From Peptoniphilus ovalis (GTDB lineage Bacteria; Bacillota; Clostridia; Tissierellales; Peptoniphilaceae): a DNA stretch of 64,000 nt. Below the pieces are notes generated by a model, which did not search any database, had not been told where the DNA came from, and was given only the letters and a program-made list of their open reading frames with translations. Shown piece after piece: positions 1-64,000 of the stretch (position 1 is its first letter; each line of letters begins with the position of its first letter). The translations under genes and the position numbers were made by a program. The stretch is from NCBI RefSeq assembly GCF_018919265.1, contig NZ_JAHLQO010000006.1, positions 124,001 to 188,000 on the forward strand, written 5' to 3'.

Positions 1-139
1 AGGTGAAAATTCAGTTTTAAAGGACGGGCTTGGCTTAGGTCTTTTTATAACAAGAGAAATATTAGAAAAGGAAAATGCACAGATCAAGGCAATATACAAT
101 GATAATAAAATAAAATTTGAATTAGACTTCCCACTTTGA
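1..139 (+). CDS. sensor histidine kinase, C-terminal end (partial)
   Basis: Reading frame 2 is open from the window edge to a TGA at 137-139, giving the last 45 residues of a protein. They contain the glycine-rich G2 box of the HATPase_c ATP-binding fold (GLGLGLF followed by an ITREIL helix), typical of the extreme C-terminus of membrane sensor kinases. Only the tail is visible, so sensor domain and subfamily are unknown. The position just upstream of a BceR-like operator and an ABC exporter suggests, by inference, that it is the kinase of a peptide-sensing two-component system controlling that exporter. Confidence 0.75.
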   Translation, partial: GENSVLKDGLGLGLFITREILEKENAQIKAIYNDNKIKFELDFPL

Positions 140-151
140 GAAGTCTTTTTT
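125..151 (+). terminator. rho-independent terminator after the kinase
   Basis: A GACTTC/GAAGTC stem with a 9-nt loop is followed by a run of six T. The stem overlaps the kinase stop codon. It separates the kinase transcript from the exporter genes. Confidence 0.8.
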
Positions 152-152
152 C

Positions 153-166
153 TTACAACATTGTAA
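153..166 (+). promoter_or_regulatory. BceR-type response-regulator operator
   Basis: The sequence TTACA-ACAT-TGTAA is a perfect inverted repeat with a 4-nt spacer. It fits the TNACA-N4-TGTAA motif known for response regulators of Bce-type antimicrobial peptide detoxification modules. It lies about 55 nt upstream of the exporter start, where an activator would sit. No clean -35/-10 pair stands out downstream; TACTAT at 201-206 is a possible -10. Assignment is by motif match and context only. Confidence 0.6.
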
Positions 167-222
167 GAAGTTTTGAAAGAAGTTTGTAAGATATTCTTGA
201 TACTATTAAATGGAGGTGAAAT

Positions 223-879
223 ATGTTAAAAGTTAGAGATTTAAAAAAATATTACAATAAAAATATTGAAGTAAAAGCACTTGATGGAGTTTCTTTTGAT
301 GCTAAAAGGGGAGAATTTGTATCTATTATTGGAGCTTCAGGCTCTGGCAAGTCAACTTTATTACATTTAATTGGTGGACTTGATTATCCAACTTCAGGTA
401 CTGTACTTATAGATGATAATGATTTATATGAATTAAAAGATGACGAGAGAACTATTTTTAGAAGGAGAAATATAGGATTTGTATTTCAAAATTATAATCT
501 CTTGCCAATGCTTAATGTTTACGAAAATATTGTAATTCCCTTTGGACTTGATGGAGAAAAGGTTGACAAAGATTATGTAGACTATGTTATAGAGATTCTA
601 GAAATAAAAGATCAAATTTATAAAATGCCTAATGAATTATCAGGAGGTCAGCAGCAGAGAGTTGCAATAGCAAGGGCATTAGTTACAAAGCCAAGTATTA
701 TTTTAGCAGATGAGCCTACTGGTAATTTAGATTCTAAATCTTCCTCACAAGTTGTATATCTATTAAAAAAAGTAAATATTGAGCTTGGAAATACTATACT
801 TATGATTACACATGATGATAATGTTGCACAAGCTGCTAGTAGAACTTTAAAAATAGAAGATGGAAGGCTATTAATATGA
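223..879 (+). CDS. ABC transporter ATP-binding protein, MacB/BceA type
   Basis: This 218-residue cytoplasmic ATPase has Walker A (GASGSGKS, about residues 37-44), a Q-loop (FQNYNLLP), an ABC signature (LSGGQQQR), Walker B (IILADEP) and an H-loop (MITHD). Length and the TGNLDS sequence after Walker B match the LolD/MacB/BceA family, which powers FtsX-type permeases. The start follows a strong GGAGGTG ribosome site 4 nt upstream. It overlaps the permease gene by 4 nt (ATGA), so the two are translationally coupled. With the BceR-like operator upstream, export or removal of antimicrobial peptides is the likely role; the substrate cannot be read from sequence. Confidence 0.9.
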   Translation: MLKVRDLKKYYNKNIEVKALDGVSFDAKRGEFVSIIGASGSGKSTLLHLIGGLDYPTSGTVLIDDNDLYELKDDERTIFRRRNIGFVFQNYNLLPMLNVYENIVIPFGLDGEKVDKDYVDYVIEILEIKDQIYKMPNELSGGQQQRVAIARALVTKPSIILADEPTGNLDSKSSSQVVYLLKKVNIELGNTILMITHDDNVAQAASRTLKIEDGRLLI

Positions 880-3326
880 ATGTAAATAATAAAGGTTCTA
901 TAAGAAAAGTCGCACTTCATATTTTAAATCATAAAAAATCAAGAAGAAATATTTTATTAATATCAATAGTACTCACTTGTGTTCTATTTACTACTCTTTT
1001 TTCTGTAACCCTTGGAATAATAAAAAGTATGGAATTTCAAACTATGAAGTCTATTGGATCAATAAGTCATGGCTCTTTTAAAGAACTAAATGAAAAAGAT
1101 ATAAAAATCCTATCAAAAGATAAAAATATTAAAGACTTTTCAATAAGGACTAGAGTTGGAATTCTTGATAATGATAAAGTAATGGCAGAATTATCTTATC
1201 AAGATGAGAAGGGGTTTAAATGGGCAATAATAAATAATGTAAGGGGCAGTCTACCTAAAGAAAAGAAAGAAGTATTTGTTGAAATAAATACTATAAGAAA
1301 GTTAGGATATAAAGGAAAAATTGGAGAAAAAATTCGCATACCCTTTAATATAATGGAGTCCTATTCTTCAACTGTTATTGAGAGATTAGAAGATGAATTT
1401 ATAATTTCTGGTACTTATGAAAATCCAATAGATTCAAATGTTGGAGTTGGTCAAATTTATCTTTCGAAAGAATATGTAGAAAATCTAAATCTTCCCAATA
1501 AATCATGTGACATGGAGGTAGTGCTAAATAATTCTATAAATATTAGAGGTAAATTAATTGATATTGCAAATAGAAATGGATATAAAGTTTTAGATGATTC
1601 AATAAATCTTGGTGACAAAGAAATTAGAATAGGGGTAAACTTTGCATATTTTGGCAATGATGAAAATTTTGATTATAAAATATTTGCTCCAGTATTATTT
1701 TTAGCTTTATTAGTATTTATTGCAGCTTATTTAATTATAAATAATATTTTTAGCATATCAATTAATGAAGATATAAAAATTTATGGACTACTTAAAACAA
1801 TTGGAATGACAAAAACACAGACAAAAAAATTAATAAGATATCAGGGAATTTTTCTTTGCATTCCTTCAATTGTAGTTGGAAATATAATAGGGCTTATCAT
1901 GGGAAGGTTAATTCTAAATAAAATATTTGAAAACAATGAAATGCTTGCAAATATTAATATATCTTATAATATTTTATTTTTAATTATAGTTTTTTCTATA
2001 ATATTTACTATTTTTACAATTTTAATTTCTGTGAATAAACCAGCTAAAATTGCTGCGAAATTTTCACCAATCGATGCAAGTAAATTTAATGAATATAAAA
2101 ATATAAAAAACATAAAAAGTGAAGAGTTTTCACTAAATAAACTTGCATTTAGAAAGATTTTTTCTAAGAAATTTAGATTTATGTCGATTGTGCTTTCAAT
2201 GTCATTATCTGCAGTGATTTTAAATTCAGTTCTGTCCTATACTTCAAATATTGATCTTAAAGCAGGGATTTCAGATATAATTATTACAGATTACAATTTA
2301 GCAAGTCCAAGATACTTTAGATATATGTATCTTTCTACAGAAGATAAATTAAATGAAAAATATATTGATTTAATTAAATCAAAAAAAGGATTTAAAAATG
2401 GAGGAGCCATCTATTCAACAGGATCAGAATTTCTATATCCCAATGTAAAAATAAATGATGAAAAATTAATTCCATTTATTTTTGGAATTGATAATTATCT
2501 GTTGTCTAAAATGAATGTGAAAGAAGGAAGCATAGATGGATTTAAAGAAGGAAACAGGGTAATAATTGGAGAAGGTGAGACTAAATCTAAATTTAATGTT
2601 GGGGATAAAATAAATATTACTTTTAATAACAAGACAATGGAAGCAGAAGTAATTGCCAAGATAGATTATAATTTTGCCAATGGAATTAGATATTTTTATT
2701 CAATAGAAGATGGTGAAAAAATATCAGATAATGAATTTATTTATTTAAATCCTAATGACTATACAAATCTTACTGGCGATAAGTCCATAATGAGTTATGG
2801 GTTTGATGTAGAGGAAAATAGTAAAGAAGAATTTAATAATCTACTTCAAAGTTTAGAAAATAATCTTGATTTTTCCTTTGATTCACGTGATAGACAGATA
2901 AATTCATTTAAAAATTTTAAAAATTTAATAGAATTTGTGGGATATTCTCTTTCAATTATATTATTTATAATTTCTATTCTTAATTTTATAAATATTATTG
3001 CTACAGAAATTATAAAGGAAAAAAATTCTTTATCAATTTTAGAAGCAGTAGGAATGACAAAGAAGAGCATAAGAAAATATTTAATAAAGAAAAATTTAAT
3101 TTATTCAATATCATCGCTAATTTTTTCAAGTGTATTGATGGTTTTAATAAATGAATTTGTATTAAAAAGTTTATTATCAAATATGAATTGGACAAGCTAT
3201 AATTTTGTCATCTTACCTTTAGTTATTGTAAATTTAATAAATATATTACTTGGTATTACATTTACTTCATTATTTTATGAAAGACAAAATAGAGAATCTT
3301 TAGTTGAAAGAATAAGAGATATTTAG
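876..3326 (+). CDS. FtsX-family ABC permease with two large extracellular loops
   Basis: This is an 816-residue membrane protein. One TM segment lies near residues 24-48, followed by an extracytoplasmic region (about 50-270), three TMs (about 270-395), another TM near 433-455, a second extracytoplasmic region (about 455-695) and three C-terminal TMs. That makes two FtsX-type repeats with eight TMs. Classic BceB permeases have ten TMs and one large loop near TM7-8, so this is not a standard BceB despite the BceR-like operator. It pairs with the ATPase immediately upstream. Export or sensing of peptides or lipids at the membrane is inferred. No terminator is obvious directly after it. Confidence 0.85.
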   Translation: MNVNNKGSIRKVALHILNHKKSRRNILLISIVLTCVLFTTLFSVTLGIIKSMEFQTMKSIGSISHGSFKELNEKDIKILSKDKNIKDFSIRTRVGILDNDKVMAELSYQDEKGFKWAIINNVRGSLPKEKKEVFVEINTIRKLGYKGKIGEKIRIPFNIMESYSSTVIERLEDEFIISGTYENPIDSNVGVGQIYLSKEYVENLNLPNKSCDMEVVLNNSINIRGKLIDIANRNGYKVLDDSINLGDKEIRIGVNFAYFGNDENFDYKIFAPVLFLALLVFIAAYLIINNIFSISINEDIKIYGLLKTIGMTKTQTKKLIRYQGIFLCIPSIVVGNIIGLIMGRLILNKIFENNEMLANINISYNILFLIIVFSIIFTIFTILISVNKPAKIAAKFSPIDASKFNEYKNIKNIKSEEFSLNKLAFRKIFSKKFRFMSIVLSMSLSAVILNSVLSYTSNIDLKAGISDIIITDYNLASPRYFRYMYLSTEDKLNEKYIDLIKSKKGFKNGGAIYSTGSEFLYPNVKINDEKLIPFIFGIDNYLLSKMNVKEGSIDGFKEGNRVIIGEGETKSKFNVGDKINITFNNKTMEAEVIAKIDYNFANGIRYFYSIEDGEKISDNEFIYLNPNDYTNLTGDKSIMSYGFDVEENSKEEFNNLLQSLENNLDFSFDSRDRQINSFKNFKNLIEFVGYSLSIILFIISILNFINIIATEIIKEKNSLSILEAVGMTKKSIRKYLIKKNLIYSISSLIFSSVLMVLINEFVLKSLLSNMNWTSYNFVILPLVIVNLINILLGITFTSLFYERQNRESLVERIRDI

Positions 3327-3374
3327 TAGAAAATAAAAGTGATAAATTTTAGTATAAATTTTATACAAAAAGCC

Positions 3375-3403
3375 TTGACATTTTTTTTAAAAGAGTTTAT
3401 CAT
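3375..3403 (+). promoter_or_regulatory. sigma-A promoter of the ilv operon
   Basis: TTGACA and TATCAT are separated by 17 nt. Transcription would start near 3410, just ahead of the T-box leader. Confidence 0.75.
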
Positions 3404-3409
3404 ATATTT

Positions 3410-3681
3410 TAACATTTTAAATCTTGAAAAAAATAATAGAAAAAAAGAGTAAGCTCATGGAGATTTTTAGAGAGTAAGTGTTTGGTGAAAGCTTATAATG
3501 GAAGTGAGGTTGAAAATCATTTTTCTTATGCAATTCTGAAATAGTAGTAAGAGTTGTCGCATTGGTAGGCGTTATTATTACCCGGCATTGATAGATGCTT
3601 GAGCGCTTATTTTTTATAAGAAAAAAGGTGGTACCGCGGTTAATTCGTCCTTTGTCATATATTGACAAGGGACTTTTTTTA
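3410..3681 (+). promoter_or_regulatory. T-box leader, probably isoleucine-specific
   Basis: Canonical T-box landmarks occur in order: the AGTA of the specifier-loop S-turn (3448-3451), AG-bulge AGAGAG, GGTGAAAG, and the T-box core GGTGGTACCGCGG (about 3627-3639). A terminator stem with a T-run ends at 3681. The best candidate specifier is ATC at 3516-3518, preceded by GAA and followed by A. A TTTTTC just downstream can pair with GAAAAA just upstream of AGTA, which closes the loop. ATC is an isoleucine codon and fits the ilv genes downstream. A second possible reading near 3541 (GAA-ATA-G) is also Ile. Uncharged tRNA-Ile would favour the antiterminator and switch the operon on. Confidence 0.85.
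3647..3681 (+). terminator. T-box attenuator terminator
   Basis: A GTCC-TTTGTCA stem pairs with TGACAA-GGGAC over a short AT loop and is followed by seven or more T. The 5' arm lies just after the T-box core, so it competes with the antiterminator. Confidence 0.85.
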
Positions 3682-3704
3682 TAGGTTTTTTTGGGGAGTT
3701 AAAG

Positions 3705-4469
3705 ATGATTGAATTTAAAAATATTTACTTTATTAGAGATGATAAAGTTTTATTAAATGATATTAATTTAAAAATTAATAAGGATGAAAATTGGCTAGTC
3801 CTTGGACCTAATGGATCTGGTAAATCTACTTTATTTTCTCTTTTGAATGTCTATACCGTGGCTACTAAAGGGAGTATGGAAGTATTTGGGAAGGTCTTTG
3901 GAAAGAGCAATTGGAATGAAGTCAAGGAAAGAATAAGAATTGTTTCATCAACTATGAATAAATTCAACGACACTTTTTATAAGGAAACTGTTTATGAAAT
4001 AGTTCTTTCTGGACTTCACAATAAAATTGGTATTTTTGAAAAAGAAAGTGATGAGGATAGAGAAAAGACTTTAGAGTTTTTAAAGAAGTTTGATTTTTAT
4101 CATATGAAGGATAAAAAATACTCAGTTTTATCAGCTGGCGAAAAGCAAAAGGCTTTGATTCTTAGGAGTTTAATTTCAAATCCTGAGATTTTAATTCTTG
4201 ATGAGCCTTGTGCAAGTTTAGATTTATACCAAAGAGAAAAGATTTTAGATTTTCTAAAGGATTTAGACAATAACCTAATTTATATCACACATGATATTTC
4301 AGAAACTCTGCCAAATATTACTCATGTAGTACTTTTAAAAGATGGTGAAGTTTTGGCAAAGGGTAAAAGGGAAGATGTTTTGACTGATGAAAATCTTTCA
4401 AAACTATATGATTTAAATTTAAAAATTTTCTACGGAAATAATAATAGACCTGTAGTGGAAATTTTGTAG
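3705..4469 (+). CDS. orphan ABC ATP-binding protein (YlmA-like)
   Basis: This 254-residue soluble ATPase has Walker A (GPNGSGKST, about residues 34-42), a degenerate signature (VLSAGEKQK), Walker B (ILILDEP) and an H-loop (YITHD). No permease or binding protein is next to it. It is the first gene behind the isoleucine T-box, with ilvB starting 16 nt after its stop, so it is co-expressed with branched-chain amino acid synthesis. The closest family I recognise is the YlmA/ModF-like group of single ATPases. It might energise a permease encoded elsewhere or have a non-transport role; neither is shown by the sequence. Confidence 0.8.
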   Translation: MIEFKNIYFIRDDKVLLNDINLKINKDENWLVLGPNGSGKSTLFSLLNVYTVATKGSMEVFGKVFGKSNWNEVKERIRIVSSTMNKFNDTFYKETVYEIVLSGLHNKIGIFEKESDEDREKTLEFLKKFDFYHMKDKKYSVLSAGEKQKALILRSLISNPEILILDEPCASLDLYQREKILDFLKDLDNNLIYITHDISETLPNITHVVLLKDGEVLAKGKREDVLTDENLSKLYDLNLKIFYGNNNRPVVEIL

Positions 4470-4484
4470 AGGGGAGTTGGTTAC

Positions 4485-6146
4485 ATGGAGATAAGAGGGG
4501 CAGAGATTATTATAAAAACACTTATTGATGAGGGTGTTGACACAATATTTGGTTATCCTGGAGGGTCTGTAATACAGGTTTTTGATGCACTGTATGACTA
4601 CAACGAAAAACTAAGACTTGTAAGAACAAGTCACGAGCAAGGCGCAACTCATGCTGCTGATGGATATGCTCGTTCTACTGGTAGACCAGGAGTAGTTATT
4701 GCTACATCAGGTCCTGGAGCAACTAATACTGTTACGGGAATTGCTACTGCATATATGGATTCAATTCCTATGGTAGTTATAACTGGAAATGCTAATTCAA
4801 AACTTATTGGCAAGGATTCCTTCCAAGAAATTGACATTATGGGCATAACAATGCCAATTACAAAGCACAATTTTGTTGTAAGAGATGTTAATTATCTACA
4901 AGATATTATTAGACGTGCTTTTATGATTGCTAATTCTGGAAGAAAGGGTCCAGTTCTTGTAGACATTCCAAGTGACTTAATGGGTCAAATGGCAAATTAT
5001 GAGAAAAAAGAACCTTTAAAGGAAGAAAAAAAATATGAAGTTAATGAAGATGAAATTTTAAGAATTGCAAATTGCATTAATAATTCCAAAAAGCCAATTA
5101 TTTATTCAGGTGGCGGAGTTACATCTTCTGAAAGTTTTACAGAACTTAGAGAACTTATTAAAAAATCATCAATTCCAGCCTGTAACACAATTATGGGTAT
5201 TGGAGTTTTAGGTCATGAAGATGAGCTAAATCTTGGAATGTTGGGGATGCATGGAAAGTACAGTACAAATTATGCAATAGATGAATGTGACCTTCTTATT
5301 GCATGTGGCGTAAGATTTTCTGATAGAGTTGCACTAAATACTAAGAAATTTGCACATAATGCAAAAGTTATTCATATAGATATAGACAAATCTGAAATCG
5401 ACAAAAATGTCTTTGCTGATTACGGAGTTGTTGGAAATATAAAAGATATTTTACAAGCACTAATTCCTCATGTTGAGAGCAAAAATAGATACAAATGGAT
5501 TAATAGAATTAACGAACTTAGAAAAGATGATTACAAGCCAGTAGATTTTCATGTTGATATAAAGCCTCATCAAGTTATTAGATACATTTCAGAAAAACTT
5601 GGTGAAGACCTAATCTTTGTAACTGATGTAGGACAACATCAAATGTGGACTGCCCAGTACTGCGGAAGAACTAAACCGAGATCCTTTTTAACTAGTGGTG
5701 GTCTTGGAACTATGGGCTTTGGATACGGAGCAGCAATGGGTGCAAAAATTGGAAACCCAGACAGACCAGTTGTATTAATAACAGGCGATGGATCCTTTAA
5801 TATGAATTTTAATGAAATAATAACTGCTGTTAGAAATAATATAAAAATTATAACTATTGTAATGAACAACCACACACTTGGAATGGTTAGACAGTGGCAG
5901 CATTTACTTTATAATGATAGATTTTCAGGTACAAATATTGATGAAGGCCTAGACTATGTTGGACTTTCTAAGGCACTTGGTGCAGAGGGTTATAGTTGTA
6001 GCAAAATTGATGAATTTAAAAAGGCCTTTGAAGATGCTGTAAATTCAGATAAGCCATCTATTATCGAAGTTAAAATCGATAAAAATGAATTGGTTCTTCC
6101 AATGATACCATCAGGTGGCTCTGTAGAGGATGTGATAATGGAGTGA
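4485..6146 (+). CDS. ilvB: acetolactate synthase, large catalytic subunit
   Basis: This 553-residue ThDP-dependent enzyme condenses pyruvate with pyruvate or 2-ketobutyrate, the first common step to valine, leucine and isoleucine. The catalytic glutamate of the ThDP site is E51, in SHEQGATHAADGYARSTG. The C-terminal ThDP/Mg motif is GDGSFNMN, and the substrate-site segment MVRQWQ is present. Length is typical. The small regulatory subunit gene follows after 4 nt, so the two subunits are co-translated. Transcription comes through the isoleucine T-box leader. Confidence 0.97.
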   Translation: MEIRGAEIIIKTLIDEGVDTIFGYPGGSVIQVFDALYDYNEKLRLVRTSHEQGATHAADGYARSTGRPGVVIATSGPGATNTVTGIATAYMDSIPMVVITGNANSKLIGKDSFQEIDIMGITMPITKHNFVVRDVNYLQDIIRRAFMIANSGRKGPVLVDIPSDLMGQMANYEKKEPLKEEKKYEVNEDEILRIANCINNSKKPIIYSGGGVTSSESFTELRELIKKSSIPACNTIMGIGVLGHEDELNLGMLGMHGKYSTNYAIDECDLLIACGVRFSDRVALNTKKFAHNAKVIHIDIDKSEIDKNVFADYGVVGNIKDILQALIPHVESKNRYKWINRINELRKDDYKPVDFHVDIKPHQVIRYISEKLGEDLIFVTDVGQHQMWTAQYCGRTKPRSFLTSGGLGTMGFGYGAAMGAKIGNPDRPVVLITGDGSFNMNFNEIITAVRNNIKIITIVMNNHTLGMVRQWQHLLYNDRFSGTNIDEGLDYVGLSKALGAEGYSCSKIDEFKKAFEDAVNSDKPSIIEVKIDKNELVLPMIPSGGSVEDVIME

Positions 6147-6150
6147 TAAT

Positions 6151-7639
<1,489 letters not shown>

Positions 7640-7687
7640 ACTGAGCAATTAGATTAGATAAATTAATCAAAGGATTAGGGAGGAAAA

Positions 7688-9352
7688 ATGAACTTAAACA
7701 GTGATAATGTAGTTAGAGGAGTGGAAAGAGCACCTAATAGGTCTCTTTTCTACGCTCTTGGATACACCAAAGAACAATTAAATAGACCTCTTGTTGGAGT
7801 AGTTTCTGCTTATAGCGAAATTGTTCCAGGTCACATGTACTTAGACAAGGTTTCAGATGCAGTTAAAACTGGAGTTTTAATGAATGGTGGAACTCCAATT
7901 CTGATTCCTTCAATTGGAGTATGTGATGGTATTGCTATGGGACATGTTGGAATGAAATATTCACTTCCAAGTAGAGAACTTATAGCAGACAGTGTTGAAT
8001 CCATGGCAATTGCACATGGATTTGACGCCCTAGTACTTGTGCCTAATTGTGACAAAATTGTTCCGGGGATGATAATGGGAGCTCTTAGACTTAATCTTCC
8101 TACAATTTTAGTCAGTGGTGGACCAATGCTTGCTGGCAAAGCTTCCGGCAGAGAACTTTCATTATCATCTGCTTTTGAAGCAGTAGGTGCAAACAAGGCA
8201 AATTTATTAAGTGATGAAGAGCTTTATGAAATTGAAAAGGCAGTATGTCCAACTTGTGGATCTTGCGCAGGGATGTATACTGCAAATTCAATGAACTGTC
8301 TATCAGAAGCAATAGGTCTTGCTCTTCCAGGAAATGGAACGACTCCAGCAGTTTATTCTGAAAGATATAGACTTGCAAAAGAATCAGGTTTTCAAATTAT
8401 GGAACTTCTTAAAGAGGACATAAGAATTAAAGATATCATCACAAATAAATCAGTTAGAAATGCTCTTGCTTGTGATATGGCTCTTGGTTGTTCAACAAAT
8501 ACAGTGCTTCACCTCCTCGCAATAGCACATGAAGCAGGACTTGATGTTGATTTAAATTTATTTAATGAAGTAAGTGAAAAGGTGCCAAACCTTTGTCATC
8601 TTGCTCCAGCAGGACCTCATCACATGGAAGACCTATATTTAAGTGGTGGAATTGCAGCAGTTCAAAAAGAATTAACTAAAAAAGATTTCTTAGACACTGA
8701 TGTAATTACAGTAACTGGAAAGAAACTTTCTGAAAATATTAAAAATGCAGAAATAAAAAATAAAGAAGTAATTAGAACTTTAGACAATCCTTATTCAGAA
8801 GTAGGTGGACTTGCAATATTATTTGGAAATATTGCAGAAAAGGGTGCAGTTGTTAAGCGTTCAGCAGTCGATGAAAAAATGCTTACTCACTCAGGACCAG
8901 CAAGAGTATTTAACTCTGAAGACGATGCAATAAAGGCAATCTATGGTGGAGATATAAAAGAAGGCGATGTAGTTGTCATAAGATATGAAGGACCTAAAGG
9001 TGGACCAGGAATGAGAGAAATGCTTAATCCTACATCTGCACTTGCAGGTATGAAGCTTGATAAATCTGTAGCTCTTATTACAGACGGCAGATTCTCTGGA
9101 GCTTCAAGAGGTGCTTCAATAGGACATGTTTCGCCAGAAGCTGCACTTGGTGGAGCAATTGGGATAATAGAAGAAGGCGATATAATTGAAATTGATATCC
9201 CAAATTATTCCATTAATCTAAAAATTTCTGATGAAGAATTTAAAAATAGAATGGAAAACTTCACACCAATGGAAACAAATAAAGTAAGCGGATGGCTTGA
9301 TAGATATAGAAGACTTGTTTCAAGTTCAGACAAGGGGGCAGTCCTAGAATGA
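7688..9352 (+). CDS. ilvD: dihydroxy-acid dehydratase
   Basis: This 554-residue Fe-S dehydratase converts dihydroxyacids to 2-keto acids for valine and isoleucine. Cluster-ligand cysteines appear in [18 protein letters not shown] and a third position before the C-terminal half. The [14 protein letters not shown] segment is characteristic. It follows ilvC after 48 nt with its own AGGGAGG site. The stop overlaps the ilvA start by 4 nt. Confidence 0.97.
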
Positions 9353-10545
9353 CAAAAAATCTCACAATAGACTCTGTCTACAATGCGGCCTTTAAATTAA
9401 AGACCATTGTAAGAAAAACAGACTTAATCCATGCAGAAAATCTTGGAGAAAATATTTATCTTAAGACTGAAAACTTACAAAGAACTGGATCTTTTAAACT
9501 TAGAGGAGCATACAATAAAATTTCAAAGCTTTCCAAGGAAGAAAAAGAAAGAGGAGTTGTAGCAACTTCTGCAGGTAATCACGCACAAGGAGTCGCCCTA
9601 ACTTGTAAGAAACTTGGAATACCAGCAACAATTTTTATGCCAGAGCATGCACCACTTTCAAAAGTTGAAGCAACAAGGTCTTACGGTGCAGAAGTCATCC
9701 TTGAAGGCAATAATTACGATGAAGCCTTCCAAGCTTCTCAAGAGTATAACAAAAAGCACAACAAAACTTTTATCCATGCCTTTGACGACATTGATGTAAT
9801 TGCAGGACAAGCAACACTTGGTCTTGAAATACTTGATCAACTTGTAGATGTTGAAGCTGTTATTGTTCCAATAGGTGGCGGCGGACTAATTAGCGGCATT
9901 GCATTTTTAATTAAGTCTTTAAAGCCAGATACAAAAATTATCGGAGTAGAAGCAGAAAATGCAGCCTCAATGAAAAAATCAATAGAAGAAGGAAAAATTG
10001 CAGACCTCGATACTGTAAACACCTTTGCAGATGGTATTGCTGTAAAAAAACCTGGAGAGCTTACATTTGAATTTGTAAAAGAATATGTAGATGAAATTGT
10101 AACAGTTTCAGAAGATGAAATTGCATCTGCAGTTCTTGAACTACTTGAAAAGCAAAAGCTAATGTGTGAGGGCTCAGGTGCTGTAAGTTTTGCAGCTATT
10201 AAGCATGGCAAAGTTGATGTAGATGGCAAAAAGACAGTTGCACTTCTATCAGGTGGAAATATTGATGTAAATATTTTATCAAGAATTATTTCAAGAGGAC
10301 TTGTAAAATCTGGAAGAAACACAACTTTAAACATTGAACTTTCAGATAAACCAGGTGAACTTGTAGCAGTTTCTAAAATTATTGCAGATCATGGAGCAAA
10401 TGTAGTTAGAGTTGATTACAACACTTCAGAAAAACCTAACGAAATATTCTCTTGCGTATTAAATATAAAATGCGAAACTAGAAACGCAGAACATGAAAGA
10501 GAAATAAAAAAGGCCTTTAAAGAACAAGGATTCAAATTAATATAA
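9349..10545 (+). CDS. ilvA: threonine dehydratase with C-terminal ACT-like domain
   Basis: This 398-residue PLP enzyme deaminates threonine to 2-ketobutyrate, the isoleucine precursor. The PLP lysine is K50 in TGSFKLRGA, and the glycine loop GGGGLISG binds the cofactor phosphate. The C-terminal ~75 residues ([15 protein letters not shown]...) form a single ACT-like domain, shorter than the double ACT of E. coli IlvA. It resembles the roughly 400-residue Gram-positive form. The position in the Ile-regulated operon supports a biosynthetic rather than catabolic role. No leuABCD or ilvE is present here. Confidence 0.93.
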
Positions 10546-10568
10546 GATAAATTCTATTTAAAGTTTTT

Positions 10569-10600
10569 GAGACTCGAAATGACGGGTCTCTATTTTTTTT
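10569..10600 (+). terminator. terminator of the ilv operon
   Basis: A 7-bp stem GAGACTC/GGGTCTC with an 8-nt loop is followed by TATTTTTTTT. Confidence 0.85.
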
Positions 10601-10619
10601 AAGTAAATACATAAAAAAA

Positions 10620-10646
10620 TTGAAAAAAAAAACATTGTACTATAAT
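10620..10646 (+). promoter_or_regulatory. possible promoter ahead of the CAAX protease region
   Basis: TTGAAA and a perfect TATAAT are separated by 15 nt, shorter than ideal. An AAAGGGGG ribosome site and an ATG follow at 10703. Confidence 0.45.
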
Positions 10647-10702
10647 AAAATTATAAAATGCTAAATAAAGATTTTAACAATAATAATTAAAGGGGGCTAG
10701 AC

Positions 10703-10890
10703 ATGAATAAAAATAGTGGACTGTTAATTGCATTCATTACTTGAATAGTAGTTTTAATTATGGAAAGTTTTGTAACCTAAACTTAATTTATGAAGTAGTA
10801 ATTTGGTTTTTAATTTATTTTGTAATAGATATTATATTTAAGGGAATATCTAAGATATCTATTAATAGTAATAAAAAAGAGGGATTTAAT
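10703..10890 (+). pseudogene. decayed small membrane reading frame upstream of the CAAX protease
   Basis: A strong AAGGGGG ribosome site precedes ATG at 10703, but the frame stops after 13 codons (MNKNSGLLIAFIT) at a TGA. The codons beyond the TGA (IVVLIME...) are still hydrophobic. A second, +1-shifted frame from about 10770 encodes a convincing TM segment (NLIYEVVIWFLIYFVID) that runs in frame into the protease start. This looks like one small membrane gene or N-terminal extension broken by a nonsense change and a frameshift. It could instead be a 13-codon leader peptide. Confidence 0.5.
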
Positions 10891-11823
10891 ATGAACATAA
10901 AAAAAGAGACAGTTTATTTCACGAGTATAGTTATTTTACTGAGTCTTTTGGTAGATATTACAGGAAAGTTTTTTTATAATATAGAAAAGGTAGGAATTAT
11001 AACACTTATTGGGAGCTTAATCCCTGCGGCAGTTGTATTTTTGTTAGAAAAAAATTTTAAGTTAAAAGATTTGTTTAAAGATAAATTAAGTTTAATATAC
11101 ATATTATATTCTATATTATTTATAACATTTTACATATTGTCATTTTTTTCTGAAAAAGTTTTTAATAATATAGATTACGTTGTATATTTAGGTTGGGCAG
11201 TTAGCCTTTATATACTTACAATTGATAACAAAGTCTTAAAAGGAAAATTTAATTTAGGTGTGTTAATTAAATGGGCCATTGTCGTAATTATATTAGATGT
11301 GTTTAGATTGGGTATAATGGGTTATTATTATACATCAGAAATTGATTTTAATGATCTTTTCAGCAGGGTAATAGGAGTATTTACGGTAGGATTAGTAAGT
11401 ACAATTTCTAATTTTATATTTACGATGGGCGAAGAATATGGATGGAGGTATTTTTTACAAACAAGGTTGCAATCACTTTTTGGAAAAAGAAGAGGAGTTT
11501 TAATAACTGGTTTCATATGGGGCTTGTTTCATATACCATTGTATGGTCTGATATTTTATAACGGTTTAGAGAGCGTTTTTGCAAGTATAGAAATTACCAT
11601 ATTCTGTATTACTTTTGGAATAGTATTGGGACTAATTTATATGGAAAGTAGAAGTGTCATTATAGTGACATTTATTCATCTTATGCATAATATGTTTATG
11701 GCAAATCTGTTGAGTACAGGTAGTAATCAAGATTTTATTTTTACTAAAGGATTCTTAATTGTATCAGTATTAACATCAGTAATTTTTTATACTCCATTTT
11801 TATTAAATAAGAAATATAATTAA
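10891..11823 (+). CDS. CPBP-family intramembrane metalloprotease (CAAX/Abi type)
   Basis: This 310-residue polytopic membrane protein has about eight hydrophobic segments. The CPBP motifs are present: EEYGWR (E181, E182, R186), FIWGLFHIPLY with H214, and HLMHN with H263 and H266, which together form the glutamate/histidine metal site. Members include CAAX-type endopeptidases and bacteriocin self-immunity proteins. The start is the ATG at 10891; a longer in-frame extension to TTG at 10741 exists but lacks a good start. No bacteriocin gene is visible beside it, so the substrate is unknown. Confidence 0.85.
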   Translation: MNIKKETVYFTSIVILLSLLVDITGKFFYNIEKVGIITLIGSLIPAAVVFLLEKNFKLKDLFKDKLSLIYILYSILFITFYILSFFSEKVFNNIDYVVYLGWAVSLYILTIDNKVLKGKFNLGVLIKWAIVVIILDVFRLGIMGYYYTSEIDFNDLFSRVIGVFTVGLVSTISNFIFTMGEEYGWRYFLQTRLQSLFGKRRGVLITGFIWGLFHIPLYGLIFYNGLESVFASIEITIFCITFGIVLGLIYMESRSVIIVTFIHLMHNMFMANLLSTGSNQDFIFTKGFLIVSVLTSVIFYTPFLLNKKYN

Positions 11824-11865
11824 GCAATAGTAAAAGATATCAGTTTTATTTGAAAGCCCATGGTA

Positions 11866-11895
11866 TTGACCTTTTGAAAGTTTATGTAATATAAT
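11866..11895 (+). promoter_or_regulatory. sigma-A promoter of yebC-deoC-lgt
   Basis: TTGACC and a perfect TATAAT are separated by 18 nt, about 55 nt upstream of yebC. Confidence 0.7.
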
Positions 11896-11950
11896 AATCT
11901 ATATGCAAAAATTAGATTTTATTAATTTATATAAATAGAAAGGTGATTAT

Positions 11951-12676
11951 ATGTCAGGACACTCAAAGTGGAACAATATTAAAAATAAAAAAGGCAAGGA
12001 AGATGCTAAGAGAGGTAAAATTTTTACTAAACTTGCAAGACAAATTACTGTAGCAGCTAAGGAAGGTGGACTTGATCCAGATTACAATCCATCTCTTAAG
12101 GTTGCAATTGATAAGGCAAAGGCAGAAAATATGCCTAATGACAACATTGATAGAGCAATTGCAAAAGCAGGCGGTGCTGATAGTGATGATAACTTTGAAG
12201 AAATTACTTATGAAGGTTATGGTCCAGGTGGAGTTGCAGTAATGGTTAAATGTCTTACAGACAATAGAAATAGAACTGCTCCAGAAATTCGTCACGCTTT
12301 TGATAAATACAGTGGAAATCTTGGTCAACCTGGATGTGTATCTTTTATGTTTGATCAAAAGGGACAACTTGGTGTTGAAAAAGAAGGACTAGATGAAGAT
12401 GAGTTTACACTTTCTGCAATTGATTATGGTGCAGAAGATGTAATCGACAGAGGAGAAGCCTTTGAAATCTTAACTTCAGTTGATGATTATCACAATGTTA
12501 GAAAGTCACTTGAAGATGATGGTTATAGTTTCATTGAATCTGATATAACTTATATTCCTCAAACAACTGCAAGCTTAACTGATGAAGAAGATATTAAAAA
12601 TATGGAAAAATTAATTGATGTTCTTGAAGATAATGATGATGTTCAAGATGTTTACACTTCATGGGAGAGAGATTAA
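11951..12676 (+). CDS. yebC: YebC/PmpR family regulator or translation factor
   Basis: This 241-residue protein starts with the diagnostic MSGHSKWNNIKNKKG sequence and keeps family length and three-domain layout. YebC proteins have been described both as DNA-binding regulators and as ribosome-associated factors that relieve stalling at proline runs, so the precise role here is open. It is preceded by AAAGGTGA. Its TAA overlaps the deoC ATG by one base (TAATG). Confidence 0.95.
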   Translation: MSGHSKWNNIKNKKGKEDAKRGKIFTKLARQITVAAKEGGLDPDYNPSLKVAIDKAKAENMPNDNIDRAIAKAGGADSDDNFEEITYEGYGPGGVAVMVKCLTDNRNRTAPEIRHAFDKYSGNLGQPGCVSFMFDQKGQLGVEKEGLDEDEFTLSAIDYGAEDVIDRGEAFEILTSVDDYHNVRKSLEDDGYSFIESDITYIPQTTASLTDEEDIKNMEKLIDVLEDNDDVQDVYTSWERD

Positions 12677-13335
12677 TGGAAATAAATAGAATTATCGACC
12701 ATACACTACTAAAGCCAGAATCAACTGAAGAACAAATTGAAAAATTAGTCCAAGAAGCTAAGGAATATGATTTTTATTCAGTATGTGTAAATCCAACTTG
12801 GGTAGAAAAATGCTCTGAGCTTCTTAAAAATTCAAACACTAAGGTTTGTACAGTTATTGGATTTCCACTGGGAGCAAACACAAAAGAAACTAAGGTCTTT
12901 GAAGCAATTGATGCAATTGAAAAAGGCGCAGATGAAATTGATATGGTTATAAATATTGGCTATATTAAATCAGGAAAATTTACAGAAGTAGAAGAAGAAA
13001 TTAGAGAAATTGCAAAAGCATGCCACGAAAGAGATGCACTACTTAAAGTAATTTTAGAAAACTGTCTATTGACTAAGGAAGAAGTTGAAAAAGCTTCTAA
13101 AATTTCTGAAAGTGCTGGTGCTGACTTTATTAAAACTTCTACAGGCTTTTCAACATCAGGTGCTGATGTAGACGATGTAGCACTTATGAGAAAATCAGTA
13201 TCAGATAAGGTAAAGGTTAAAGCAAGTGGCGGAATTAGAGATTATAAAAAAGCTAAAGAAATGATAGATGCAGGAGCAGACAGACTTGGTGTTTCTGCAG
13301 GAGTAGAAATAGTTAAAGAAAGTAAAAACCTATGA
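12676..13335 (+). CDS. deoC: deoxyribose-phosphate aldolase
   Basis: This 219-residue class I aldolase splits 2-deoxyribose-5-phosphate to acetaldehyde and glyceraldehyde-3-phosphate in nucleoside salvage. The FIKTSTGFS segment carries the Schiff-base lysine, and VKASGGIRDY carries the second active-site lysine and phosphate loop. The ATG at 12676 is chosen because GGGAGAGAG lies just upstream and it overlaps the yebC stop; an in-frame ATG at 12661 lies inside yebC. The stop overlaps the lgt start (ATGA). Confidence 0.95.
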   Translation: MEINRIIDHTLLKPESTEEQIEKLVQEAKEYDFYSVCVNPTWVEKCSELLKNSNTKVCTVIGFPLGANTKETKVFEAIDAIEKGADEIDMVINIGYIKSGKFTEVEEEIREIAKACHERDALLKVILENCLLTKEEVEKASKISESAGADFIKTSTGFSTSGADVDDVALMRKSVSDKVKVKASGGIRDYKKAKEMIDAGADRLGVSAGVEIVKESKNL

Positions 13336-14087
13336 ACATAAATCCTGTGGCCTTTTCAATTTTTGGAATTGAAGTAAGGTGGTATGGAATTCTAATTGCC
13401 CTTGGAGTTTATCTTGCAATTACAATTTTAGAAAAGATGGCTCAAAAGAAAAATTATAAAAATGGACTTTATGAAGGAGTTTCCTACGATATAGGTCTTA
13501 TTGCAGTTTTAATTGGAGTAATTGGTGCAAGGCTTTATTATGTATCCTTTGAATGGGATTATTATAGTAAGCACTTAAACGAAATTTTTGCCATACGAAA
13601 TGGTGGACTTGCAATTTATGGAGGAATTATTGCGGGTGCTTTAACTGTCTATGTGTTTTGTAAAATCAAAAATATTAAGTTTGCAACACTTGCAGATTGT
13701 GTTGCACCAGGACTTGCTCTTGCTCAGTCCATAGGCAGATGGGGTAATTTCTTTAATGGAGAGGCTCATGGTGGTCCTACCGATGTGCCCTGGGCAATTG
13801 TAGTAGATGGAGTTAAAGTTCATCCTACATTTTTCTACGAATCTTTTGTAAACTTTTTACTCTTTATATTTTTGTATTTCTTCTTATCTAAGAAGCAAAA
13901 GTTTGAAGGACAATTATTTGCAGTTTATATGATGGTTTATGGAGCGGCAAGATTTATAATAGAAGGAATGAGGACAGATTCTCTTTACATTGGAAGTTTT
14001 AGAGTTTCTCAAATTGTAAGTATTTTACTTTTAATTTTTGGAGCTTTAATATATTATTTTGGAAATAAAAGAAAATTTACAGACTAG
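13332..14087 (+). CDS. lgt: prolipoprotein diacylglyceryl transferase
   Basis: This 251-residue polytopic membrane enzyme transfers diacylglycerol to the lipobox cysteine of prolipoproteins. The family signature GRWGNFFNGEAHG and a later HPTFFYES motif are present, with about seven hydrophobic segments. It would serve the lipoproteins in this window, such as the three TrpX-like receptors and the TAXI receptor. It is translationally coupled to deoC through ATGA. Confidence 0.96.
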   Translation: MNINPVAFSIFGIEVRWYGILIALGVYLAITILEKMAQKKNYKNGLYEGVSYDIGLIAVLIGVIGARLYYVSFEWDYYSKHLNEIFAIRNGGLAIYGGIIAGALTVYVFCKIKNIKFATLADCVAPGLALAQSIGRWGNFFNGEAHGGPTDVPWAIVVDGVKVHPTFFYESFVNFLLFIFLYFFLSKKQKFEGQLFAVYMMVYGAARFIIEGMRTDSLYIGSFRVSQIVSILLLIFGALIYYFGNKRKFTD

Positions 14088-14107
14088 CCTAGCTAGTCTA
14101 ATTTTTT
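14082..14107 (+). terminator. terminator after lgt
   Basis: A GACTAG/CTAGTC stem with a 5-nt loop is followed by TAATTTTTT. The 5' arm overlaps the lgt stop region. The T-run sits immediately before the queH ribosome site. Confidence 0.75.
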
Positions 14108-14118
14108 AGGTGATTTAT

Positions 14119-14730
14119 GTGAATAAGATTAATTACAATCTAGAAATGGAAAAAATTATAAAAAAGATAGATTTAGAGAATAAACCAAGACTTCTTCTTC
14201 ACTCATGTTGCGGTCCATGCTCATCTGCAGTCTTAGAAAGAATTAATGAGTATTTTGATATGGATATTTTTTATTACAATCCAAATATTGATTCTTCTTC
14301 TGAATTTTACAGACGTGCTGATGAACAGAAGGATTTGGTAAAATATTTAGATTTAGATGATAAAATAGGAGTAGAGGTGGTTAAATACAATCACGATGAA
14401 TTTCTAGATTATATTAAGGGATTTGAAGAGTACGAAGAAGGCGGAGCAAGATGCTTTAAGTGCTACAGACAGAGGATGGAAAGAGCAGCAGAGTATTCCA
14501 AGGAAAATAATTACGATTATTTTACTACTACACTTTCCATTTCGCCTCACAAGGATTCTCAAATTTTAAATAAAATTGGCGAAGATATTTCAAAAAAAAT
14601 TGGAGTAAAATATCTTTATTCAGATTTTAAAAAGAAAAATGGTTTTAAGAGATCAGTTGAGCTAACTGATGAATTTAACATGTATAGACAAGATTATTGC
14701 GGATGTGAATTTAGTAAGGTAGAGAGATGA
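14119..14730 (+). CDS. queH: epoxyqueuosine reductase QueH
   Basis: This protein of about 203 residues belongs to the DUF208/QueH family, which reduces epoxyqueuosine to queuosine in tRNA by a cobalamin-independent route. The N-terminal HSCCGPCSSA motif and later cysteine pairs (CFKCYRQR and the C-terminal DYCGCEF) are the metal/Fe-S ligands. The start is taken as the GTG at 14119, because AGGTGA lies 5 nt upstream; a GTG at 14110 overlaps that site. It begins a tightly overlapping run and shares ATGA with the next gene. No queG is nearby. Confidence 0.9.
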   Translation: MNKINYNLEMEKIIKKIDLENKPRLLLHSCCGPCSSAVLERINEYFDMDIFYYNPNIDSSSEFYRRADEQKDLVKYLDLDDKIGVEVVKYNHDEFLDYIKGFEEYEEGGARCFKCYRQRMERAAEYSKENNYDYFTTTLSISPHKDSQILNKIGEDISKKIGVKYLYSDFKKKNGFKRSVELTDEFNMYRQDYCGCEFSKVER

Positions 14731-15917
14731 AAAATTTTAAATATATTTTTATTTCCTTTGTAATTTTAGTTCTGACTGCTGGACTTTTTATAATAGGTTC
14801 GAATTATAACAATATTATGGGAAATAAGAAAGAAATTATTGAAAATAAAAAAGAGATTACACCAAATAAAAAAGATAAAAAAGAAATTCCACAAAAATCT
14901 CGAGTTGAAATTTTTGCTATGGGAGATATGATTTTTCACAGACCTATTGTAAAAAATTACGCGGTGGAAAATTCTTATGACTTCACTCCAATTTTTAACA
15001 ATATTTCTGGGGAAATAAAAAGTGTAGATATTGCAGTTGCAAATTTTGAAGGCTCTGTAAATTCTAACAGGGCTCTCTCAGGCTTTCCACTTTTTAATTT
15101 TCCAAAGGAGAGTATTTATTCACTAAAAAATGTAGGCTTTGATGTACTTTCAACATCAAATAATCATGCCCTTGACACTGGAATCGATGGTGTTCATGAG
15201 ACGATAAATCACATTAAAGAAAGTGGAATGGAAGTTTTCGGGACTTTAAAAGAAGATAGTGTCGATAAGGGAATTGTAATTGAGAAAAATGGAATAAAAA
15301 TTGGATTTATTTCTTTTACAGACACTTTAAATGGCATGGATTCTTTAATGAATGGAAGAGAATACAGCGTAAACACCTTTGGGCAAGACTTTATGACTGA
15401 TATATCCAATTTAAAAGCAAAATCTGATATTGTCATTGTCTATCCTCACTGGGGAAATGAATATCAATTTAGACCAACTGAAAGACAAATTTTCTTAAAG
15501 GACAATATGCAGCAAGCTGGTGCAGATATAATTCTTGGCTCACATCCCCATGTTCTTCAAAGATATGAAGTTGAGGATAGAGATAATAAAAAGTTTTTCA
15601 CAATATACTCCATGGGGAATGCACTTTCAAACCAAAGAGTTGTAAATTTAAAGAAAAAAGGTGTTGAGACTGGAGTTTTTGTAAAATTAATTGTGGAAAA
15701 AGATTTAAATTCCAATGTCACAAAATTAGTTGAATACGGAGTTTATCCAACAATGGTCAATAGATATCACGGCGGAAGAGGTTTAATATATGATGTTGTA
15801 AAGCTTGAAGACTTAATGGATGGCGGAAGACTTTCAGATACTGCAACTGAATCATTAAGAAGAGATGCGGCAAATAAATACACAGAAGCTATAAAAGTTT
15901 TAAAGGGAGAAATATGA
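14727..15917 (+). CDS. CapA-family surface protein, metallophosphatase-like
   Basis: This 396-residue protein has an N-terminal signal anchor (about residues 5-26), a lysine/asparagine-rich linker and a CapA/PgsA domain. Metal-site motifs are AMGDMIFH, SNNHALD, YPHWGNEY and GSHPHVLQ. In Bacillus the homologue acts in poly-gamma-glutamate synthesis, but no capB/capC genes are present here. A general cell-surface phosphoesterase-like role is therefore equally possible. Both ends overlap neighbours by 4 nt, in an operon of RNA modification and DNA repair genes to which it has no obvious functional link. Confidence 0.85.
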   Translation: MKNFKYIFISFVILVLTAGLFIIGSNYNNIMGNKKEIIENKKEITPNKKDKKEIPQKSRVEIFAMGDMIFHRPIVKNYAVENSYDFTPIFNNISGEIKSVDIAVANFEGSVNSNRALSGFPLFNFPKESIYSLKNVGFDVLSTSNNHALDTGIDGVHETINHIKESGMEVFGTLKEDSVDKGIVIEKNGIKIGFISFTDTLNGMDSLMNGREYSVNTFGQDFMTDISNLKAKSDIVIVYPHWGNEYQFRPTERQIFLKDNMQQAGADIILGSHPHVLQRYEVEDRDNKKFFTIYSMGNALSNQRVVNLKKKGVETGVFVKLIVEKDLNSNVTKLVEYGVYPTMVNRYHGGRGLIYDVVKLEDLMDGGRLSDTATESLRRDAANKYTEAIKVLKGEI

Positions 15918-16603
15918 AATTAGACAAAGTTCCTGGTACAGAATATACAATTTATCAAGGAGAAGATGAATTTAAATACACAACTGATTCACTGATTTTG
16001 TCTTCTTTTGTAAAGCCAAATAAAAAGTTAATGGACTTAGGATGTGGAACGGGCATTTTAAGTTTAAGACTTGTTAATAGATATGAAGAAATTTATTCAG
16101 TTGATATTAATAAAAAAGTATTAGATTATTTTGAAAAATCAGTGCGTGCTAATGATTTAGAATATAAAATTAAAATTCTAAATGAGGATATTTTTAATTT
16201 AAGAGATAAATTTAAGACAAATTCTTTTGACTCTATTGTATTTAATCCGCCATATTACAATTATGAGATTTTTTCTGAAAATAAAATAATTGCAAAACAT
16301 GACTTCAATATTGAGAAATCCCTAGAAATTGTAAAATATTTACTTAAAAACTCGGGAAATCTTTATATAATTTTTCCTACCTTTAGACTAGCAGAACTGA
16401 TTTATAAAATTAACGAGAAAGGTCTTAGAGTTAAGCATATTATAAATATTCATGGAAATAGGGAAAAAGAAGCTAAAAATTCTATAATTATTGCAAAGAA
16501 GCAAGGTAACTTTGGAAACGAGTTTTTAGATTTTTACATAAGAGAGAAAGATAATTACACAGAAGAGATGCAGAAAGTCTATGCAAATGAGGTGCTTATA
16601 TGA
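15914..16603 (+). CDS. tRNA1(Val) adenine N6-methyltransferase-like protein
   Basis: This 229-residue SAM-dependent methyltransferase has the SAM-binding loop LMDLGCGTGIL and the catalytic NPPYY motif typical of N6-adenine methyltransferases. It belongs to the TrmN6/YabB group (COG4123). In many Firmicutes this gene sits directly before rsmI, as here, with a 4-nt overlap. The target is inferred from family and synteny. Confidence 0.88.
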   Translation: MKLDKVPGTEYTIYQGEDEFKYTTDSLILSSFVKPNKKLMDLGCGTGILSLRLVNRYEEIYSVDINKKVLDYFEKSVRANDLEYKIKILNEDIFNLRDKFKTNSFDSIVFNPPYYNYEIFSENKIIAKHDFNIEKSLEIVKYLLKNSGNLYIIFPTFRLAELIYKINEKGLRVKHIINIHGNREKEAKNSIIIAKKQGNFGNEFLDFYIREKDNYTEEMQKVYANEVLI

Positions 16604-17391
16604 TTTATTTTTGCCCAACTCCCATAGGAAATTTGGGAGATATAACTCTTAGGACAATTGAAATTTTAAAATCTGTGGATATAGTTTTTGCAGAGGACAC
16701 AAGAGTTACAATTAAACTTTTAAACCACTACGACATAAAGGCAAAGCTTGAAACTTATCACAAATTCAATGAAAGCTATATGTCTGATAAAATTTTAGAA
16801 ATTAAAGATAAAGACATAGCAATTGTAACTGATGCGGGAATGCCAGGGATAAGCGATCCTGGAGAAGTTCTTGTAAAAAAATTAATTGAAGAAAATATTG
16901 AATTTAGAGTTTTACCTGGTGCAAATGCGGCGCTAACTGCACTTGTGCTTTCTGGACTTGATACAGAGCACTTCACATTTTATGGATTTACTGGAAACAA
17001 ATCCTCATCAAGAAAAAAGGAGTTCGAATCTTTAAAGGATTTAAAATTCACTTTAATTTTCTACGAATCACCTCATAGAGTGAGAGATTTTTTAGAAGAT
17101 ATGCTAGAAGTTTTTGGTGACAGAAAGATTTCAATTTCCCGCGAGATTACAAAAGTTTTTGAGGAGACAATTCGTGGAAATATTTCTGAAATCTTAGAAG
17201 GAGAAATTACAGAAAAGGGCGAATTTGTAATTGTAGTAAGCGGCAATGATGAAGAATTGATTTACGACATAAAAGCCTTATTAATAGAAGAAATTGAAAA
17301 GGGACTCACAAAATCTAAGGCAGTTAAAGAAGTTTCTAAAAAATATGGACTTTCAAAAAATGAAGTTTACAAGGAGAGTTTGGAATTATGA
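16600..17391 (+). CDS. rsmI: 16S rRNA 2'-O-methyltransferase RsmI
   Basis: This 263-residue tetrapyrrole-methylase-fold enzyme methylates the ribose of C1402 in 16S rRNA. The start YFCPTPIGNLGDITLR and FAEDTRVT are signature sequences, and the SAM-pocket regions DAGMPGISDPG and FYESPHR are intact. Length is slightly short of the usual 270-285. Start and stop overlap both neighbours by 4 nt. Confidence 0.95.
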   Translation: MIYFCPTPIGNLGDITLRTIEILKSVDIVFAEDTRVTIKLLNHYDIKAKLETYHKFNESYMSDKILEIKDKDIAIVTDAGMPGISDPGEVLVKKLIEENIEFRVLPGANAALTALVLSGLDTEHFTFYGFTGNKSSSRKKEFESLKDLKFTLIFYESPHRVRDFLEDMLEVFGDRKISISREITKVFEETIRGNISEILEGEITEKGEFVIVVSGNDEELIYDIKALLIEEIEKGLTKSKAVKEVSKKYGLSKNEVYKESLEL

Positions 17392-18332
17392 TTGATTTAC
17401 AGGAACTTAGGGAACAACTTCAGGGAGTAAATATTGGCTTAAAGGAAAAGTACAATCCAATTTTTAAAATTGGCAAAGAAGATTTTAGAAATAAATTAAA
17501 ATTTGAAATAGGAAGACTTATAAAGCTTAGAAAACTTGATAAGTGTGAAATGAATAAGTATAAAAAAACTGTAGGAGTAGATGGGTCTAACAATAGAGCA
17601 GGAGGAGCATTTCCTCACTTTATAGAAATTTTTCAAGGCCTTGCAAAGTCCACTGACGGAAGTGAGCTTTATAAAACTGATGTCTACACGCCAACACTTA
17701 TGCCCTCAGAAGAGGACAAAAATATGTCTCAAAGACTTCTTGCAAGTATAGAAATCCAAACTGCTTTGGAATTCATTGACACTTATGATTTAGATTATCT
17801 AATGATGGATGGCGGATTTATTAGATATAAAATTAACTGCTTGGATTTATTTAGAGAGTTAAGAGAAGTTTGCGAGAGGAAAAATATTATTTTATTTGGA
17901 GTTATCAAGGACATTAAAACCAATGTAATTTCAAGAAAGTTAGAGCTTGACACAGGAATTTATGACAGAGAAATTTTATTTAATAGACTAAATATTGGTG
18001 AGGCAATTATTATCAATAACGAAATCAATAAAAAGTATATCGAAAATGAATTGGGCGAGGGATTTTCTTCTGCTTTTATGAGGACTTCAAGCTTTCCGGG
18101 AGCAACGGGAATTGATATACTAGACACTCAAGAGGAATACCTTGATGAAATTTGTAATTTAATCTACACTCTGACTCCTCACAATTCAAGGGGAGTGCCG
18201 CTATGGCTTGACATTGTGGACAAAGATGTAAAAATTACTGATGAGATTTTAAAGATGATGCTTGAAGAATACTTAGACAGAGATGTTTATGAGAGATTTT
18301 TTATTTCTGAAAGAGATAAGAGAACATTATAG
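17388..18332 (+). CDS. nurA: NurA-domain 5'-3' nuclease
   Basis: This 314-residue protein has the RNase H-like NurA fold. Candidate metal ligands are D65 in VGVDGSNN, E122 in ASIEIQTA and D141 in MMDGGF, with a C-terminal HNSRGVPLW block near H265. These match the ordered acidic residues of archaeal NurA. The gene is followed after 8 nt by a HerA-type helicase. In archaea NurA-HerA form a DNA-end resection machine acting with Mre11-Rad50. In bacteria the pair is patchy, and its role (repair or defence) is not settled. It is coupled to rsmI by a 4-nt overlap. Confidence 0.85.
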   Translation: MIDLQELREQLQGVNIGLKEKYNPIFKIGKEDFRNKLKFEIGRLIKLRKLDKCEMNKYKKTVGVDGSNNRAGGAFPHFIEIFQGLAKSTDGSELYKTDVYTPTLMPSEEDKNMSQRLLASIEIQTALEFIDTYDLDYLMMDGGFIRYKINCLDLFRELREVCERKNIILFGVIKDIKTNVISRKLELDTGIYDREILFNRLNIGEAIIINNEINKKYIENELGEGFSSAFMRTSSFPGATGIDILDTQEEYLDEICNLIYTLTPHNSRGVPLWLDIVDKDVKITDEILKMMLEEYLDRDVYERFFISERDKRTL

Positions 18333-18340
18333 GAGGAAAA

Positions 18341-20173
18341 ATGAAAGTACTTGGAATAACAACTACTAGAGAAGTCTATGTGGGTTCAAAGGATAAAAAT
18401 TTTAGAAACAATGAATTTTTAATAGTTGAAGATCCAGTTCAAGGAGATATAATTGGAGAAATTGTTGATGCGAAGACTTTTAACAGATTTATTCCCCTTG
18501 ATATGGGAGGAGATTTCATTGACTCCGATGTGCTGGCATCTCTTGGAAATATGGGATACGATGTTTCTGATGAGACAGTTTATATAGGAAAGCTTAGATT
18601 TTTTGAAGAGCTTTTATATCCTCCAATTACTGGAAGTGATCTTAGAACTCCAAAATTTCATGAGATTAAAAGCTTTTTAATTGATTCACTTCCTTCTAAA
18701 TCTCTTGTGCTTGGCTCAATTAAAAATACTGATAATATTGCAGAAGATATGGAAGATGTTTTTAAAGATATTTTCTATACTTTTGAAAATGAGAGTTTTA
18801 TAAATCAAAGAGAGCTGCCATATTTATTTGATTACCGCTCAATGCACAACTATCCTCATATAGGAGTTTTTGGAGGAAGTGGTAGTGGTAAGAGTTTTGG
18901 TCTTAGAGTAATTTTAGAAGAGTTAATGGAAAAAGGAGTTCCTGCAGTTGTAATGGATCCTCATTATGAAATGGATTTTTCAACTAATTCAGAAATTTCA
19001 GAATTTGATTACAAGGATTATTTCAAATGTCTAGAAATTGGAATTGACTGCGGAATTAAATTTCAAGATTTGCAAAAATCAGACCTTAAAAATTTATTAA
19101 ATGCAGCATCTCCTCTTACAGATTCAATGAAAAATGTAATCGACCTAATGCTTAAGAAAGGATCAAGTTTTGACAGTTTTAAAAATAGACTTGAAATGCT
19201 TCTTGAGGGTCAAGAAATTGGATCAAAGGAAAAAATTGAGCAGGAAATTGCAATGGAGCCAGAGCCTGAAAGAGCACAAAGACTTGAAATGGTACTTGAT
19301 GTCTACGAAAGATACGACAAAACTTGCAACTCAATGTCTGTTAGAGGAGTTTTGTGGAGGCTTATCAATCTTTCCAATGAAGGAATTTTCTCAAGAAACA
19401 TTGATGAGATTTTAGATTTACTAAAGAGAAGAAAATTAGTTGTGCTTCAAGGCTCAACGAGAATTATAAATGTATTTTCAACTTATCTTCTTTCAAAATT
19501 ATATTATTTGAGAAAAGAATATAGAGATGAACTAAATAGAAATAATGTAAAAGCAGATTATTTCCCGCCATTTGTAATTATTACAGATGAAGCGCACAAC
19601 TTTGCACCTAAAGGATATGACACGCCGTCAAAGAGCATACTTCGTGAAGTATCACAAGAAGGAAGAAAGTATGGAGTATTTTTAATTTTGGCTACACAAA
19701 GGCCTACACTTCTTGATGAGACAATAACTGCTCAGCTAAACACAAAACTTATTTTTAGAACAGTTAGAGCATCAGATATTGATACCATAAAAGAAGAAAC
19801 AGACCTTTCTGTTGATGAAACTAAAAGACTACCTTATTTAAGCTCTGGAGATGTTTTTATTTCATCATCTAAGAAGGGAAGGACTTCCTTTGTAAGAATT
19901 AGAGCTGCAAATACAGTATCACCTCACACTGAAAACCCATTTGATGAGCTTACAAGTCATGACGATGAGCAGTATGAAGATTTTTATTTAAAGGTGAAAG
20001 AATTCTTGCCAATTGACACTTCAAATATTAACGCTTCTCTTATTAATTACAATACAAAGACAGGCGACAATTTAAGTTATGACGATATGAAAAATAATTT
20101 AGAAGAGCTTGTGAAAAGAGAATTTATAGAAAAAGAAGATAATTTCTTGACAGAGATATATAAGGATAAATAA
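18341..20173 (+). CDS. herA: HerA-type hexameric DNA translocase
   Basis: This 610-residue ATPase begins with a HAS-barrel-like N-terminal domain (about residues 1-100). The FtsK/HerA core follows: Walker A GGSGSGKS (178-185), Walker B FVIITDEAHNF (411-421) and an arginine-containing SQEGRKYGV segment for inter-subunit ATP hydrolysis. A helical insertion (about 250-335) carries charged repeats. It is expected to form a ring that pumps duplex DNA into its partner NurA nuclease, encoded just upstream. The ribosome site is AGGAGG. It is the last gene of the run and a terminator follows. Confidence 0.88.
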   Translation: MKVLGITTTREVYVGSKDKNFRNNEFLIVEDPVQGDIIGEIVDAKTFNRFIPLDMGGDFIDSDVLASLGNMGYDVSDETVYIGKLRFFEELLYPPITGSDLRTPKFHEIKSFLIDSLPSKSLVLGSIKNTDNIAEDMEDVFKDIFYTFENESFINQRELPYLFDYRSMHNYPHIGVFGGSGSGKSFGLRVILEELMEKGVPAVVMDPHYEMDFSTNSEISEFDYKDYFKCLEIGIDCGIKFQDLQKSDLKNLLNAASPLTDSMKNVIDLMLKKGSSFDSFKNRLEMLLEGQEIGSKEKIEQEIAMEPEPERAQRLEMVLDVYERYDKTCNSMSVRGVLWRLINLSNEGIFSRNIDEILDLLKRRKLVVLQGSTRIINVFSTYLLSKLYYLRKEYRDELNRNNVKADYFPPFVIITDEAHNFAPKGYDTPSKSILREVSQEGRKYGVFLILATQRPTLLDETITAQLNTKLIFRTVRASDIDTIKEETDLSVDETKRLPYLSSGDVFISSSKKGRTSFVRIRAANTVSPHTENPFDELTSHDDEQYEDFYLKVKEFLPIDTSNINASLINYNTKTGDNLSYDDMKNNLEELVKREFIEKEDNFLTEIYKDK

Positions 20174-20178
20174 GGAAA

Positions 20179-20216
20179 AAGAGTCTAGTATGATAAATGT
20201 TAGACTCTTGTTCTTA
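20179..20216 (+). terminator. terminator after herA
   Basis: A 9-bp AAGAGTCTA/TAGACTCTT stem has a 13-nt loop and is followed by a T-rich, imperfect run (GTTCTT). Confidence 0.6.
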
Positions 20217-20255
20217 TTGGTGGAGTAGTATTAATTAAAAATAAGCATAAATTTG

Positions 20256-20289
20256 CATAAAAAATCCAGCAATATTAGTTGCTGGATTT
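20256..20289 (-). terminator. terminator after NADH oxidase
   Basis: On the minus strand an AAATCCAGCAA/TTGCTGGATTT stem with a 6-nt loop is followed by a T run (A run at 20258-20264 on the plus strand). Confidence 0.85.
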
Positions 20290-20292
20290 CTC

Positions 20293-21747
20293 TTAAATAT
20301 ATTTAGTTATTATATTTTTAATTTTCTCTAAATCCAAATCTTTTACATCAGTATATTTTTGAAAAATATTCATGATATATTCTGTATTTGCATCACTTTG
20401 GATTTTCTTTGTTGTAGCTTGCACAGCAGCCATAGTTATATAATTATATGGTTGATTAAAATGTGGTAAGAAGAAAATATCTGTAAGTGCAAGTTTATCA
20501 ATAGTTACTTTTTCTTGAATAGCAAGTGAGAACATGTGAATTCCCATAGATATATCATAGTTAGAAGCCATTTGTGCACCTAAAACAACTCTTGTCTTCT
20601 TATCATATACAATTCTTATTTTAACTTTAGAATTATCAGCTTTAATAAATGCAGGTTTTTGTAAATCTTCAAAGTCAGTAGATTCTGCATCTATACCTAA
20701 ACTTTTAGCTTTTTCTAAAGTAATACCAGTTGAAATCATTTTTAAATCATAAATACAAATACCATTTGATCCTTGAACACCATTTAATTCTAGCTTTGTT
20801 CCACCAGCATTATGAGCAGCAACTATACCAGTTCTAACTGCATTAGTAGCCAAAGCAATATAAGAAGTTTCATCAATTGCATTGTTATAAATAGTAGCAC
20901 AATCTCCAACTGCATAAACATCTTTTAAATTTGTTTCTTGTCTATTATTTACAAGGTAGGCACCATTTTTAAATAATTCTATATCATCTTTTCCAAGAGC
21001 ATTATTAGGTCTAAATCCAATTGATAGTATTACCATATCAGTATAATATTCGCCCTTATCAGTGATAATTTTTTCAACCTTTCCATTGCCTCTTATTTCT
21101 GTTACTCTTTGACCAAATTGAAGTTCAATATTATGAGATGCTAAATTATCCCTCATAAGATTTGTAAATTCATGATCATAATAACTTGATAAGCAAGTGT
21201 CAGCTTGATCAATTACTCTTACAGTTTTGCCACATCTTTGGAAAGCCTCTGCTAATTCTACTCCAATATAACCTGCACCTACAACAGTTATGTTTTGAAT
21301 GTGTGGATTTTTTAATTTTTCAATAACTGCTTGAGCATTTTGATATAATTTAACTTGCATTACATTTTCTAAATCTTTTCCTGGAATATTAGGAATTATT
21401 GGAAGAGAACCAGTAGCTAAAATAATTTTGTCATAAGATTCTTCTACCTTAGTACCATCATCTAAAGTTGCATAGACTATTTTATTTTCAAAATCAATTC
21501 TATCAACTGGACTATTCATATGTATTTTAGCTCCAGCCTCTTCAAGCTTCTCTTTACTTGAGTAGAAAAGTCCCTCAGGCCCATCGATTTGATGACCTAT
21601 CCATAATGCCATCCCACAACCTAAAAAGCTTATATTTGAATTCTTATCAAATACAATAATTTCGTTATTTTCTTTATAATTTGCTAACAGAGTGTTAATA
21701 GCAGCAGTACCTGCATGATTAGCTCCGATTACTATTATTTTTGACAT
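20293..21747 (-). CDS. nox: FAD-dependent NADH oxidase / CoA-disulfide reductase family
   Basis: This 484-residue flavoprotein has an N-terminal FAD-binding GANHAGTAA loop, an active-site redox cysteine C44 in [12 protein letters not shown], an NAD-binding [12 protein letters not shown] motif (about residues 155-170) and an FAD segment VYAVGDCAT. The single cysteine and overall sequence fit water-forming NADH oxidase (Nox), which removes oxygen and recycles NAD in anaerobes. CoA-disulfide reductase is a close relative that cannot be excluded. It is slightly longer than the usual ~450. A Fur/PerR-like box in its leader suggests peroxide or metal control. Confidence 0.88.
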
Positions 21748-21761
21748 ATTTATTCTCCTTT

Positions 21762-21776
21762 AAATAATGATTATCA
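21762..21776 (-). promoter_or_regulatory. Fur/PerR-like operator in the nox leader
   Basis: Read on the minus strand the site is TGATAAT-C-ATTATTT. It matches the 7-1-7 Fur-family box (TGATAAT-N-ATTATCA) at all positions of one half and five of seven in the other. It lies about 15 nt downstream of the predicted transcription start, where bound repressor would block elongation. Confidence 0.6.
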
Positions 21777-21795
21777 ATAAACTTATTATATATAA

Positions 21796-21824
21796 TATTT
21801 ACTCTTTTAAAGTACATCTGTCAA
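21796..21824 (-). promoter_or_regulatory. sigma-A promoter of nox
   Basis: On the minus strand TTGACA (21824-21819) is followed by a 17-nt spacer and TAAATA (21801-21796). Confidence 0.65.
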
Positions 21825-21889
21825 GTATAGTTTAAAAAATTTATATTTATTTACAATAAGTAAAAGTACAACTTAAAGAAGAGTTAAAA

Positions 21890-22369
21890 TCAGTTTACAA
21901 AATAAATAATATTTTTATCTTCTATTAAAATGGCGAGATTATAGTAATATGAATTTTCATTAGAAAGAAATAAAATATAAAATCTAGGTGAGTTATTAAA
22001 AATTAAATTCCATTCATATTTATCTTTTGAAATTAACAGTTCTGAAAAGTTTTTAAATTCAACTTTGTTTTCAAATTCCTTAAAGCTATAAGAAATTAAA
22101 TTCATATTATTTTCCATTTGATTTTTTATATCTTTAGATTTATATTCATCTAAAATATATTTATAAATATGATACTTATCTTCTTTATTTTCTATTTCTA
22201 TTATCTTATTAGGCTCAATCTCTTCAATATCGATTCCAAATCTTTTAAAGTTTTTTGTAAAAATTTCTTTTTCTGAAGTAAGATTTAATAAAATATGAGT
22301 AATAGAGAAAATAATTACAGATAATATTAATATAAAACCAACATCTTTAAAATATCTTTTAAAATTCAT
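21890..22369 (-). CDS. hypothetical protein with one N-terminal TM segment
   Basis: I do not recognise this 159-residue protein. It has a basic N-terminus, one hydrophobic segment (about residues 11-30) and a 125-residue extracytoplasmic part rich in Glu, Lys, Asn and Ile with no cysteine pair or known motif. It could be a membrane-anchored secreted protein. It is transcribed away from comM and stands alone between two divergent units. The ribosome site is weak (GAGATGAT). Coding character is reasonable, with AT-rich codons like its neighbours. Confidence 0.6.
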   Translation of the reverse strand: MNFKRYFKDVGFILILSVIIFSITHILLNLTSEKEIFTKNFKRFGIDIEEIEPNKIIEIENKEDKYHIYKYILDEYKSKDIKNQMENNMNLISYSFKEFENKVEFKNFSELLISKDKYEWNLIFNNSPRFYILFLSNENSYYYNLAILIEDKNIIYFVN

Positions 22370-22428
22370 AAAATCATCTCAAAACAATTTTATCATAATA
22401 AAACAAATAAATTAAAGAAATATAAAAT

Positions 22429-22466
22429 TTATGAAAATATTTTCATAATTCATGTTAGAATATAAT
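22429..22466 (+). promoter_or_regulatory. palindromic operator overlapping the comM promoter
   Basis: A 20-bp perfect palindrome (TTATGAAAAT/ATTTTCATAA, 22429-22448) is followed by a TATAAT -10 element at 22461-22466. The expected -35 position falls inside the palindrome, so a dimeric repressor bound there would block the promoter. It sits in the intergenic region shared with the divergent hypothetical gene. The binding protein is unknown. Confidence 0.5.
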
Positions 22467-22490
22467 TAACACTTAATTATAGGAGGACTT

Positions 22491-24011
22491 ATGTATTCTT
22501 GCACAAAAACATGTACACTCACTGGGCTTGAAGGATATCCAGTTGATGTTGAAGTTGACCTTTCAAATGGAATGCCGAGAATTAGTCTTGTAGGTCTTGC
22601 AGAAACTGCAGTTAGAGAATCTACAGAAAGAGTCAAATCGGCAATAAGAAATTCCGGATACACATTTCCAAATAAAAATATAACTATAAATTTAGCTCCT
22701 GCAAATCTTAGAAAAGATGGGTCCCATTTAGACCTTCCCATAGCAGTTGCTATTTTAAGCTGCGATGAAAACCTTGACATGGATTATTCTTCCTATGTAT
22801 TTTTAGGCGAGCTAACACTTGATGGAAAGATTAATAAAATTCAAGGGGCATTGCCAATGATTATTTCCATGAGGGAAAGGGGATATAGAAAATTTATAGT
22901 TCCTTACGAAAATAGGCATGAATGTTCAATAATTTCAGATGTTGAAATATATCCTGCAAACACTCTTGAACAAGTTATCTCATTTATTAAGGGTGAAAGC
23001 CAAATAGAAAGATGCTTTGGAAATTTAAAGAGAGAGAAAGTTTCTTTTGATATAGATTTTTCAGACATTAAGGGACAGGAAAATTTAAAAAGAGCAATGG
23101 AAATATCTGCCTGTGCGAAATCAAATATTTTAATTTTAGGCTCGCCTGGTTCAGGCAAGACTATGGCTGCCAAGAGATTTCCAACAATACTTCCAGAACT
23201 TGACTTTGAAGAAGCAATAGAAGTTACAAAGATTTATTCAATTTCAGGAATTTTAGATGACAAATCTCTAATAACAAAGCCTCCATTTAGAGCACCACAT
23301 CACACTGCATCAGCAGTTTCATTAATTGGAGGAGGAAAAATTCCAAGACCTGGAGAAATTTCACTTGCAAATAAGGGAGTGCTGTTTTTAGATGAACTGC
23401 CAGAATTTTCTAAATCAGTCTTAGAAGTTTTAAGACAACCTATGGAATCTAAGGAAATTACTATATCTCGCGCTAACGCAAATGTTAAGTATCCTTGTGA
23501 TTTTATTTTAATAGTTGCTCTTAATCCATGTCCTTGCGGATATCACAACTCTAAAATACATGAATGCAATTGCAGTCCATACGAAATTCAAAGATACTTA
23601 TCTAAAATTTCACATCCACTTTTAGATAGAATTGACATCCATCTTGAAGTTGAAGAAGTTCAATACGACGATATTTCTTCTGATAGGGTTGGAGAAAGTT
23701 CAGCAGTTATTAGAGAAAGAGTTAAACATGTGCGTGAAATTCAAAAGGACAGATTTAAAGAAAAATCCTATAAATACAATTCTGAAATTCCAGAAAAGGA
23801 AATTAAAAAATACTGCGAGCTAGATTCAAGCTCTAAGAAAATTTTAGAAATGGCTTATAAAAAATACTCCATGTCTGCAAGAACTTACAATAAAATTTTA
23901 AAGATTGCTAGGACAATTGCTGATATGGATAATTCAGATAAAATAAAAGAAGATCACTTGCTTGAAAGTATTCAATACAGAACTATGGGCTCAAAATACT
24001 GGGGTAATTAA
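22491..24011 (+). CDS. comM: ComM/YifB-family AAA+ ATPase (Mg-chelatase-like)
   Basis: This 506-residue protein has an N-terminal Lon-protease-like fold domain (about residues 1-170) and a magnesium-chelatase-type AAA+ module with Walker A GSPGSGKTMAAKR (about 222-234) and Walker B VLFLDELPEF. A C-terminal Mg_chelatase_C domain begins after a cysteine-containing NPCPCGYH insert. In Haemophilus and Vibrio, ComM is a hexameric helicase that promotes branch migration of incoming DNA during transformation. Its position directly before dprA supports that role. Confidence 0.92.
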   Translation: MYSCTKTCTLTGLEGYPVDVEVDLSNGMPRISLVGLAETAVRESTERVKSAIRNSGYTFPNKNITINLAPANLRKDGSHLDLPIAVAILSCDENLDMDYSSYVFLGELTLDGKINKIQGALPMIISMRERGYRKFIVPYENRHECSIISDVEIYPANTLEQVISFIKGESQIERCFGNLKREKVSFDIDFSDIKGQENLKRAMEISACAKSNILILGSPGSGKTMAAKRFPTILPELDFEEAIEVTKIYSISGILDDKSLITKPPFRAPHHTASAVSLIGGGKIPRPGEISLANKGVLFLDELPEFSKSVLEVLRQPMESKEITISRANANVKYPCDFILIVALNPCPCGYHNSKIHECNCSPYEIQRYLSKISHPLLDRIDIHLEVEEVQYDDISSDRVGESSAVIRERVKHVREIQKDRFKEKSYKYNSEIPEKEIKKYCELDSSSKKILEMAYKKYSMSARTYNKILKIARTIADMDNSDKIKEDHLLESIQYRTMGSKYWGN

Positions 24012-24012
24012 T

Positions 24013-25092
24013 ATGAATGAAAGAAATTTTTTAATTTTTCTAAATTCCATAGGCTTTAGCAGCGAGAATTCTCTAAAGATTTTAGATCATTTGCTAGACA
24101 ATGAAATTCCTCTTGAAGATTTTTCTAAAATAGATTTTCATGAAGAGAAGGTGCTTGTGCCTAGAAGTCAAAAAAAATTAGAAGAATGTATGGATAAATT
24201 TGAGTTAATAATTGAAAAAGTAAGTGAAGAATGTATAAAAAAAGATATTAATATTATCACTGTGCTAGATGAAGAATATCCTGAAAGTTTAAGACTAATC
24301 GAAGATCCACCTTCAGTTTTATACATTAGGGGCGAATTAAAACTTCACAATCCCATAGCCTTTGTGGGCGCAAGATCTCACTCATCCTATGGAAAAGTTG
24401 CAGTTAATAAAATTATTGACGATTTAAGTGCTTATGATTTTACTATTGTCAGTGGAATGGCCTATGGTATTGATTCAATTTCTCACAGAAGAGCTCTTGA
24501 TAATAATTTATACACTGTCGCAGTTTTAGGGACTGGAGTTGATGTGCCTTATCCTAAGAGCAATCAAAGGCTCTATGAAGAAATTATTGAAAAGGGAGCA
24601 GTAATAAGTGAGTTTCCACTTGGAAAGCAAGCAAATACATATACTTTCCCCATGAGAAATAGAATTATCTCGGGTTTATCAAAAGCCGTTGTAATTGCAG
24701 AAGCAAAAGATAAGAGCGGAAGTTTAATAACTGCAAGACTTGCTGCAGAACAGGGCAAGGAAGTTTTTGCAATTCCAGGAAATATAAACTCAATTTATTC
24801 TGTGGGTACAAATAAATTAATAAGAGATGGAGCAATGCCACTAATTGATATAGAAGATATTTTGACATTTTATCCAGATATAACTGAAGATAATAAGGAA
24901 AATGAGATAATAAATTTAGATGCAGATGAGCTTGTGATTTATAATCTCATTCAAAAGGGTATAAATTCAGCCAATGATATTTGCAATAATTTAAATAATG
25001 ATGTATTTTATATAAATAAGACACTGACCAAACTTGAATTAAAGGGAATAATTGAAAAGATTTCTATGAATGAATTTCAAATTTTAAAATAG
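24013..25092 (+). CDS. dprA: DNA-processing protein DprA
   Basis: This 359-residue protein protects incoming single-stranded DNA and loads RecA during transformation. The Rossmann-like core runs from about residue 110, with VGARSHSSYG, SGMAYGIDSISH and an ITARLAAEQGKEVFAIPG stretch. N- and C-terminal extensions flank it, and the C-terminus looks like a winged helix (DELVIYNLIQKG). The ATG at 24013 is chosen because it directly follows the comM stop; an in-frame extension to 23962 lies inside comM. It links the upstream ComM to the pilus genes downstream. Confidence 0.93.
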   Translation: MNERNFLIFLNSIGFSSENSLKILDHLLDNEIPLEDFSKIDFHEEKVLVPRSQKKLEECMDKFELIIEKVSEECIKKDINIITVLDEEYPESLRLIEDPPSVLYIRGELKLHNPIAFVGARSHSSYGKVAVNKIIDDLSAYDFTIVSGMAYGIDSISHRRALDNNLYTVAVLGTGVDVPYPKSNQRLYEEIIEKGAVISEFPLGKQANTYTFPMRNRIISGLSKAVVIAEAKDKSGSLITARLAAEQGKEVFAIPGNINSIYSVGTNKLIRDGAMPLIDIEDILTFYPDITEDNKENEIINLDADELVIYNLIQKGINSANDICNNLNNDVFYINKTLTKLELKGIIEKISMNEFQILK

Positions 25093-25106
25093 AAGGAGAT
25101 GTAAAT

Positions 25107-27188
25107 TTGGCAAAGAATCTTGTGATTGTTGAGTCGCCGACTAAGGCAAAGACAATAAAAAAGATGCTCGGAAGAAATTACAATGTAATTGCTTCTGTTG
25201 GCCATGTTAGGGATTTACCAAAATCTAAATTAGGTATTGATATAGAAAATGATTTTGAACCGCAATATATGAATATATATGGGAAAGGTCCACTAATCAA
25301 TGAAATAAAAAAAGAAGCAAAAAAAGCTGATAATGTAATACTAGCAACCGACCCCGATAGAGAAGGAGAAGCCATATCATGGCATTTGGCTCACATTCTT
25401 CAAATGGATCCTGATGATAAAATTAGAGTAACTTTTAATGAAATTACAAAGGATACTGTTAAAAGAGAAATTAAAAATCCTAGGGAAATTGACATGGATT
25501 TAGTTGATGCTCAGCAAGCTAGGCGTGAGCTCGATAGACTTGCAGGGTATAAGATTTCGCCACTTCTTTGGAAAAAGGTAAAGGCCGGACTTTCAGCAGG
25601 TCGTGTGCAATCTGTTGTTCTTAAACTAATTTGCGATAGAGAAGAAGAAATAAACGACTTTGTCCCTGAAGAATACTGGACAATTGATGCAGACTTAAGG
25701 GCTGGAAGAAGAAAAGTCTTAGTTAACTATTACGGTAGAAAAGAAAATGGAAAATTAAAAAAGAATGAACTTAAATCTGAAAAAGAAGCAGATGAAGTTA
25801 TTTCAAATATAGATAGGGATAAATTCATTGTAGATGAAATAAAAAAGGGAAAGAGAAGCAGAAAAGCTCCTAAACCTTTTACAACTTCAACTATGCAACA
25901 AGAGGGATCAAGAAGAATCAATTTCTCTACAAAAAAGACTATGATGGTTGCGCAAAGTTTATACGAAGGTGTAAATATTCCTAAAGAAGGCTCTGTAGGT
26001 CTTATAACTTACATGAGAACTGACTCTACTAGAATTTCTGCTGATGCAAAAAATGCAGCTCTTAACTTTATTGAAAAATCTTATGGGGAAAAATATCTTG
26101 GAAGTGCTAAGAAAAGCAGTGCTAAGAAAAATGAAAAAATTCAAGACGCTCACGAATGTATTAGACCTACAGATGTTTTCAAAACTCCTTATTCAATTAA
26201 GGATTCACTTTCAAAGGATCAATTCAAACTTTATTCACTAATATGGAGCAGATTCGTAGCATCACTTATGGCTAATGCAGAATACGATACAATTTCTGCA
26301 GATATTTTATCTAATATTGAATATTTTAGAATTTCAGGTTCAACTCTTATCTTTGATGGATTTTTAAAAGTTTATGATTATAATTATGAAAAACAAAATG
26401 AAATTCCTGAACTAGAGAAGGGTCAAGTCTTAAAATTTAAAGATATTGTAAAAGAGCAACACTTTACAAATCCACCTCCAAGATATAACGAAGCTTCGCT
26501 TATTAAAGAACTTGAAGACCTTGGAATTGGCAGACCTTCAACTTATTCACCAACTATTTCAACTCTTCAAAGTAGATATTATGTAGTACTTGAAGAAAAG
26601 AAATTTGTTCCAACTGAGCTTGGACTCACAGTAAATGAATTACTAGTTGAAAACTTTGACGATTTAGTGGATAAAGATTTCACTGCGCACATGGAAGACG
26701 AACTGGATAAAATTGCAGCTGGAGAAAAACCTTGGAAAAATCTTGTAAGATCTTTCTACGGAAATTTAAAAGAAGATTTAGATAAGGCCTATGAAAATAT
26801 TGAAAAGGTTGAAATATCCGACCCAGTAACAGATGTGATTTGCGACAAATGTGGCAGAAACATGGTTATAAAAATGGGAAGATATGGAAAATTCTTAGCT
26901 TGCCCAGGTTTTCCAGAATGTAGAAACACAAAACCTTTAGTGGAAAAAATAGATGTTAAATGTCCAAAATGTAAAGACGGAGAAATTGTTGTCAAGAGAA
27001 GTAAAAAAGGAAGAAAGTTTTTTGGCTGCAGCAATTATCCAGATTGTGATTTTGTGTCATGGAACAAGCCGATTGCCGAAAAATGTCCAAAATGCGGCGA
27101 AATTTTAACAGAAACTAATTCAAGAAATAAAAAAATAATCAAATGTAGCAACAACACATGCGATTATAGGAGAGAAGACAATGAATAA
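25107..27188 (+). CDS. topA: DNA topoisomerase I
   Basis: This 693-residue type IA topoisomerase relaxes negative supercoils. It has the TOPRIM domain (residues ~3-110) with VIVESPTKAKT and the DPDREGEAI acidic cluster, and the catalytic tyrosine Y302 in GLITYMRTDSTR. Three C-terminal four-cysteine zinc ribbons begin near residue 585 (CDKCGR, CPKCKD and CPKCGE starts). It starts at TTG, with AAGGAGATG 5-10 nt upstream. The dprA-topA order is common in Firmicutes. Its stop overlaps the next gene by 8 nt. Confidence 0.97.
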   Translation: MAKNLVIVESPTKAKTIKKMLGRNYNVIASVGHVRDLPKSKLGIDIENDFEPQYMNIYGKGPLINEIKKEAKKADNVILATDPDREGEAISWHLAHILQMDPDDKIRVTFNEITKDTVKREIKNPREIDMDLVDAQQARRELDRLAGYKISPLLWKKVKAGLSAGRVQSVVLKLICDREEEINDFVPEEYWTIDADLRAGRRKVLVNYYGRKENGKLKKNELKSEKEADEVISNIDRDKFIVDEIKKGKRSRKAPKPFTTSTMQQEGSRRINFSTKKTMMVAQSLYEGVNIPKEGSVGLITYMRTDSTRISADAKNAALNFIEKSYGEKYLGSAKKSSAKKNEKIQDAHECIRPTDVFKTPYSIKDSLSKDQFKLYSLIWSRFVASLMANAEYDTISADILSNIEYFRISGSTLIFDGFLKVYDYNYEKQNEIPELEKGQVLKFKDIVKEQHFTNPPPRYNEASLIKELEDLGIGRPSTYSPTISTLQSRYYVVLEEKKFVPTELGLTVNELLVENFDDLVDKDFTAHMEDELDKIAAGEKPWKNLVRSFYGNLKEDLDKAYENIEKVEISDPVTDVICDKCGRNMVIKMGRYGKFLACPGFPECRNTKPLVEKIDVKCPKCKDGEIVVKRSKKGRKFFGCSNYPDCDFVSWNKPIAEKCPKCGEILTETNSRNKKIIKCSNNTCDYRREDNE

Positions 27189-28623
27189 ACTTTCTTTAAA
27201 TATAGAAAAATTAGGCGAAAATTATTGCAGGAAAAATTTCATCGCCCCAATTTCTGAGACTTCAGATTATATTTTATTTTTATCACTAAGAGATGATGAA
27301 TTGCTTAGATATAATCTTAGAAATAAATTAAAGAAAGATATTAAATTTAAAATTTCAACAGCTGATGAAATTAACAATTCTTTAGATGAGATTTATAAAA
27401 ATGATTTGAGAAGTAGCATTATCACTGATATTAATTCCAAATACAGTGATATTGAAACCTCAGATTATGATGAAGAGAAAGAGGACTCACCTGCAGTTAG
27501 AGTTCTCAATCTCATTTTATCTGAAAGCATTGAAAAATCAGCTAGTGATATACATATTGAACCCCGATTTTCAAATATTAGGGTTAGAATTAGAGTTGAC
27601 GGTTCTCTAGAAGAATTATTTGAGCTGCCACTATCCATATTTCCACATCTTGTTACTAGAGTTAAAATTCTATCAGGACTAGATATTTCTGAAAAGAGAC
27701 TACCTCAAGATGGTAGGTTTACATTTAAATTTAATGATGATGACATCGACATAAGAGTTGCAACTACTCCAACGGGAAGTGGAGAGAAAATTGTCCTTAG
27801 GATTTTAGATATTCAGAGAATTTCTTACACACCTGAAGGAATTGGACTTTATGGAGATAACTTGGATAAAGTTATTAACTTAATAAGTCAGCCATCTGGT
27901 TTAATTTTAATTTGTGGACCGACAAGTTCAGGAAAAACTTCAACACTTTATACTATTCTTAGAAAAATCCAAAATAAAAATATTAACATAATGACAATTG
28001 AAGATCCTATAGAATACAAAATTGATGGAATTAATCAAATCGAGGTTAATCCTAACACTGGACTTAGTTTTGAGAAAGGTCTAAAGGCAATTTTAAGAAT
28101 GGATCCAGACAAGATAATGATTGGAGAAATTAGAAATAAAGACACAGCTCATATTGCAATTTCTTCATCTATAACAGGCCACTTAGTTTTATCTACATTA
28201 CATACAGAAAGTTCACCTGCATCAATTGGAAGACTTGTGGATATGGGGATTGAGCCGTATTTAGTTTCAGCAGGGCTAATTGGAGTAATTTCTCAAAGAC
28301 TGATAAGAAAATTATGTCCCCATTGCAAAGAAAAGATTAAAAATACAAATCCAATTTTAGGTAGTGAATATGTCTATAGAGCGGTTGGATGCTCACATTG
28401 CAACAGCGGTTATCTTGGAAGAATTGCAGTTTTTGAAATAATGATTGTTGATAGTGAAATAAAAGAGATGATTACAAATAAATCTAGCATTAATAAAATT
28501 AAAAAAGTTGCAATAGATAAGGGGATGAATACACTATCTTCTGAAATTCTTAAATTAATTGAAGTAGGTGAAACTACTTTCGAAGAATTTTACAAAAACA
28601 TTCACACAGTAGGTGAAATATGA
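27181..28623 (+). CDS. type IV pilus / type II secretion assembly ATPase (PilB/GspE/ComGA type)
   Basis: This 480-residue AAA ATPase powers pilus or pseudopilus assembly on the cytoplasmic side. Walker A is GPTSSGKT (246-253); the Asp boxes and Walker B lie around RMDPDKIMIGEIR, and a His box around GHLVLSTLHTE. Near the C-terminus is a CPHC...CSHC zinc motif as in GspE/PilB. It is longer than ComGA (~350) and has a short N-terminal domain. It overlaps topA by 8 nt and pilC by 4 nt, which ties pilus expression to the dprA-topA transcript. Confidence 0.92.
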   Translation: MNKLSLNIEKLGENYCRKNFIAPISETSDYILFLSLRDDELLRYNLRNKLKKDIKFKISTADEINNSLDEIYKNDLRSSIITDINSKYSDIETSDYDEEKEDSPAVRVLNLILSESIEKSASDIHIEPRFSNIRVRIRVDGSLEELFELPLSIFPHLVTRVKILSGLDISEKRLPQDGRFTFKFNDDDIDIRVATTPTGSGEKIVLRILDIQRISYTPEGIGLYGDNLDKVINLISQPSGLILICGPTSSGKTSTLYTILRKIQNKNINIMTIEDPIEYKIDGINQIEVNPNTGLSFEKGLKAILRMDPDKIMIGEIRNKDTAHIAISSSITGHLVLSTLHTESSPASIGRLVDMGIEPYLVSAGLIGVISQRLIRKLCPHCKEKIKNTNPILGSEYVYRAVGCSHCNSGYLGRIAVFEIMIVDSEIKEMITNKSSINKIKKVAIDKGMNTLSSEILKLIEVGETTFEEFYKNIHTVGEI

Positions 28624-29789
28624 TTTTTAAATACAAAGCTCTAAGTGGTGACAAGGTAATTGTAAATAATATTGATGCAGAAAAACTCGAAGATGCCAAG
28701 GATAAAATTAAAAGACAAGGCCTAAGGCCTATAAAAATTGAAGAAAATATTGAATCCACAAATTCTTTTAAAGTAAGAACTAAATTTAATTACAAAGATT
28801 TATTTTTATTATTTAAGCAGCTAAGCCTACTTATTGGATCTGGAATAAATGTTGAAAAATCCTTTGACATTTTAAGCTCTCAGTTTAAAAAAGATAAGAG
28901 TAGAGTTTTAAAAGAAGTGCTTGAAAATTTAAGAAGTGGAATGGCTCTTTCAGCTTCTATGGAAATTTCTGGTGCCTTTCCAAATCTAGTTACAAAAATG
29001 GTTTATGTGGGAGAGAATACCTCAAGCTTAGATAAAATTTTTGAAAACCTATCAAATTATTATTTTAGGAGTAGAGATAATAGGAGCAAAATTATAAATG
29101 CACTTTCTTATCCAATAATCCTACTCATCACTTCGATACTTATAATAAATTTTCTGATAATAAATGTAATACCTAGCTTTACAGAAATTTTTCAGTACAA
29201 TGACAATATTTTGCCATTCCCTACTAGGATAATTATTGCACTATCAAATTTTATATATGAAAATTATATTTTTTTGATTTTATTTTTACTCATATTTCTT
29301 ATAATATTTTATTATCTTTATAAAAAGAAGACTGAAAATTATCATAAAATTCTACTAAAATCTAATTATTATAAAATGATTGAGACACTTAACTTTACTT
29401 TTAATATGAATTTATTGTTAAATTCAGGACTTACTGTTGATAGGAGTTTAGAAATATTAAGCTCCATGGAGAAAAATTTAATATTAAAGGATAAATATAA
29501 AAATGTACTTCAGAAAATCAAATCAGGAGAAGCCTTTTGGAAAAGTTTAAAAGAAACTGAAATTTTCCCACAAATTTTAATTTCAATGATTCGGGTGGGA
29601 GAAGAATCATCAAGTTTACGAGAAATCTTTAAAGAGATGTCTAAATTCTATGAAGATGAATTGGAAAATCAAAATAAAAGATTTCTTGGAATATTGGGAC
29701 CTATATTAATTATAATATTGTCCATTTTTGTAGGTTTTATAGTTCTGTCAATTGCACTGCCAATTTTTGACATGGTAAATCAATTTTAG
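28620..29789 (+). CDS. type II secretion F / PilC-type inner-membrane platform protein
   Basis: This 389-residue protein has two T2SSF domains (about residues 55-175 and 255-375), each followed by hydrophobic segments near 165-190, 210-235 and 360-385. Motifs such as KQLSLLIGSGINVEKSF and MIRVGEESSSL are typical of PilC/GspF/ComGB. It would anchor the assembly ATPase at the membrane. Overlaps by 4 nt upstream and 8-nt spacing to the prepilin gene indicate one operon. Confidence 0.92.
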   Translation: MIFKYKALSGDKVIVNNIDAEKLEDAKDKIKRQGLRPIKIEENIESTNSFKVRTKFNYKDLFLLFKQLSLLIGSGINVEKSFDILSSQFKKDKSRVLKEVLENLRSGMALSASMEISGAFPNLVTKMVYVGENTSSLDKIFENLSNYYFRSRDNRSKIINALSYPIILLITSILIINFLIINVIPSFTEIFQYNDNILPFPTRIIIALSNFIYENYIFLILFLLIFLIIFYYLYKKKTENYHKILLKSNYYKMIETLNFTFNMNLLLNSGLTVDRSLEILSSMEKNLILKDKYKNVLQKIKSGEAFWKSLKETEIFPQILISMIRVGEESSSLREIFKEMSKFYEDELENQNKRFLGILGPILIIILSIFVGFIVLSIALPIFDMVNQF

Positions 29790-29797
29790 GAGGAGAA

Positions 29798-30175
29798 ATG
29801 AAAACAAAGAAACACAGGGGTTTTACCCTACTCGAATTAGTTATTGTAATTGCGATTATTGCAATATTAATTTCTATTGCAGCTATGAGATACAGCAATA
29901 CCAATCTTGCAGCACAAGCGGCCACTCATAATTCAAATGTCAAGGTAATTAAAAATGCAGCAATTTTATATTTAATTGATAATCCTGAGGCTACTTCTGT
30001 TTCTACAGAGAACATAACACCTTATCTTGAAGGTAAGAAAATGCCAAAGCCTGCAAGAGCACTTGGACAAGGAAGTAGTTTTTCTGTAAGTGTTGATCAA
30101 AGTGGAGATGTAACAGTTTCTCCTGGACTTGTTAAAGTTTCTGGCGATTCATTGGTTTCTGACAATGAGCAATAA
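29798..30175 (+). CDS. type IV prepilin-like protein (ComGC/PilA type)
   Basis: This 125-residue protein begins MKTKKHRG followed by FTLLELVIVIAIIAILISIA. That is a class III prepilin signal: cleavage after G8, mature N-terminal Phe and Glu+5, with a hydrophobic assembly helix. The globular part is short, without a cysteine pair. It is the only prepilin I see in the cluster, so it is the likely major subunit of a DNA-uptake pilus or pseudopilus. The ribosome site is AGGAGG. Confidence 0.92.
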   Translation: MKTKKHRGFTLLELVIVIAIIAILISIAAMRYSNTNLAAQAATHNSNVKVIKNAAILYLIDNPEATSVSTENITPYLEGKKMPKPARALGQGSSFSVSVDQSGDVTVSPGLVKVSGDSLVSDNEQ

Positions 30176-30899
30176 TTTAATAGAAATTTTAATATTTTTT
30201 TGCATATTCATGATAGGAGGAAGTATTTCTTCTTTCTATCATGTTTTTGTAACTAGAAGAGAAAAGGGTGAAAACTTTTTAATATCAAGATCAAAATGTG
30301 ATAATTGCAATAAAGTTTTAAAATGTTATGAAATGATTCCAGTTTTTTCTTATTTATTTTTAAAAGGAAGATGTTCAAATTGCAAATCTAAAATTGGTTT
30401 AGATAAATTTATAACTGAACTTTTGTCATCAACATTGGCGTTAGTATTTTTCTATAAATATGGATTTTCTATTTTAACAATTTTTGCAATTTTAATTTCG
30501 GTTGTTCTAATATTTATCGGTCTTGTTGATTTAAAAACTGGATATATTCACAATATTGATTTAATAATTTTATTAATTTTTGCGGTTTTATACAATCTAT
30601 TTCTTGGAATTAACATAGTAACTACATTAAAATATGGAGCTATATTATTTGCAATATTTTTTATTATTTATTTTGTGACAAAAATGATGGGTTTAGGAGA
30701 TGTTTTCTTTGGCTTCATCTTGGGACTTTTTGCAATAAACAATCTCGAAGCTTTTATAATTTTTAAAAACTCTTTTATATTTGCAGCAATTATTTCAATA
30801 ATTTTGATTCTAATGAAAAGAAAAACTCCAAAAGATGAGATTGCCTTTGGACCTTATATGAGTATGTCAATTTTATATTTTTTGATTTTTTACAGGTGA
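30165..30899 (+). CDS. prepilin peptidase / methyltransferase (A24 family)
   Basis: This membrane aspartic protease of about 244 residues cleaves and N-methylates prepilins. The N-terminal loop has two CxxC pairs (CDNCNKVLKC and CSNCKSK). The catalytic aspartates are in GLVDLKTGYI and MGLGDVFFG, with about seven TM segments. The ATG at 30165 overlaps the prepilin gene by 11 nt; a TTG at 30129 is in frame but adds a non-membrane stretch. No convincing ribosome site precedes the ATG, so translation may depend on coupling. Confidence 0.9.
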   Translation: MSNNLIEILIFFCIFMIGGSISSFYHVFVTRREKGENFLISRSKCDNCNKVLKCYEMIPVFSYLFLKGRCSNCKSKIGLDKFITELLSSTLALVFFYKYGFSILTIFAILISVVLIFIGLVDLKTGYIHNIDLIILLIFAVLYNLFLGINIVTTLKYGAILFAIFFIIYFVTKMMGLGDVFFGFILGLFAINNLEAFIIFKNSFIFAAIISIILILMKRKTPKDEIAFGPYMSMSILYFLIFYR

Positions 30900-30902
30900 G
30901 TT

Positions 30903-32159
30903 ATGTTTGAGAAAAATAAATATATAATTAGAATAAAAGACGGATATATGGAAATTATCAGTGATTCAAACTCCAATAAATATTCCATGCCTTTTAAAAT
31001 TTTTAGAGATGGTAATATTTTAGATTATCATCATTTTTATTATAAATTTAAAAAAGCAGTTGATGATCTAGAGATTAAAAAAGATGATAAAGTGGTTTTG
31101 ACATTGGACTCATCTGAGATTATACATATTAATTACAAGATTCCAAAAATTAAATCAGAGGAAATAAATGATTTTTTAAAGTTAGAATTAGAAGACTATG
31201 GAGATTTTAATTTAGATGATTATGAGATTTTTCACAGAGAAAATGAAAAAGAAAATGGTCTCGAGATTTCCATTGATTTAATGCCTTTATTATTTATAAG
31301 AGAATTTAAAGAAATTTTAGAAAAACAAGATTTTAAAAATTATGAAATAATTCCAGAGCCATTTCTAATTTCACAAGATGGAAAATTTGCAGAAATTGCT
31401 GCTTATTATGTAATTCTAACAGAAATAAGAGATGGCCAGATTTATGAATTTGAAAAAAATTATAATAAAAATACAGAAAATTTAATTATTGATAATAATC
31501 TTGAAGAGAAAAATGCGTCAAATATTATAAATAGAAAATATGATCTAGAAGAAAACAAAATAGAGGATGACTTTTTCCTTAAATTTGAAAATTTCTTTAT
31601 GGATGATTTATATAAAATTGAAAACTTTGCAGGAGAAGATGAAATTAAAATATATGGAAAAATTTCTGATTCAAGTATTATTAAAGATTTAATAGAAAAC
31701 TACACTAATATAAATTACAAAATAATTGATGAAAAATCTATTTTTAAATATAAAAGCAATAAAAAGAAAGAGAAGAAAAAATTAAATTATATAAATTTCA
31801 TATTTCCAATAGGAATTTTGGTAATTTTAATTTTTAGCTTTTTTAGAATCAATGAAATAAATAATAAAATAAATTTAATTCCAGAAGTTCAAAGTGAAGT
31901 CTCAGAAGTAAAAGATAATTCCAGTGATATTTATCAAGATAAAAATAAAATCTTCTTAGATTATGTAAATGAAATTCAAAAACTAGAAGACAAAGATTTA
32001 GTCTTTACAAATTATTCCTTTGAAAATGGAAGGATGATTGTTAGAGGAATTGTAATTGATGAAAATTATCTAAAGAAAAAATTTAAGGACTATAAAATTT
32101 TATCAAAGAATATGTACATGGAAAATGGATTTAATAAATTTGAAATACAAATCAAATGA
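30903..32159 (+). CDS. PilM/PilN-like pilus assembly protein (candidate fusion)
   Basis: This 418-residue protein has no strong family motif but a telling layout. The N-terminal ~290 residues are cytoplasmic and include a PilM/GspL-like segment (LTLDSSEIIHINYKIPKI then a conserved-looking EINDFLKLELEDYG). One TM segment follows (about residues 300-318). The C-terminal ~100 residues are extracytoplasmic with a short coiled-coil-like stretch, as in PilN. It ends the pilus gene set, 3 nt after the peptidase gene. A PilM-PilN fusion bridging ATPase and fibre is my inference; a lineage-specific membrane protein is the alternative. Confidence 0.55.
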   Translation: MFEKNKYIIRIKDGYMEIISDSNSNKYSMPFKIFRDGNILDYHHFYYKFKKAVDDLEIKKDDKVVLTLDSSEIIHINYKIPKIKSEEINDFLKLELEDYGDFNLDDYEIFHRENEKENGLEISIDLMPLLFIREFKEILEKQDFKNYEIIPEPFLISQDGKFAEIAAYYVILTEIRDGQIYEFEKNYNKNTENLIIDNNLEEKNASNIINRKYDLEENKIEDDFFLKFENFFMDDLYKIENFAGEDEIKIYGKISDSSIIKDLIENYTNINYKIIDEKSIFKYKSNKKKEKKKLNYINFIFPIGILVILIFSFFRINEINNKINLIPEVQSEVSEVKDNSSDIYQDKNKIFLDYVNEIQKLEDKDLVFTNYSFENGRMIVRGIVIDENYLKKKFKDYKILSKNMYMENGFNKFEIQIK

Positions 32160-32187
32160 TAGTAAAATTTTTACAAAGGGGTGCACA

Positions 32188-33171
32188 ATGGAAATAGGCA
32201 AAATAAAAAGTAAAGATTTAGAAAAATATGTATTTGATAATATTACTTCGAATAGAGATGAAGTTTTAATAAATGGTGGAACGGGAATAGACAATGCAGT
32301 TCTAGACTTTGGTGGAGACTTAATAGTTACTTCAACAGACCCAATCACAGGTGCTTCAAAAAATATTGGCTCAATTGCAATAAATGTTTCAGTGAATGAT
32401 GTGGCTTGTCAATGTGCAGATCCTGTGGGAGTTCTGCTTACAATCCTTTTACCTCCAAGCACTACAATAGATGAGCTTGATGAGATTATTAGAGATGCCA
32501 ATGAAACTTGCAATAGATTAAGTATAGATATTGTTGGTGGGCACACTGAAGTAACTGATGCAGTTACAAAAATTTTACTTTCTACTACTGTAATTGGAAG
32601 GGTAAAAGAAGAAAATAGACCTAAGATTGAAGAGATAAAACCAGGAGATGTAGTGGCAGTTTCTAAATACATTGGACTTGAAGGAACAAGCATTATCGCA
32701 TCAGATGTGGAAGAATTTAGAAATCATTTAAATGAAGAGGAAAGAAAAATTGCTTTAGAACTTCACGAAGAGATTTCTGTTTTAAAAGAATCAAAAATTG
32801 CTTCGAAATACAATGTAAGGCATATGCACGATATTACAGAAGGCGGAATTTATGGAGCACTTTGGGAAACTTCCATTGCCATTAATCATGGTATTAAATC
32901 AAATTACAAAGACTTTCCAATTTTAAACTTAACAAAAAAAATTGAAGACTTCTATAACATTGACTGTTGCAAATTAATTTCCAGTGGAAGTATGCTAATG
33001 GTTTTTGATAAAGATGACTTTGAAAGATTTAAAGAAGAAATGGAAAGAGAAAATATCAAAGTTACAAGAGTTGGTGAAGTCATTGAAGACAAAAAAGCAA
33101 TTGTATTTAAGGGCGGAGAAGAGATAATTCTAGAAGAGCCAGGATCTGATGAACTTTATAGTGTTATATAA
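32188..33171 (+). CDS. AIR-synthase-related protein (HypE/ThiL/PurM superfamily)
   Basis: This 327-residue protein has the N-terminal ATP-binding half with TSTDPITGA, AINVSVNDVACQCADP and DIVGGHTEVT, and the C-terminal half with HDITEGGIYGALWE, the layout of HypE-like enzymes. HypE proper ends with a PRIC cysteine motif that I do not see, and no hydrogenase genes are near, so nickel-enzyme maturation is unlikely. The substrate is unknown. The ATG at 32188 is chosen for the AAAGGGGTG site upstream; an in-frame extension to 32125 lies inside the preceding gene. Confidence 0.7.
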   Translation: MEIGKIKSKDLEKYVFDNITSNRDEVLINGGTGIDNAVLDFGGDLIVTSTDPITGASKNIGSIAINVSVNDVACQCADPVGVLLTILLPPSTTIDELDEIIRDANETCNRLSIDIVGGHTEVTDAVTKILLSTTVIGRVKEENRPKIEEIKPGDVVAVSKYIGLEGTSIIASDVEEFRNHLNEEERKIALELHEEISVLKESKIASKYNVRHMHDITEGGIYGALWETSIAINHGIKSNYKDFPILNLTKKIEDFYNIDCCKLISSGSMLMVFDKDDFERFKEEMERENIKVTRVGEVIEDKKAIVFKGGEEIILEEPGSDELYSVI

Positions 33172-33193
33172 TTGTTACAAATTAGTTACAATA

Positions 33194-33220
33194 TTGACAA
33201 TTTTATTAAAAAACTATAAA
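33194..33220 (+). promoter_or_regulatory. promoter of the amidase-rph-rdgB unit
   Basis: TTGACA is followed by TATAAA at 15 nt, or by TAAACT (33217-33222) at the preferred 17 nt. The amidase start is about 20 nt downstream. Confidence 0.5.
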
Positions 33221-33238
33221 CTCTACTTGGGTGAAAAT

Positions 33239-34585
33239 ATGAAAAAACTATTAAAAATAATTCCATTATCAATGATTTTGCTATTACAGCCAGTTTTTGC
33301 AAAAGATTTTTTTAATGTGCGAATTAATAATAATACTTATAAAGTAAGAGAAGCTGGAGTTACAGTTGACAGAAAAGAAATAAAATCAGAATTCAAACCA
33401 TATATAAAAGAAGGAAGGACTTTTGTTCCTATTCGTGAAGTAACTGAAAGTATTGGAGCTAAAGTTGACTGGAATAATAAGGATAAGAGCGTCACTATTA
33501 CATTAAATGGCAAAGCTATTCAAATGAAAATAAATAGTAAAGATGTAAAAATTGATGGCAAAAATACTAAAGTTGACAAGGATCAAGTGCCTCAACTTAC
33601 ACTTTACAGCTCTCCAAGAAAAGAAACTAAGACAATGGTTCCACTTAGATTTATTTCAGAAACTTTTGGATATGATGTAGATTGGAATAATGATGCAGTA
33701 AGAGCAGAAATAACAACTGTTAAGGCTAAATCTATAACAGAAGATAATACAAAAAATTCAAATAGTAATACAAAGAATCAAGCAAAAACTGTTGCAGAAG
33801 AAAAGAAAATTCAATCTATTATTAACGAGCCAACTAATTCAAAACAAAACTACTATCAATCAAATGTAGAAGAAAAAGAAACTGAAAAAATCAATAACAA
33901 GATTCAAAAGGGAAATGTCAAAAGCGTTTTTGATGAAGCTGAACTTGATTTAGATGATGTAAAAGTTAAAGAAAAAAGAGTTATAAAAGATAAAATTTAT
34001 AGCGATGGCAAATTAAAAATTGTAATTGACCCTGGTCATGGCGGAAAGGATTCAGGAGCCATTGCAGTTGATAATAAAACTTACGAGAAAGATTTAAATC
34101 TTCAAGTTGGAGAAAAATTATATGAAAAACTTAAATCAAGAGAAGATTTAGATGTAATAATCACTAGAAATAGAGATGAATATGTTAAACTTCTTGATAG
34201 AGCTGCACTTTCAAACGACAATGAAGCTGATATATTCTTATCAATTCATTTTAACAGTTCTAACAAAGAAAGCCCAAATGGTATAGAGGTACTTTACGCA
34301 TCTGAAAAAAATATTCAGATTAAGGAAACTGTGCAAAAGAGTTTTGCACAATGTCTTCAAAATGCACTTATAAAAGAAACTGGGGCATCTAATAGAGGAA
34401 TTAAAAATAGACCTGCTCTTATAGTTTTAAATAAAACAAAAAATGTATCTGCTCTTGTTGAGCTTGGATTCGTGTCTAATAGAGCTGAGCTTGAAAAATT
34501 AAAAGACCCTGATTACATTGATAAATTAGTCAATGGATTATATAATGGAATAGATAATTATATTGACAATTATGTAGTTAAGTGA
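33239..34585 (+). CDS. secreted N-acetylmuramoyl-L-alanine amidase with copper-amine-oxidase-like domain
   Basis: This 448-residue exported protein has a signal peptide with cleavage near FAKD (residue ~22). Two copper-amine-oxidase N-type repeats follow (about residues 45-160; REVTESIGAKVDWN and RFISETFGYDVDWN). Then comes a low-complexity Lys/Asn/Glu linker (about 165-255) and an Amidase_3 domain with zinc ligands in DPGHGGKD, an upstream Glu, and SIHFNSS, plus a late ELGFVSNRAE. It cleaves the lactyl-amide bond of peptidoglycan. The ATG at 33239 gives a clean signal peptide; earlier in-frame starts do not. Confidence 0.92.
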   Translation: MKKLLKIIPLSMILLLQPVFAKDFFNVRINNNTYKVREAGVTVDRKEIKSEFKPYIKEGRTFVPIREVTESIGAKVDWNNKDKSVTITLNGKAIQMKINSKDVKIDGKNTKVDKDQVPQLTLYSSPRKETKTMVPLRFISETFGYDVDWNNDAVRAEITTVKAKSITEDNTKNSNSNTKNQAKTVAEEKKIQSIINEPTNSKQNYYQSNVEEKETEKINNKIQKGNVKSVFDEAELDLDDVKVKEKRVIKDKIYSDGKLKIVIDPGHGGKDSGAIAVDNKTYEKDLNLQVGEKLYEKLKSREDLDVIITRNRDEYVKLLDRAALSNDNEADIFLSIHFNSSNKESPNGIEVLYASEKNIQIKETVQKSFAQCLQNALIKETGASNRGIKNRPALIVLNKTKNVSALVELGFVSNRAELEKLKDPDYIDKLVNGLYNGIDNYIDNYVVK

Positions 34586-34595
34586 GAAGGGTAGT

Positions 34596-35312
34596 ATGAG
34601 AGAAGATAGACAAAATAACGAAATAAGGGAAATTAAAATAACACCAAATTATCTGGATCATCCAGATGGTTCGGTGTTAATTGAATGTGGAAATACAAAA
34701 GTTATATGCACTGTAATGATTGAAAATAAAGTCCCACTTTTTTTAAGAGGAAAGAATAAGGGATGGCTTTCTTGTGAATACTCTATGCTTCCAGGATCAA
34801 CTCCTACTAGAAAAGTTAGAGATATATCTAGGGGAAAACTTGATGGAAGAAGCAGCGAGATTTCAAGATTAATAGGAAGATCACTAAGAGCATGTATTGA
34901 TTTAGATAAAATTGGCGAGAGGACAATCTGGATTGACTGCGATGTAATTTCTGCCGATGGAGGAACTAGAACTACTTCAATTACAGGTTCATACATTGCA
35001 CTTGAAATTGCGATTAAAAAATATTTAAAAGACAAAAAGATAGAAGAAAATCCTCTTATCTGTAAAGTTGGAGCAATTAGCGTTGGAAAAGTTGGAGGAA
35101 TAAATTTAGTTGATTTGGACTTTAAAGAAGATTCCAATGCCGATGTTGACTTAAATGTAGTAATGAATGACAATTTTGAAATTATTGAAATTCAAGGAAC
35201 AGGCGAGAGAGATACATTTTCAATTGATGAATTAAATAAGTTCTTAGAAGATGCAAAAGTAGGAATTTCTGACATTTTTAAATATTATGAAATTGTAGAA
35301 GATTATATTTGA
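34596..35312 (+). CDS. rph: ribonuclease PH
   Basis: This 238-residue phosphorolytic 3'-5' exoribonuclease trims tRNA 3' ends. It contains the RNase PH signature (GWLSCEYSMLPGSTPTR), the active-site region around DCDVISADGGTRTTSITG and a C-terminal EIQGTGERDTFS. Length is typical. It follows the amidase after 10 nt and is paired with rdgB, a common arrangement in Firmicutes. Confidence 0.97.
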   Translation: MREDRQNNEIREIKITPNYLDHPDGSVLIECGNTKVICTVMIENKVPLFLRGKNKGWLSCEYSMLPGSTPTRKVRDISRGKLDGRSSEISRLIGRSLRACIDLDKIGERTIWIDCDVISADGGTRTTSITGSYIALEIAIKKYLKDKKIEENPLICKVGAISVGKVGGINLVDLDFKEDSNADVDLNVVMNDNFEIIEIQGTGERDTFSIDELNKFLEDAKVGISDIFKYYEIVEDYI

Positions 35313-35319
35313 GGTCTAT

Positions 35320-35904
35320 ATGAAAAAAATATTATTATCCACTGACAACAAAAATAAATTAAAAGAAATAAGAGAAATACTTAAGGATTTAGATGTAGAA
35401 ATTCTTGCAAAATCTGATGTAGAAGGACTGGACTTTGAAGTTGTAGAAGATGCAGACACATTATATGGAAATGCACTTAAAAAGGCAGAGGCAATTGCAG
35501 AAAAAGTTGACATCGCAGTTTTAGCTGATGATACTGGACTCTTTGTAAATGCACTTAATGGCGATCCAGGAGTTCATTCAGCAAGATATGCATCAGAGCA
35601 TGATGATGCAAAAAATAGAGAAAAACTTCTAAATAATTTAAAGGATAAAGAAGATAGATCAGCTTACTTTAAGACACAAATTGTATTAATTGATTCAAAG
35701 AAAAACATAATTCCTATAGAAGGAGTTTGTGAAGGAGAAATTATCGAAGAAGAAAGAGGAGACAATGGCTTTGGTTATGACTCAATCTTTATGCCAAAGG
35801 GATATGACAAGACCTTTGCAGAAATGAATTCAGAAGAAAAAAATGCCATTAGTCACAGATCTCGTGCACTTGTTAATCTTAAAAAAATGCTAGAAGAAAT
35901 GTAA
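35320..35904 (+). CDS. rdgB: XTP/dITP pyrophosphatase (non-canonical NTP house-cleaning)
   Basis: This 194-residue Ham1/RdgB-family enzyme hydrolyses dITP, XTP and similar damaged nucleotides. Signature sequences are STDNKNKLKEI at the N-terminus, LADDTGLFVNALNGDPGVHSARYA, and GDNGFGYDSIFMP with a late SHRSRAL. It starts 7 nt after rph. Confidence 0.96.
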   Translation: MKKILLSTDNKNKLKEIREILKDLDVEILAKSDVEGLDFEVVEDADTLYGNALKKAEAIAEKVDIAVLADDTGLFVNALNGDPGVHSARYASEHDDAKNREKLLNNLKDKEDRSAYFKTQIVLIDSKKNIIPIEGVCEGEIIEEERGDNGFGYDSIFMPKGYDKTFAEMNSEEKNAISHRSRALVNLKKMLEEM

Positions 35905-35955
35905 AATATTATTGACAATAATTTTTAAATCTGATAAGATATATTTATTGTTCGT

Positions 35956-36033
35956 GGTGGGTATGGCCTAGCTGGTTAAGGCGTCAGATTGTGGTCCTGA
36001 AGATCGTGGGTTCGATTCCCACTATCCACCCCA
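35956..36033 (+). tRNA. tRNA-His (anticodon GTG)
   Basis: A full cloverleaf includes the extra G-1 (35956) pairing against C73, the hallmark of tRNA-His. The acceptor GTGGGTA pairs with TATCCAC, the anticodon loop reads TTGTGGT, and the T-arm is GTGGG/CCCAC around TTCGATT. CCA is encoded at 36031-36033. Confidence 0.96.
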
Positions 36034-36042
36034 CAATATTTT

Positions 36043-36069
36043 GAAGTGTCTTATGACACTTCTTTTTTT
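36043..36069 (+). terminator. terminator between the two tRNA genes
   Basis: A GAAGTGTC/GACACTTC stem with a TTAT loop is followed by seven T. It would end the tRNA-His transcript before tRNA-Leu. Confidence 0.85.
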
Positions 36070-36075
36070 CTTTAT

Positions 36076-36162
36076 GCTAGAGTGGCGGAATTGGCAGACG
36101 CACCAGACTCAAAATCTGGCGGTGGCAACACCATAGGGGTTCAAGTCCCCTCTTTAGTACCA
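36076..36162 (+). tRNA. tRNA-Leu (anticodon CAA)
   Basis: A class II tRNA with the long variable arm (CGGTGGCAACACCATA region). The anticodon stem is CCAGA/TCTGG with loop CTCAAAA, giving CAA, which reads UUG. The T-arm is AGGGG/CCCCT. The acceptor GCTAGAG pairs with CTTTAGT, with a G-T first pair. CCA is encoded at 36160-36162. No promoter of its own is obvious between it and the preceding terminator. Confidence 0.93.
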
Positions 36163-36166
36163 GTAT

Positions 36167-36212
36167 GTGCACTATGATAAATTGTAAAATAATTTATATA
36201 GTGCACTTTTTT
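36167..36212 (+). terminator. terminator after tRNA-Leu
   Basis: A GTGCACTAT/ATAGTGCAC stem enclosing a second AT-rich helix is followed by TTTTTT. It lies just before the folA ribosome site. Confidence 0.8.
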
Positions 36213-36224
36213 ATGAGGTGAATT

Positions 36225-36701
36225 ATGAAATTATTAATTTTGGTGGATAATAATAATGCAATTGCAAAGGATGGAGATCAGATTCTATATATTGATAATG
36301 ACCTTTCCATGTTTAGAGAATACACTACTGGAAATGTAGTTATAATGGGAAGAATTACTTTTGAAGCAATAGGAAGACAACTTCCAGACAGAATTTCTGT
36401 TGTCTTTACAAGAAGTAAAAAAGAAAATAAAAAAGATTTATATTATGTAAATTCTGAAGAACAATTAGATGAGCTGCTTGAAAACTTTGAAGACAAAGAA
36501 ATTTTTGTAATTGGTGGAGCGGCAATTGTAAATATACTTTGGGATAGATTAGATGAGTTAATCGTCACAAGAGTTGACACAGTTGTTGAAGGAGCAGATA
36601 CATTCATCCCTAAATTTGATGAATTTGAACTTATAGATAAAACTGAGATAAAAGATAAAGACTTCAAAGTTTATCATGAAATATGGAAGCGAGTTAAATG
36701 A
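36225..36701 (+). CDS. folA: dihydrofolate reductase
   Basis: This 158-residue enzyme reduces dihydrofolate to tetrahydrofolate with NADPH. The substrate-site region (AIAKDGDQILYIDNDLSMFR), the NADPH-binding GNVVIMGRITFEAIG and the IFVIGGAAI motif are in family order. DQILY replaces the more usual GLPW-type sequence, so the substrate loop is somewhat divergent. It has GAGGTGA upstream and overlaps the response-regulator gene by 4 nt. Confidence 0.93.
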   Translation: MKLLILVDNNNAIAKDGDQILYIDNDLSMFREYTTGNVVIMGRITFEAIGRQLPDRISVVFTRSKKENKKDLYYVNSEEQLDELLENFEDKEIFVIGGAAIVNILWDRLDELIVTRVDTVVEGADTFIPKFDEFELIDKTEIKDKDFKVYHEIWKRVK

Positions 36702-37375
36702 GAATTTTAGTTGTTGAAGATGAAGAAAAACTCTTAAAATCAATTAAAGAAGGATTGGAAATCTCTGGCTATGTCGTAGACACCGCAAATGATGGAGAAG
36801 AGGGAAGCTTTATGGCATGCACAAATGATTATGATTTAATAATCTTGGATATTAATCTTCCAAATAAAGATGGCTTTGAAATTTTAAAAGAAATCAGAGA
36901 AGTAAATAGTAGCGTAAATATTATAATGCTTACTGCAATTTCTGATGTTGAAAATAGAGTGAAAGGTCTTGATTTGGGAGCAAATGATTATGTCTTAAAG
37001 CCATTTCACTTCCAAGAATTAAAAGCAAGAATTAGATCTCTTTTAAGAAGAAAGACTACTATAACTGATAACATCATGGAAATAAATGGAGTTACCTTTG
37101 ACAGCACTAAGAGAAGTTTTTATATTGATGGTGAAGAGTTAAAACTCACTTCAAAGGAAAGTGGAATTTTAGAATATTTATTTTTAAACAACAATAGATT
37201 TATATCGTCAGAGGAGCTGATGGAGCATGTGTGGGGAGATGAAATAGATTCATTTTCCAATGTTGTAAGAGTCCATATGTCAGCTCTACGCAAGAAATTA
37301 AAAAGTAAACTTGGTAAAAATATTATTCTAAATGAAATAGGTAAGGGCTATATATTAAGCGACAAAGATGAATAA
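36698..37375 (+). CDS. OmpR-family response regulator
   Basis: This 225-residue regulator has a receiver domain with the acidic pair E7/D8, phospho-acceptor D51 in LIILDINLP and K102-region VLKPFHF. A C-terminal winged-helix DNA-binding domain follows (about residues 128-222; SKESGILEYLFLN, VVRVHMSALRKKL). It overlaps the kinase gene by 8 nt, so the two form a two-component system. The signal is unknown. The convergent fetAB metal exporter next door is a possible but unproven target. Confidence 0.95.
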   Translation: MRILVVEDEEKLLKSIKEGLEISGYVVDTANDGEEGSFMACTNDYDLIILDINLPNKDGFEILKEIREVNSSVNIIMLTAISDVENRVKGLDLGANDYVLKPFHFQELKARIRSLLRRKTTITDNIMEINGVTFDSTKRSFYIDGEELKLTSKESGILEYLFLNNNRFISSEELMEHVWGDEIDSFSNVVRVHMSALRKKLKSKLGKNIILNEIGKGYILSDKDE

Positions 37376-38486
37376 AATAAAGAATACTATAATTTTTAAA
37401 CTTTTATTTTCAGTTATTTTAATTTTTGTTATAATGACTGCCACATCAAATTTTATAATTGGAAAATATCAAGAAAAGATGATTTTTGAACTTGGCGAAG
37501 ATTTTGTCATGGAAAAAGAGACCTATGGAGATGACGAAAATTTTCTAGTAATAATTGAAGATGCAAAGTTAAAATCAACTAAAGAGATGAGAAATTTCTC
37601 TCTTATAGTAATAACTTGCACGATTATAATAGGATCTTTAATTTATCTATATATAATTTGGAGAATTTTAAAACCACTTCAAGAATTAAAAAACAGAGCT
37701 ATGGAAATTGACATTGATAACTTAAAAAGCTTCGAAAGTATATACATGGAAGGTGAATCTGTGGAAATTGAAGAACTCTCTAGAGCATTTCAAAATTCCA
37801 TTGACAAGATTTATCTTGGATATGAGAGAGAAAAATCTCTTTCATCAAGTATTGCTCACGAGCTAAACACTCCAATCTCTATAATGAAATCGCAGCTTGA
37901 TTTATATAAGATGAAATCTAAGGGTGATGATGAAAATTTAAATGCTCTTTTAAATAATTTTGATGAAAGTATCGATAGGATTTCAAAAATTATTGAATCA
38001 TTATTATTCTTAAACAGGAGAGAGAACTTAAGGCTTTCTGAATTTGATATTGCTGATCTTGTTGATGAAATAGTTTTTGATTTAGAAGATATGGCAGATG
38101 ATAAAAATATCGAGATTAATTCAAATATTCCTTCAAAAATAATAAAATCTAACGACATACTCCTTCAAAGAATATTATACAACATTGGTAAGAATGCAAT
38201 TTTATATAATGTATGCGGTGGAAGTGTTGAATTTGATTTTAATGAAGATGACAAATATTATGTATTCCAGGTAAAAGATACTGGAATTGGACTTTCAGAT
38301 GAAGATAAGAAAAAAGTCTTTGAATTATTTTATAGAGTTGATCCATCAAGGAACAGAAAAACTGGAGGATATGGAATAGGACTTAATCTTACAAAAAATA
38401 TTGTAAAAAAATTAGAGGGCAGTATTGAAATATTAGACAATAGCCCTCAAGGTAGTATAGTAAAAATAATTCTTCCCAAAATTTAA
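37368..38486 (+). CDS. membrane sensor histidine kinase
   Basis: This 372-residue kinase has TM1 (about residues 8-28), a short extracytoplasmic loop of about 50 residues rich in acidic residues, TM2 (78-98), a HAMP-like linker and a DHp domain with phospho-accepting H164 in SSIAHELNTPIS. HATPase_c follows with NIGKNAILYN, DTGIGL and GYGIGL boxes. The small acidic sensor loop (ELGEDFVMEKETYGDDE) could bind cations or cationic peptides; that is inference. Confidence 0.94.
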   Translation: MNKIKNTIIFKLLFSVILIFVIMTATSNFIIGKYQEKMIFELGEDFVMEKETYGDDENFLVIIEDAKLKSTKEMRNFSLIVITCTIIIGSLIYLYIIWRILKPLQELKNRAMEIDIDNLKSFESIYMEGESVEIEELSRAFQNSIDKIYLGYEREKSLSSSIAHELNTPISIMKSQLDLYKMKSKGDDENLNALLNNFDESIDRISKIIESLLFLNRRENLRLSEFDIADLVDEIVFDLEDMADDKNIEINSNIPSKIIKSNDILLQRILYNIGKNAILYNVCGGSVEFDFNEDDKYYVFQVKDTGIGLSDEDKKKVFELFYRVDPSRNRKTGGYGIGLNLTKNIVKKLEGSIEILDNSPQGSIVKIILPKI

Positions 38487-38501
38487 TTGGGAAGATTTTT
38501 T
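38471..38501 (+). terminator. terminator after the two-component operon
   Basis: A TCTTCCCAA/TTGGGAAGA stem overlaps the kinase stop codon and is followed by TTTTTTA. It also lies at the 3' end of the convergent fetB gene. Confidence 0.8.
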
Positions 38502-39276
38502 ATTTTAATTGTGCTTTATCGTTAAAAAATGTCCTGTAACCAAATTCAATTATTATAAATGATGAAAGTGAAACTGATCCAAGTATTCCAAGCATAACTG
38601 CAATTTGATATGAGATTGCCGTAACTGGAGAAGTGCCTGATAATATTTGTCCTGTCATCATTCCAGGAAGAAATACAATGCCCATACCAAGCATTGAATT
38701 AATAGTAGGAGTTAGTGCCGAATCAAAACTTGAACCTACAATTTCCTTTGAAGCTTCTTTAGGCGTTGCACCTAAGATTAATGCACCTTCAATAAAATCT
38801 CTTTTGGAATTCATTTGTTCAAGAAGATTATTTGCTCCAAGGGCAATGGCAGTCATGGAGTTTCCAAGTAGCATTCCTGAAATTGGAATAAAGTACTGCG
38901 GATCATACCATGGCTTTATTCTTATTACAATAAACAAGAAATAAAACAAACAAGTTGTAGTACCTAGAAGAACTGAGAGTGCAATAATATTTTTAAACTC
39001 TCTTGAAACTTTATGCTTCAATCTTTTTATAATAGTATAAATTGAAAATATCTCCATCACTAAAATTATCACAAGTGTAATGAAGGGAAATGGATTATCA
39101 AAAATATAAATTAAAATATATCCAACGAGACTAAGTTGAATAGTCATTCGAAAGCAGGAAATTAAAATGTCCTTTTCACGATTAATTCCCTTATATCTAA
39201 CAAGACCTAAGACTAGAAGTATAAAGAAATAAGCACAAAGAAGCTGAACTATGGATAAATTAATTATTCCTCTCAC
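38500..39276 (-). CDS. fetB: FetB-type metal (iron) export permease
   Basis: This 258-residue protein of the UPF0014/FetB family has about seven TM segments. Characteristic sequences are PISGMLLGNSMTAIALG, ALILGATPKEAS and FLPGMMTGQILSGTSPVTAISYQ. E. coli FetAB exports iron and improves oxidative-stress resistance. It starts at GTG, which overlaps the fetA stop by 4 nt, so the two are coupled. The gene converges on the kinase gene. Confidence 0.9.
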   Translation of the reverse strand: MRGIINLSIVQLLCAYFFILLVLGLVRYKGINREKDILISCFRMTIQLSLVGYILIYIFDNPFPFITLVIILVMEIFSIYTIIKRLKHKVSREFKNIIALSVLLGTTTCLFYFLFIVIRIKPWYDPQYFIPISGMLLGNSMTAIALGANNLLEQMNSKRDFIEGALILGATPKEASKEIVGSSFDSALTPTINSMLGMGIVFLPGMMTGQILSGTSPVTAISYQIAVMLGILGSVSLSSFIIIEFGYRTFFNDKAQLK

Positions 39277-39899
39277 TTTACAACCCTCCCATTACTAAGC
39301 CTAATAATATTATCGCAATACTTTTCTTGCAAATAATTTGAATGAGTGACCATTATTAGCTTGATATTATTTTTATTTGCATTTTCTATTATCTTTTCAA
39401 TAACTTCATCTTCGTTTTCTCTATCTAATGCTGAAGTTGGCTCATCTAAAAGAATTACTTTGGGTTTTAATAAAAGACCTCTTGCAGCTTGAAGCTTTTG
39501 CTTTTCTCCGCCAGATAATTTTGTGGCATCTTCTGAAAGGCTTTTATCTAAATTTAAATTTAAAAGTTCTTTACTTATCTCTTCTTCCCATGGAATTTTT
39601 TTACCTTGATAATTAAAGGCAAGTTTAAAATTATCCAAGATACTCCCATTAAATATTGTGGGATTTTGTGGAAGCATTAAAACTTCTCTTCTGTGTCTTA
39701 TTACATCTACATCATTTAAATTTTTTTTATTATAAAAAATTTCTCCATCATCAGGACTTATTAAAATATTTAAAAGTTTAAGAAGAGTGGACTTTCCGCT
39801 TCCACTTTGTCCAATAATCAAAGTGATTTTATCATCTGGAATTTCTAAATAATCAATATCTAAAATTTCCTTGAATTTAACATTTTTTAAAACAAACAT
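39273..39899 (-). CDS. fetA: FetA-type ABC ATP-binding protein
   Basis: This 208-residue ATPase has Walker A GQSGSGKST (about residues 29-37), a Q-loop (LPQNPTIF), signature LSGGEKQK, Walker B VILLDEP and an H-loop MVTHS. It is short, as usual for FetA, and is partnered with the FetB permease overlapping its 3' end. Metal export is inferred from the pair. Confidence 0.9.
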   Translation of the reverse strand: MFVLKNVKFKEILDIDYLEIPDDKITLIIGQSGSGKSTLLKLLNILISPDDGEIFYNKKNLNDVDVIRHRREVLMLPQNPTIFNGSILDNFKLAFNYQGKKIPWEEEISKELLNLNLDKSLSEDATKLSGGEKQKLQAARGLLLKPKVILLDEPTSALDRENEDEVIEKIIENANKNNIKLIMVTHSNYLQEKYCDNIIRLSNGRVVK

Positions 39900-39975
39900 A
39901 TTTACTCCTTTTAAAATATAATACCATAGCTAGGAAAAATATTTCTAAATATTGTATAATAAACATGGTGATTTT

Positions 39976-40230
39976 ATGGAAGATAGTATATTTTTTACAG
40001 TTATAATATTAAATGTGATTAATTTTTTAGCCTATGGACTTGATAAATTTAAAGCTAAGTTTGATTTTTATAGAATTTCAGAGAAAACTCTTTTGACATT
40101 TTCTCTCATAGCAGGTTTTGGTGGCTTTGCTGGAATGCAAATCTTTAGACACAAAACTAGAAAGAGTATTTTTTATCTTGCAAATTTTATAGGAATGGCA
40201 GTTTCAATTTATTTAATGACAAAAATATAA
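39976..40230 (+). CDS. DUF1294 small membrane protein
   Basis: This 84-residue protein has about three hydrophobic stretches and the DUF1294 pattern: NFLAYGLDKFKAK near the start, then GGFAGMQIFRHKTRK and a C-terminal TM. Its function is not established. The ATG at 39976 is chosen because GGTGATT lies just upstream; a TTG at 39952 overlaps the TATAAT at 39955-39960. It is transcribed divergently from fetAB. Confidence 0.8.
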   Translation: MEDSIFFTVIILNVINFLAYGLDKFKAKFDFYRISEKTLLTFSLIAGFGGFAGMQIFRHKTRKSIFYLANFIGMAVSIYLMTKI

Positions 40231-40250
40231 GGGATTAAAAAATCCCTTAC
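40229..40250. terminator. bidirectional terminator
   Basis: AAGGGATT/AATCCCTT is a symmetrical stem with a 4-A loop between two convergent genes. It has only weak T tracts on either strand. Confidence 0.5.
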
Positions 40251-41149
40251 TCATCAATTTCTGCCAAAATATCTCTATTATCTAGCATCTTCATTATATT
40301 TTTAACATCTAAGATAATTACATTTTCATCTTTTAATTTCATCTTAGTTTCTTTCTTAAGAAGGGAAGTGTTGATAAATAATACTGGAGTGATGTTTTCA
40401 TATACTCCTGAAAATTTCTCAACAAGTTCTTCGACTTCTTTTTCAGGCAGCACTTCAAGGTCGTTATATTTTTTAATTTCTAGTGCGTATCTCTTGTTTT
40501 TCTTTTTTACATAATAATCAAAGTGATAATCTAAATTTGTATTTCTAAAACTTTCCACTTCGTATCCAGTTCTTTGAAGGGCAATTTGTGCAAGTTTTTC
40601 TGCAGTTACTTCATCATTTAAACTTGATAGGCCTCTAAGTAAATTCTGTGGAAAGATTTTAAATATTGCAGTGCATTCTTCTGCATTATTTTTAACAGTC
40701 TTATAATCAAATCCAATTAACATATCTTCCACAACATTAAAATGTCCATGTGCAATGGAATTTCTAATATGGCGAAGAAGAGAATCAGTTTTACTTTCAT
40801 TTTCTTGTCTTGTTAGAATTAATTTCTGTGAATAAGTGCAAATTTCATCTTCGTAAAACTTCACAATATCACTGTCTATATAATCTAAAAAAGCAATATC
40901 AATATTTTTTAAATTCATATAATTTTTTATAATCCCAAAGACAAAGTTATCAAAATTAATTGAAGATGTCAGCTCATTTTTTGGTGACTGAATGGAATTA
41001 ATATTTGGCACATACCAAAGAAGGTATTCTAAAATTTTTATCATATCTGAACTTAGTTTTAAAGGTTTATCTTTATGATAAATGGAATAAGCCTTTTTAT
41101 CATTACAATCTTCAAACTCAAAACCAAATCTTTTTAAATTAGGAAGCAT
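40247..41149 (-). CDS. HEPN-like plus PD-(D/E)XK-like protein, candidate defence nuclease
   Basis: I do not recognise this 300-residue protein as a named family. In the numbering from the upstream GTG, it has RNSIAH (R134-H139) inside a helical region, matching the Rx4H motif of HEPN ribonucleases. Its C-terminal ~110 residues resemble a restriction-endonuclease fold: a GYEVESF start, D216 in FDYYVKKK, then the E229-I-K231 (ALEIKK) strand, like the D...ExK core of Mrr-type nucleases. The ATG at 41149 is used because GGAGGG precedes it. It is monocistronic, between a convergent small gene and the lysine operon. RNase/DNase toxin or defence function is inference. Confidence 0.6.
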   Translation of the reverse strand: MLPNLKRFGFEFEDCNDKKAYSIYHKDKPLKLSSDMIKILEYLLWYVPNINSIQSPKNELTSSINFDNFVFGIIKNYMNLKNIDIAFLDYIDSDIVKFYEDEICTYSQKLILTRQENESKTDSLLRHIRNSIAHGHFNVVEDMLIGFDYKTVKNNAEECTAIFKIFPQNLLRGLSSLNDEVTAEKLAQIALQRTGYEVESFRNTNLDYHFDYYVKKKNKRYALEIKKYNDLEVLPEKEVEELVEKFSGVYENITPVLFINTSLLKKETKMKLKDENVIILDVKNIMKMLDNRDILAEIDE

Positions 41150-41206
41150 CTTTTCACCCTCCACAAATATTTAATTTAAGTATAGCACAAATTTGTAAAA
41201 TCAAAA

Positions 41207-41236
41207 TAAAAAGCCCTAATCTAAATTGATTAAGGC
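41207..41236 (-). terminator. terminator of the lysine operon
   Basis: On the minus strand GCCTTAATC pairs with GATTAGGGC over a 6-nt loop and is followed by TTTTT. Confidence 0.85.
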
Positions 41237-41243
41237 TAGAAAT

Positions 41244-42197
41244 TTATAGATATTTTGAAATTGCTTCTTCGTGAGCACATCCTAGATAATAATATGGTGG
41301 AGTGTCAAGATTTGTGTGAGCTCCGTAATTTTTGTTTACAACATAATTAGCAACTGCATTTGCTGCCATTATCATAACTGAAGCTGTAAATTCAGGATTT
41401 GAATCAAGTTCAAGTGTAAATTTATACATTTCCCTGTTGCCATTTAATGTATTTCCAGTTCTAATTACATGACCTCCGTGAGGCATTGCTCTATGATTTT
41501 TTTCAAATTCTTCATCAGAGATAAATTTAACATCAGTGTGATATGGTTTGAAATAATCTTCCATATTAACTATTTCATCTCTAATTCTTTCTTCATCATC
41601 TTTGTCGCAAACTACATAGCAAAGTCTGTCGTGTCCTTCATAGGATGCATATGATTTGTCGGCATCTTTAATATTTTCAATAATTTCTTCTTTTGAAATT
41701 GTGTATTGAACAGCTTTTTTAACGCCTTTAATTCTTCTAACAGCATCGGAGTGGCCTTGGCTCACGCCTTTGCCCCAGAAAGTATTAGTGTATCCATCTC
41801 TTAGTACAGCTTCTCCCATAAGTCTATTAAGTGAGAACAAACCTGGGTCCCAACCTGTTGAGATAAATGCAACTTTATTATTATTTTTTGCAATTTCATT
41901 CATTTTTTCAAAGTATTCAGGAATATGTGCGTGATTGTCGTAGGCATCAATTGTGTTAAAATTTTCAATTATTTGTGGAGCAAGCTCAGGAATATCAGTT
42001 GCTGATCCAAGTGTTAAAAATAGTACATCAATTTTGTCTTTATAGTCTAATAAATTATCAAGAGATTCAAAAACTTTGTCTCCAAAACTTGCTGGATCTC
42101 TTCTTGTAAATATTTTTACAATATTTTTATTTTCTTTTTCTAAAAGACCTCTGACTGCTTTTCCTAAATTTCCATATCCTACAATTCCTATATTCAT
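41244..42197 (-). CDS. ddh: meso-diaminopimelate D-dehydrogenase
   Basis: This 317-residue NADPH enzyme makes meso-DAP in one step from tetrahydrodipicolinate and ammonia. It has the N-terminal Rossmann GYGNLGKAV, the substrate-site regions STGWDPGLFSLNR and GKGVSQGHSDAVRRI, and a late MPHGGHVIRTG. Its presence at the end of the lysine operon, with no dapD/E/H or dapL genes here, indicates the dehydrogenase variant of the pathway. It is the last gene before the terminator. Confidence 0.95.
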   Translation of the reverse strand: MNIGIVGYGNLGKAVRGLLEKENKNIVKIFTRRDPASFGDKVFESLDNLLDYKDKIDVLFLTLGSATDIPELAPQIIENFNTIDAYDNHAHIPEYFEKMNEIAKNNNKVAFISTGWDPGLFSLNRLMGEAVLRDGYTNTFWGKGVSQGHSDAVRRIKGVKKAVQYTISKEEIIENIKDADKSYASYEGHDRLCYVVCDKDDEERIRDEIVNMEDYFKPYHTDVKFISDEEFEKNHRAMPHGGHVIRTGNTLNGNREMYKFTLELDSNPEFTASVMIMAANAVANYVVNKNYGAHTNLDTPPYYYLGCAHEEAISKYL

Positions 42198-42213
42198 CTT
42201 TTTTCCTCCATGA

Positions 42214-42939
42214 TTATTTCAATAACTCTTTAAAATCATAGCGACCAGGTTCTTTGCCAATTAAAAATCTTGCAGCTTTAATTGCTCCCTTGGCAAAAAT
42301 ATTTTTTGAACCTGCTCTGTGAGTTAGTTCTAAAACTTCATCATCTTTTGCAAAAATTAAAGTATGTTCTCCAACAATGGAGCCTGCTCTAATTGTGTGA
42401 ACGCCGATATCATTAGGCTTTCTCTTTTCATGAAGATCATGTCTGTCATAAACTTCATTTAAATCTCTTTCTTTTTTAACTGCATCAATTAGCATTCTCG
42501 CAGTACCAGAAGGGGCATCGACTTTTTGATTGTGATGTGATTCAATAATTTCAATGTCAAAATCTTTTAGCATTTTTGCCATAATTTCTGCAATACTTTC
42601 CATTGCGTTAACTCCAATGGAATAATTGCCTGATTGAATAATTGCAATTTCCTTTGAAGCTTCTTCTAATTTTTTAAAAGTCTCATCGCTTAGTCCTGTA
42701 GTAGCTTCGACAAGTGGCTTTTTATTTTTAACTGCAAAGTTAATTGTGTCATCGACTACATTTTTATTTGAAAAATCAATTATTACATCAAAATCAACAT
42801 CAACTTTATTAAAGTCATTGTAAATATTATTTTCTAAATCTTCCTCAATTGAATAACCACCTACAACTTCATAATCATCAGCTGAGTTGCAAATAGTTTT
42901 GCCCATTGCGCCAGTTATTCCAACTATAAAAACTTTCAT
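42214..42939 (-). CDS. dapB: 4-hydroxy-tetrahydrodipicolinate reductase
   Basis: This 241-residue enzyme reduces the DapA product with NAD(P)H. The N-terminal GITGAMGKTI binds cofactor. The signature ESHHNQKVDAPSGTA carries the catalytic histidine and lysine, and the C-terminal GSIVGEHTLIF block is conserved. It overlaps dapA by 4 nt and lies 16 nt before ddh. Confidence 0.96.
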   Translation of the reverse strand: MKVFIVGITGAMGKTICNSADDYEVVGGYSIEEDLENNIYNDFNKVDVDFDVIIDFSNKNVVDDTINFAVKNKKPLVEATTGLSDETFKKLEEASKEIAIIQSGNYSIGVNAMESIAEIMAKMLKDFDIEIIESHHNQKVDAPSGTARMLIDAVKKERDLNEVYDRHDLHEKRKPNDIGVHTIRAGSIVGEHTLIFAKDDEVLELTHRAGSKNIFAKGAIKAARFLIGKEPGRYDFKELLK

Positions 42940-43811
42940 TTTCTTTCACCTATAATTTTTTCAAGTCTTTTCTTAGTTTCATCAGATGCTTCAAAAAGTG
43001 GAAGTCTCAAATGACCTTCGTCCATTCCCATAATATTCATTGCTGCCTTAACTGGAATTGGATTTGGTTCAACAAAAAGTGCGTCATTTAATTCTTTAAG
43101 TTCGATTTGAGTTCTTGCAGCTTTTTCAGTTTCACCATTTAAATAATCAGTTACCATATTGTGAACTTCTTCTGGATAAATATTTGCTATTACAGAGATA
43201 ACTCCCTTAGCACCAATACTCATTAAAGGAATAGTTACATCATCATTACCTGAATAAATGTCAAAGTCAAACCCAACTAATGAACGAACTTTTGCAGCAT
43301 AGGACAAATCTCCAGTTGCATCTTTAAGTCCTACAATGTTTTTGATTTTTGAAAGTTCTAAAACAGTTTCTGGTGCAATTGGCATTGCCGTTCTACCAGG
43401 CACTGCATAAAGAATAATTGGAATATTTACATTTTCAGCAATTTTCTTATAGTGCTCAATTAGTCCTCTTTGAGAAGTCTTGTTATAGTAAGGTGTAACT
43501 TGAAGAAGTGCATCGGCTCCAGCTTCTTCACACATCTTAGAAAGATTTATACCGTGATCAGTGTTATTTGAACCAGCTCCAGCAATTACAGGAACTCTTC
43601 CATTGACACGCTCTACAGCGTATTTAATGACATCTCTTTGCTCTTCGTCAGTCATAGTTGATGCTTCGCCAGTTGTACCAGCAACTATAAGTGCATCTGT
43701 TTTATTTTCTAACTGAAAATCAATAATCTTTCCAAAGTTTTCGTAATTAATATCTCCATTTTCAAAAAATGGTGTTACAATAGCAACTCCGCTTCCAGTA
43801 AATACAGTCAT
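42936..43811 (-). CDS. dapA: 4-hydroxy-tetrahydrodipicolinate synthase
   Basis: This 291-residue TIM-barrel aldolase condenses pyruvate with aspartate semialdehyde. The Schiff-base lysine is K163 in IVGLKDATGD. Y135 (ILYAVPGR) and the GTTGEAST loop are in place. It sits between lysC and dapB in the lysine riboswitch operon. Aspartate-semialdehyde dehydrogenase (asd) is not in the window. Confidence 0.97.
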   Translation of the reverse strand: MTVFTGSGVAIVTPFFENGDINYENFGKIIDFQLENKTDALIVAGTTGEASTMTDEEQRDVIKYAVERVNGRVPVIAGAGSNNTDHGINLSKMCEEAGADALLQVTPYYNKTSQRGLIEHYKKIAENVNIPIILYAVPGRTAMPIAPETVLELSKIKNIVGLKDATGDLSYAAKVRSLVGFDFDIYSGNDDVTIPLMSIGAKGVISVIANIYPEEVHNMVTDYLNGETEKAARTQIELKELNDALFVEPNPIPVKAAMNIMGMDEGHLRLPLFEASDETKKRLEKIIGERK

Positions 43812-43822
43812 TTTTATTCCTC

Positions 43823-44986
43823 CTATAAATTAAATTCTCTAATGAAAAGTTCCATTACTTTATTTTTATCTTGAGTGTCCACAATTATTGATACAGAAAT
43901 TTCTGAGGTGGAGACTTGATAAAATTTTACATTATTCGCATTTAGTACATTAAATATTCTTGCAGCTACACCGCTTTCGTTTCTCATTGCATTTCCAATA
44001 AGAGAAACTTTTGACACATTTTCAATAAATGAAAAATCTTCTGAAATATTTTCTATTTTATTTTTCTCCTCAACTAGGGAAGTAAAGGAAACATATTTCT
44101 CTCCGTCAATTAATGTCTCATTTATGACATCTATGTTAATTTCTTCGTTTGCAAGTTCTGAAAATAAGTCTGCAATACTTTGGTCTACAAGTTTTTTAGT
44201 TACAAGTAGAATTCCATCAACTGCAGAAACTGATCTAATAATACTTTGTTCCACAAGATCCTCCTTATCAATTATTGTTCCAAGCACATCGGCAGTATTA
44301 AGTGCAATATACATTCTCACTCCATACTTTTGAGCAAGCTCTACTGCTCTTGGGTCGATTACCTTCGCTCCTAAATGAGCCATCTCCATTGTCTCTTCAT
44401 AGGAGATGTGGTCGAGTTTTTTTGCATCTTTATAAAATCTTGGGTCAACTGAATATATTCCTTCAACATCTGTATAAATTTCAGCATCGCAAGAAAGTTT
44501 CGCTGCAAGGGCAACAGCTGATGTATCAGAGCCGCCTCTGCCTAGAGTTGTAATGTCTCCCGATTCATTTCTTCCTTGGAATCCTGCGACAATTACAATG
44601 TATCCATGTTTTAATTTTTCTTCGATTAGCGTAGTGTCAACATCTAAGATTTTTGAAAATCCATGTCTTCCATAAGTTTTAAATCCTGCTTGTTCTCCAG
44701 TTAGGGCAATTGCTTTTTCTCCAAGTTCTTGAACTGCCATTGCAAGTAGGGAAGAGGAAATAAGCTCTCCAGTGGATAAAATCATATCCAGTTCTCTCGT
44801 AGAAGGATTTTCTGAAATTGTCTTTGCCTTTTCGATTAGCTCATCAGTTGTATCTCCCATTGCTGAGACAACGCAGACTACATTTTTTAAATTATTCTTT
44901 TTCTTAACAAGAATTTTGGCGACTTTTTTAATTTTTTCAGCATCAGCAACAGATGATCCGCCAAACTTCATGACAACATTGTTCAT
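43823..44986 (-). CDS. lysC: aspartate kinase
   Basis: This 387-residue kinase phosphorylates aspartate. The N-terminal VMKFGGSSV and the TLGRGGSDTSAVALA region form the active site. Two C-terminal ACT domains (about residues 255-385) provide feedback control. It overlaps lysA by 4 nt (ATGA). Transcriptional control through the upstream lysine riboswitch adds a second layer. Confidence 0.96.
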   Translation of the reverse strand: MNNVVMKFGGSSVADAEKIKKVAKILVKKKNNLKNVVCVVSAMGDTTDELIEKAKTISENPSTRELDMILSTGELISSSLLAMAVQELGEKAIALTGEQAGFKTYGRHGFSKILDVDTTLIEEKLKHGYIVIVAGFQGRNESGDITTLGRGGSDTSAVALAAKLSCDAEIYTDVEGIYSVDPRFYKDAKKLDHISYEETMEMAHLGAKVIDPRAVELAQKYGVRMYIALNTADVLGTIIDKEDLVEQSIIRSVSAVDGILLVTKKLVDQSIADLFSELANEEINIDVINETLIDGEKYVSFTSLVEEKNKIENISEDFSFIENVSKVSLIGNAMRNESGVAARIFNVLNANNVKFYQVSTSEISVSIIVDTQDKNKVMELFIREFNL

Positions 44987-46284
44987 TTATCCTCCCTTAA
45001 ATCATTTCTAATTAAATCTTCGTAAGTTTCTCTCTTAACAATTTCCTTGACTTCATCTTTTGTAACAGAAATCATTGCAGGTTTTTCAACTCTATTGTAA
45101 TTTGATGACATTGAATATCCATAGGCACCAGTTGAAGATACTAAGAATAAATCTCCTTCATCTGCTACTGGAAGCTTTATGTCTTTAATTATTATGTCTC
45201 CACTTTCACAGCATTTACCAGCAACTGTATAAACTTCTTCTTTGTCATTATCAACTTTAGAAGTAATTGCTCCCTCATATTTTGCACCATACAGTGCAGG
45301 CCTAATATTATCTGTCATGCCGCCATCTATAAATAAAAAGTTTTTGCCACCATAAGTTTTCTTTATAGTGTCTATTGTATAAAGTGTGTGGCCGCAGTTT
45401 GCAATTAAGCTTCTTCCAGGCTCAATTGTAACTTTTTCTATTTCAAGATTAACTTCTTCTAAATAATTTTCTAAAAATTCAATATAGTTTTTAAGGAATT
45501 TTTCTAAATTAAATGGAGTGTCTTCTTCTGTGTAGTAAATTCCAAACCCTCCGCCGAGATTAATTTCTGAGATATCAATTCCCTTATCGCAAACTTCTTT
45601 TGCAAAGTCTATCATCACCTTTGCCTCGTCAAAGAAGGAATCTTCTCTAAATACTTGAGATCCAATATGTGCATGAATTCCTTTAAAATCTAAAAATTCT
45701 GAGTCGTCAATTCTTTTAATAATTTCAAAAATATCATCTGAGAAAATTGAAAGCCCAAACTTTGAATCATTTTTAGAAGTTGAGATGTATTCGTGAGTAT
45801 GAGCATCAATTCCAGGATTTACTCTTAATAAAACTTTTTGAGTTTTATTTTTTTCTTTTAAAACATCTTCAAGTCTAGTAATTTCAGATACATTATCAAT
45901 TACAATTGTCCCAACTCCAACTTCTACTGCCAGTTCGATTTCCTTTTTAAGCTTATTATTTCCGTGGAAGTAAATTTTATCTAAATCCATATTTGATTTA
46001 GAAATTGTAAAAATTTCTCCGCCTGATACTGCATCCATTGAGATATTTTCATCTGCACAGATATTTGAAATGTAAATATTTAAATTTGCTTTAGAAGCGT
46101 ATAAAATATTTGTCTCAAATTTTTCAGATTTGAAAGTATCTCTGTAAGCTTTAATTCTCTCTCTAAAATAATCTTCATCGATTATGTAAAGGGGAGTGCC
46201 AAACTTTTCCTTTAACTCATTCATTGAATAGTCGTGGATTTTTAAATTAGAATCACTAACTTTTAAATTTCCAAATAATTTCAT
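44983..46284 (-). CDS. lysA: diaminopimelate decarboxylase
   Basis: This 433-residue PLP enzyme decarboxylates meso-DAP to lysine, the final step. The PLP lysine is K65 in LYASKANLN. The GIHAHIGSQ and GGGFGIYY loops bind the cofactor, and CESGDII provides the intersubunit cysteine. Unusually the last enzyme of the pathway is the first gene of the operon, immediately behind the riboswitch terminator. Confidence 0.97.
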   Translation of the reverse strand: MKLFGNLKVSDSNLKIHDYSMNELKEKFGTPLYIIDEDYFRERIKAYRDTFKSEKFETNILYASKANLNIYISNICADENISMDAVSGGEIFTISKSNMDLDKIYFHGNNKLKKEIELAVEVGVGTIVIDNVSEITRLEDVLKEKNKTQKVLLRVNPGIDAHTHEYISTSKNDSKFGLSIFSDDIFEIIKRIDDSEFLDFKGIHAHIGSQVFREDSFFDEAKVMIDFAKEVCDKGIDISEINLGGGFGIYYTEEDTPFNLEKFLKNYIEFLENYLEEVNLEIEKVTIEPGRSLIANCGHTLYTIDTIKKTYGGKNFLFIDGGMTDNIRPALYGAKYEGAITSKVDNDKEEVYTVAGKCCESGDIIIKDIKLPVADEGDLFLVSSTGAYGYSMSSNYNRVEKPAMISVTKDEVKEIVKRETYEDLIRNDLREDK

Positions 46285-46302
46285 TAAAAACTCCTTATAT
46301 AC

Positions 46303-46332
46303 AAAAAAACCATGAGCAAAAGACTCATGGTT
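46303..46332 (-). terminator. lysine riboswitch expression-platform terminator
   Basis: On the minus strand AACCATGAGT/GCTCATGGTT forms a strong hairpin followed by TTTTTT. It lies between the aptamer and lysA. Confidence 0.88.
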
Positions 46333-46344
46333 ATAAAAAACTAT

Positions 46345-46500
46345 CTCTTGCCCTCAGAATCTAGAGCACACAACAAAAAATTGGGCATTTTTCTGTGACA
46401 GTTATACAGATATTCTCTGCATACCCAGGTACTAAACCTTCGGCGACTCTTCCTTTCGAAACCTACTGATAAAAGTCGCAGCCTCTCTAAAAACTGAAAT
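46345..46500 (-). promoter_or_regulatory. lysine riboswitch (L-box) aptamer
   Basis: Read on the minus strand the leader contains AGAGGCTGCGACTTTTATCAG, then GTAGGTTT, GGAAGAGTCGCCGAAGG and further helices ending in TGAGGGCAAGAG. This is the conserved core order of the lysine aptamer, including the GCGAC/GTCGC helix. Bound lysine would favour the downstream terminator and shut off lysA-lysC-dapA-dapB-ddh. Confidence 0.93.
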
Positions 46501-46519
46501 TTTCATTTAATTGATTACA

Positions 46520-46548
46520 ACTATAACATATATAATTTTATATTGCAA
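46520..46548 (-). promoter_or_regulatory. promoter of the lysine operon
   Basis: On the minus strand TTGCAA and TATAGT are separated by 17 nt, and transcription would begin just upstream of the riboswitch. Confidence 0.65.
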
Positions 46549-46592
46549 GTTTACTACAAAAAAGATAAATTATATTTAAATGTATAATTAAT

Positions 46593-46620
46593 TTGAAAAA
46601 TTAAAAATTATATATATAAT
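46593..46620 (+). promoter_or_regulatory. promoter of the TIM-barrel/nhaC unit
   Basis: TTGAAA and a perfect TATAAT are separated by 16 nt, about 37 nt upstream of the start codon. Confidence 0.6.
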
Positions 46621-46656
46621 AGAGTATATTAAAATTAGAGATTAGGGAGGCATTAT

Positions 46657-47358
46657 ATGGGAAATGAAAATTTAGAAAAGAAAAAGAAATTTGTTCCAAC
46701 TATTGAGACAAATCTTAGAAAGAGACAAGTTTCTGTGCCCGAAGTAACTTATAGAGCAAGTGGAATTAATTTTATGGGAAAGAGAATTAAATCGCTTCTT
46801 TTTACAAATGACATTCCAATAATAGTTAACAATAATGCTCAAGGAATTATGTCTGTATATCCCTTCACACCTCAGCTAAAAATTATTTCTGCAATAATGG
46901 AAGTGGCATCAGTGCCAGTTTTTGTAGGAATTGGTGGTGGCACTACATCAGGCATTCGTGCAGTAAACATTGGACTTCAAGCAGAGCTTATGGGAGCTGC
47001 AGGAGTTGTAGTAAATGCGCCAATGACTAATGAAAATATTAAACTTATTTCAGAAAGTTTAGATGTTGCAGTAATCGCTTCTGTTATTACAAAATACGAT
47101 GATATTGAAGGAAAAGTTGAGGCAGGAGCAAAGGTATTAAACATTGCCGGCGGCAAGAAAACTGCTGAACTTGTAAAATATGCAAGAAGTATTGTTGGAA
47201 ATGAATTTCCAATAATTGCAACAGGTGGTCACACTGATGAACATATTTTAGAGACAATTGAAGCAGGTGCCAATACTATTACTTATACACCTCTTTCAAG
47301 TGCAGAAATTTTTTCAGAAGTTATGGATGATTATAGAATTGACATGCGCAATTCTTAA
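46657..47358 (+). CDS. putative TIM-barrel protein of unknown function
   Basis: I cannot name this 233-residue protein. It has alternating hydrophobic strands and glycine loops of a phosphate-binding (beta/alpha)8 barrel: FVGIGGGTTSG, GAAGVVVNAP, VEAGAKVLNIAGG and IIATGGHTDEHILETIEAGAN. The late GG-type loop resembles those of NanE, tryptophan-synthase-alpha-like and similar barrels. There is no signal peptide or TM. It begins a two-gene unit with an NhaC antiporter 25 nt downstream, suggesting a shared metabolic context that I cannot identify. The ribosome site is GGGAGG. Confidence 0.6.
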   Translation: MGNENLEKKKKFVPTIETNLRKRQVSVPEVTYRASGINFMGKRIKSLLFTNDIPIIVNNNAQGIMSVYPFTPQLKIISAIMEVASVPVFVGIGGGTTSGIRAVNIGLQAELMGAAGVVVNAPMTNENIKLISESLDVAVIASVITKYDDIEGKVEAGAKVLNIAGGKKTAELVKYARSIVGNEFPIIATGGHTDEHILETIEAGANTITYTPLSSAEIFSEVMDDYRIDMRNS

Positions 47359-47383
47359 TTAAATATATTTTAAGGAGTTTTTA

Positions 47384-48877
47384 ATGGAATTTGGAATTTT
47401 GACAATAGTTCCTCCAATAGTTGCAATTGCTCTGGCACTTATAACTAAAGAAGTAATAACTTCACTTTTAATTGGAATTATATCCGGAGGACTAATTTTC
47501 ACAGGCGGAAATATTATCGCAGCACTTGAAACTGTTTTTGAACTAATGGGGACAAAACTAGGCGATAATGCTTTAATGATAGTGTTTCTGGCAATGCTTG
47601 GTTCGCTTGTTATGGTTATGAATATGGCAGGAGGATCATTTGCCTATGGTAAGTGGGCAAGTAAGAGAATAAAAAGTAAAAAATCTGCTAAGCTAGCAAC
47701 AGCATTCTTAGGAATGATTATATTTATAGACGATTATTTTAACTGTTTAACAGTTGGTGCTGTAATGAAGCCAATTATTGATGAAAATAAAGTTTCTAGA
47801 GCAAAGCTTGCACACATCATTGACTCTACTGCTGCTCCAGTTTGTATTATAGCACCAGTTTCTTCGTGGGCTGCTTCAGTTGTTGCAGTAATTGGAGACA
47901 CAGGCGTTGCAAATCCAATGAATGTATTTTTAAGTACTATTCCAATGAATGCTTATGTACTTTTAACTTTATTTATGATTTTATATTTTTCCTTTTCTGA
48001 TATTGAAATTGGAGTTATGGAAAAATATGAACTTAACGATACTTCAAAAATAATTGAAAGTGAAGAAGTAGGATATGAGTATTCAAAAAATGGTAAGGTA
48101 TTTGATTTAATTATTCCAATAGTAGTTCTTATTGGAGTTACTATTACAATGATGCTTAAGACTGGTGGATTCTTTGAAGGAGTTAATGCAGCAACTGCTT
48201 TTGGAGATGCGAATGTAAATTTATCTCTAGTTATTGGATCTTTTGCTGGAATTATAATTTCTTTTGTACTTTACATTCCTAGAAAGCTTTTAACTTTTGA
48301 TGCTTTTATGAAGGGAATAGTTGAAGGAATGAAGACAATGCTTTCTGCAATTGTAATTCTTACTCTTGCTTGGACAATTGGTGGAATAACAAGTGATGAA
48401 TATCTTAACACTGGATCTTATATTGCATCACTTATTACAAATTCTACAATGCCAATGTGGATACTTCCTGCAATTATTTTTGTAGTCGGTGCGTTTTTAT
48501 CTTTCTCAACTGGAACAGCTTGGGGAACATTTGGAATACTAATTCCAATTATGGTACCAATTTTACAGCACACAGACCACATGCACTTCTTACCAATAGT
48601 TCTTGCGGCAATTTTCTCAGGCTCAGTATTTGGAGACCACTGCTCACCAATATCTGATACGACAATACTTTCATCAGCAGGAGCAGGATGCGATCACATA
48701 GCCCATGTATCAAGTCAGCTTCCTTACGCACTTTTAGCTGGATTATGTTCTGCACTTGCATTTTTAATTCAAGGAGTAATTGGTAAACCACTTCTAACAG
48801 TTCCAATTGGATTAGTTTTAATTATCATCTCAATTTATATTGCAAAGAGATATACTGTAAAAAAATATATGAGTTAA
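47384..48877 (+). CDS. NhaC-family Na+/H+ or metabolite antiporter
   Basis: This 497-residue membrane protein has about 11-12 TM segments. Family features include IDDYFNCLTVGAVMKP (about residues 122-137), TAAPVCIIAPVSSWAA and the later FSGSVFGDHCSPISDTTILSSAGAGCDH, all typical of NhaC/Na_H_antiporter. Substrates in this family range from Na+/H+ to malate/lactate or lysine-type exchange, so specificity is open. It is paired with the TIM-barrel gene upstream. Confidence 0.88.
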   Translation: MEFGILTIVPPIVAIALALITKEVITSLLIGIISGGLIFTGGNIIAALETVFELMGTKLGDNALMIVFLAMLGSLVMVMNMAGGSFAYGKWASKRIKSKKSAKLATAFLGMIIFIDDYFNCLTVGAVMKPIIDENKVSRAKLAHIIDSTAAPVCIIAPVSSWAASVVAVIGDTGVANPMNVFLSTIPMNAYVLLTLFMILYFSFSDIEIGVMEKYELNDTSKIIESEEVGYEYSKNGKVFDLIIPIVVLIGVTITMMLKTGGFFEGVNAATAFGDANVNLSLVIGSFAGIIISFVLYIPRKLLTFDAFMKGIVEGMKTMLSAIVILTLAWTIGGITSDEYLNTGSYIASLITNSTMPMWILPAIIFVVGAFLSFSTGTAWGTFGILIPIMVPILQHTDHMHFLPIVLAAIFSGSVFGDHCSPISDTTILSSAGAGCDHIAHVSSQLPYALLAGLCSALAFLIQGVIGKPLLTVPIGLVLIIISIYIAKRYTVKKYMS

Positions 48878-48880
48878 AAA

Positions 48881-48913
48881 AGACTTAGCAGTTAATTCTG
48901 CTAAGCCTTTTTA
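48881..48913 (+). terminator. terminator after the antiporter gene
   Basis: A CTTAGCAG/CTGCTAAG stem with a 6-nt loop is followed by CCTTTTTA. It lies between convergent genes and overlaps the TAXI gene stop region. Confidence 0.75.
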
Positions 48914-49855
48914 ATTTAATATACCAACTTCTCTATAATATTTTTTTGCGCCTTCATGCACTGGGAGATTTGAAATATCTTCTAGTGTTTTTTTAATATC
49001 TAATTCTTCTAGGGATTTATTAGATTTTTTTAGCTCATCTATATTTTCCCAAAATGTCTTTGTCATTTTATAAATTATTTCATCTGGCACATCAGAAGTT
49101 GTGTAGAGAACCATTTTTATTGCAGAAGTATTAATCTCATCATTTTGATTTGGATAAGTTCCACTAGGTATTTTATAATTTGCATACCAAGGATATTTTT
49201 CTTTTAGAGAATTAACTTCATCTTCAGAAATTTCTATGAGCTTTGAATCTGCAGTTGTCAAAAGTTCTGAGACAGATGCTGTGGGGGTTCCTGCCATTAT
49301 CCAAAGTCCGTCGAGGTTCTTATTTCTAATAAGCTCTGATGCTTCGCTTGGTCCAATGTAGACTGGGCTGAAATCATCTGGATAATTTAAACCAACACCT
49401 TCAAGATGAATTTTAGTTTCTTCTTCAGTTGTTGAGCCAGGAGAGCCTGGAGCAAATCTCTTATTTTTTAAATCTAAAAGTGAATTTATATTTGAACTCT
49501 TAGTAACTACAACTTGATTGGGATTGTAATAAAGTCCTGCAATAATTCTAAGCTTATCATTTTTTCTGTCTCTAAACTTTCCTTCACCATTATAAGCTTG
49601 ATAAACAATACTTGTAACTCCAAGGCTAACCTCGGCATCTCCCTCATATATTAAATTTAGATTTTCAATTCCGCCATTTGATGATTGAGATGAAACTGAA
49701 ACGTCATCTAAATTTGTGTTCCACATATAGGCAAGAGATGCACCAAGAGGATAAAGAGTTCCAGTTGTGTTTGCTGTTGGAAGATTAATTGGATATTTGT
49801 TTTCTCTTCCGCATCCTGTTAAAAGTAAAAGTGCTATTAATATAATTTTAAGCAA
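48911..49855 (-). CDS. TRAP-TAXI family solute-binding lipoprotein
   Basis: This 314-residue extracytoplasmic receptor has a short signal ending in the lipobox LLTGCG (Cys about residue 15). TAXI-family features follow: the ATGTLYPLGASLA-like ligand loop, EVSLGVTSIVYQAYNG and the GSPGSTTEEET segment. TAXI receptors of related bacteria bind glutamate, alpha-ketoglutarate or similar acids, but the ligand cannot be read here. Its start overlaps the permease gene by 8 nt. Confidence 0.88.
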   Translation of the reverse strand: MLKIILIALLLLTGCGRENKYPINLPTANTTGTLYPLGASLAYMWNTNLDDVSVSSQSSNGGIENLNLIYEGDAEVSLGVTSIVYQAYNGEGKFRDRKNDKLRIIAGLYYNPNQVVVTKSSNINSLLDLKNKRFAPGSPGSTTEEETKIHLEGVGLNYPDDFSPVYIGPSEASELIRNKNLDGLWIMAGTPTASVSELLTTADSKLIEISEDEVNSLKEKYPWYANYKIPSGTYPNQNDEINTSAIKMVLYTTSDVPDEIIYKMTKTFWENIDELKKSNKSLEELDIKKTLEDISNLPVHEGAKKYYREVGILN

Positions 49856-51695
49856 TTATAACCCTCCTTCTTTGCATTACAAAAATAGTTATAAAGATTA
49901 AAATTCCAATGACATCAGTATAAAATCTCGAATTTATAAGAAGAAGTCCTCCTGTTATTAATAAGACTCTCTCGTAATTTTTTAAATCGCTGTCAATAAA
50001 TCCACTAAAGCCACAGACAATTTCAAAAACTCCAATAATTGAAGTAAAAATCATATATAAATTATAAATTTCAAAGTTTGTAGCACCTAGTAATAGAGCT
50101 TCATTTTTTATAAAGAAGAAGGGAATTATAAAACCTATAATTCCAATTTTTACAGAAAGAATGGAAGTTTTATTAACATTTGACTTTGCAATTCCACTTG
50201 CAACATAGGAGCTCATGGCAACTGGTGGAGTAATATTTGAAAGACAAGCATAAATCAAGCAAAATAAATGAGCAGGTATTGGACTGATTCCATTTTTAAT
50301 CATTATTGGAACTGCAATTGATACAACTATTACATAAGCGGCAACTCCAGGAACGCCCATGCCAAGAATTGTAGACATAATCATTACAAGTATTGCTGTA
50401 ATAATTGGATTTTGGAAAAGTTCATTGTTTAAAATTAAAAATCCAAAATTAAGTCCCAGTGAACTTAGAGAAACTGTTCCAATAATTATTCCAATTAATA
50501 GACAAGATAGTCCTATGGAAATTGTAGAAGTTGCACCATCAATTGTTGCTTCAACAATTTCTCTCATGCCCATTTTGTGTTTTTTTACAAACCATGAAGA
50601 AATAATTGCAGAGATTATTCCACTAACTGATGCAAAAATTGGAGTGTAACCAAGAAACATCAGTAGAATTAAAACAAATAGAGGAAGAATTAAAATTCCT
50701 CTTTCTTTAATAATTTCAGAAATATTTTTGTCTGAATTTTCTGCACTTTTTAGTCCCAATTTTTTAGATTCTAAATGCACTGATAAAAATATTCCAAGAT
50801 AATACATAAAAGCTGGTATTGCTGCTGCAAGAATTACTTTTCCATAAGGTATTGCTAAAAATTCTGCCATTAAAAATCCAACTGCTCCCATAATTGGTGG
50901 AGTGAACTGTCCACCAGTAGATGCAGTTGCTTCAACGGCTGCTGCAAACTCTTTTGAGTAGCCTGATTTTTTCATCATTGGAATTGTAATAGTTCCAGTT
51001 GTTGCAACATTAGCTACAGCTGATCCATTAATCATTCCAAGAAGAGCAGAAATTAAAACTGGAACTTTACCTGGTCCACCAACTGTATTTCCAACGAAAT
51101 AAAGTGCAAGATCGTTTATTAAATCTGTAAATCCAGAATATTTTAAAAAGGATCCAAAGAGTATAAATAAAAATATATAAGTCGCACTTACACCAATGCT
51201 CACGCCAAAAATTCCCTGGGAGCCCCAAAACATGTGATTTAAAATTCGCTTAATGCTAAATCCATTGTGACCAATTACTGAAGGGAGATATTTCCCAAAA
51301 AATAAGTATAAAAGAAAAACAAGTGCTAAGATTGAAATATTTTTGTTAATTCTAAAACCACATATAAAAATTAAAATAATTCCAAGAAGAGCGACAAATA
51401 AATCGAATTGGTTAGTGAAGCCACCTTTCTTTGCTATTACATTGTAATTGATTAAAAAGTATGAAAAAACAAATAAAAGACCAAGAATTAAAACTACATT
51501 AAAAAACTTAATATAATTTAAATCCTTGGGATTTTTTTTGTTAAGTAATATTGAAAAAATACATATACACATTGCGTGAAAAGCCCTAAATGAAATGGCA
51601 TCAATTGGGTATATAGTATTAAAGATTATTTGCAAAAGTGCCCACATAAGTATTAAAATTGTAATGGGAGTATTTATTTTTTTTAAACGATTCAT
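49848..51695 (-). CDS. TRAP transporter fused permease (DctQ-DctM type)
   Basis: This 615-residue protein has about 16 hydrophobic segments. The N-terminal four-TM part corresponds to the small DctQ subunit and the rest to the large DctM subunit. Conserved stretches include GGPGKVPVLISALLGMINGSAVANVATTG-type and QFTPPIMGAVGFLMAEF-type sequences, and GMGVPGVAAYV. Fused permeases are typical partners of TAXI receptors. The ATG at 51695 has GGAGG 6 nt upstream, whereas the in-frame ATG at 51707 overlaps that site. The permease precedes the receptor gene, the reverse of the common order. Confidence 0.9.
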   Translation of the reverse strand: MNRLKKINTPITILILMWALLQIIFNTIYPIDAISFRAFHAMCICIFSILLNKKNPKDLNYIKFFNVVLILGLLFVFSYFLINYNVIAKKGGFTNQFDLFVALLGIILIFICGFRINKNISILALVFLLYLFFGKYLPSVIGHNGFSIKRILNHMFWGSQGIFGVSIGVSATYIFLFILFGSFLKYSGFTDLINDLALYFVGNTVGGPGKVPVLISALLGMINGSAVANVATTGTITIPMMKKSGYSKEFAAAVEATASTGGQFTPPIMGAVGFLMAEFLAIPYGKVILAAAIPAFMYYLGIFLSVHLESKKLGLKSAENSDKNISEIIKERGILILPLFVLILLMFLGYTPIFASVSGIISAIISSWFVKKHKMGMREIVEATIDGATSTISIGLSCLLIGIIIGTVSLSSLGLNFGFLILNNELFQNPIITAILVMIMSTILGMGVPGVAAYVIVVSIAVPIMIKNGISPIPAHLFCLIYACLSNITPPVAMSSYVASGIAKSNVNKTSILSVKIGIIGFIIPFFFIKNEALLLGATNFEIYNLYMIFTSIIGVFEIVCGFSGFIDSDLKNYERVLLITGGLLLINSRFYTDVIGILIFITIFVMQRRRVIIA

Positions 51696-51754
51696 TTTTT
51701 CCTCCATGGATATATAATAATATAAATCGTGGAAAAATCAAGAAGGAGTGCGAC

Positions 51755-52255
51755 ATGTTACATATTGAAAAGAAAAATATTTTAGATTTTGAAGTTGATG
51801 CTATAGTAAATGCTGCCAACAAAGAACTTAAAAGAGGCGGCGGAGTTTGTGGAGCAATTTTTGAAGCAGCAAATGATGAAAATTTGCAAAAAGAGTGCGA
51901 TGTACTTGCTCCAATTAATCCTGGAGAATCAGTAATCACTAAGGGGTATAATACAAAAGCTGATTATATTATTCACACAGTGGGACCAGTTTATTTTGAT
52001 GGAAAGAGAAATGAAAGAGAGATTTTAGAAAATGCATATAATTCTGCACTAAAAATTGCTGAAGAAAATAATTTAAAAACTATTGTATTTCCATTAATTT
52101 CATCAGGAATATATGGCTATCCACTTGAAGAAGCAGCAGAAGTTGCAGTCAATACTATAAAAAATTATATTGAAGATAAAGATTTCGAAGTTACAATAGC
52201 AGCTCTTGATGATGAAATTGTTGAGACCTTAGAAAAATATAATAAAGAAATCTAA
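51755..52255 (+). CDS. macro-domain protein (ADP-ribose / O-acetyl-ADP-ribose hydrolase type)
   Basis: This 166-residue single macro domain has the adenosine-binding VDAIVNAANKELKRGGGVCGAIF loop and the diphosphate loop FPLISSGIYGYPLEEAA. It resembles the YmdB/MacroD class, which removes ADP-ribose or deacetylates O-acetyl-ADP-ribose. The catalytic N-GGGV region is intact. It stands with its own AAGGAG site, divergent from the TRAP genes. No sirtuin or ADP-ribosyltransferase is adjacent. Confidence 0.92.
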   Translation: MLHIEKKNILDFEVDAIVNAANKELKRGGGVCGAIFEAANDENLQKECDVLAPINPGESVITKGYNTKADYIIHTVGPVYFDGKRNEREILENAYNSALKIAEENNLKTIVFPLISSGIYGYPLEEAAEVAVNTIKNYIEDKDFEVTIAALDDEIVETLEKYNKEI

Positions 52256-52269
52256 TGAGAATTTAAAAT

Positions 52270-52509
52270 ATGGATATTCATTTTATAAATTCTATACTAT
52301 TCATTATTTTTTATACAATTAGATTTAAAAATAATTTAAAAATTAGAATTCCAATTTTAATTCTTGGAACTTTCATATCTTATATAATATTATATAAAAT
52401 CTTTTTTTATAGAGAGATTTTTAGTGTAATTGACTTTATGAGATCTTCAATATTATTTATTGCATTTGATTTTATTTTTTCAAAAATAAAAAGAGTAGCT
52501 TGTCATTAA
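52270..52509 (+). CDS. small hydrophobic membrane protein
   Basis: This 79-residue protein has three hydrophobic segments and a basic C-terminus. I do not recognise it. It starts 14 nt after the macro-domain gene with no clear ribosome site, and its last codons form the 5' arm of the terminator. It may be a real co-transcribed gene or a chance open frame in AT-rich DNA. Confidence 0.45.
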   Translation: MDIHFINSILFIIFYTIRFKNNLKIRIPILILGTFISYIILYKIFFYREIFSVIDFMRSSILFIAFDFIFSKIKRVACH

Positions 52510-52527
52510 GACAAGCTACTTTTTTAA
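52494..52527 (+). terminator. terminator of the macro-domain unit
   Basis: An 11-bp AGTAGCTTGTC/GACAAGCTACT stem with a 5-nt loop is followed by TTTTTT. It overlaps the end of the small membrane gene. On the minus strand it also lies just after the stop of the 57-residue gene, but the T-run there is weaker. Confidence 0.88.
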
Positions 52528-52697
52528 AATATAAATCTTTTAAATTCATTTCTAAGTCTTATTTTTCCTGCATGAAATGCAATTTTACCAGCTCTTTTTG
52601 GATTTATAAGTGGCAATAATTTAATTGCAGTTTTTCTTTTTGGAAGTAAAAACTTTATAAATCCCAATAATTTTATTATGCTAAATAATCTCCTCAT
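52524..52697 (-). CDS. 57-residue basic protein downstream of the PBP gene
   Basis: This small gene has a perfect AGGAGGT ribosome site 6 nt before its ATG and starts 10 nt after the PBP stop, so it is co-transcribed. The protein (start MRRLFSIIKLLGFIKFLLPKRK) has an amphipathic or hydrophobic N-terminal helix of about 18 residues. Its remainder is very rich in Lys and Arg with almost no acidic residues. Secretion is not obvious. It could be a membrane-surface regulator of the PBP, a nucleic-acid binder or a small ribosomal-type protein; function is unknown. Confidence 0.7.
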   Translation of the reverse strand: MRRLFSIIKLLGFIKFLLPKRKTAIKLLPLINPKRAGKIAFHAGKIRLRNEFKRFIF

Positions 52698-52706
52698 ATT
52701 GACCTC

Positions 52707-55589
52707 CTAAGATTTTTTCTTTGTAGATTTAGTGCCTTTTGTAGTTTTAGTAGTTTTAGAACTTTTATTATCTTTATCACTATTATCCTTATTAGAATTT
52801 TCTTCTTCTTCATTTTCTTTTACCCATTCTCGAGTGTGAATATCACAATAAGATTTTGGAATAGTCATATAATCATCAGGATAAATTCCAAAGTGTTCTC
52901 TTGCATCATATACATCAGGTCTTTCAAACATTACAGTGTAGAGAACTGATTCGCTAGGACAGAACTGAGTTGCGATTTTATTTGATTCATCGCAGATTAA
53001 ATATTTTTTAAACAAGTCGTCGTATTCAGTTGGCTCAGTGCCAGATATAAATTTTTCTCTGTAACTAAAGCCAGCGTATTGACTTTCCTTTGTTGAAAGT
53101 TTACCGCTCTTTGAAGAAATGGACCTTGTTAGAATATAAGATGGATCTTCAGGAAATTCTGTAGCTAAATCAATATCTCTTGTCATTAAATTAAATAACT
53201 CAACAATGGAATTAGAATTTGAAGCAAGAGAAATCTTTGGCGAATCTGCACCAACCCACATTGAGATAGTGTATTTAGGAGAAAATCCTGAAATAAAATA
53301 GTCGCTGTTTTCTCTGTTTTGACCAATGTATGATGCAAAAGTAGAAGAATTATTAACTCCTCTTGATTTACCTCTTATGGAATTTGATTTTAAAACATCT
53401 GAAAGTAGAAATGCGTATTTTTCATCGACAATTTTTTTACTCTTCTTAGAGTTGTCAATGATTATATTTCCACTTGAATCTTCAATTCTTAAAATTGCCG
53501 TTTGCTCTTTTTTAACTCCATTATTTGCAATAGTAGAATACATTTCTGAAATTTGTGATAGAGTTAGTCCCACTTGCATATTTCCAAGGGCAAGGGCATC
53601 TAAGTTTTCATCGTGTTTTTTTGGATTTTCAGATTGTTTTATAAAAAAGTCTTTTCCTTCATTATCTTTTATAACATCAAAGGCTTTTAATATTTCCATT
53701 GACTTATGGATTCCAATTTCTTGTAAGATTTCTGCGGCAATTACATTTGAAGAATTTTCCATGGCTCTTCTAATAGTCATTAGTCCTTTAAAAGAATTGT
53801 AATAATTAGCTGGCCAGAAGTTTCCATCAACTGTAATAGGAACATCATCATAAACTGAAGACAAAGTCTTTCCATTAAGTAGTGCTGGAAGATAAACTGT
53901 AAATGGTGTGATAATACTTCCAGGTTGTCTGTAAGAATCTGTTGCTCTATTTAAAATTTTTGCGTTCTTAGAATTAACATCAAGTCCGCCAATAATTCCT
54001 TCAACAAAACCATTTTCATTATTTGCAACAATCATGGCAGATTGTGGTTGAAGCACAGGTTTGTCGTTGTAATTGTAGTATTTTTTTGAAATAATTAAAT
54101 TTTTATTGTTATCAATTGTGTAGAAATCGCCAACATTATTTAAAAATGATCCATCTATTATTAAATAATCATTTTTAAGTTCACAAGCACCATCTTCTAT
54201 TTGAAGACTTCCAATTTCAAAGGTATTTAAAATTTTATTGTCGTCAATTAAGTAGGCATCAATAATATCTATATTTTGTCCAACCTCTTTAAAGTATATG
54301 TTTTTAATTTTTAAATCTCCATGAGATGAAATATTGTAAAATTCTTTTGGAATAATAAAATTAAAATTCTCATCTAAAAGATTATTTCTGTTGATATACA
54401 AAATCTCGTCATCATAAATAATATTTTGAGATTCGTCAAAACTCAAATTTAACATTCGAGATCCACCAGTTGATGATTTATTAGAAAGGAAGTTTTCAAA
54501 TTCTTCGTACTTTGATTCCAAGTCGCCTTGAAGATTTTCATCAATTGTAGAATAAACTTTGTATCCACCAGTGAAAAGTTTGTGCTCGCCTTCCTCTAGT
54601 GATGTCTTATAAAAGGAAGCCAAGTATTTTGAAGCTTCTTTTTTTATATAATCAGTAGAATAGGAACTCATGTTGTGGTTTTTGAAATTTTTTGGATTTA
54701 GAGATGAAAGAATATCATAATTTTTTGCTCTTTCATACTCTTGTAAGTCAATATATCCAAGTTCATACATTCTTTTTAGCACAACTTTTTGTCTTTCAAA
54801 GGCATCTTTATTTAGCACAAGATAAAGCTCTTCGCCGTCGACAATTCTAGTTCCAATGATGTGAAAATCATCTTGTAAAAATTCTCCTGGCACTGATTTA
54901 AAAGGCGGATAATTTGTAGGAGATTTTGGAATACCTGCAAGCAGTGCTGCTTCAGCTGTATTTATTTCATCAACATCTTTTGAAAAATAAGTTTGGCATG
55001 CAGCTTCAATTCCGTAAGCACCTTGACCTAAATTTATTCTATTTAGATACGCTTCTAAGATTTCACTTTTAGTCATTTCATCTTCAACTCTTAGAGCAAG
55101 ATAGGCCTCTTGAATTTTTCTGCCTAGAGTCTTTTGATTTGATAGATAAACTGAACGCACAAGTTGTTGAGTAATTGTTGAACCTCCACGAACTAGAGCA
55201 CCTGATTTAATATTTGAGACAATTGAAGATGCAATACCAATTGGGTCTAGACCAGAGTGTTTGTAAAATCTGTGATCCTCAATGGCAACAAAGGCATCTT
55301 GAACATTTTTAGGAATATCTTTAATATCAATTAGCGTTCTATACTCTAAAGATTCAATTTTTTCTAGAACATTTCCCTCTTTTGAATAAATATAGGAGCT
55401 TTGATTAAAGGAATCCGTTAGACTTTCAAGGTCAGTGGATGGAGTTTTAGAAATTATTGAAACAATCATTGCCGCAAAAATAGAAAAGATTAAGACAATA
55501 ATTAAAAGTAATGTCAAAAGCAAAACTTTAATCCTTTGATTCTTATTTAAATTTTTTAAATCGCTTATAAATATTTTTAGATTTTTCAT
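52707..55589 (-). CDS. class A penicillin-binding protein with degenerate transpeptidase site
   Basis: This 960-residue bifunctional-type PBP has a TM anchor (residues ~22-46). The GT51 glycosyltransferase domain is intact (about 65-240): catalytic EDHRFYKH at 104, GGSTITQQL at 135, RKIQEAYLALRVE, and ILEAYLNRINLGQGAYGIEAA. A transpeptidase-type domain follows (~515-800). In that domain the SxxK motif reads SIIT (558-561), with lysine replaced by threonine. SSN (613-615) is kept, and the KTG slot reads YIG (about 754-756). Polymerisation should work; cross-linking probably does not. The ~270-residue insert between domains and the Lys/Ser/Thr-rich tail are unusual. Confidence 0.88.
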   Translation of the reverse strand: MKNLKIFISDLKNLNKNQRIKVLLLTLLLIIVLIFSIFAAMIVSIISKTPSTDLESLTDSFNQSSYIYSKEGNVLEKIESLEYRTLIDIKDIPKNVQDAFVAIEDHRFYKHSGLDPIGIASSIVSNIKSGALVRGGSTITQQLVRSVYLSNQKTLGRKIQEAYLALRVEDEMTKSEILEAYLNRINLGQGAYGIEAACQTYFSKDVDEINTAEAALLAGIPKSPTNYPPFKSVPGEFLQDDFHIIGTRIVDGEELYLVLNKDAFERQKVVLKRMYELGYIDLQEYERAKNYDILSSLNPKNFKNHNMSSYSTDYIKKEASKYLASFYKTSLEEGEHKLFTGGYKVYSTIDENLQGDLESKYEEFENFLSNKSSTGGSRMLNLSFDESQNIIYDDEILYINRNNLLDENFNFIIPKEFYNISSHGDLKIKNIYFKEVGQNIDIIDAYLIDDNKILNTFEIGSLQIEDGACELKNDYLIIDGSFLNNVGDFYTIDNNKNLIISKKYYNYNDKPVLQPQSAMIVANNENGFVEGIIGGLDVNSKNAKILNRATDSYRQPGSIITPFTVYLPALLNGKTLSSVYDDVPITVDGNFWPANYYNSFKGLMTIRRAMENSSNVIAAEILQEIGIHKSMEILKAFDVIKDNEGKDFFIKQSENPKKHDENLDALALGNMQVGLTLSQISEMYSTIANNGVKKEQTAILRIEDSSGNIIIDNSKKSKKIVDEKYAFLLSDVLKSNSIRGKSRGVNNSSTFASYIGQNRENSDYFISGFSPKYTISMWVGADSPKISLASNSNSIVELFNLMTRDIDLATEFPEDPSYILTRSISSKSGKLSTKESQYAGFSYREKFISGTEPTEYDDLFKKYLICDESNKIATQFCPSESVLYTVMFERPDVYDAREHFGIYPDDYMTIPKSYCDIHTREWVKENEEEENSNKDNSDKDNKSSKTTKTTKGTKSTKKKS

Positions 55590-55671
55590 ACTTTTCTCCT
55601 AAAATAATTATATCATTTCGGCCATTTAATTACTATTTTAAAAGTTTTTCGCAAGTAAAGTTAGAATATAG

Positions 55672-55677
55672 TATAAT
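55672..55677 (+). promoter_or_regulatory. -10 element giving a possibly leaderless hflX mRNA
   Basis: A perfect TATAAT ends 6 nt before the hflX ATG, with no ribosome site in between. Transcription would start at or next to the A of the ATG. No good -35 is seen 17 nt upstream. Confidence 0.45.
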
Positions 55678-55683
55678 TAAGAT

Positions 55684-56973
55684 ATGGATAAAGTTTATTT
55701 AGAAAATTTAAATTCACAAAAGAAATTAGAACGCGTTATAACAGTGGGCACAAATTTAGGAGCTCATCCTCATTCACTTGAGACTTCAATGAACGAATTA
55801 AATGAACTTGTATTTGCTGATGGAGCTGAAGTTGTAGGTGAAATCACACAAAATATTGAAAAGTTTAATCCAAAATATTTAATAGGATCAGGTAAAGTAG
55901 ATGAGATAAAAGAAATGGCAGAGCTCCTTGAAGCTGATGCCATAGTTTTTAATGATGAGCTCACTGGTATACAAGTGCGTAATCTTGAAAAGAAAATAAA
56001 AAAGAAAGTTCTAGACAGAACAAATTTAATATTAGATATATTTGCACTAAGGGCAACTACTTATGAAGCAAAACTTCAAGTTGAACTTGCAATGCTTGAG
56101 TATCAACTTCCAAGACTTTTAGGAATTGACGGATGGTCAAGAACAGGTGGGGGAATTGGTACAAGAGGACCTGGTGAGCAAATAATTGAAACAGATAGAC
56201 GTCGACTTAAAAGAGAAATCGACAAAATTAGAGATAAATTAAAAAAAGCAGAAAAAACTCGTGACATCACAAGAAGCAACAGGCTAAACAATAATATTCC
56301 AATAGTTTCACTTGTGGGTTATACAAATGCTGGAAAGTCAACGATACTAAATAGATTAAAAGATGATGAATCATCGGAAGTATCTGTTAGAAATATGCTC
56401 TTTGAAACGCTTGACCCAAGTTCAAGACATGCAAGGCTTCTTTCAGGTAGAGAGTTTATAATCTCTGATACAGTAGGATTTGTTTCAAAACTTCCAACAA
56501 AAATTGTAGAAGCTTTTAAATCCACTCTTGAAGAAATAAAGTATTCTGATTTAATTCTTCATGTGATAGATGCTTCAAGTGAAGACTTAGAAATTCAATA
56601 TAAAACTACTATGTCTATCTTAGACGAAATCAATGTACTTGATAAAAATATAATCACGGTATTTAATAAAATCGACAAGGTAAACATTGAAGATGTTCCA
56701 TTAATTTCAACAATTCCTAGAGACAAAAGAATTTATATTTCTGCAAAAAATGATGAAAACATGGATGCTCTTTTAAAAATTATTGAAGAAAATCTTGCGG
56801 ATAAATATATAGATGCAAAGCTTAAATTTCCATATGATGACACAGATTTATTATATAAACTTGTAGATAAATTTGATGCTACTCCAAGATATGAAGATGA
56901 CGGAATTTATTTGGATTTATATCTTGAAGATAGAGAATATGATTTAGTAAAGGAATATGCAAGAGATGTATAA
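55684..56973 (+). CDS. hflX: ribosome-associated GTPase HflX
   Basis: This 429-residue GTPase splits stalled ribosomes after heat or antibiotic stress. The N-terminal HflX domain (about residues 20-190) contains the LDRTNLILDIF and GIGTRGPGEQ region. A G domain follows with Walker A GYTNAGKST (about 205-213), switch II DTVGFVSKLP and NKID. The start lacks a Shine-Dalgarno sequence (see the -10 entry). It overlaps yigZ. Confidence 0.95.
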   Translation: MDKVYLENLNSQKKLERVITVGTNLGAHPHSLETSMNELNELVFADGAEVVGEITQNIEKFNPKYLIGSGKVDEIKEMAELLEADAIVFNDELTGIQVRNLEKKIKKKVLDRTNLILDIFALRATTYEAKLQVELAMLEYQLPRLLGIDGWSRTGGGIGTRGPGEQIIETDRRRLKREIDKIRDKLKKAEKTRDITRSNRLNNNIPIVSLVGYTNAGKSTILNRLKDDESSEVSVRNMLFETLDPSSRHARLLSGREFIISDTVGFVSKLPTKIVEAFKSTLEEIKYSDLILHVIDASSEDLEIQYKTTMSILDEINVLDKNIITVFNKIDKVNIEDVPLISTIPRDKRIYISAKNDENMDALLKIIEENLADKYIDAKLKFPYDDTDLLYKLVDKFDATPRYEDDGIYLDLYLEDREYDLVKEYARDV

Positions 56974-57595
56974 TTCAGTTTTAAAACATGGAATAGATGA
57001 AGTAGAAATTAAAAAGTCGACTTTTATTGGACAAGCTTTTTTTGTAAGGACTGAAGAGGAAGCTTTAAAAATAATTGAAGAGATAAAAACAGAACATAGA
57101 TCTGCAACTCACAATTGTCATGCATATATTATCGGAGAAGATGCACTGACTCAGAGGTATTCTGACGATGGAGAGCCAAGTGGCACAGCAGGTGTACCTA
57201 TGCTTGAAGTTTTAAAAAAAGAAGAGCTTAGAAATGTGCTAGTAATTGTCACAAGATACTTTGGAGGAATTAAACTTGGAGCTGGTGGACTTGTTAGAGC
57301 TTACACCAAGGGTGTTTCAATTGCACTTGATGCAGCAAAAAGAGTTGTAAGACGTGATTTTAGCAGAATGAGCATTAAATACGACTACACTTATCACGGA
57401 GCTATAATAAATCTTTTAAATAATGAAAATTTTAAAATACTAGAAGAAAATTACACTGACAAAGTTGAGGTTGTAATTGATATTTGCGAAGATGACATTA
57501 TTAAGAAATTAAATGACTTGACTAGTGCAAATATTGAAGTTGAAAAAATTAAGACAATTGAACTTCCAACTATTGATGGAGAAATTATATATTAG
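56966..57595 (+). CDS. yigZ: YigZ/IMPACT family protein
   Basis: This protein of about 209 residues has the UPF0029 domain signature DGEPSGTAGVPML and VIVTRYFGGIKLGAGGLVRAY, plus a C-terminal DUF1949-type domain. It is related to the eukaryotic Gcn2 inhibitor IMPACT, and the bacterial role is unclear. The ATG at 56966 inside the hflX end is preferred, because AAAGGA lies 11 nt upstream; an ATG at 56957 leaves only 2 nt. Overlap with hflX is 8 nt. Confidence 0.9.
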   Translation: MYNSVLKHGIDEVEIKKSTFIGQAFFVRTEEEALKIIEEIKTEHRSATHNCHAYIIGEDALTQRYSDDGEPSGTAGVPMLEVLKKEELRNVLVIVTRYFGGIKLGAGGLVRAYTKGVSIALDAAKRVVRRDFSRMSIKYDYTYHGAIINLLNNENFKILEENYTDKVEVVIDICEDDIIKKLNDLTSANIEVEKIKTIELPTIDGEIIY

Positions 57596-57603
57596 GAGAA
57601 ATT

Positions 57604-58326
57604 ATGGATTACAAAAAAGTCACAGAAGATTTAGTTAATTGGTTAAAGGAAAAAGCAAAAGAAACTGGTGCAAGGGGATTTGTCTTTGGACTTTCTGGTG
57701 GAATTGACTCTGCAGTAATTGCAGCACTTTCAAAAAAAGTATTTCCAGAAAATTCGCTAGGACTAATTATGCCCTGTGAAAGCATTGATGAAGATGCAGA
57801 ACATGCAAAGCTTGTTGCAGATAAAATCAATTTAAAAACAGAGACAATTGATTTAACAAAAACTTACAGAACTTTAATAGAAGCATCTTTTGAATCTGAA
57901 AATAAAATGGCAAAGTCAAATATTAAGCCAAGACTTAGAATGACTACACTTTATTATTATGCCCAAGACTTAGGATATTTAGTTCTTGGACCTTCTAATG
58001 CAAGCGAGTGGTATCTAGGTTATTCAACAAAATATGGAGATTCTGGTGCAGATATAATGCCTATAGTAAATATTTTAAAGACAGATGTATTTGAAATAGC
58101 AAAGGAACTTGGAGTGCCAAGAGAAATTATAGAAAAGAAACCATCAGCAGGACTTTGGAAAGGACAAACTGATGAAGATGAAATGGGCTTTACTTATGAA
58201 GTTCTTGATTCATACATCAGAGGAGAATCAACTCCTGATGAAAAGATAAAAGAGAAAATTGACAGAATGCATAAAAACTCAGCACATAAAAGAGTTATGG
58301 CACCTCATTTTGAACTTAAAAAATAA
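57604..58326 (+). CDS. nadE: ammonia-dependent NAD+ synthetase
   Basis: This 240-residue ATP-pyrophosphatase-fold enzyme amidates deamido-NAD. The SGGIDSAV P-loop, the GPSNASEWYLGYSTKYGDSGAD block and KKPSAGLWKGQTDEDEMG are diagnostic. It lacks the glutaminase domain, so it uses free ammonia. It has AGGAG upstream and follows yigZ by 8 nt. The next gene is behind its own T-box. Confidence 0.96.
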   Translation: MDYKKVTEDLVNWLKEKAKETGARGFVFGLSGGIDSAVIAALSKKVFPENSLGLIMPCESIDEDAEHAKLVADKINLKTETIDLTKTYRTLIEASFESENKMAKSNIKPRLRMTTLYYYAQDLGYLVLGPSNASEWYLGYSTKYGDSGADIMPIVNILKTDVFEIAKELGVPREIIEKKPSAGLWKGQTDEDEMGFTYEVLDSYIRGESTPDEKIKEKIDRMHKNSAHKRVMAPHFELKK

Positions 58327-58353
58327 AATTATTTAAAAATTTTTAAAAAGTTG

Positions 58354-58382
58354 TTGACAAAAAAATTTTAACTAAGTATAAT
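58354..58382 (+). promoter_or_regulatory. consensus promoter of the first receptor gene
   Basis: TTGACA, a 17-nt spacer and TATAAT match the sigma-A consensus perfectly. Confidence 0.88.
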
Positions 58383-58388
58383 ACCATT

Positions 58389-58645
58389 TATAAAATAATA
58401 AATGCGTTGAAAGAGAAAAAGATATTTAGCAAATCTTAAAGAGAGTGGGGATGGTGAGAGCCCACAGATGAGCTTATATGTAATATTCACTCTTAAGCTT
58501 GAAGGATGAAATTTAGTAGGCCTTCACGGAAGTCACCGTTACCAGAGACTAGAGATTGTTAGATCTTTAAAGAGGAAATTATTTAATTTCGAATTTAGGT
58601 GGTACCGCGAATCCTTCGCCCTATATGGGGTGAAGGATTTTTTTA
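58389..58645 (+). promoter_or_regulatory. T-box leader of the first TrpX-like gene
   Basis: AGAGAG (AG bulge), GGTGAGAG, CACTCTTAAG, GAA-ATTT-AGTAGG (58508-58520), the T-box core GGTGGTACCGCGA (about 58598-58610) and a terminator follow in canonical order. By the usual GAA-N-NNN-A spacing the specifier would be TTT (Phe) at 58512-58514. ATT and TTA are alternatives, so specificity is not settled. The terminator stem AATCCTTCGCCC/GGGTGAAGGATT ends in a T run. Confidence 0.88.
58610..58645 (+). terminator. T-box terminator, first leader
   Basis: AATCCTTCGCCC pairs with GGGTGAAGGATT over a 5-nt loop, followed by TTTTTT. Confidence 0.88.
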
Positions 58646-58676
58646 TTATTTTAAATAATATTTTCGGAGGAAAAAG

Positions 58677-59672
58677 ATGAAAAATTTAAGAAGTTTATCA
58701 AAAGTGTTAGCGGGAGTTGTGTTATCAGGAATGTTAGTGGCATGCTCAGGAAGTGGAAGCCAAGGACAAACACAAGCAAAAGCATCAGGTGGAAGTGAGC
58801 CGATAAAGATTGGAGCTATTTCATACATTGAACATGTATCATTAGATAATTCAATCAAAGGGTTCGAAGACAGATTAAAAGAAAAAGGTATTAATGCAAT
58901 TGTAGAAGTTGAAAATTTACAAGGCGATCAAGCTCTTACAACTACAGTACCTAAAAAATTCGAAGGAGACGAATACAAACTTGTTTATGCAGTTGCGACT
59001 CCACCAGCACAAGGTGCAAAGACAGCTTTACCTAATAAAAATATAGTTTATTCAGCTGTAAGTGATCCAATAAAAGCGGGACTTATTGAGGCACCAGATA
59101 AAATCGATCATGTAACAGGTGTAAATAATAAATCAATTGCTAAAGAATACTTATCTTCATTCTTAGAATTATATCCAGATATAAAAACAATAGGAACTTT
59201 ATATTCACCATCAGAAGTTAATGCACAAGTGCAAGTTGAAGACTTGAAAAATGCCTGCAATGAACTTGGTATAAAATTAGAACTTGTTGGAATTAATAGT
59301 ATTAATGATGTGTCGCAAGGTCTATCAGGAATTGTAAATAAAATTGATGCTTATTATGCAATCACTGATAATGTTGTAGCAGCAGCAGGACCTATAGTTG
59401 CAAAAACATTATTAGAAAATAATCTTCCTTCTGTATCTGCTGAAGAAGGACAGGTAATGAAGGGACTATTAGTAAGTGATGGAGTAGATTATTATGAACA
59501 TGGTAAACAGGCAGCAGATCTTGCAATTAGAATTTTAAATGGAGAAGATATTAAAAATGTTCATGCAGAAGATAATAAGGTAAAATCCAGAAAAGTAAAC
59601 GAAAATACAGCAAAAGCATTGGGTCTTGATTTAAATTCTGATTATTTCAAGAATGCAACACTTGTAAAATAA
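58677..59672 (+). CDS. TrpX-like ABC substrate-binding lipoprotein 1
   Basis: This 331-residue receptor of the COG2984/TrpX group has a signal peptide with lipobox LVAC (Cys23), a Ser/Gly/Gln linker and a two-lobed type I periplasmic-binding fold. Motifs include KIGAISYIEHVSLDNSI, YAVATPPAQGAKTALP and PSVSAEEGQVMKGLLVSDGVDYYEHG. Members of this family with T-box control are predicted amino-acid (often aromatic) importers. Its permease and ATPase lie about 2.7 kb downstream beyond two paralogues. The ribosome site is GGAGGA. Confidence 0.88.
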   Translation: MKNLRSLSKVLAGVVLSGMLVACSGSGSQGQTQAKASGGSEPIKIGAISYIEHVSLDNSIKGFEDRLKEKGINAIVEVENLQGDQALTTTVPKKFEGDEYKLVYAVATPPAQGAKTALPNKNIVYSAVSDPIKAGLIEAPDKIDHVTGVNNKSIAKEYLSSFLELYPDIKTIGTLYSPSEVNAQVQVEDLKNACNELGIKLELVGINSINDVSQGLSGIVNKIDAYYAITDNVVAAAGPIVAKTLLENNLPSVSAEEGQVMKGLLVSDGVDYYEHGKQAADLAIRILNGEDIKNVHAEDNKVKSRKVNENTAKALGLDLNSDYFKNATLVK

Positions 59673-59697
59673 ATTTAAAATTTTTTAAAAAAAGTGT

Positions 59698-59726
59698 TGA
59701 CAAAAAAATTTTAACTAAGTATAATA
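59698..59726 (+). promoter_or_regulatory. consensus promoter of the second receptor gene
   Basis: TTGACA, 17 nt, TATAAT; an almost exact copy of the promoter at 58354. Confidence 0.88.
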
Positions 59727-59732
59727 CCATTT

Positions 59733-59988
59733 ATAAAATAATAAATGCGATGAAAGAGAGAAAGATATCAAGTAAGTCTCAAAGAGAGTGGGGATGGTGA
59801 GAGCCCATAGATAAGCTTATATGTAATATTCACTCTAAAGCATGGAGGATGAATTAAGTAGGCCTTCACGGAAGTCACCGTTATCAGAGACTAGAGATTG
59901 TTAGATCTTTAATAGAGGAAATTTTTTGAATTTCGAATTTAGGTGGTACCGCGAATCCTTCGCCCTATATGGGGTGAAGGATTTTTTT
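59733..59988 (+). promoter_or_regulatory. T-box leader of the second TrpX-like gene
   Basis: This leader closely follows the first one: AGAGAG, GGTGAGAG, CACTCTAAAG, then GAA-TTA-AGTAGG (59851-59862), T-box core (59941-59953) and terminator. It contains a clear AGTA in the 5' specifier-loop strand, where the first leader has AGCA. Between GAA and AGTAGG there is one base fewer than in the first leader, leaving TTA or ATT as candidate specifiers. A TCTT/AAGG helix in leader 1 is TCTC/GAGG here, a compensatory change that supports the stem. Confidence 0.88.
59954..59988 (+). terminator. T-box terminator, second leader
   Basis: Its stem is identical to that of the first leader terminator, and it is followed by TTTTTTT. 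Confidence 0.88.
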
Positions 59989-60019
59989 ATTATTTTAAAA
60001 ATAATTTTTGGAGGAAGAA

Positions 60020-61009
60020 ATGAAATATTTAAAGAAAGTATCAAAGTTAGCAGTAATTGGTTTAATGGCAGCATCACTTGTTGCATGTGGAGGAAATAAA
60101 AAAGCAGAAACAGCAGATGCAGCAGCTGGAGATGAACAAGTAAAAATTGGCGTTATATCTTATATTGAGCAAGTTTCACTAGACAATGCAATTAAAGGTT
60201 TTGAAGATAGACTTAAAGAAGAAGGAATAAATGCTCAGTTAGAAGTTGAAAATCTTCAAGGAGACAATGCTCTTACAACAACAGCTCCTAAAAAGTTTGA
60301 AGGAGACGAATACAAACTTGTTTATGCAGTAGCAACACCATCAGCACAAGGAGCAAAGACAGCTCTACCAAATAAAAACATTATTTATGCTGCAGTAACT
60401 GATCCAGTTGAAGCAGGACTAATTGAAGCACCAGATAAAATTGACCATGTAACAGGAGTTAATGATGCAGTATCTGCTAAGACACAACTTGAATCTTTCT
60501 TAAAGATTTATCCTGATGTAAAAACTATTGGAACTCTTTATTCAACATCAGAAGCTAACTCATTAGTTCAAATAGAAGATTTAAAAAAAGCTTGTGATGA
60601 ACTTGGACTTAAAGTTGAAATCGTAGGAATTAATAACATCAATGATGTTTCGCAAGCACTTCAAACTATTACAAATAAAATCGATGCTTACTATGCACTA
60701 ACTGATAATACAGTTGCATCAGCAGGACCAATAGTTGCAGAAATTTTACTAAACAATAATCTTCCATCAGTTTCAGCTGAAGAAGGACAAATGTCAAAGG
60801 GACTACTTATGAGTGAAGGTGTAGATTATTACGAACATGGAAAACAAGCAGCAGATTTAGCAATTAGAATTTTAAATGGGGAAGACATTAAAAATGTTCA
60901 CGCAGAAGATAATAAAAAAGCTGCTAAAAAAATAAATGAAAAAACTGCTAAAGCACTTGGACTTGATTTAAATAGTGAAAATCTAAAGGATGCAGAACTT
61001 GTAAAATAA
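60020..61009 (+). CDS. TrpX-like ABC substrate-binding lipoprotein 2
   Basis: This 329-residue paralogue of the preceding receptor has lipobox LVAC (Cys23). It has the same core with KIGVISYIEQVSLDNAI, YAVATPSAQGAKTALP and PSVSAEEGQMSKGLLMSEG. Most differences lie in the linker and in scattered surface positions; ligand-loop motifs are almost unchanged, so the two probably bind similar ligands. The ATG at 60020 follows GGAGGA; an in-frame upstream ATG at 60008 overlaps that site. Confidence 0.9.
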   Translation: MKYLKKVSKLAVIGLMAASLVACGGNKKAETADAAAGDEQVKIGVISYIEQVSLDNAIKGFEDRLKEEGINAQLEVENLQGDNALTTTAPKKFEGDEYKLVYAVATPSAQGAKTALPNKNIIYAAVTDPVEAGLIEAPDKIDHVTGVNDAVSAKTQLESFLKIYPDVKTIGTLYSTSEANSLVQIEDLKKACDELGLKVEIVGINNINDVSQALQTITNKIDAYYALTDNTVASAGPIVAEILLNNNLPSVSAEEGQMSKGLLMSEGVDYYEHGKQAADLAIRILNGEDIKNVHAEDNKKAAKKINEKTAKALGLDLNSENLKDAELVK

Positions 61010-61042
61010 AATAAAAACTTAAAATATTTTTGGATAAAAGAC

Positions 61043-61071
61043 TTGACTTTAACTTGCTACTAGCTTATAAT
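61043..61071 (+). promoter_or_regulatory. promoter of the third receptor-transporter unit
   Basis: TTGACT, 17 nt, TATAAT. It resembles the other two promoters but differs in the spacer. Confidence 0.85.
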
Positions 61072-61077
61072 ACATTT

Positions 61078-61338
61078 AAATTTTAATAAAAGCTGTGCAA
61101 GAGAAAAAAGAATTTTAGATGATTTAAGAGAGTTGTCGTTTGGTGAGAGACAATACATCGGAATTTAACATACACTCTTAAGCTTATTTGTTGAAGGTAG
61201 TAGGCAAGTACGGAAGCCCCCGTTAACGCAGGCTAGAGGTTGTTAGACCTTAAAATGAGGTAATCTTTTTGATTATAAAATCGGGTGGTACCGCGAAGTC
61301 AGTCTTTCGTCCCAATGTGGATGAAAGACTTTTTTTAT
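61078..61338 (+). promoter_or_regulatory. T-box leader of the third receptor-permease-ATPase unit
   Basis: The order of AGAGAG, GGTGAGAG, ACACTCTTAAG, GAA-GGT-AGTAGG (61193-61204), T-box core (61283-61295) and terminator is canonical. The specifier region clearly differs from the two upstream leaders. GGT or GTA are the candidate codons, depending on register, and I cannot choose. The different codon implies a different sensed tRNA. Confidence 0.88.
61301..61338 (+). terminator. T-box terminator, third leader
   Basis: AGTCTTTCGTCC pairs with GGATGAAAGACT over a short loop, followed by TTTTTTT. The stem sequence is unlike that of the other two leaders. Confidence 0.88.
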
Positions 61339-61353
61339 TTTGGAGGTATTTTA

Positions 61354-62349
61354 ATGAAATTTAGAAAGTTAGTAGTTTTAGTGATGATGTCAATGCTTCT
61401 TGTAGCATGTGGCACTAAAAAAGAAGATGGAGCTTCAACAGAAAAGACAAATGCAAATGAAGTTTCCACAGAAAGCTCAAATAAAAAAGTCGGAGTAATA
61501 CAACTTGCAGATCACATTGCACTTGAAAGAGCGAGACTTGGATTTGAAGAAGAACTTAAAAAGACAAATCCAGATGTAGAAATTATTACAAAAAATGCAA
61601 ATGGAGATTTAACAGTTGTTCCACAAATTATAAAATCCTTTAGTGATCAAAATGTAGATTTAATTTACGCAATAGCAACACCTGCAGCCCAGGGAGCTAA
61701 AAATGCAGAAAAAGATATTCCAATAATATTTAATGCAGTAACAGATCCTGTAACATCAGACTTAGTTGAAAATATTGAAAGCCCAGAAGCAAATGTAACT
61801 GGAGTAAGTGATTACTTCTCAATGGCTGCTCAATTAGAAGAGATGATAGACATCTTCCCAGATGTAAAAAATATTGGAGTAATGTTTTCAACAAATGAAT
61901 CAAATTCAAAATTCCAAATTGAAGAACTTAAAAAAGCAGCAAGTGATTTTGGATTAGAAGTTGTAGAAGTTGGAGTTAACAACATAAACGACGTATCAAC
62001 AGCAATAAAAACACTTGAGCCAAAGATGGACATCTTTATGGCGATTACAGATAACACAATCTCATCTGCATCATCAATAATTGCAGAAAGTTTAAAACAG
62101 GCAAATATTCCATCCTTTGCATCAGAAGAAGGACCTGTTGAAAATGGAATACTTCTAAGTTTAGGTGTAGACTACACAAAACTTGGTGAGGAAGCAGCTA
62201 CTATAGCTGATGAAATTTTAAAGGGAAAGAAAGTTAATGAAATTCCAGTACTGTTTCCAACAGAAGCTAGAAAAGTAGTTAATAAAGATACAGCTGAAGC
62301 ATTAAAGATTGAAAATGAAAAATTATTTGAAAATGCTGAAGTGAAATAA
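61354..62349 (+). CDS. TrpX-like ABC substrate-binding lipoprotein 3
   Basis: This 331-residue COG2984 receptor has lipobox LVAC (Cys19) and the family core, but is clearly diverged from the two upstream copies: GVIQLADHIALERARLGFEEEL replaces the SYIE segment, with PSFASEEGPVENGILLSLGVDY later. The IEHVS/IEQVS to LADHIA change lies in the ligand-binding loop and suggests another ligand. It is directly followed by the permease and ATPase genes, so it is the receptor of the complete unit. The ATG at 61354 follows GGAGG. Confidence 0.9.
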   Translation: MKFRKLVVLVMMSMLLVACGTKKEDGASTEKTNANEVSTESSNKKVGVIQLADHIALERARLGFEEELKKTNPDVEIITKNANGDLTVVPQIIKSFSDQNVDLIYAIATPAAQGAKNAEKDIPIIFNAVTDPVTSDLVENIESPEANVTGVSDYFSMAAQLEEMIDIFPDVKNIGVMFSTNESNSKFQIEELKKAASDFGLEVVEVGVNNINDVSTAIKTLEPKMDIFMAITDNTISSASSIIAESLKQANIPSFASEEGPVENGILLSLGVDYTKLGEEAATIADEILKGKKVNEIPVLFPTEARKVVNKDTAEALKIENEKLFENAEVK

Positions 62350-62368
62350 AGAATTAGGAGGAAAAAAG

Positions 62369-63253
62369 TTGAGTTCAGTATTAATTGAATCCATTGTCAT
62401 GGGACTAGTCTTCTCAATATTGACAATTGGAGTAGTGATAACATTTAAAATATTAGATTTTCCAGATATGTCTGTGGAAGGTACATTTCCACTGGGAGCC
62501 TTTGTATTCGCAAAGATGCTTACAATTGGAATTAATCCAATAATATCAATGGTGGCAGCCCTACTTGCAGGAGCTGTTGGAGGTTACATTACCTATGTAC
62601 TTTACAGAAAGATAAATATCCAAGCAATCCTAGCTGGTATTCTAACAATGACATTTTTATATTCAGTTAACTTAAGAATAACTGGCACACCAAATGTTAC
62701 TTTTTTTGATTATAAGACTGTATTTCAACTTTTTGAAAGCGTGCCAAAAATTGTAATCTTGGCTATAATCGGAATTATTATAAAACTTGCAATAGACTGG
62801 TTTTTAAAAACAGAAAAGGGTTATCTCTTACTTGCAACAGGAGATAATGAAACTCTAGTTAAATCACTTGGAAAAAATCCAAACAAATATGTTTGTACAG
62901 GACTTATGATTTCAAATGCACTTGCAGCACTTGCAGGATCTCTTATGGCTCAGTCAAATGGATACGCAGATATCACAATGGGCCAATCAATTATAGTATC
63001 AGCACTTGCATCAATTGTAATAGGAGATGCATTCCTTAAAAATGTAAATGCATTAAATAGAACAACAAGAGCTATAATTGGAGCGGTAATTTATAGAATA
63101 ATTTATGGAATCGCACTATACATTGGACTTGCACCAAGTGATTTAAAGGGAATTACAGCAGTAATAGTTGTAGCATTCTTAATTTATAATAATATTTCGT
63201 CAAAGGGACTTAGTGTATTAAAAGAGAAGAGGGAAGAAAATGTTAAAAATTAA
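62369..63253 (+). CDS. TrpY-like ABC transporter permease
   Basis: This 294-residue permease of the BPD_transp_2 (branched-chain/ribose type) superfamily has about eight or nine TM segments. It contains GVVITFKILDFPDMSVEGTFPLG near the N-terminus and NPNKYVCTGLMISNALAALAGSL in the coupling region. It starts at TTG, with AGGAGG about 9 nt upstream. It overlaps the ATPase gene by 14 nt. It probably serves all three receptors, since no other permease is visible. Confidence 0.9.
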   Translation: MSSVLIESIVMGLVFSILTIGVVITFKILDFPDMSVEGTFPLGAFVFAKMLTIGINPIISMVAALLAGAVGGYITYVLYRKINIQAILAGILTMTFLYSVNLRITGTPNVTFFDYKTVFQLFESVPKIVILAIIGIIIKLAIDWFLKTEKGYLLLATGDNETLVKSLGKNPNKYVCTGLMISNALAALAGSLMAQSNGYADITMGQSIIVSALASIVIGDAFLKNVNALNRTTRAIIGAVIYRIIYGIALYIGLAPSDLKGITAVIVVAFLIYNNISSKGLSVLKEKREENVKN

Positions 63254-64000
63254 AAACTTATCAAAAACTTTTTACAAAGGCACAGAAGAAGAAAATAGAA
63301 TTTTCAATAATTTCTCATTAGAAATTAATGACAACGAATGTGTGGCAATACTTGGGCCTAATGGTTGCGGAAAATCAACTTTATTTAATATGATTAGTGG
63401 AGCTTTAAATTGTGATTCAGGTTCAATTGAACTTGACGGAAATGACTTATGTAAACTTTCAGAAGACCAAAGAGCAATCCACATTGGTAAGGTTAATCAA
63501 GATCCTTCAAAGGGAGTTGCATCAACTTTAAATATTTTAGAAAATATGTCAATGGCATATAAAAAGGGACAAAAATTTGGATTTAGAAAACTAATCGACA
63601 GAAATAATATAGATCCAATAGTTGAAAAGTTAAAGGGAATAGGACTTGGACTTGAAAACAAATTAAAAACTCAAGTAAAATTTTTATCAGGAGGACAAAG
63701 ACAATCACTTTCACTTTTAATGGCAACTATTAAAAAACCTAATATACTTCTTCTCGACGAACATACAGCAGCCCTTGACCCAAAGACATCAAAGATAATA
63801 ATGGATAAAACTAATGACCTTGTGAAAAAAGAAAAGATTATGACTCTTATGATTACACATAATCTAAGACATGCAATAGAATATTCTGATAGAATCATAA
63901 TGCTTAATAAGGGAGAAGTAGTACTTGATATTAAACCTGATGAAATAACAGAAGAAGAATTAAATAGAATTTACAACGAAAAAATTGAAGAAAGCAATAA
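63240..64000 (+). CDS. TrpZ-like ABC ATP-binding protein (runs off window)
   Basis: An open frame of 253 codons continues to the window edge. It has Walker A GPNGCGKST (about residues 41-49), signature FLSGGQRQSL, Walker B ILLLDEH and an H-loop LMITHN. In Walker B the usual DEP is DEH, followed by TAALDP, as in other members of this transporter group. The ATG overlaps the permease end by 14 nt. The stop codon is not visible, but length suggests that only a few residues are missing. Confidence 0.9.
   Translation, partial: MLKIKNLSKTFYKGTEEENRIFNNFSLEINDNECVAILGPNGCGKSTLFNMISGALNCDSGSIELDGNDLCKLSEDQRAIHIGKVNQDPSKGVASTLNILENMSMAYKKGQKFGFRKLIDRNNIDPIVEKLKGIGLGLENKLKTQVKFLSGGQRQSLSLLMATIKKPNILLLDEHTAALDPKTSKIIMDKTNDLVKKEKIMTLMITHNLRHAIEYSDRIIMLNKGEVVLDIKPDEITEEELNRIYNEKIEESN

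What the first reader, a model, noticed from the sequence alone, without database searches (positions are those of the whole stretch)
52707..55589. Class A PBP with intact glycosyltransferase but altered transpeptidase motifs
All GT51 motifs are present, but at the transpeptidase site SxxK reads SIIT (Lys to Thr at about residue 561) and the KTG box reads YIG, while SSN is retained. Known class A PBPs need the SxxK lysine as general base. The protein is therefore predicted to polymerise glycan without cross-linking, and possibly not to bind beta-lactams normally. A ~270-residue inter-domain insertion and a Lys/Ser/Thr-rich tail are also unusual.
Basis: partly seen in the sequence, partly recalled or inferred. 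Interest (0 to 1): 0.72.

Follow-up and report, generated by a model that had tools for sequence, protein, structure and literature searches.

The report
Cell-wall enzyme with dead crosslinking half
A bacterial enzyme that normally both builds and crosslinks the cell wall seems to have kept its building half but lost the active centre of its crosslinking half, here and in a group of related anaerobic bacteria that carry a second, intact enzyme of this kind, which makes it a natural experiment in separating the two jobs.

Summary
The gene is real (minus strand, 960 aa) and so are the motif changes, in register: SxxK reads SIIT, KTG reads YIG. It is a PBP1-type class A PBP of Peptoniphilus. Of 130 family genomes, 123 could be tabulated: 36 in 10 genera have a degenerate transpeptidase centre (KTG Lys lost in 36 of 36, SxxK broken in 28 of 36), 4 in one genus have only a 265-274 aa glycosyltransferase ORF, 81 are intact and 2 intact where covered. 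All glycosyltransferase residues scored are kept in the 36 and the 4 where covered. Three further genomes lack the gene. Two or more GT51 genes occur in exactly those 40 genomes, never in the 83; the second, compact class A PBP kept SxxK and KTG in 30 of 30 sampled. The dead domain keeps structural residues and shows purifying selection (median dN/dS 0.10 in 31 pairs of related species). Best reading: a glycan polymerase with a pseudo-transpeptidase domain, crosslinking supplied in trans. The inter-domain stretch and the tail are ordinary. No structure prediction completed and no biochemistry was possible. My paper searches showed no description of it.

The parts
52707..55589 (-). class A PBP (PBP1-type) with intact GT51 and degenerate transpeptidase domain, 960 aa + stop
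54894..55376 (-). GT51 glycosyltransferase domain (residues 72-232); E104 D105 Q142 R157 K158 E161 N183 present
54480..54893 (-). segment after the GT domain (residues 233-370), probably with the GI-type accessory domain described for C. difficile PBP1; its first ~70 residues are matched in the four GT-only relatives
   Evidence: GI from PMC12539705 (section 9); GI limits here are inferred, not mapped
53190..54032 (-). pseudo-transpeptidase domain (residues 520-800)
53907..53918 (-). SxxK position: S558-I-I-T561 (Lys to Thr)
53745..53753 (-). SxN motif retained: S613-S-N615
53319..53330 (-). KTGT position: Y754-I-G-Q757
52710..52814 (-). C-terminal low-complexity tail (residues 926-960)
52494..52520 (-). 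intrinsic-terminator-like hairpin after the gene (consensus match only)
   Evidence: 2 terminator-like sites in the region, 1.1 expected from shuffles
55684..56973 (+). HflX-like GTPase, divergent neighbour that marks the locus (name recalled from sequence)
56957..57595 (+). YigZ/IMPACT-like protein, second marker (name recalled)
57604..58326 (+). NAD synthetase-like protein, third marker (name recalled)

Best explanation
The gene encodes a PBP1-type class A PBP that works only as a membrane-anchored GT51 glycan polymerase; its transpeptidase domain is a pseudoenzyme. Shown by sequence: both catalytic lysines are gone here, degenerate centres are shared by ten genera, and the GT residues are kept. 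Inferred: an ancestor of this group gained a second, compact class A PBP with an intact transpeptidase; that enzyme and the class B PBPs took over cross-linking in trans and freed the transpeptidase centre of the older enzyme, whose KTG went early and whose SxxK and SxN then changed differently in different lineages. One genus ended with a free-standing GT plus the adjacent segment, another without the gene. Where the dead domain is kept it probably still folds and is selected, most likely as a scaffold or as a partner- or glycan-binding module for the GT.
For: Register against solved class A PBPs; no SxxK beginning between 326 and 954. Of 130 family genomes searched, 123 tabulated: 81 intact, 2 intact without KTG coverage, 36 degenerate, 4 GT-only. 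In the 36: KTG Lys and Thr lost in 36; Ser558 kept in 21 (Thr in 13, Asn in 2); Lys561 kept in 10; both in 8. Seven GT residues complete in 119 of 123; of the other four, two degenerate rows lack coverage and two intact rows have R157W. Two or more GT51 matches in 40 of 130 genomes, exactly the 36 + 4; one in 86 (83 + 3 with only the compact gene); none in 4. Paralogue SxxK and KTG present in 30 of 30 read, of 40. In a tree of GT columns only, 33 degenerate rows lie on one side of a branch, support 98. Loss is centred on the active site: of 41 transpeptidase positions invariant in intact rows, 6 of 7 motif positions and 5 of 34 others are kept by under 60% of degenerate rows (p 0.0006; with a 50% line 4 of 7 and 4 of 34, p 0.018; lines chosen after seeing the data, rows not independent). 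Transpeptidase dN/dS median 0.10 in 31 degenerate pairs (0.039-0.232), 0.064 in 16 intact pairs. Locus beside hflX-yigZ in 7 of 8 regions, both GT-only ones examined among them.
Against: Eight of 36 degenerate genomes (g4, g26, g37) keep both Ser and Lys of SxxK, so acylation is not excluded there. The two-copy association looks like one origin, so the count is not many independent events. With paralogues left out, support for the degenerate group falls to 60 and for degenerate + GT-only to 48; with them in, the GT-only genus lies outside on a long branch next to the paralogues. The window protein itself is in none of the dN/dS pairs, which needed over 80% identity. In C. difficile a transpeptidase-dead PBP1 does not support growth (PMC12539705, section 10); that section names two class B PBPs and five L,D-transpeptidases as its other transpeptidases. 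In G011 the gene is interrupted inside the transpeptidase part (genome 87% complete, 5% contaminated). K[ST]G at 827-829 in 31 of 36 degenerate but 9 of 80 intact rows is unexplained.
Confidence: 0.85

Rival explanations
1. The transpeptidase domain still works with altered catalytic residues, for example Ser558 activated by another base, with SSN retained and perhaps a K[ST]G from elsewhere (827-829).
For: Ser558 and SSN are kept in the window protein; 21 of 36 degenerate genomes keep Ser558; K[ST]G at 827-829 in 31 of 36 degenerate and 9 of 80 intact rows.
Against: KTG Lys and Thr gone in 36 of 36; Ser558 replaced by Thr or Asn in 15 of 36, two of them in the same genus (G006 TLIK, G008 NLLK); Arg536, invariant in intact rows, lost in 36 of 36; one genus has no transpeptidase domain; residue 827 lies 73 residues after the KTG position, beyond the Pfam-matched domain.
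Confidence: 0.05
2. Plain decay: the dead domain has no role and is on its way out, carried by the selected GT domain.
For: At matched GT identity (about 0.52, pairs between genera) transpeptidase identity is 0.332 in 152 degenerate pairs and 0.461 in 1335 intact pairs; TP/GT dN ratio 2.57 (22 pairs) against 1.77 (18 pairs); one genus lacks the domain, one the gene; G011 has it interrupted.
Against: Rows of 880 residues or more in 33 of 36 degenerate genomes; of the other three, two are cut by contig ends and one is interrupted; dN/dS about 0.1; 21 of 41 invariant transpeptidase positions kept by at least 90% of degenerate rows.
Confidence: 0.25
3. Sequencing or assembly error, or a chance substitution in one strain.
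For: None beyond the oddity itself.
Against: Thr561 in 12 of 14 genus genomes and KTG loss in 14 of 14.
Confidence: 0.01

Closest known systems
PBP1 of Clostridioides difficile (PMC12539705) and PBP1A of PDB 7u4h
   Same: 7u4h matches residues 53-951 at E 1.2e-168, inter-domain stretch included. Its motif segments resemble the g35 rows of this family, so it probably comes from a family member; the tool did not name the organism. The paper places the GI accessory domain in class A PBPs of Peptoniphilaceae (passage).
   Different: 7u4h has intact SxxK and KTG. In C. difficile the transpeptidase activity is needed for growth but not for septum formation (sections 10, 14); here the motifs are missing by nature and a second class A PBP exists. 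I did not align the C. difficile protein itself.
Monofunctional GT51 glycosyltransferases (MGT, TIGR02070; S. aureus-type 3hzs, 3vmq)
   Same: Expected to work like this: glycan polymerisation only. The g38 relatives (265-274 aa) have this build.
   Different: The window protein keeps a full-length transpeptidase-like domain and scores below the MGT cut-off (128.5 against 182.65 bits).
Bifunctional class A PBPs (PBP_1a_fam, TIGR02074)
   Same: Architecture and best NCBIfam model (446.3 bits).
   Different: Below that model's cut-off (508.75 bits), without catalytic SxxK and KTG.

Membership tests
class A PBP (bifunctional GT51 + transpeptidase) | GT51 domain with its conserved residues | tested here: met
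   Pfam 206.5 bits; seven scored residues present
class A PBP (bifunctional GT51 + transpeptidase) | transpeptidase domain fold | tested here: inconclusive
   Pfam 73.9 bits over the 22.1 cut-off, model positions 4-226 of 299; no structure model obtained
class A PBP (bifunctional GT51 + transpeptidase) | SxxK catalytic motif | tested here: not met
   SIIT at 558-561
class A PBP (bifunctional GT51 + transpeptidase) | SxN motif | tested here: met
   SSN 613-615
class A PBP (bifunctional GT51 + transpeptidase) | K[ST]G motif at the active-site strand | tested here: not met
   YIG 754-756
class A PBP (bifunctional GT51 + transpeptidase) | covalent binding of penicillin | not testable with these tools
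   needs a labelling assay
PBP1 orthologue group of Peptoniphilaceae | full-length similarity and shared locus beside hflX-yigZ | tested here: met
   (7 of 8 regions share the locus)
monofunctional glycosyltransferase (MGT, TIGR02070) | GT51 domain alone, score over the curated cut-off | tested here: not met
   128.5 bits against 182.65, and a transpeptidase-like domain follows

The most novel reading that the evidence does not exclude
The dead transpeptidase domain has a new, selected task: it acts as a regulatory or docking module (for stem peptide, glycan or a partner such as the intact second class A PBP or a class B PBP) that switches or steers the glycosyltransferase, so that the two class A PBPs form a divided synthase, one polymerising and one cross-linking. 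This would be a natural counterpart of the C. difficile finding that a transpeptidase-dead PBP1 still makes septa with the help of a non-catalytic PBP3.
Probability: 0.3. Interest if true: 0.8.

Novelty: new variant of a known kind. Interest (0 to 1): 0.62.

Why it matters
Class A PBPs are defined by having both activities in one chain, and whether that coupling in cis matters is usually asked with engineered mutants (for example PMC12539705). Here nature seems to have separated the activities in 11 genera (ten with a degenerate transpeptidase centre, one with a bare GT), with intact relatives for comparison and an intact second enzyme in the same cell. One family offers a graded series: intact, dead, deleted, gene lost. 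It also suggests that one class A PBP of Peptoniphilus is not a beta-lactam target while its GT domain remains the working part; both points are inference.

Tried and rejected
Rejected: another catalytic SxxK in the domain (none begins between 326 and 954). Thought unlikely but not explained: KSG at 827-829 as a replaced KTG (31 of 36 degenerate rows with letters there, 9 of 80 intact rows). Rejected: single-strain error. Thought unlikely: that this PBP1 stands in for a missing FtsW/FtsI as in C. difficile; the genome has two SEDS genes, one between murD and murG and one beside a class B PBP (gene names recalled), and two further transpeptidase-domain proteins. Rejected: that the Trichomonas vaginalis PBP acquired from a P. 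harei relative is this gene; its neighbours match the paralogue's locus (PMC4082486, passages).

Led nowhere: origin of the paralogue. Among 150 genomes drawn from the order, the listed matches (list cut) that cover it in one piece are all in this family; outside it the matches are pieces of 38-50% identity in ORFs mostly of 870-1160 aa, so duplication and transfer are both open. Fourteen outside loci, all that were fetched, have SxxK, SxN and KTG. The genome-contig scan kept 80 of 584 relatives and named two relatives of use here. The first tree held a 257-aa outlier and was rebuilt without it. Paper searches listed no paper about a natural transpeptidase-dead class A PBP; of the papers listed I read passages of PMC4082486 and, of PMC12539705, abstract, passages, sections 9 and 10 and part 1 of 2 of section 14; the rest only as listings.

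Not resolved: G038, G089, G090 and G097 have no GT51 match. My SxN pattern missed most paralogues, so SxN was not scored there. dN/dS used genera g1 and g2 (degenerate) and 12 genomes of g3, plus g35 and g32 (intact), only pairs over 80% identity; two saturated intact pairs were dropped.

Full report
Observation. The ORF at 52707-55589 lies on the minus strand and encodes 960 aa. Pfam finds GT51 (206.5 bits, residues 72-232) and a weak, incomplete transpeptidase match (73.9 bits, 520-744). SxxK reads S558-I-I-T561, SxN is S613-S-N615 and KTG(T) reads Y754-I-G-Q757. Alignments to solved class A PBPs put SIIT on SxxK in five of five printed and YIG on KTG in three. No SxxK begins between residues 326 and 954.

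Where it is. The window's genome holds two GT51 genes: this one and a compact 815-aa class A PBP with SAIK and KTG. It has two more proteins with a transpeptidase domain (open frames of 800 and 494 aa) and two SEDS genes, one between murD and murG and one next to the 494-aa protein. Two genomes of the genus could be named by matching contig lengths: Peptoniphilus harei (L053, G004) and P. faecalis (L056, G001); NCBI puts the genus in Peptoniphilaceae.

Genus. All 14 genomes of the genus searched have a match. Thr561 occurs in 12 of 14; G006 has Thr and G008 Asn in place of Ser558, with Lys kept; KTG is lost in 14 of 14.

Family. Of 130 family genomes searched, orthologues of 123 were tabulated: 81 have SxxK, SxN and KTG; 2 have SxxK and SxN without coverage of KTG; 36 in 10 genera are degenerate; 4 in one genus (g38) have a GT-only ORF. 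Three (g36) lack the gene: hflX, yigZ and nadE are there, no PBP1 lies in the 1.5-kb flanks in 3 of 3, and each has a single GT51 match, in a gene of compact type (812-820 aa; read in 2 of 3). Four (G038, G089, G090, G097) have no GT51 match and stay open. In the 36, KTG Lys and Thr are lost in all and its Gly kept in all; Ser558 is kept in 21, Lys561 in 10, both in 8; Ser613 and Asn615 both in 14. The seven GT residues are complete in 119 of 123 rows; two degenerate rows lack coverage and two intact rows carry R157W.

Two copies. Two or more GT51 matches occur in 40 genomes, exactly the 36 + 4; one in 86; none in 4. Of the 40, the second gene was read in 30 (13 in the genus; 17 elsewhere) and all 30 have SxxK and KTG. 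An extra partial GT51 match occurs in G087 (256-aa frame) and G011 (314-aa frame), and G001 counts three because its orthologue is cut by contig ends. This is one phylogenetic pattern, not 40 independent events.

Tree. On GT-domain columns alone (142 rows), 33 degenerate rows lie on one side of a branch (98) and 24 paralogues on one side of another (100). The GT-only genus sits there on a long branch near the paralogues; with the paralogues left out and g3 thinned to 8 rows it joins the degenerate rows, with low support (48; degenerate rows alone 60). G001 and G010 (too short in the GT part) and split genes were left out. One origin is likely, not proven.

Locus. Eight orthologue regions outside the window were compared. 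PBP1 divergent from hflX-yigZ recurs in 7 of 8 (intact g3 and g34, degenerate g2, g4 and g39, GT-only g38 twice), not in g5. The four GT-only ORFs align to the window protein up to about residue 302, with a gap near 60-85: N-terminal hydrophobic stretch, GT, and about 70 residues beyond. In C. difficile the GTase-associated insertion is needed for function (PMC12539705, section 9); that the retained 70 residues are that domain is my inference.

Selection. Of 41 transpeptidase positions invariant (97% or more) in intact rows, 21 are kept by at least 90% of degenerate rows and 8 by under half. Losses fall on the active site: below 60%, 6 of 7 motif positions and 5 of 34 others (Fisher p 0.0006); below 50%, 4 of 7 and 4 of 34 (p 0.018); the lines were drawn after seeing the data and rows are not independent. 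At matched GT identity the domain diverges faster in the degenerate group. Nei-Gojobori dN/dS between related species is still low: median 0.10 in 31 degenerate pairs (0.039-0.232) against 0.064 in 16 intact pairs (0.023-0.094); many dS values are above 1, two saturated intact pairs were dropped, and the window protein is in no pair. This fits a pseudoenzyme domain under weaker but real constraint.

Against the grain. K[ST]G stands at residues 827-829 in 31 of 36 degenerate rows and 9 of 80 intact rows. It lies 73 residues beyond the KTG position; I have no explanation, and a structure would be needed to exclude a role.

Mechanism. Most likely the protein polymerises lipid II through GT51 and does not cross-link; the second class A PBP and the class B PBPs cross-link in trans. 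In C. difficile a nucleophile mutant of PBP1 still divides but does not support growth, and its septa depend on a non-catalytic role of PBP3 (PMC12539705, sections 10 and 14 part 1). That is a precedent for PBP1-type GT work without its own transpeptidase; the extra class A enzyme could supply what C. difficile lacks. What the retained dead domain does is inferred only.

Known or new. None of the papers listed in my searches (open-licence PMC papers only, mostly seen as listings) is about a natural transpeptidase-dead class A PBP lineage. The parts are known; the combination and its spread look new: a new variant of a known kind.

Noticed in passing
L250:3883-12451 (own genome, paralogue locus): Gene order S1-domain protein, TilS, HPRT, FtsH, auxin efflux carrier, compact class A PBP (names partly recalled) matches genes listed for the P. 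harei-like fragment of Trichomonas vaginalis (PMC4082486, Table 2 passage), so the PBP there (TVAG_243790) probably corresponds to the intact paralogue, not to the window gene.
   Followed up: partly
window 58398-62349: Three consecutive units of T-box leader plus ABC-type substrate-binding protein; a fourth T-box at 3428-3655.
   Followed up: no
window 46356-46495 (-): Lysine riboswitch upstream of a minus-strand run that looks like lysA, aspartokinase, dapA, dapB, ddh (gene names recalled from sequence).
   Followed up: no
L020: In G011 the orthologue is interrupted within the transpeptidase part (643-aa and 299-aa pieces); genome 87% complete, 5% contaminated, so an assembly cause is possible.
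   Followed up: no
window 53103-53111 (-), residues 827-829: K[ST]G in 31 of 36 degenerate rows and 9 of 80 intact rows at a place after the transpeptidase domain; unexplained.
   Followed up: partly
L260:76-1065: In one g36 genome (G119) a transposase-like ORF lies beside hflX where PBP1 would be expected, and hflX itself is split (transposase by eye).
   Followed up: no
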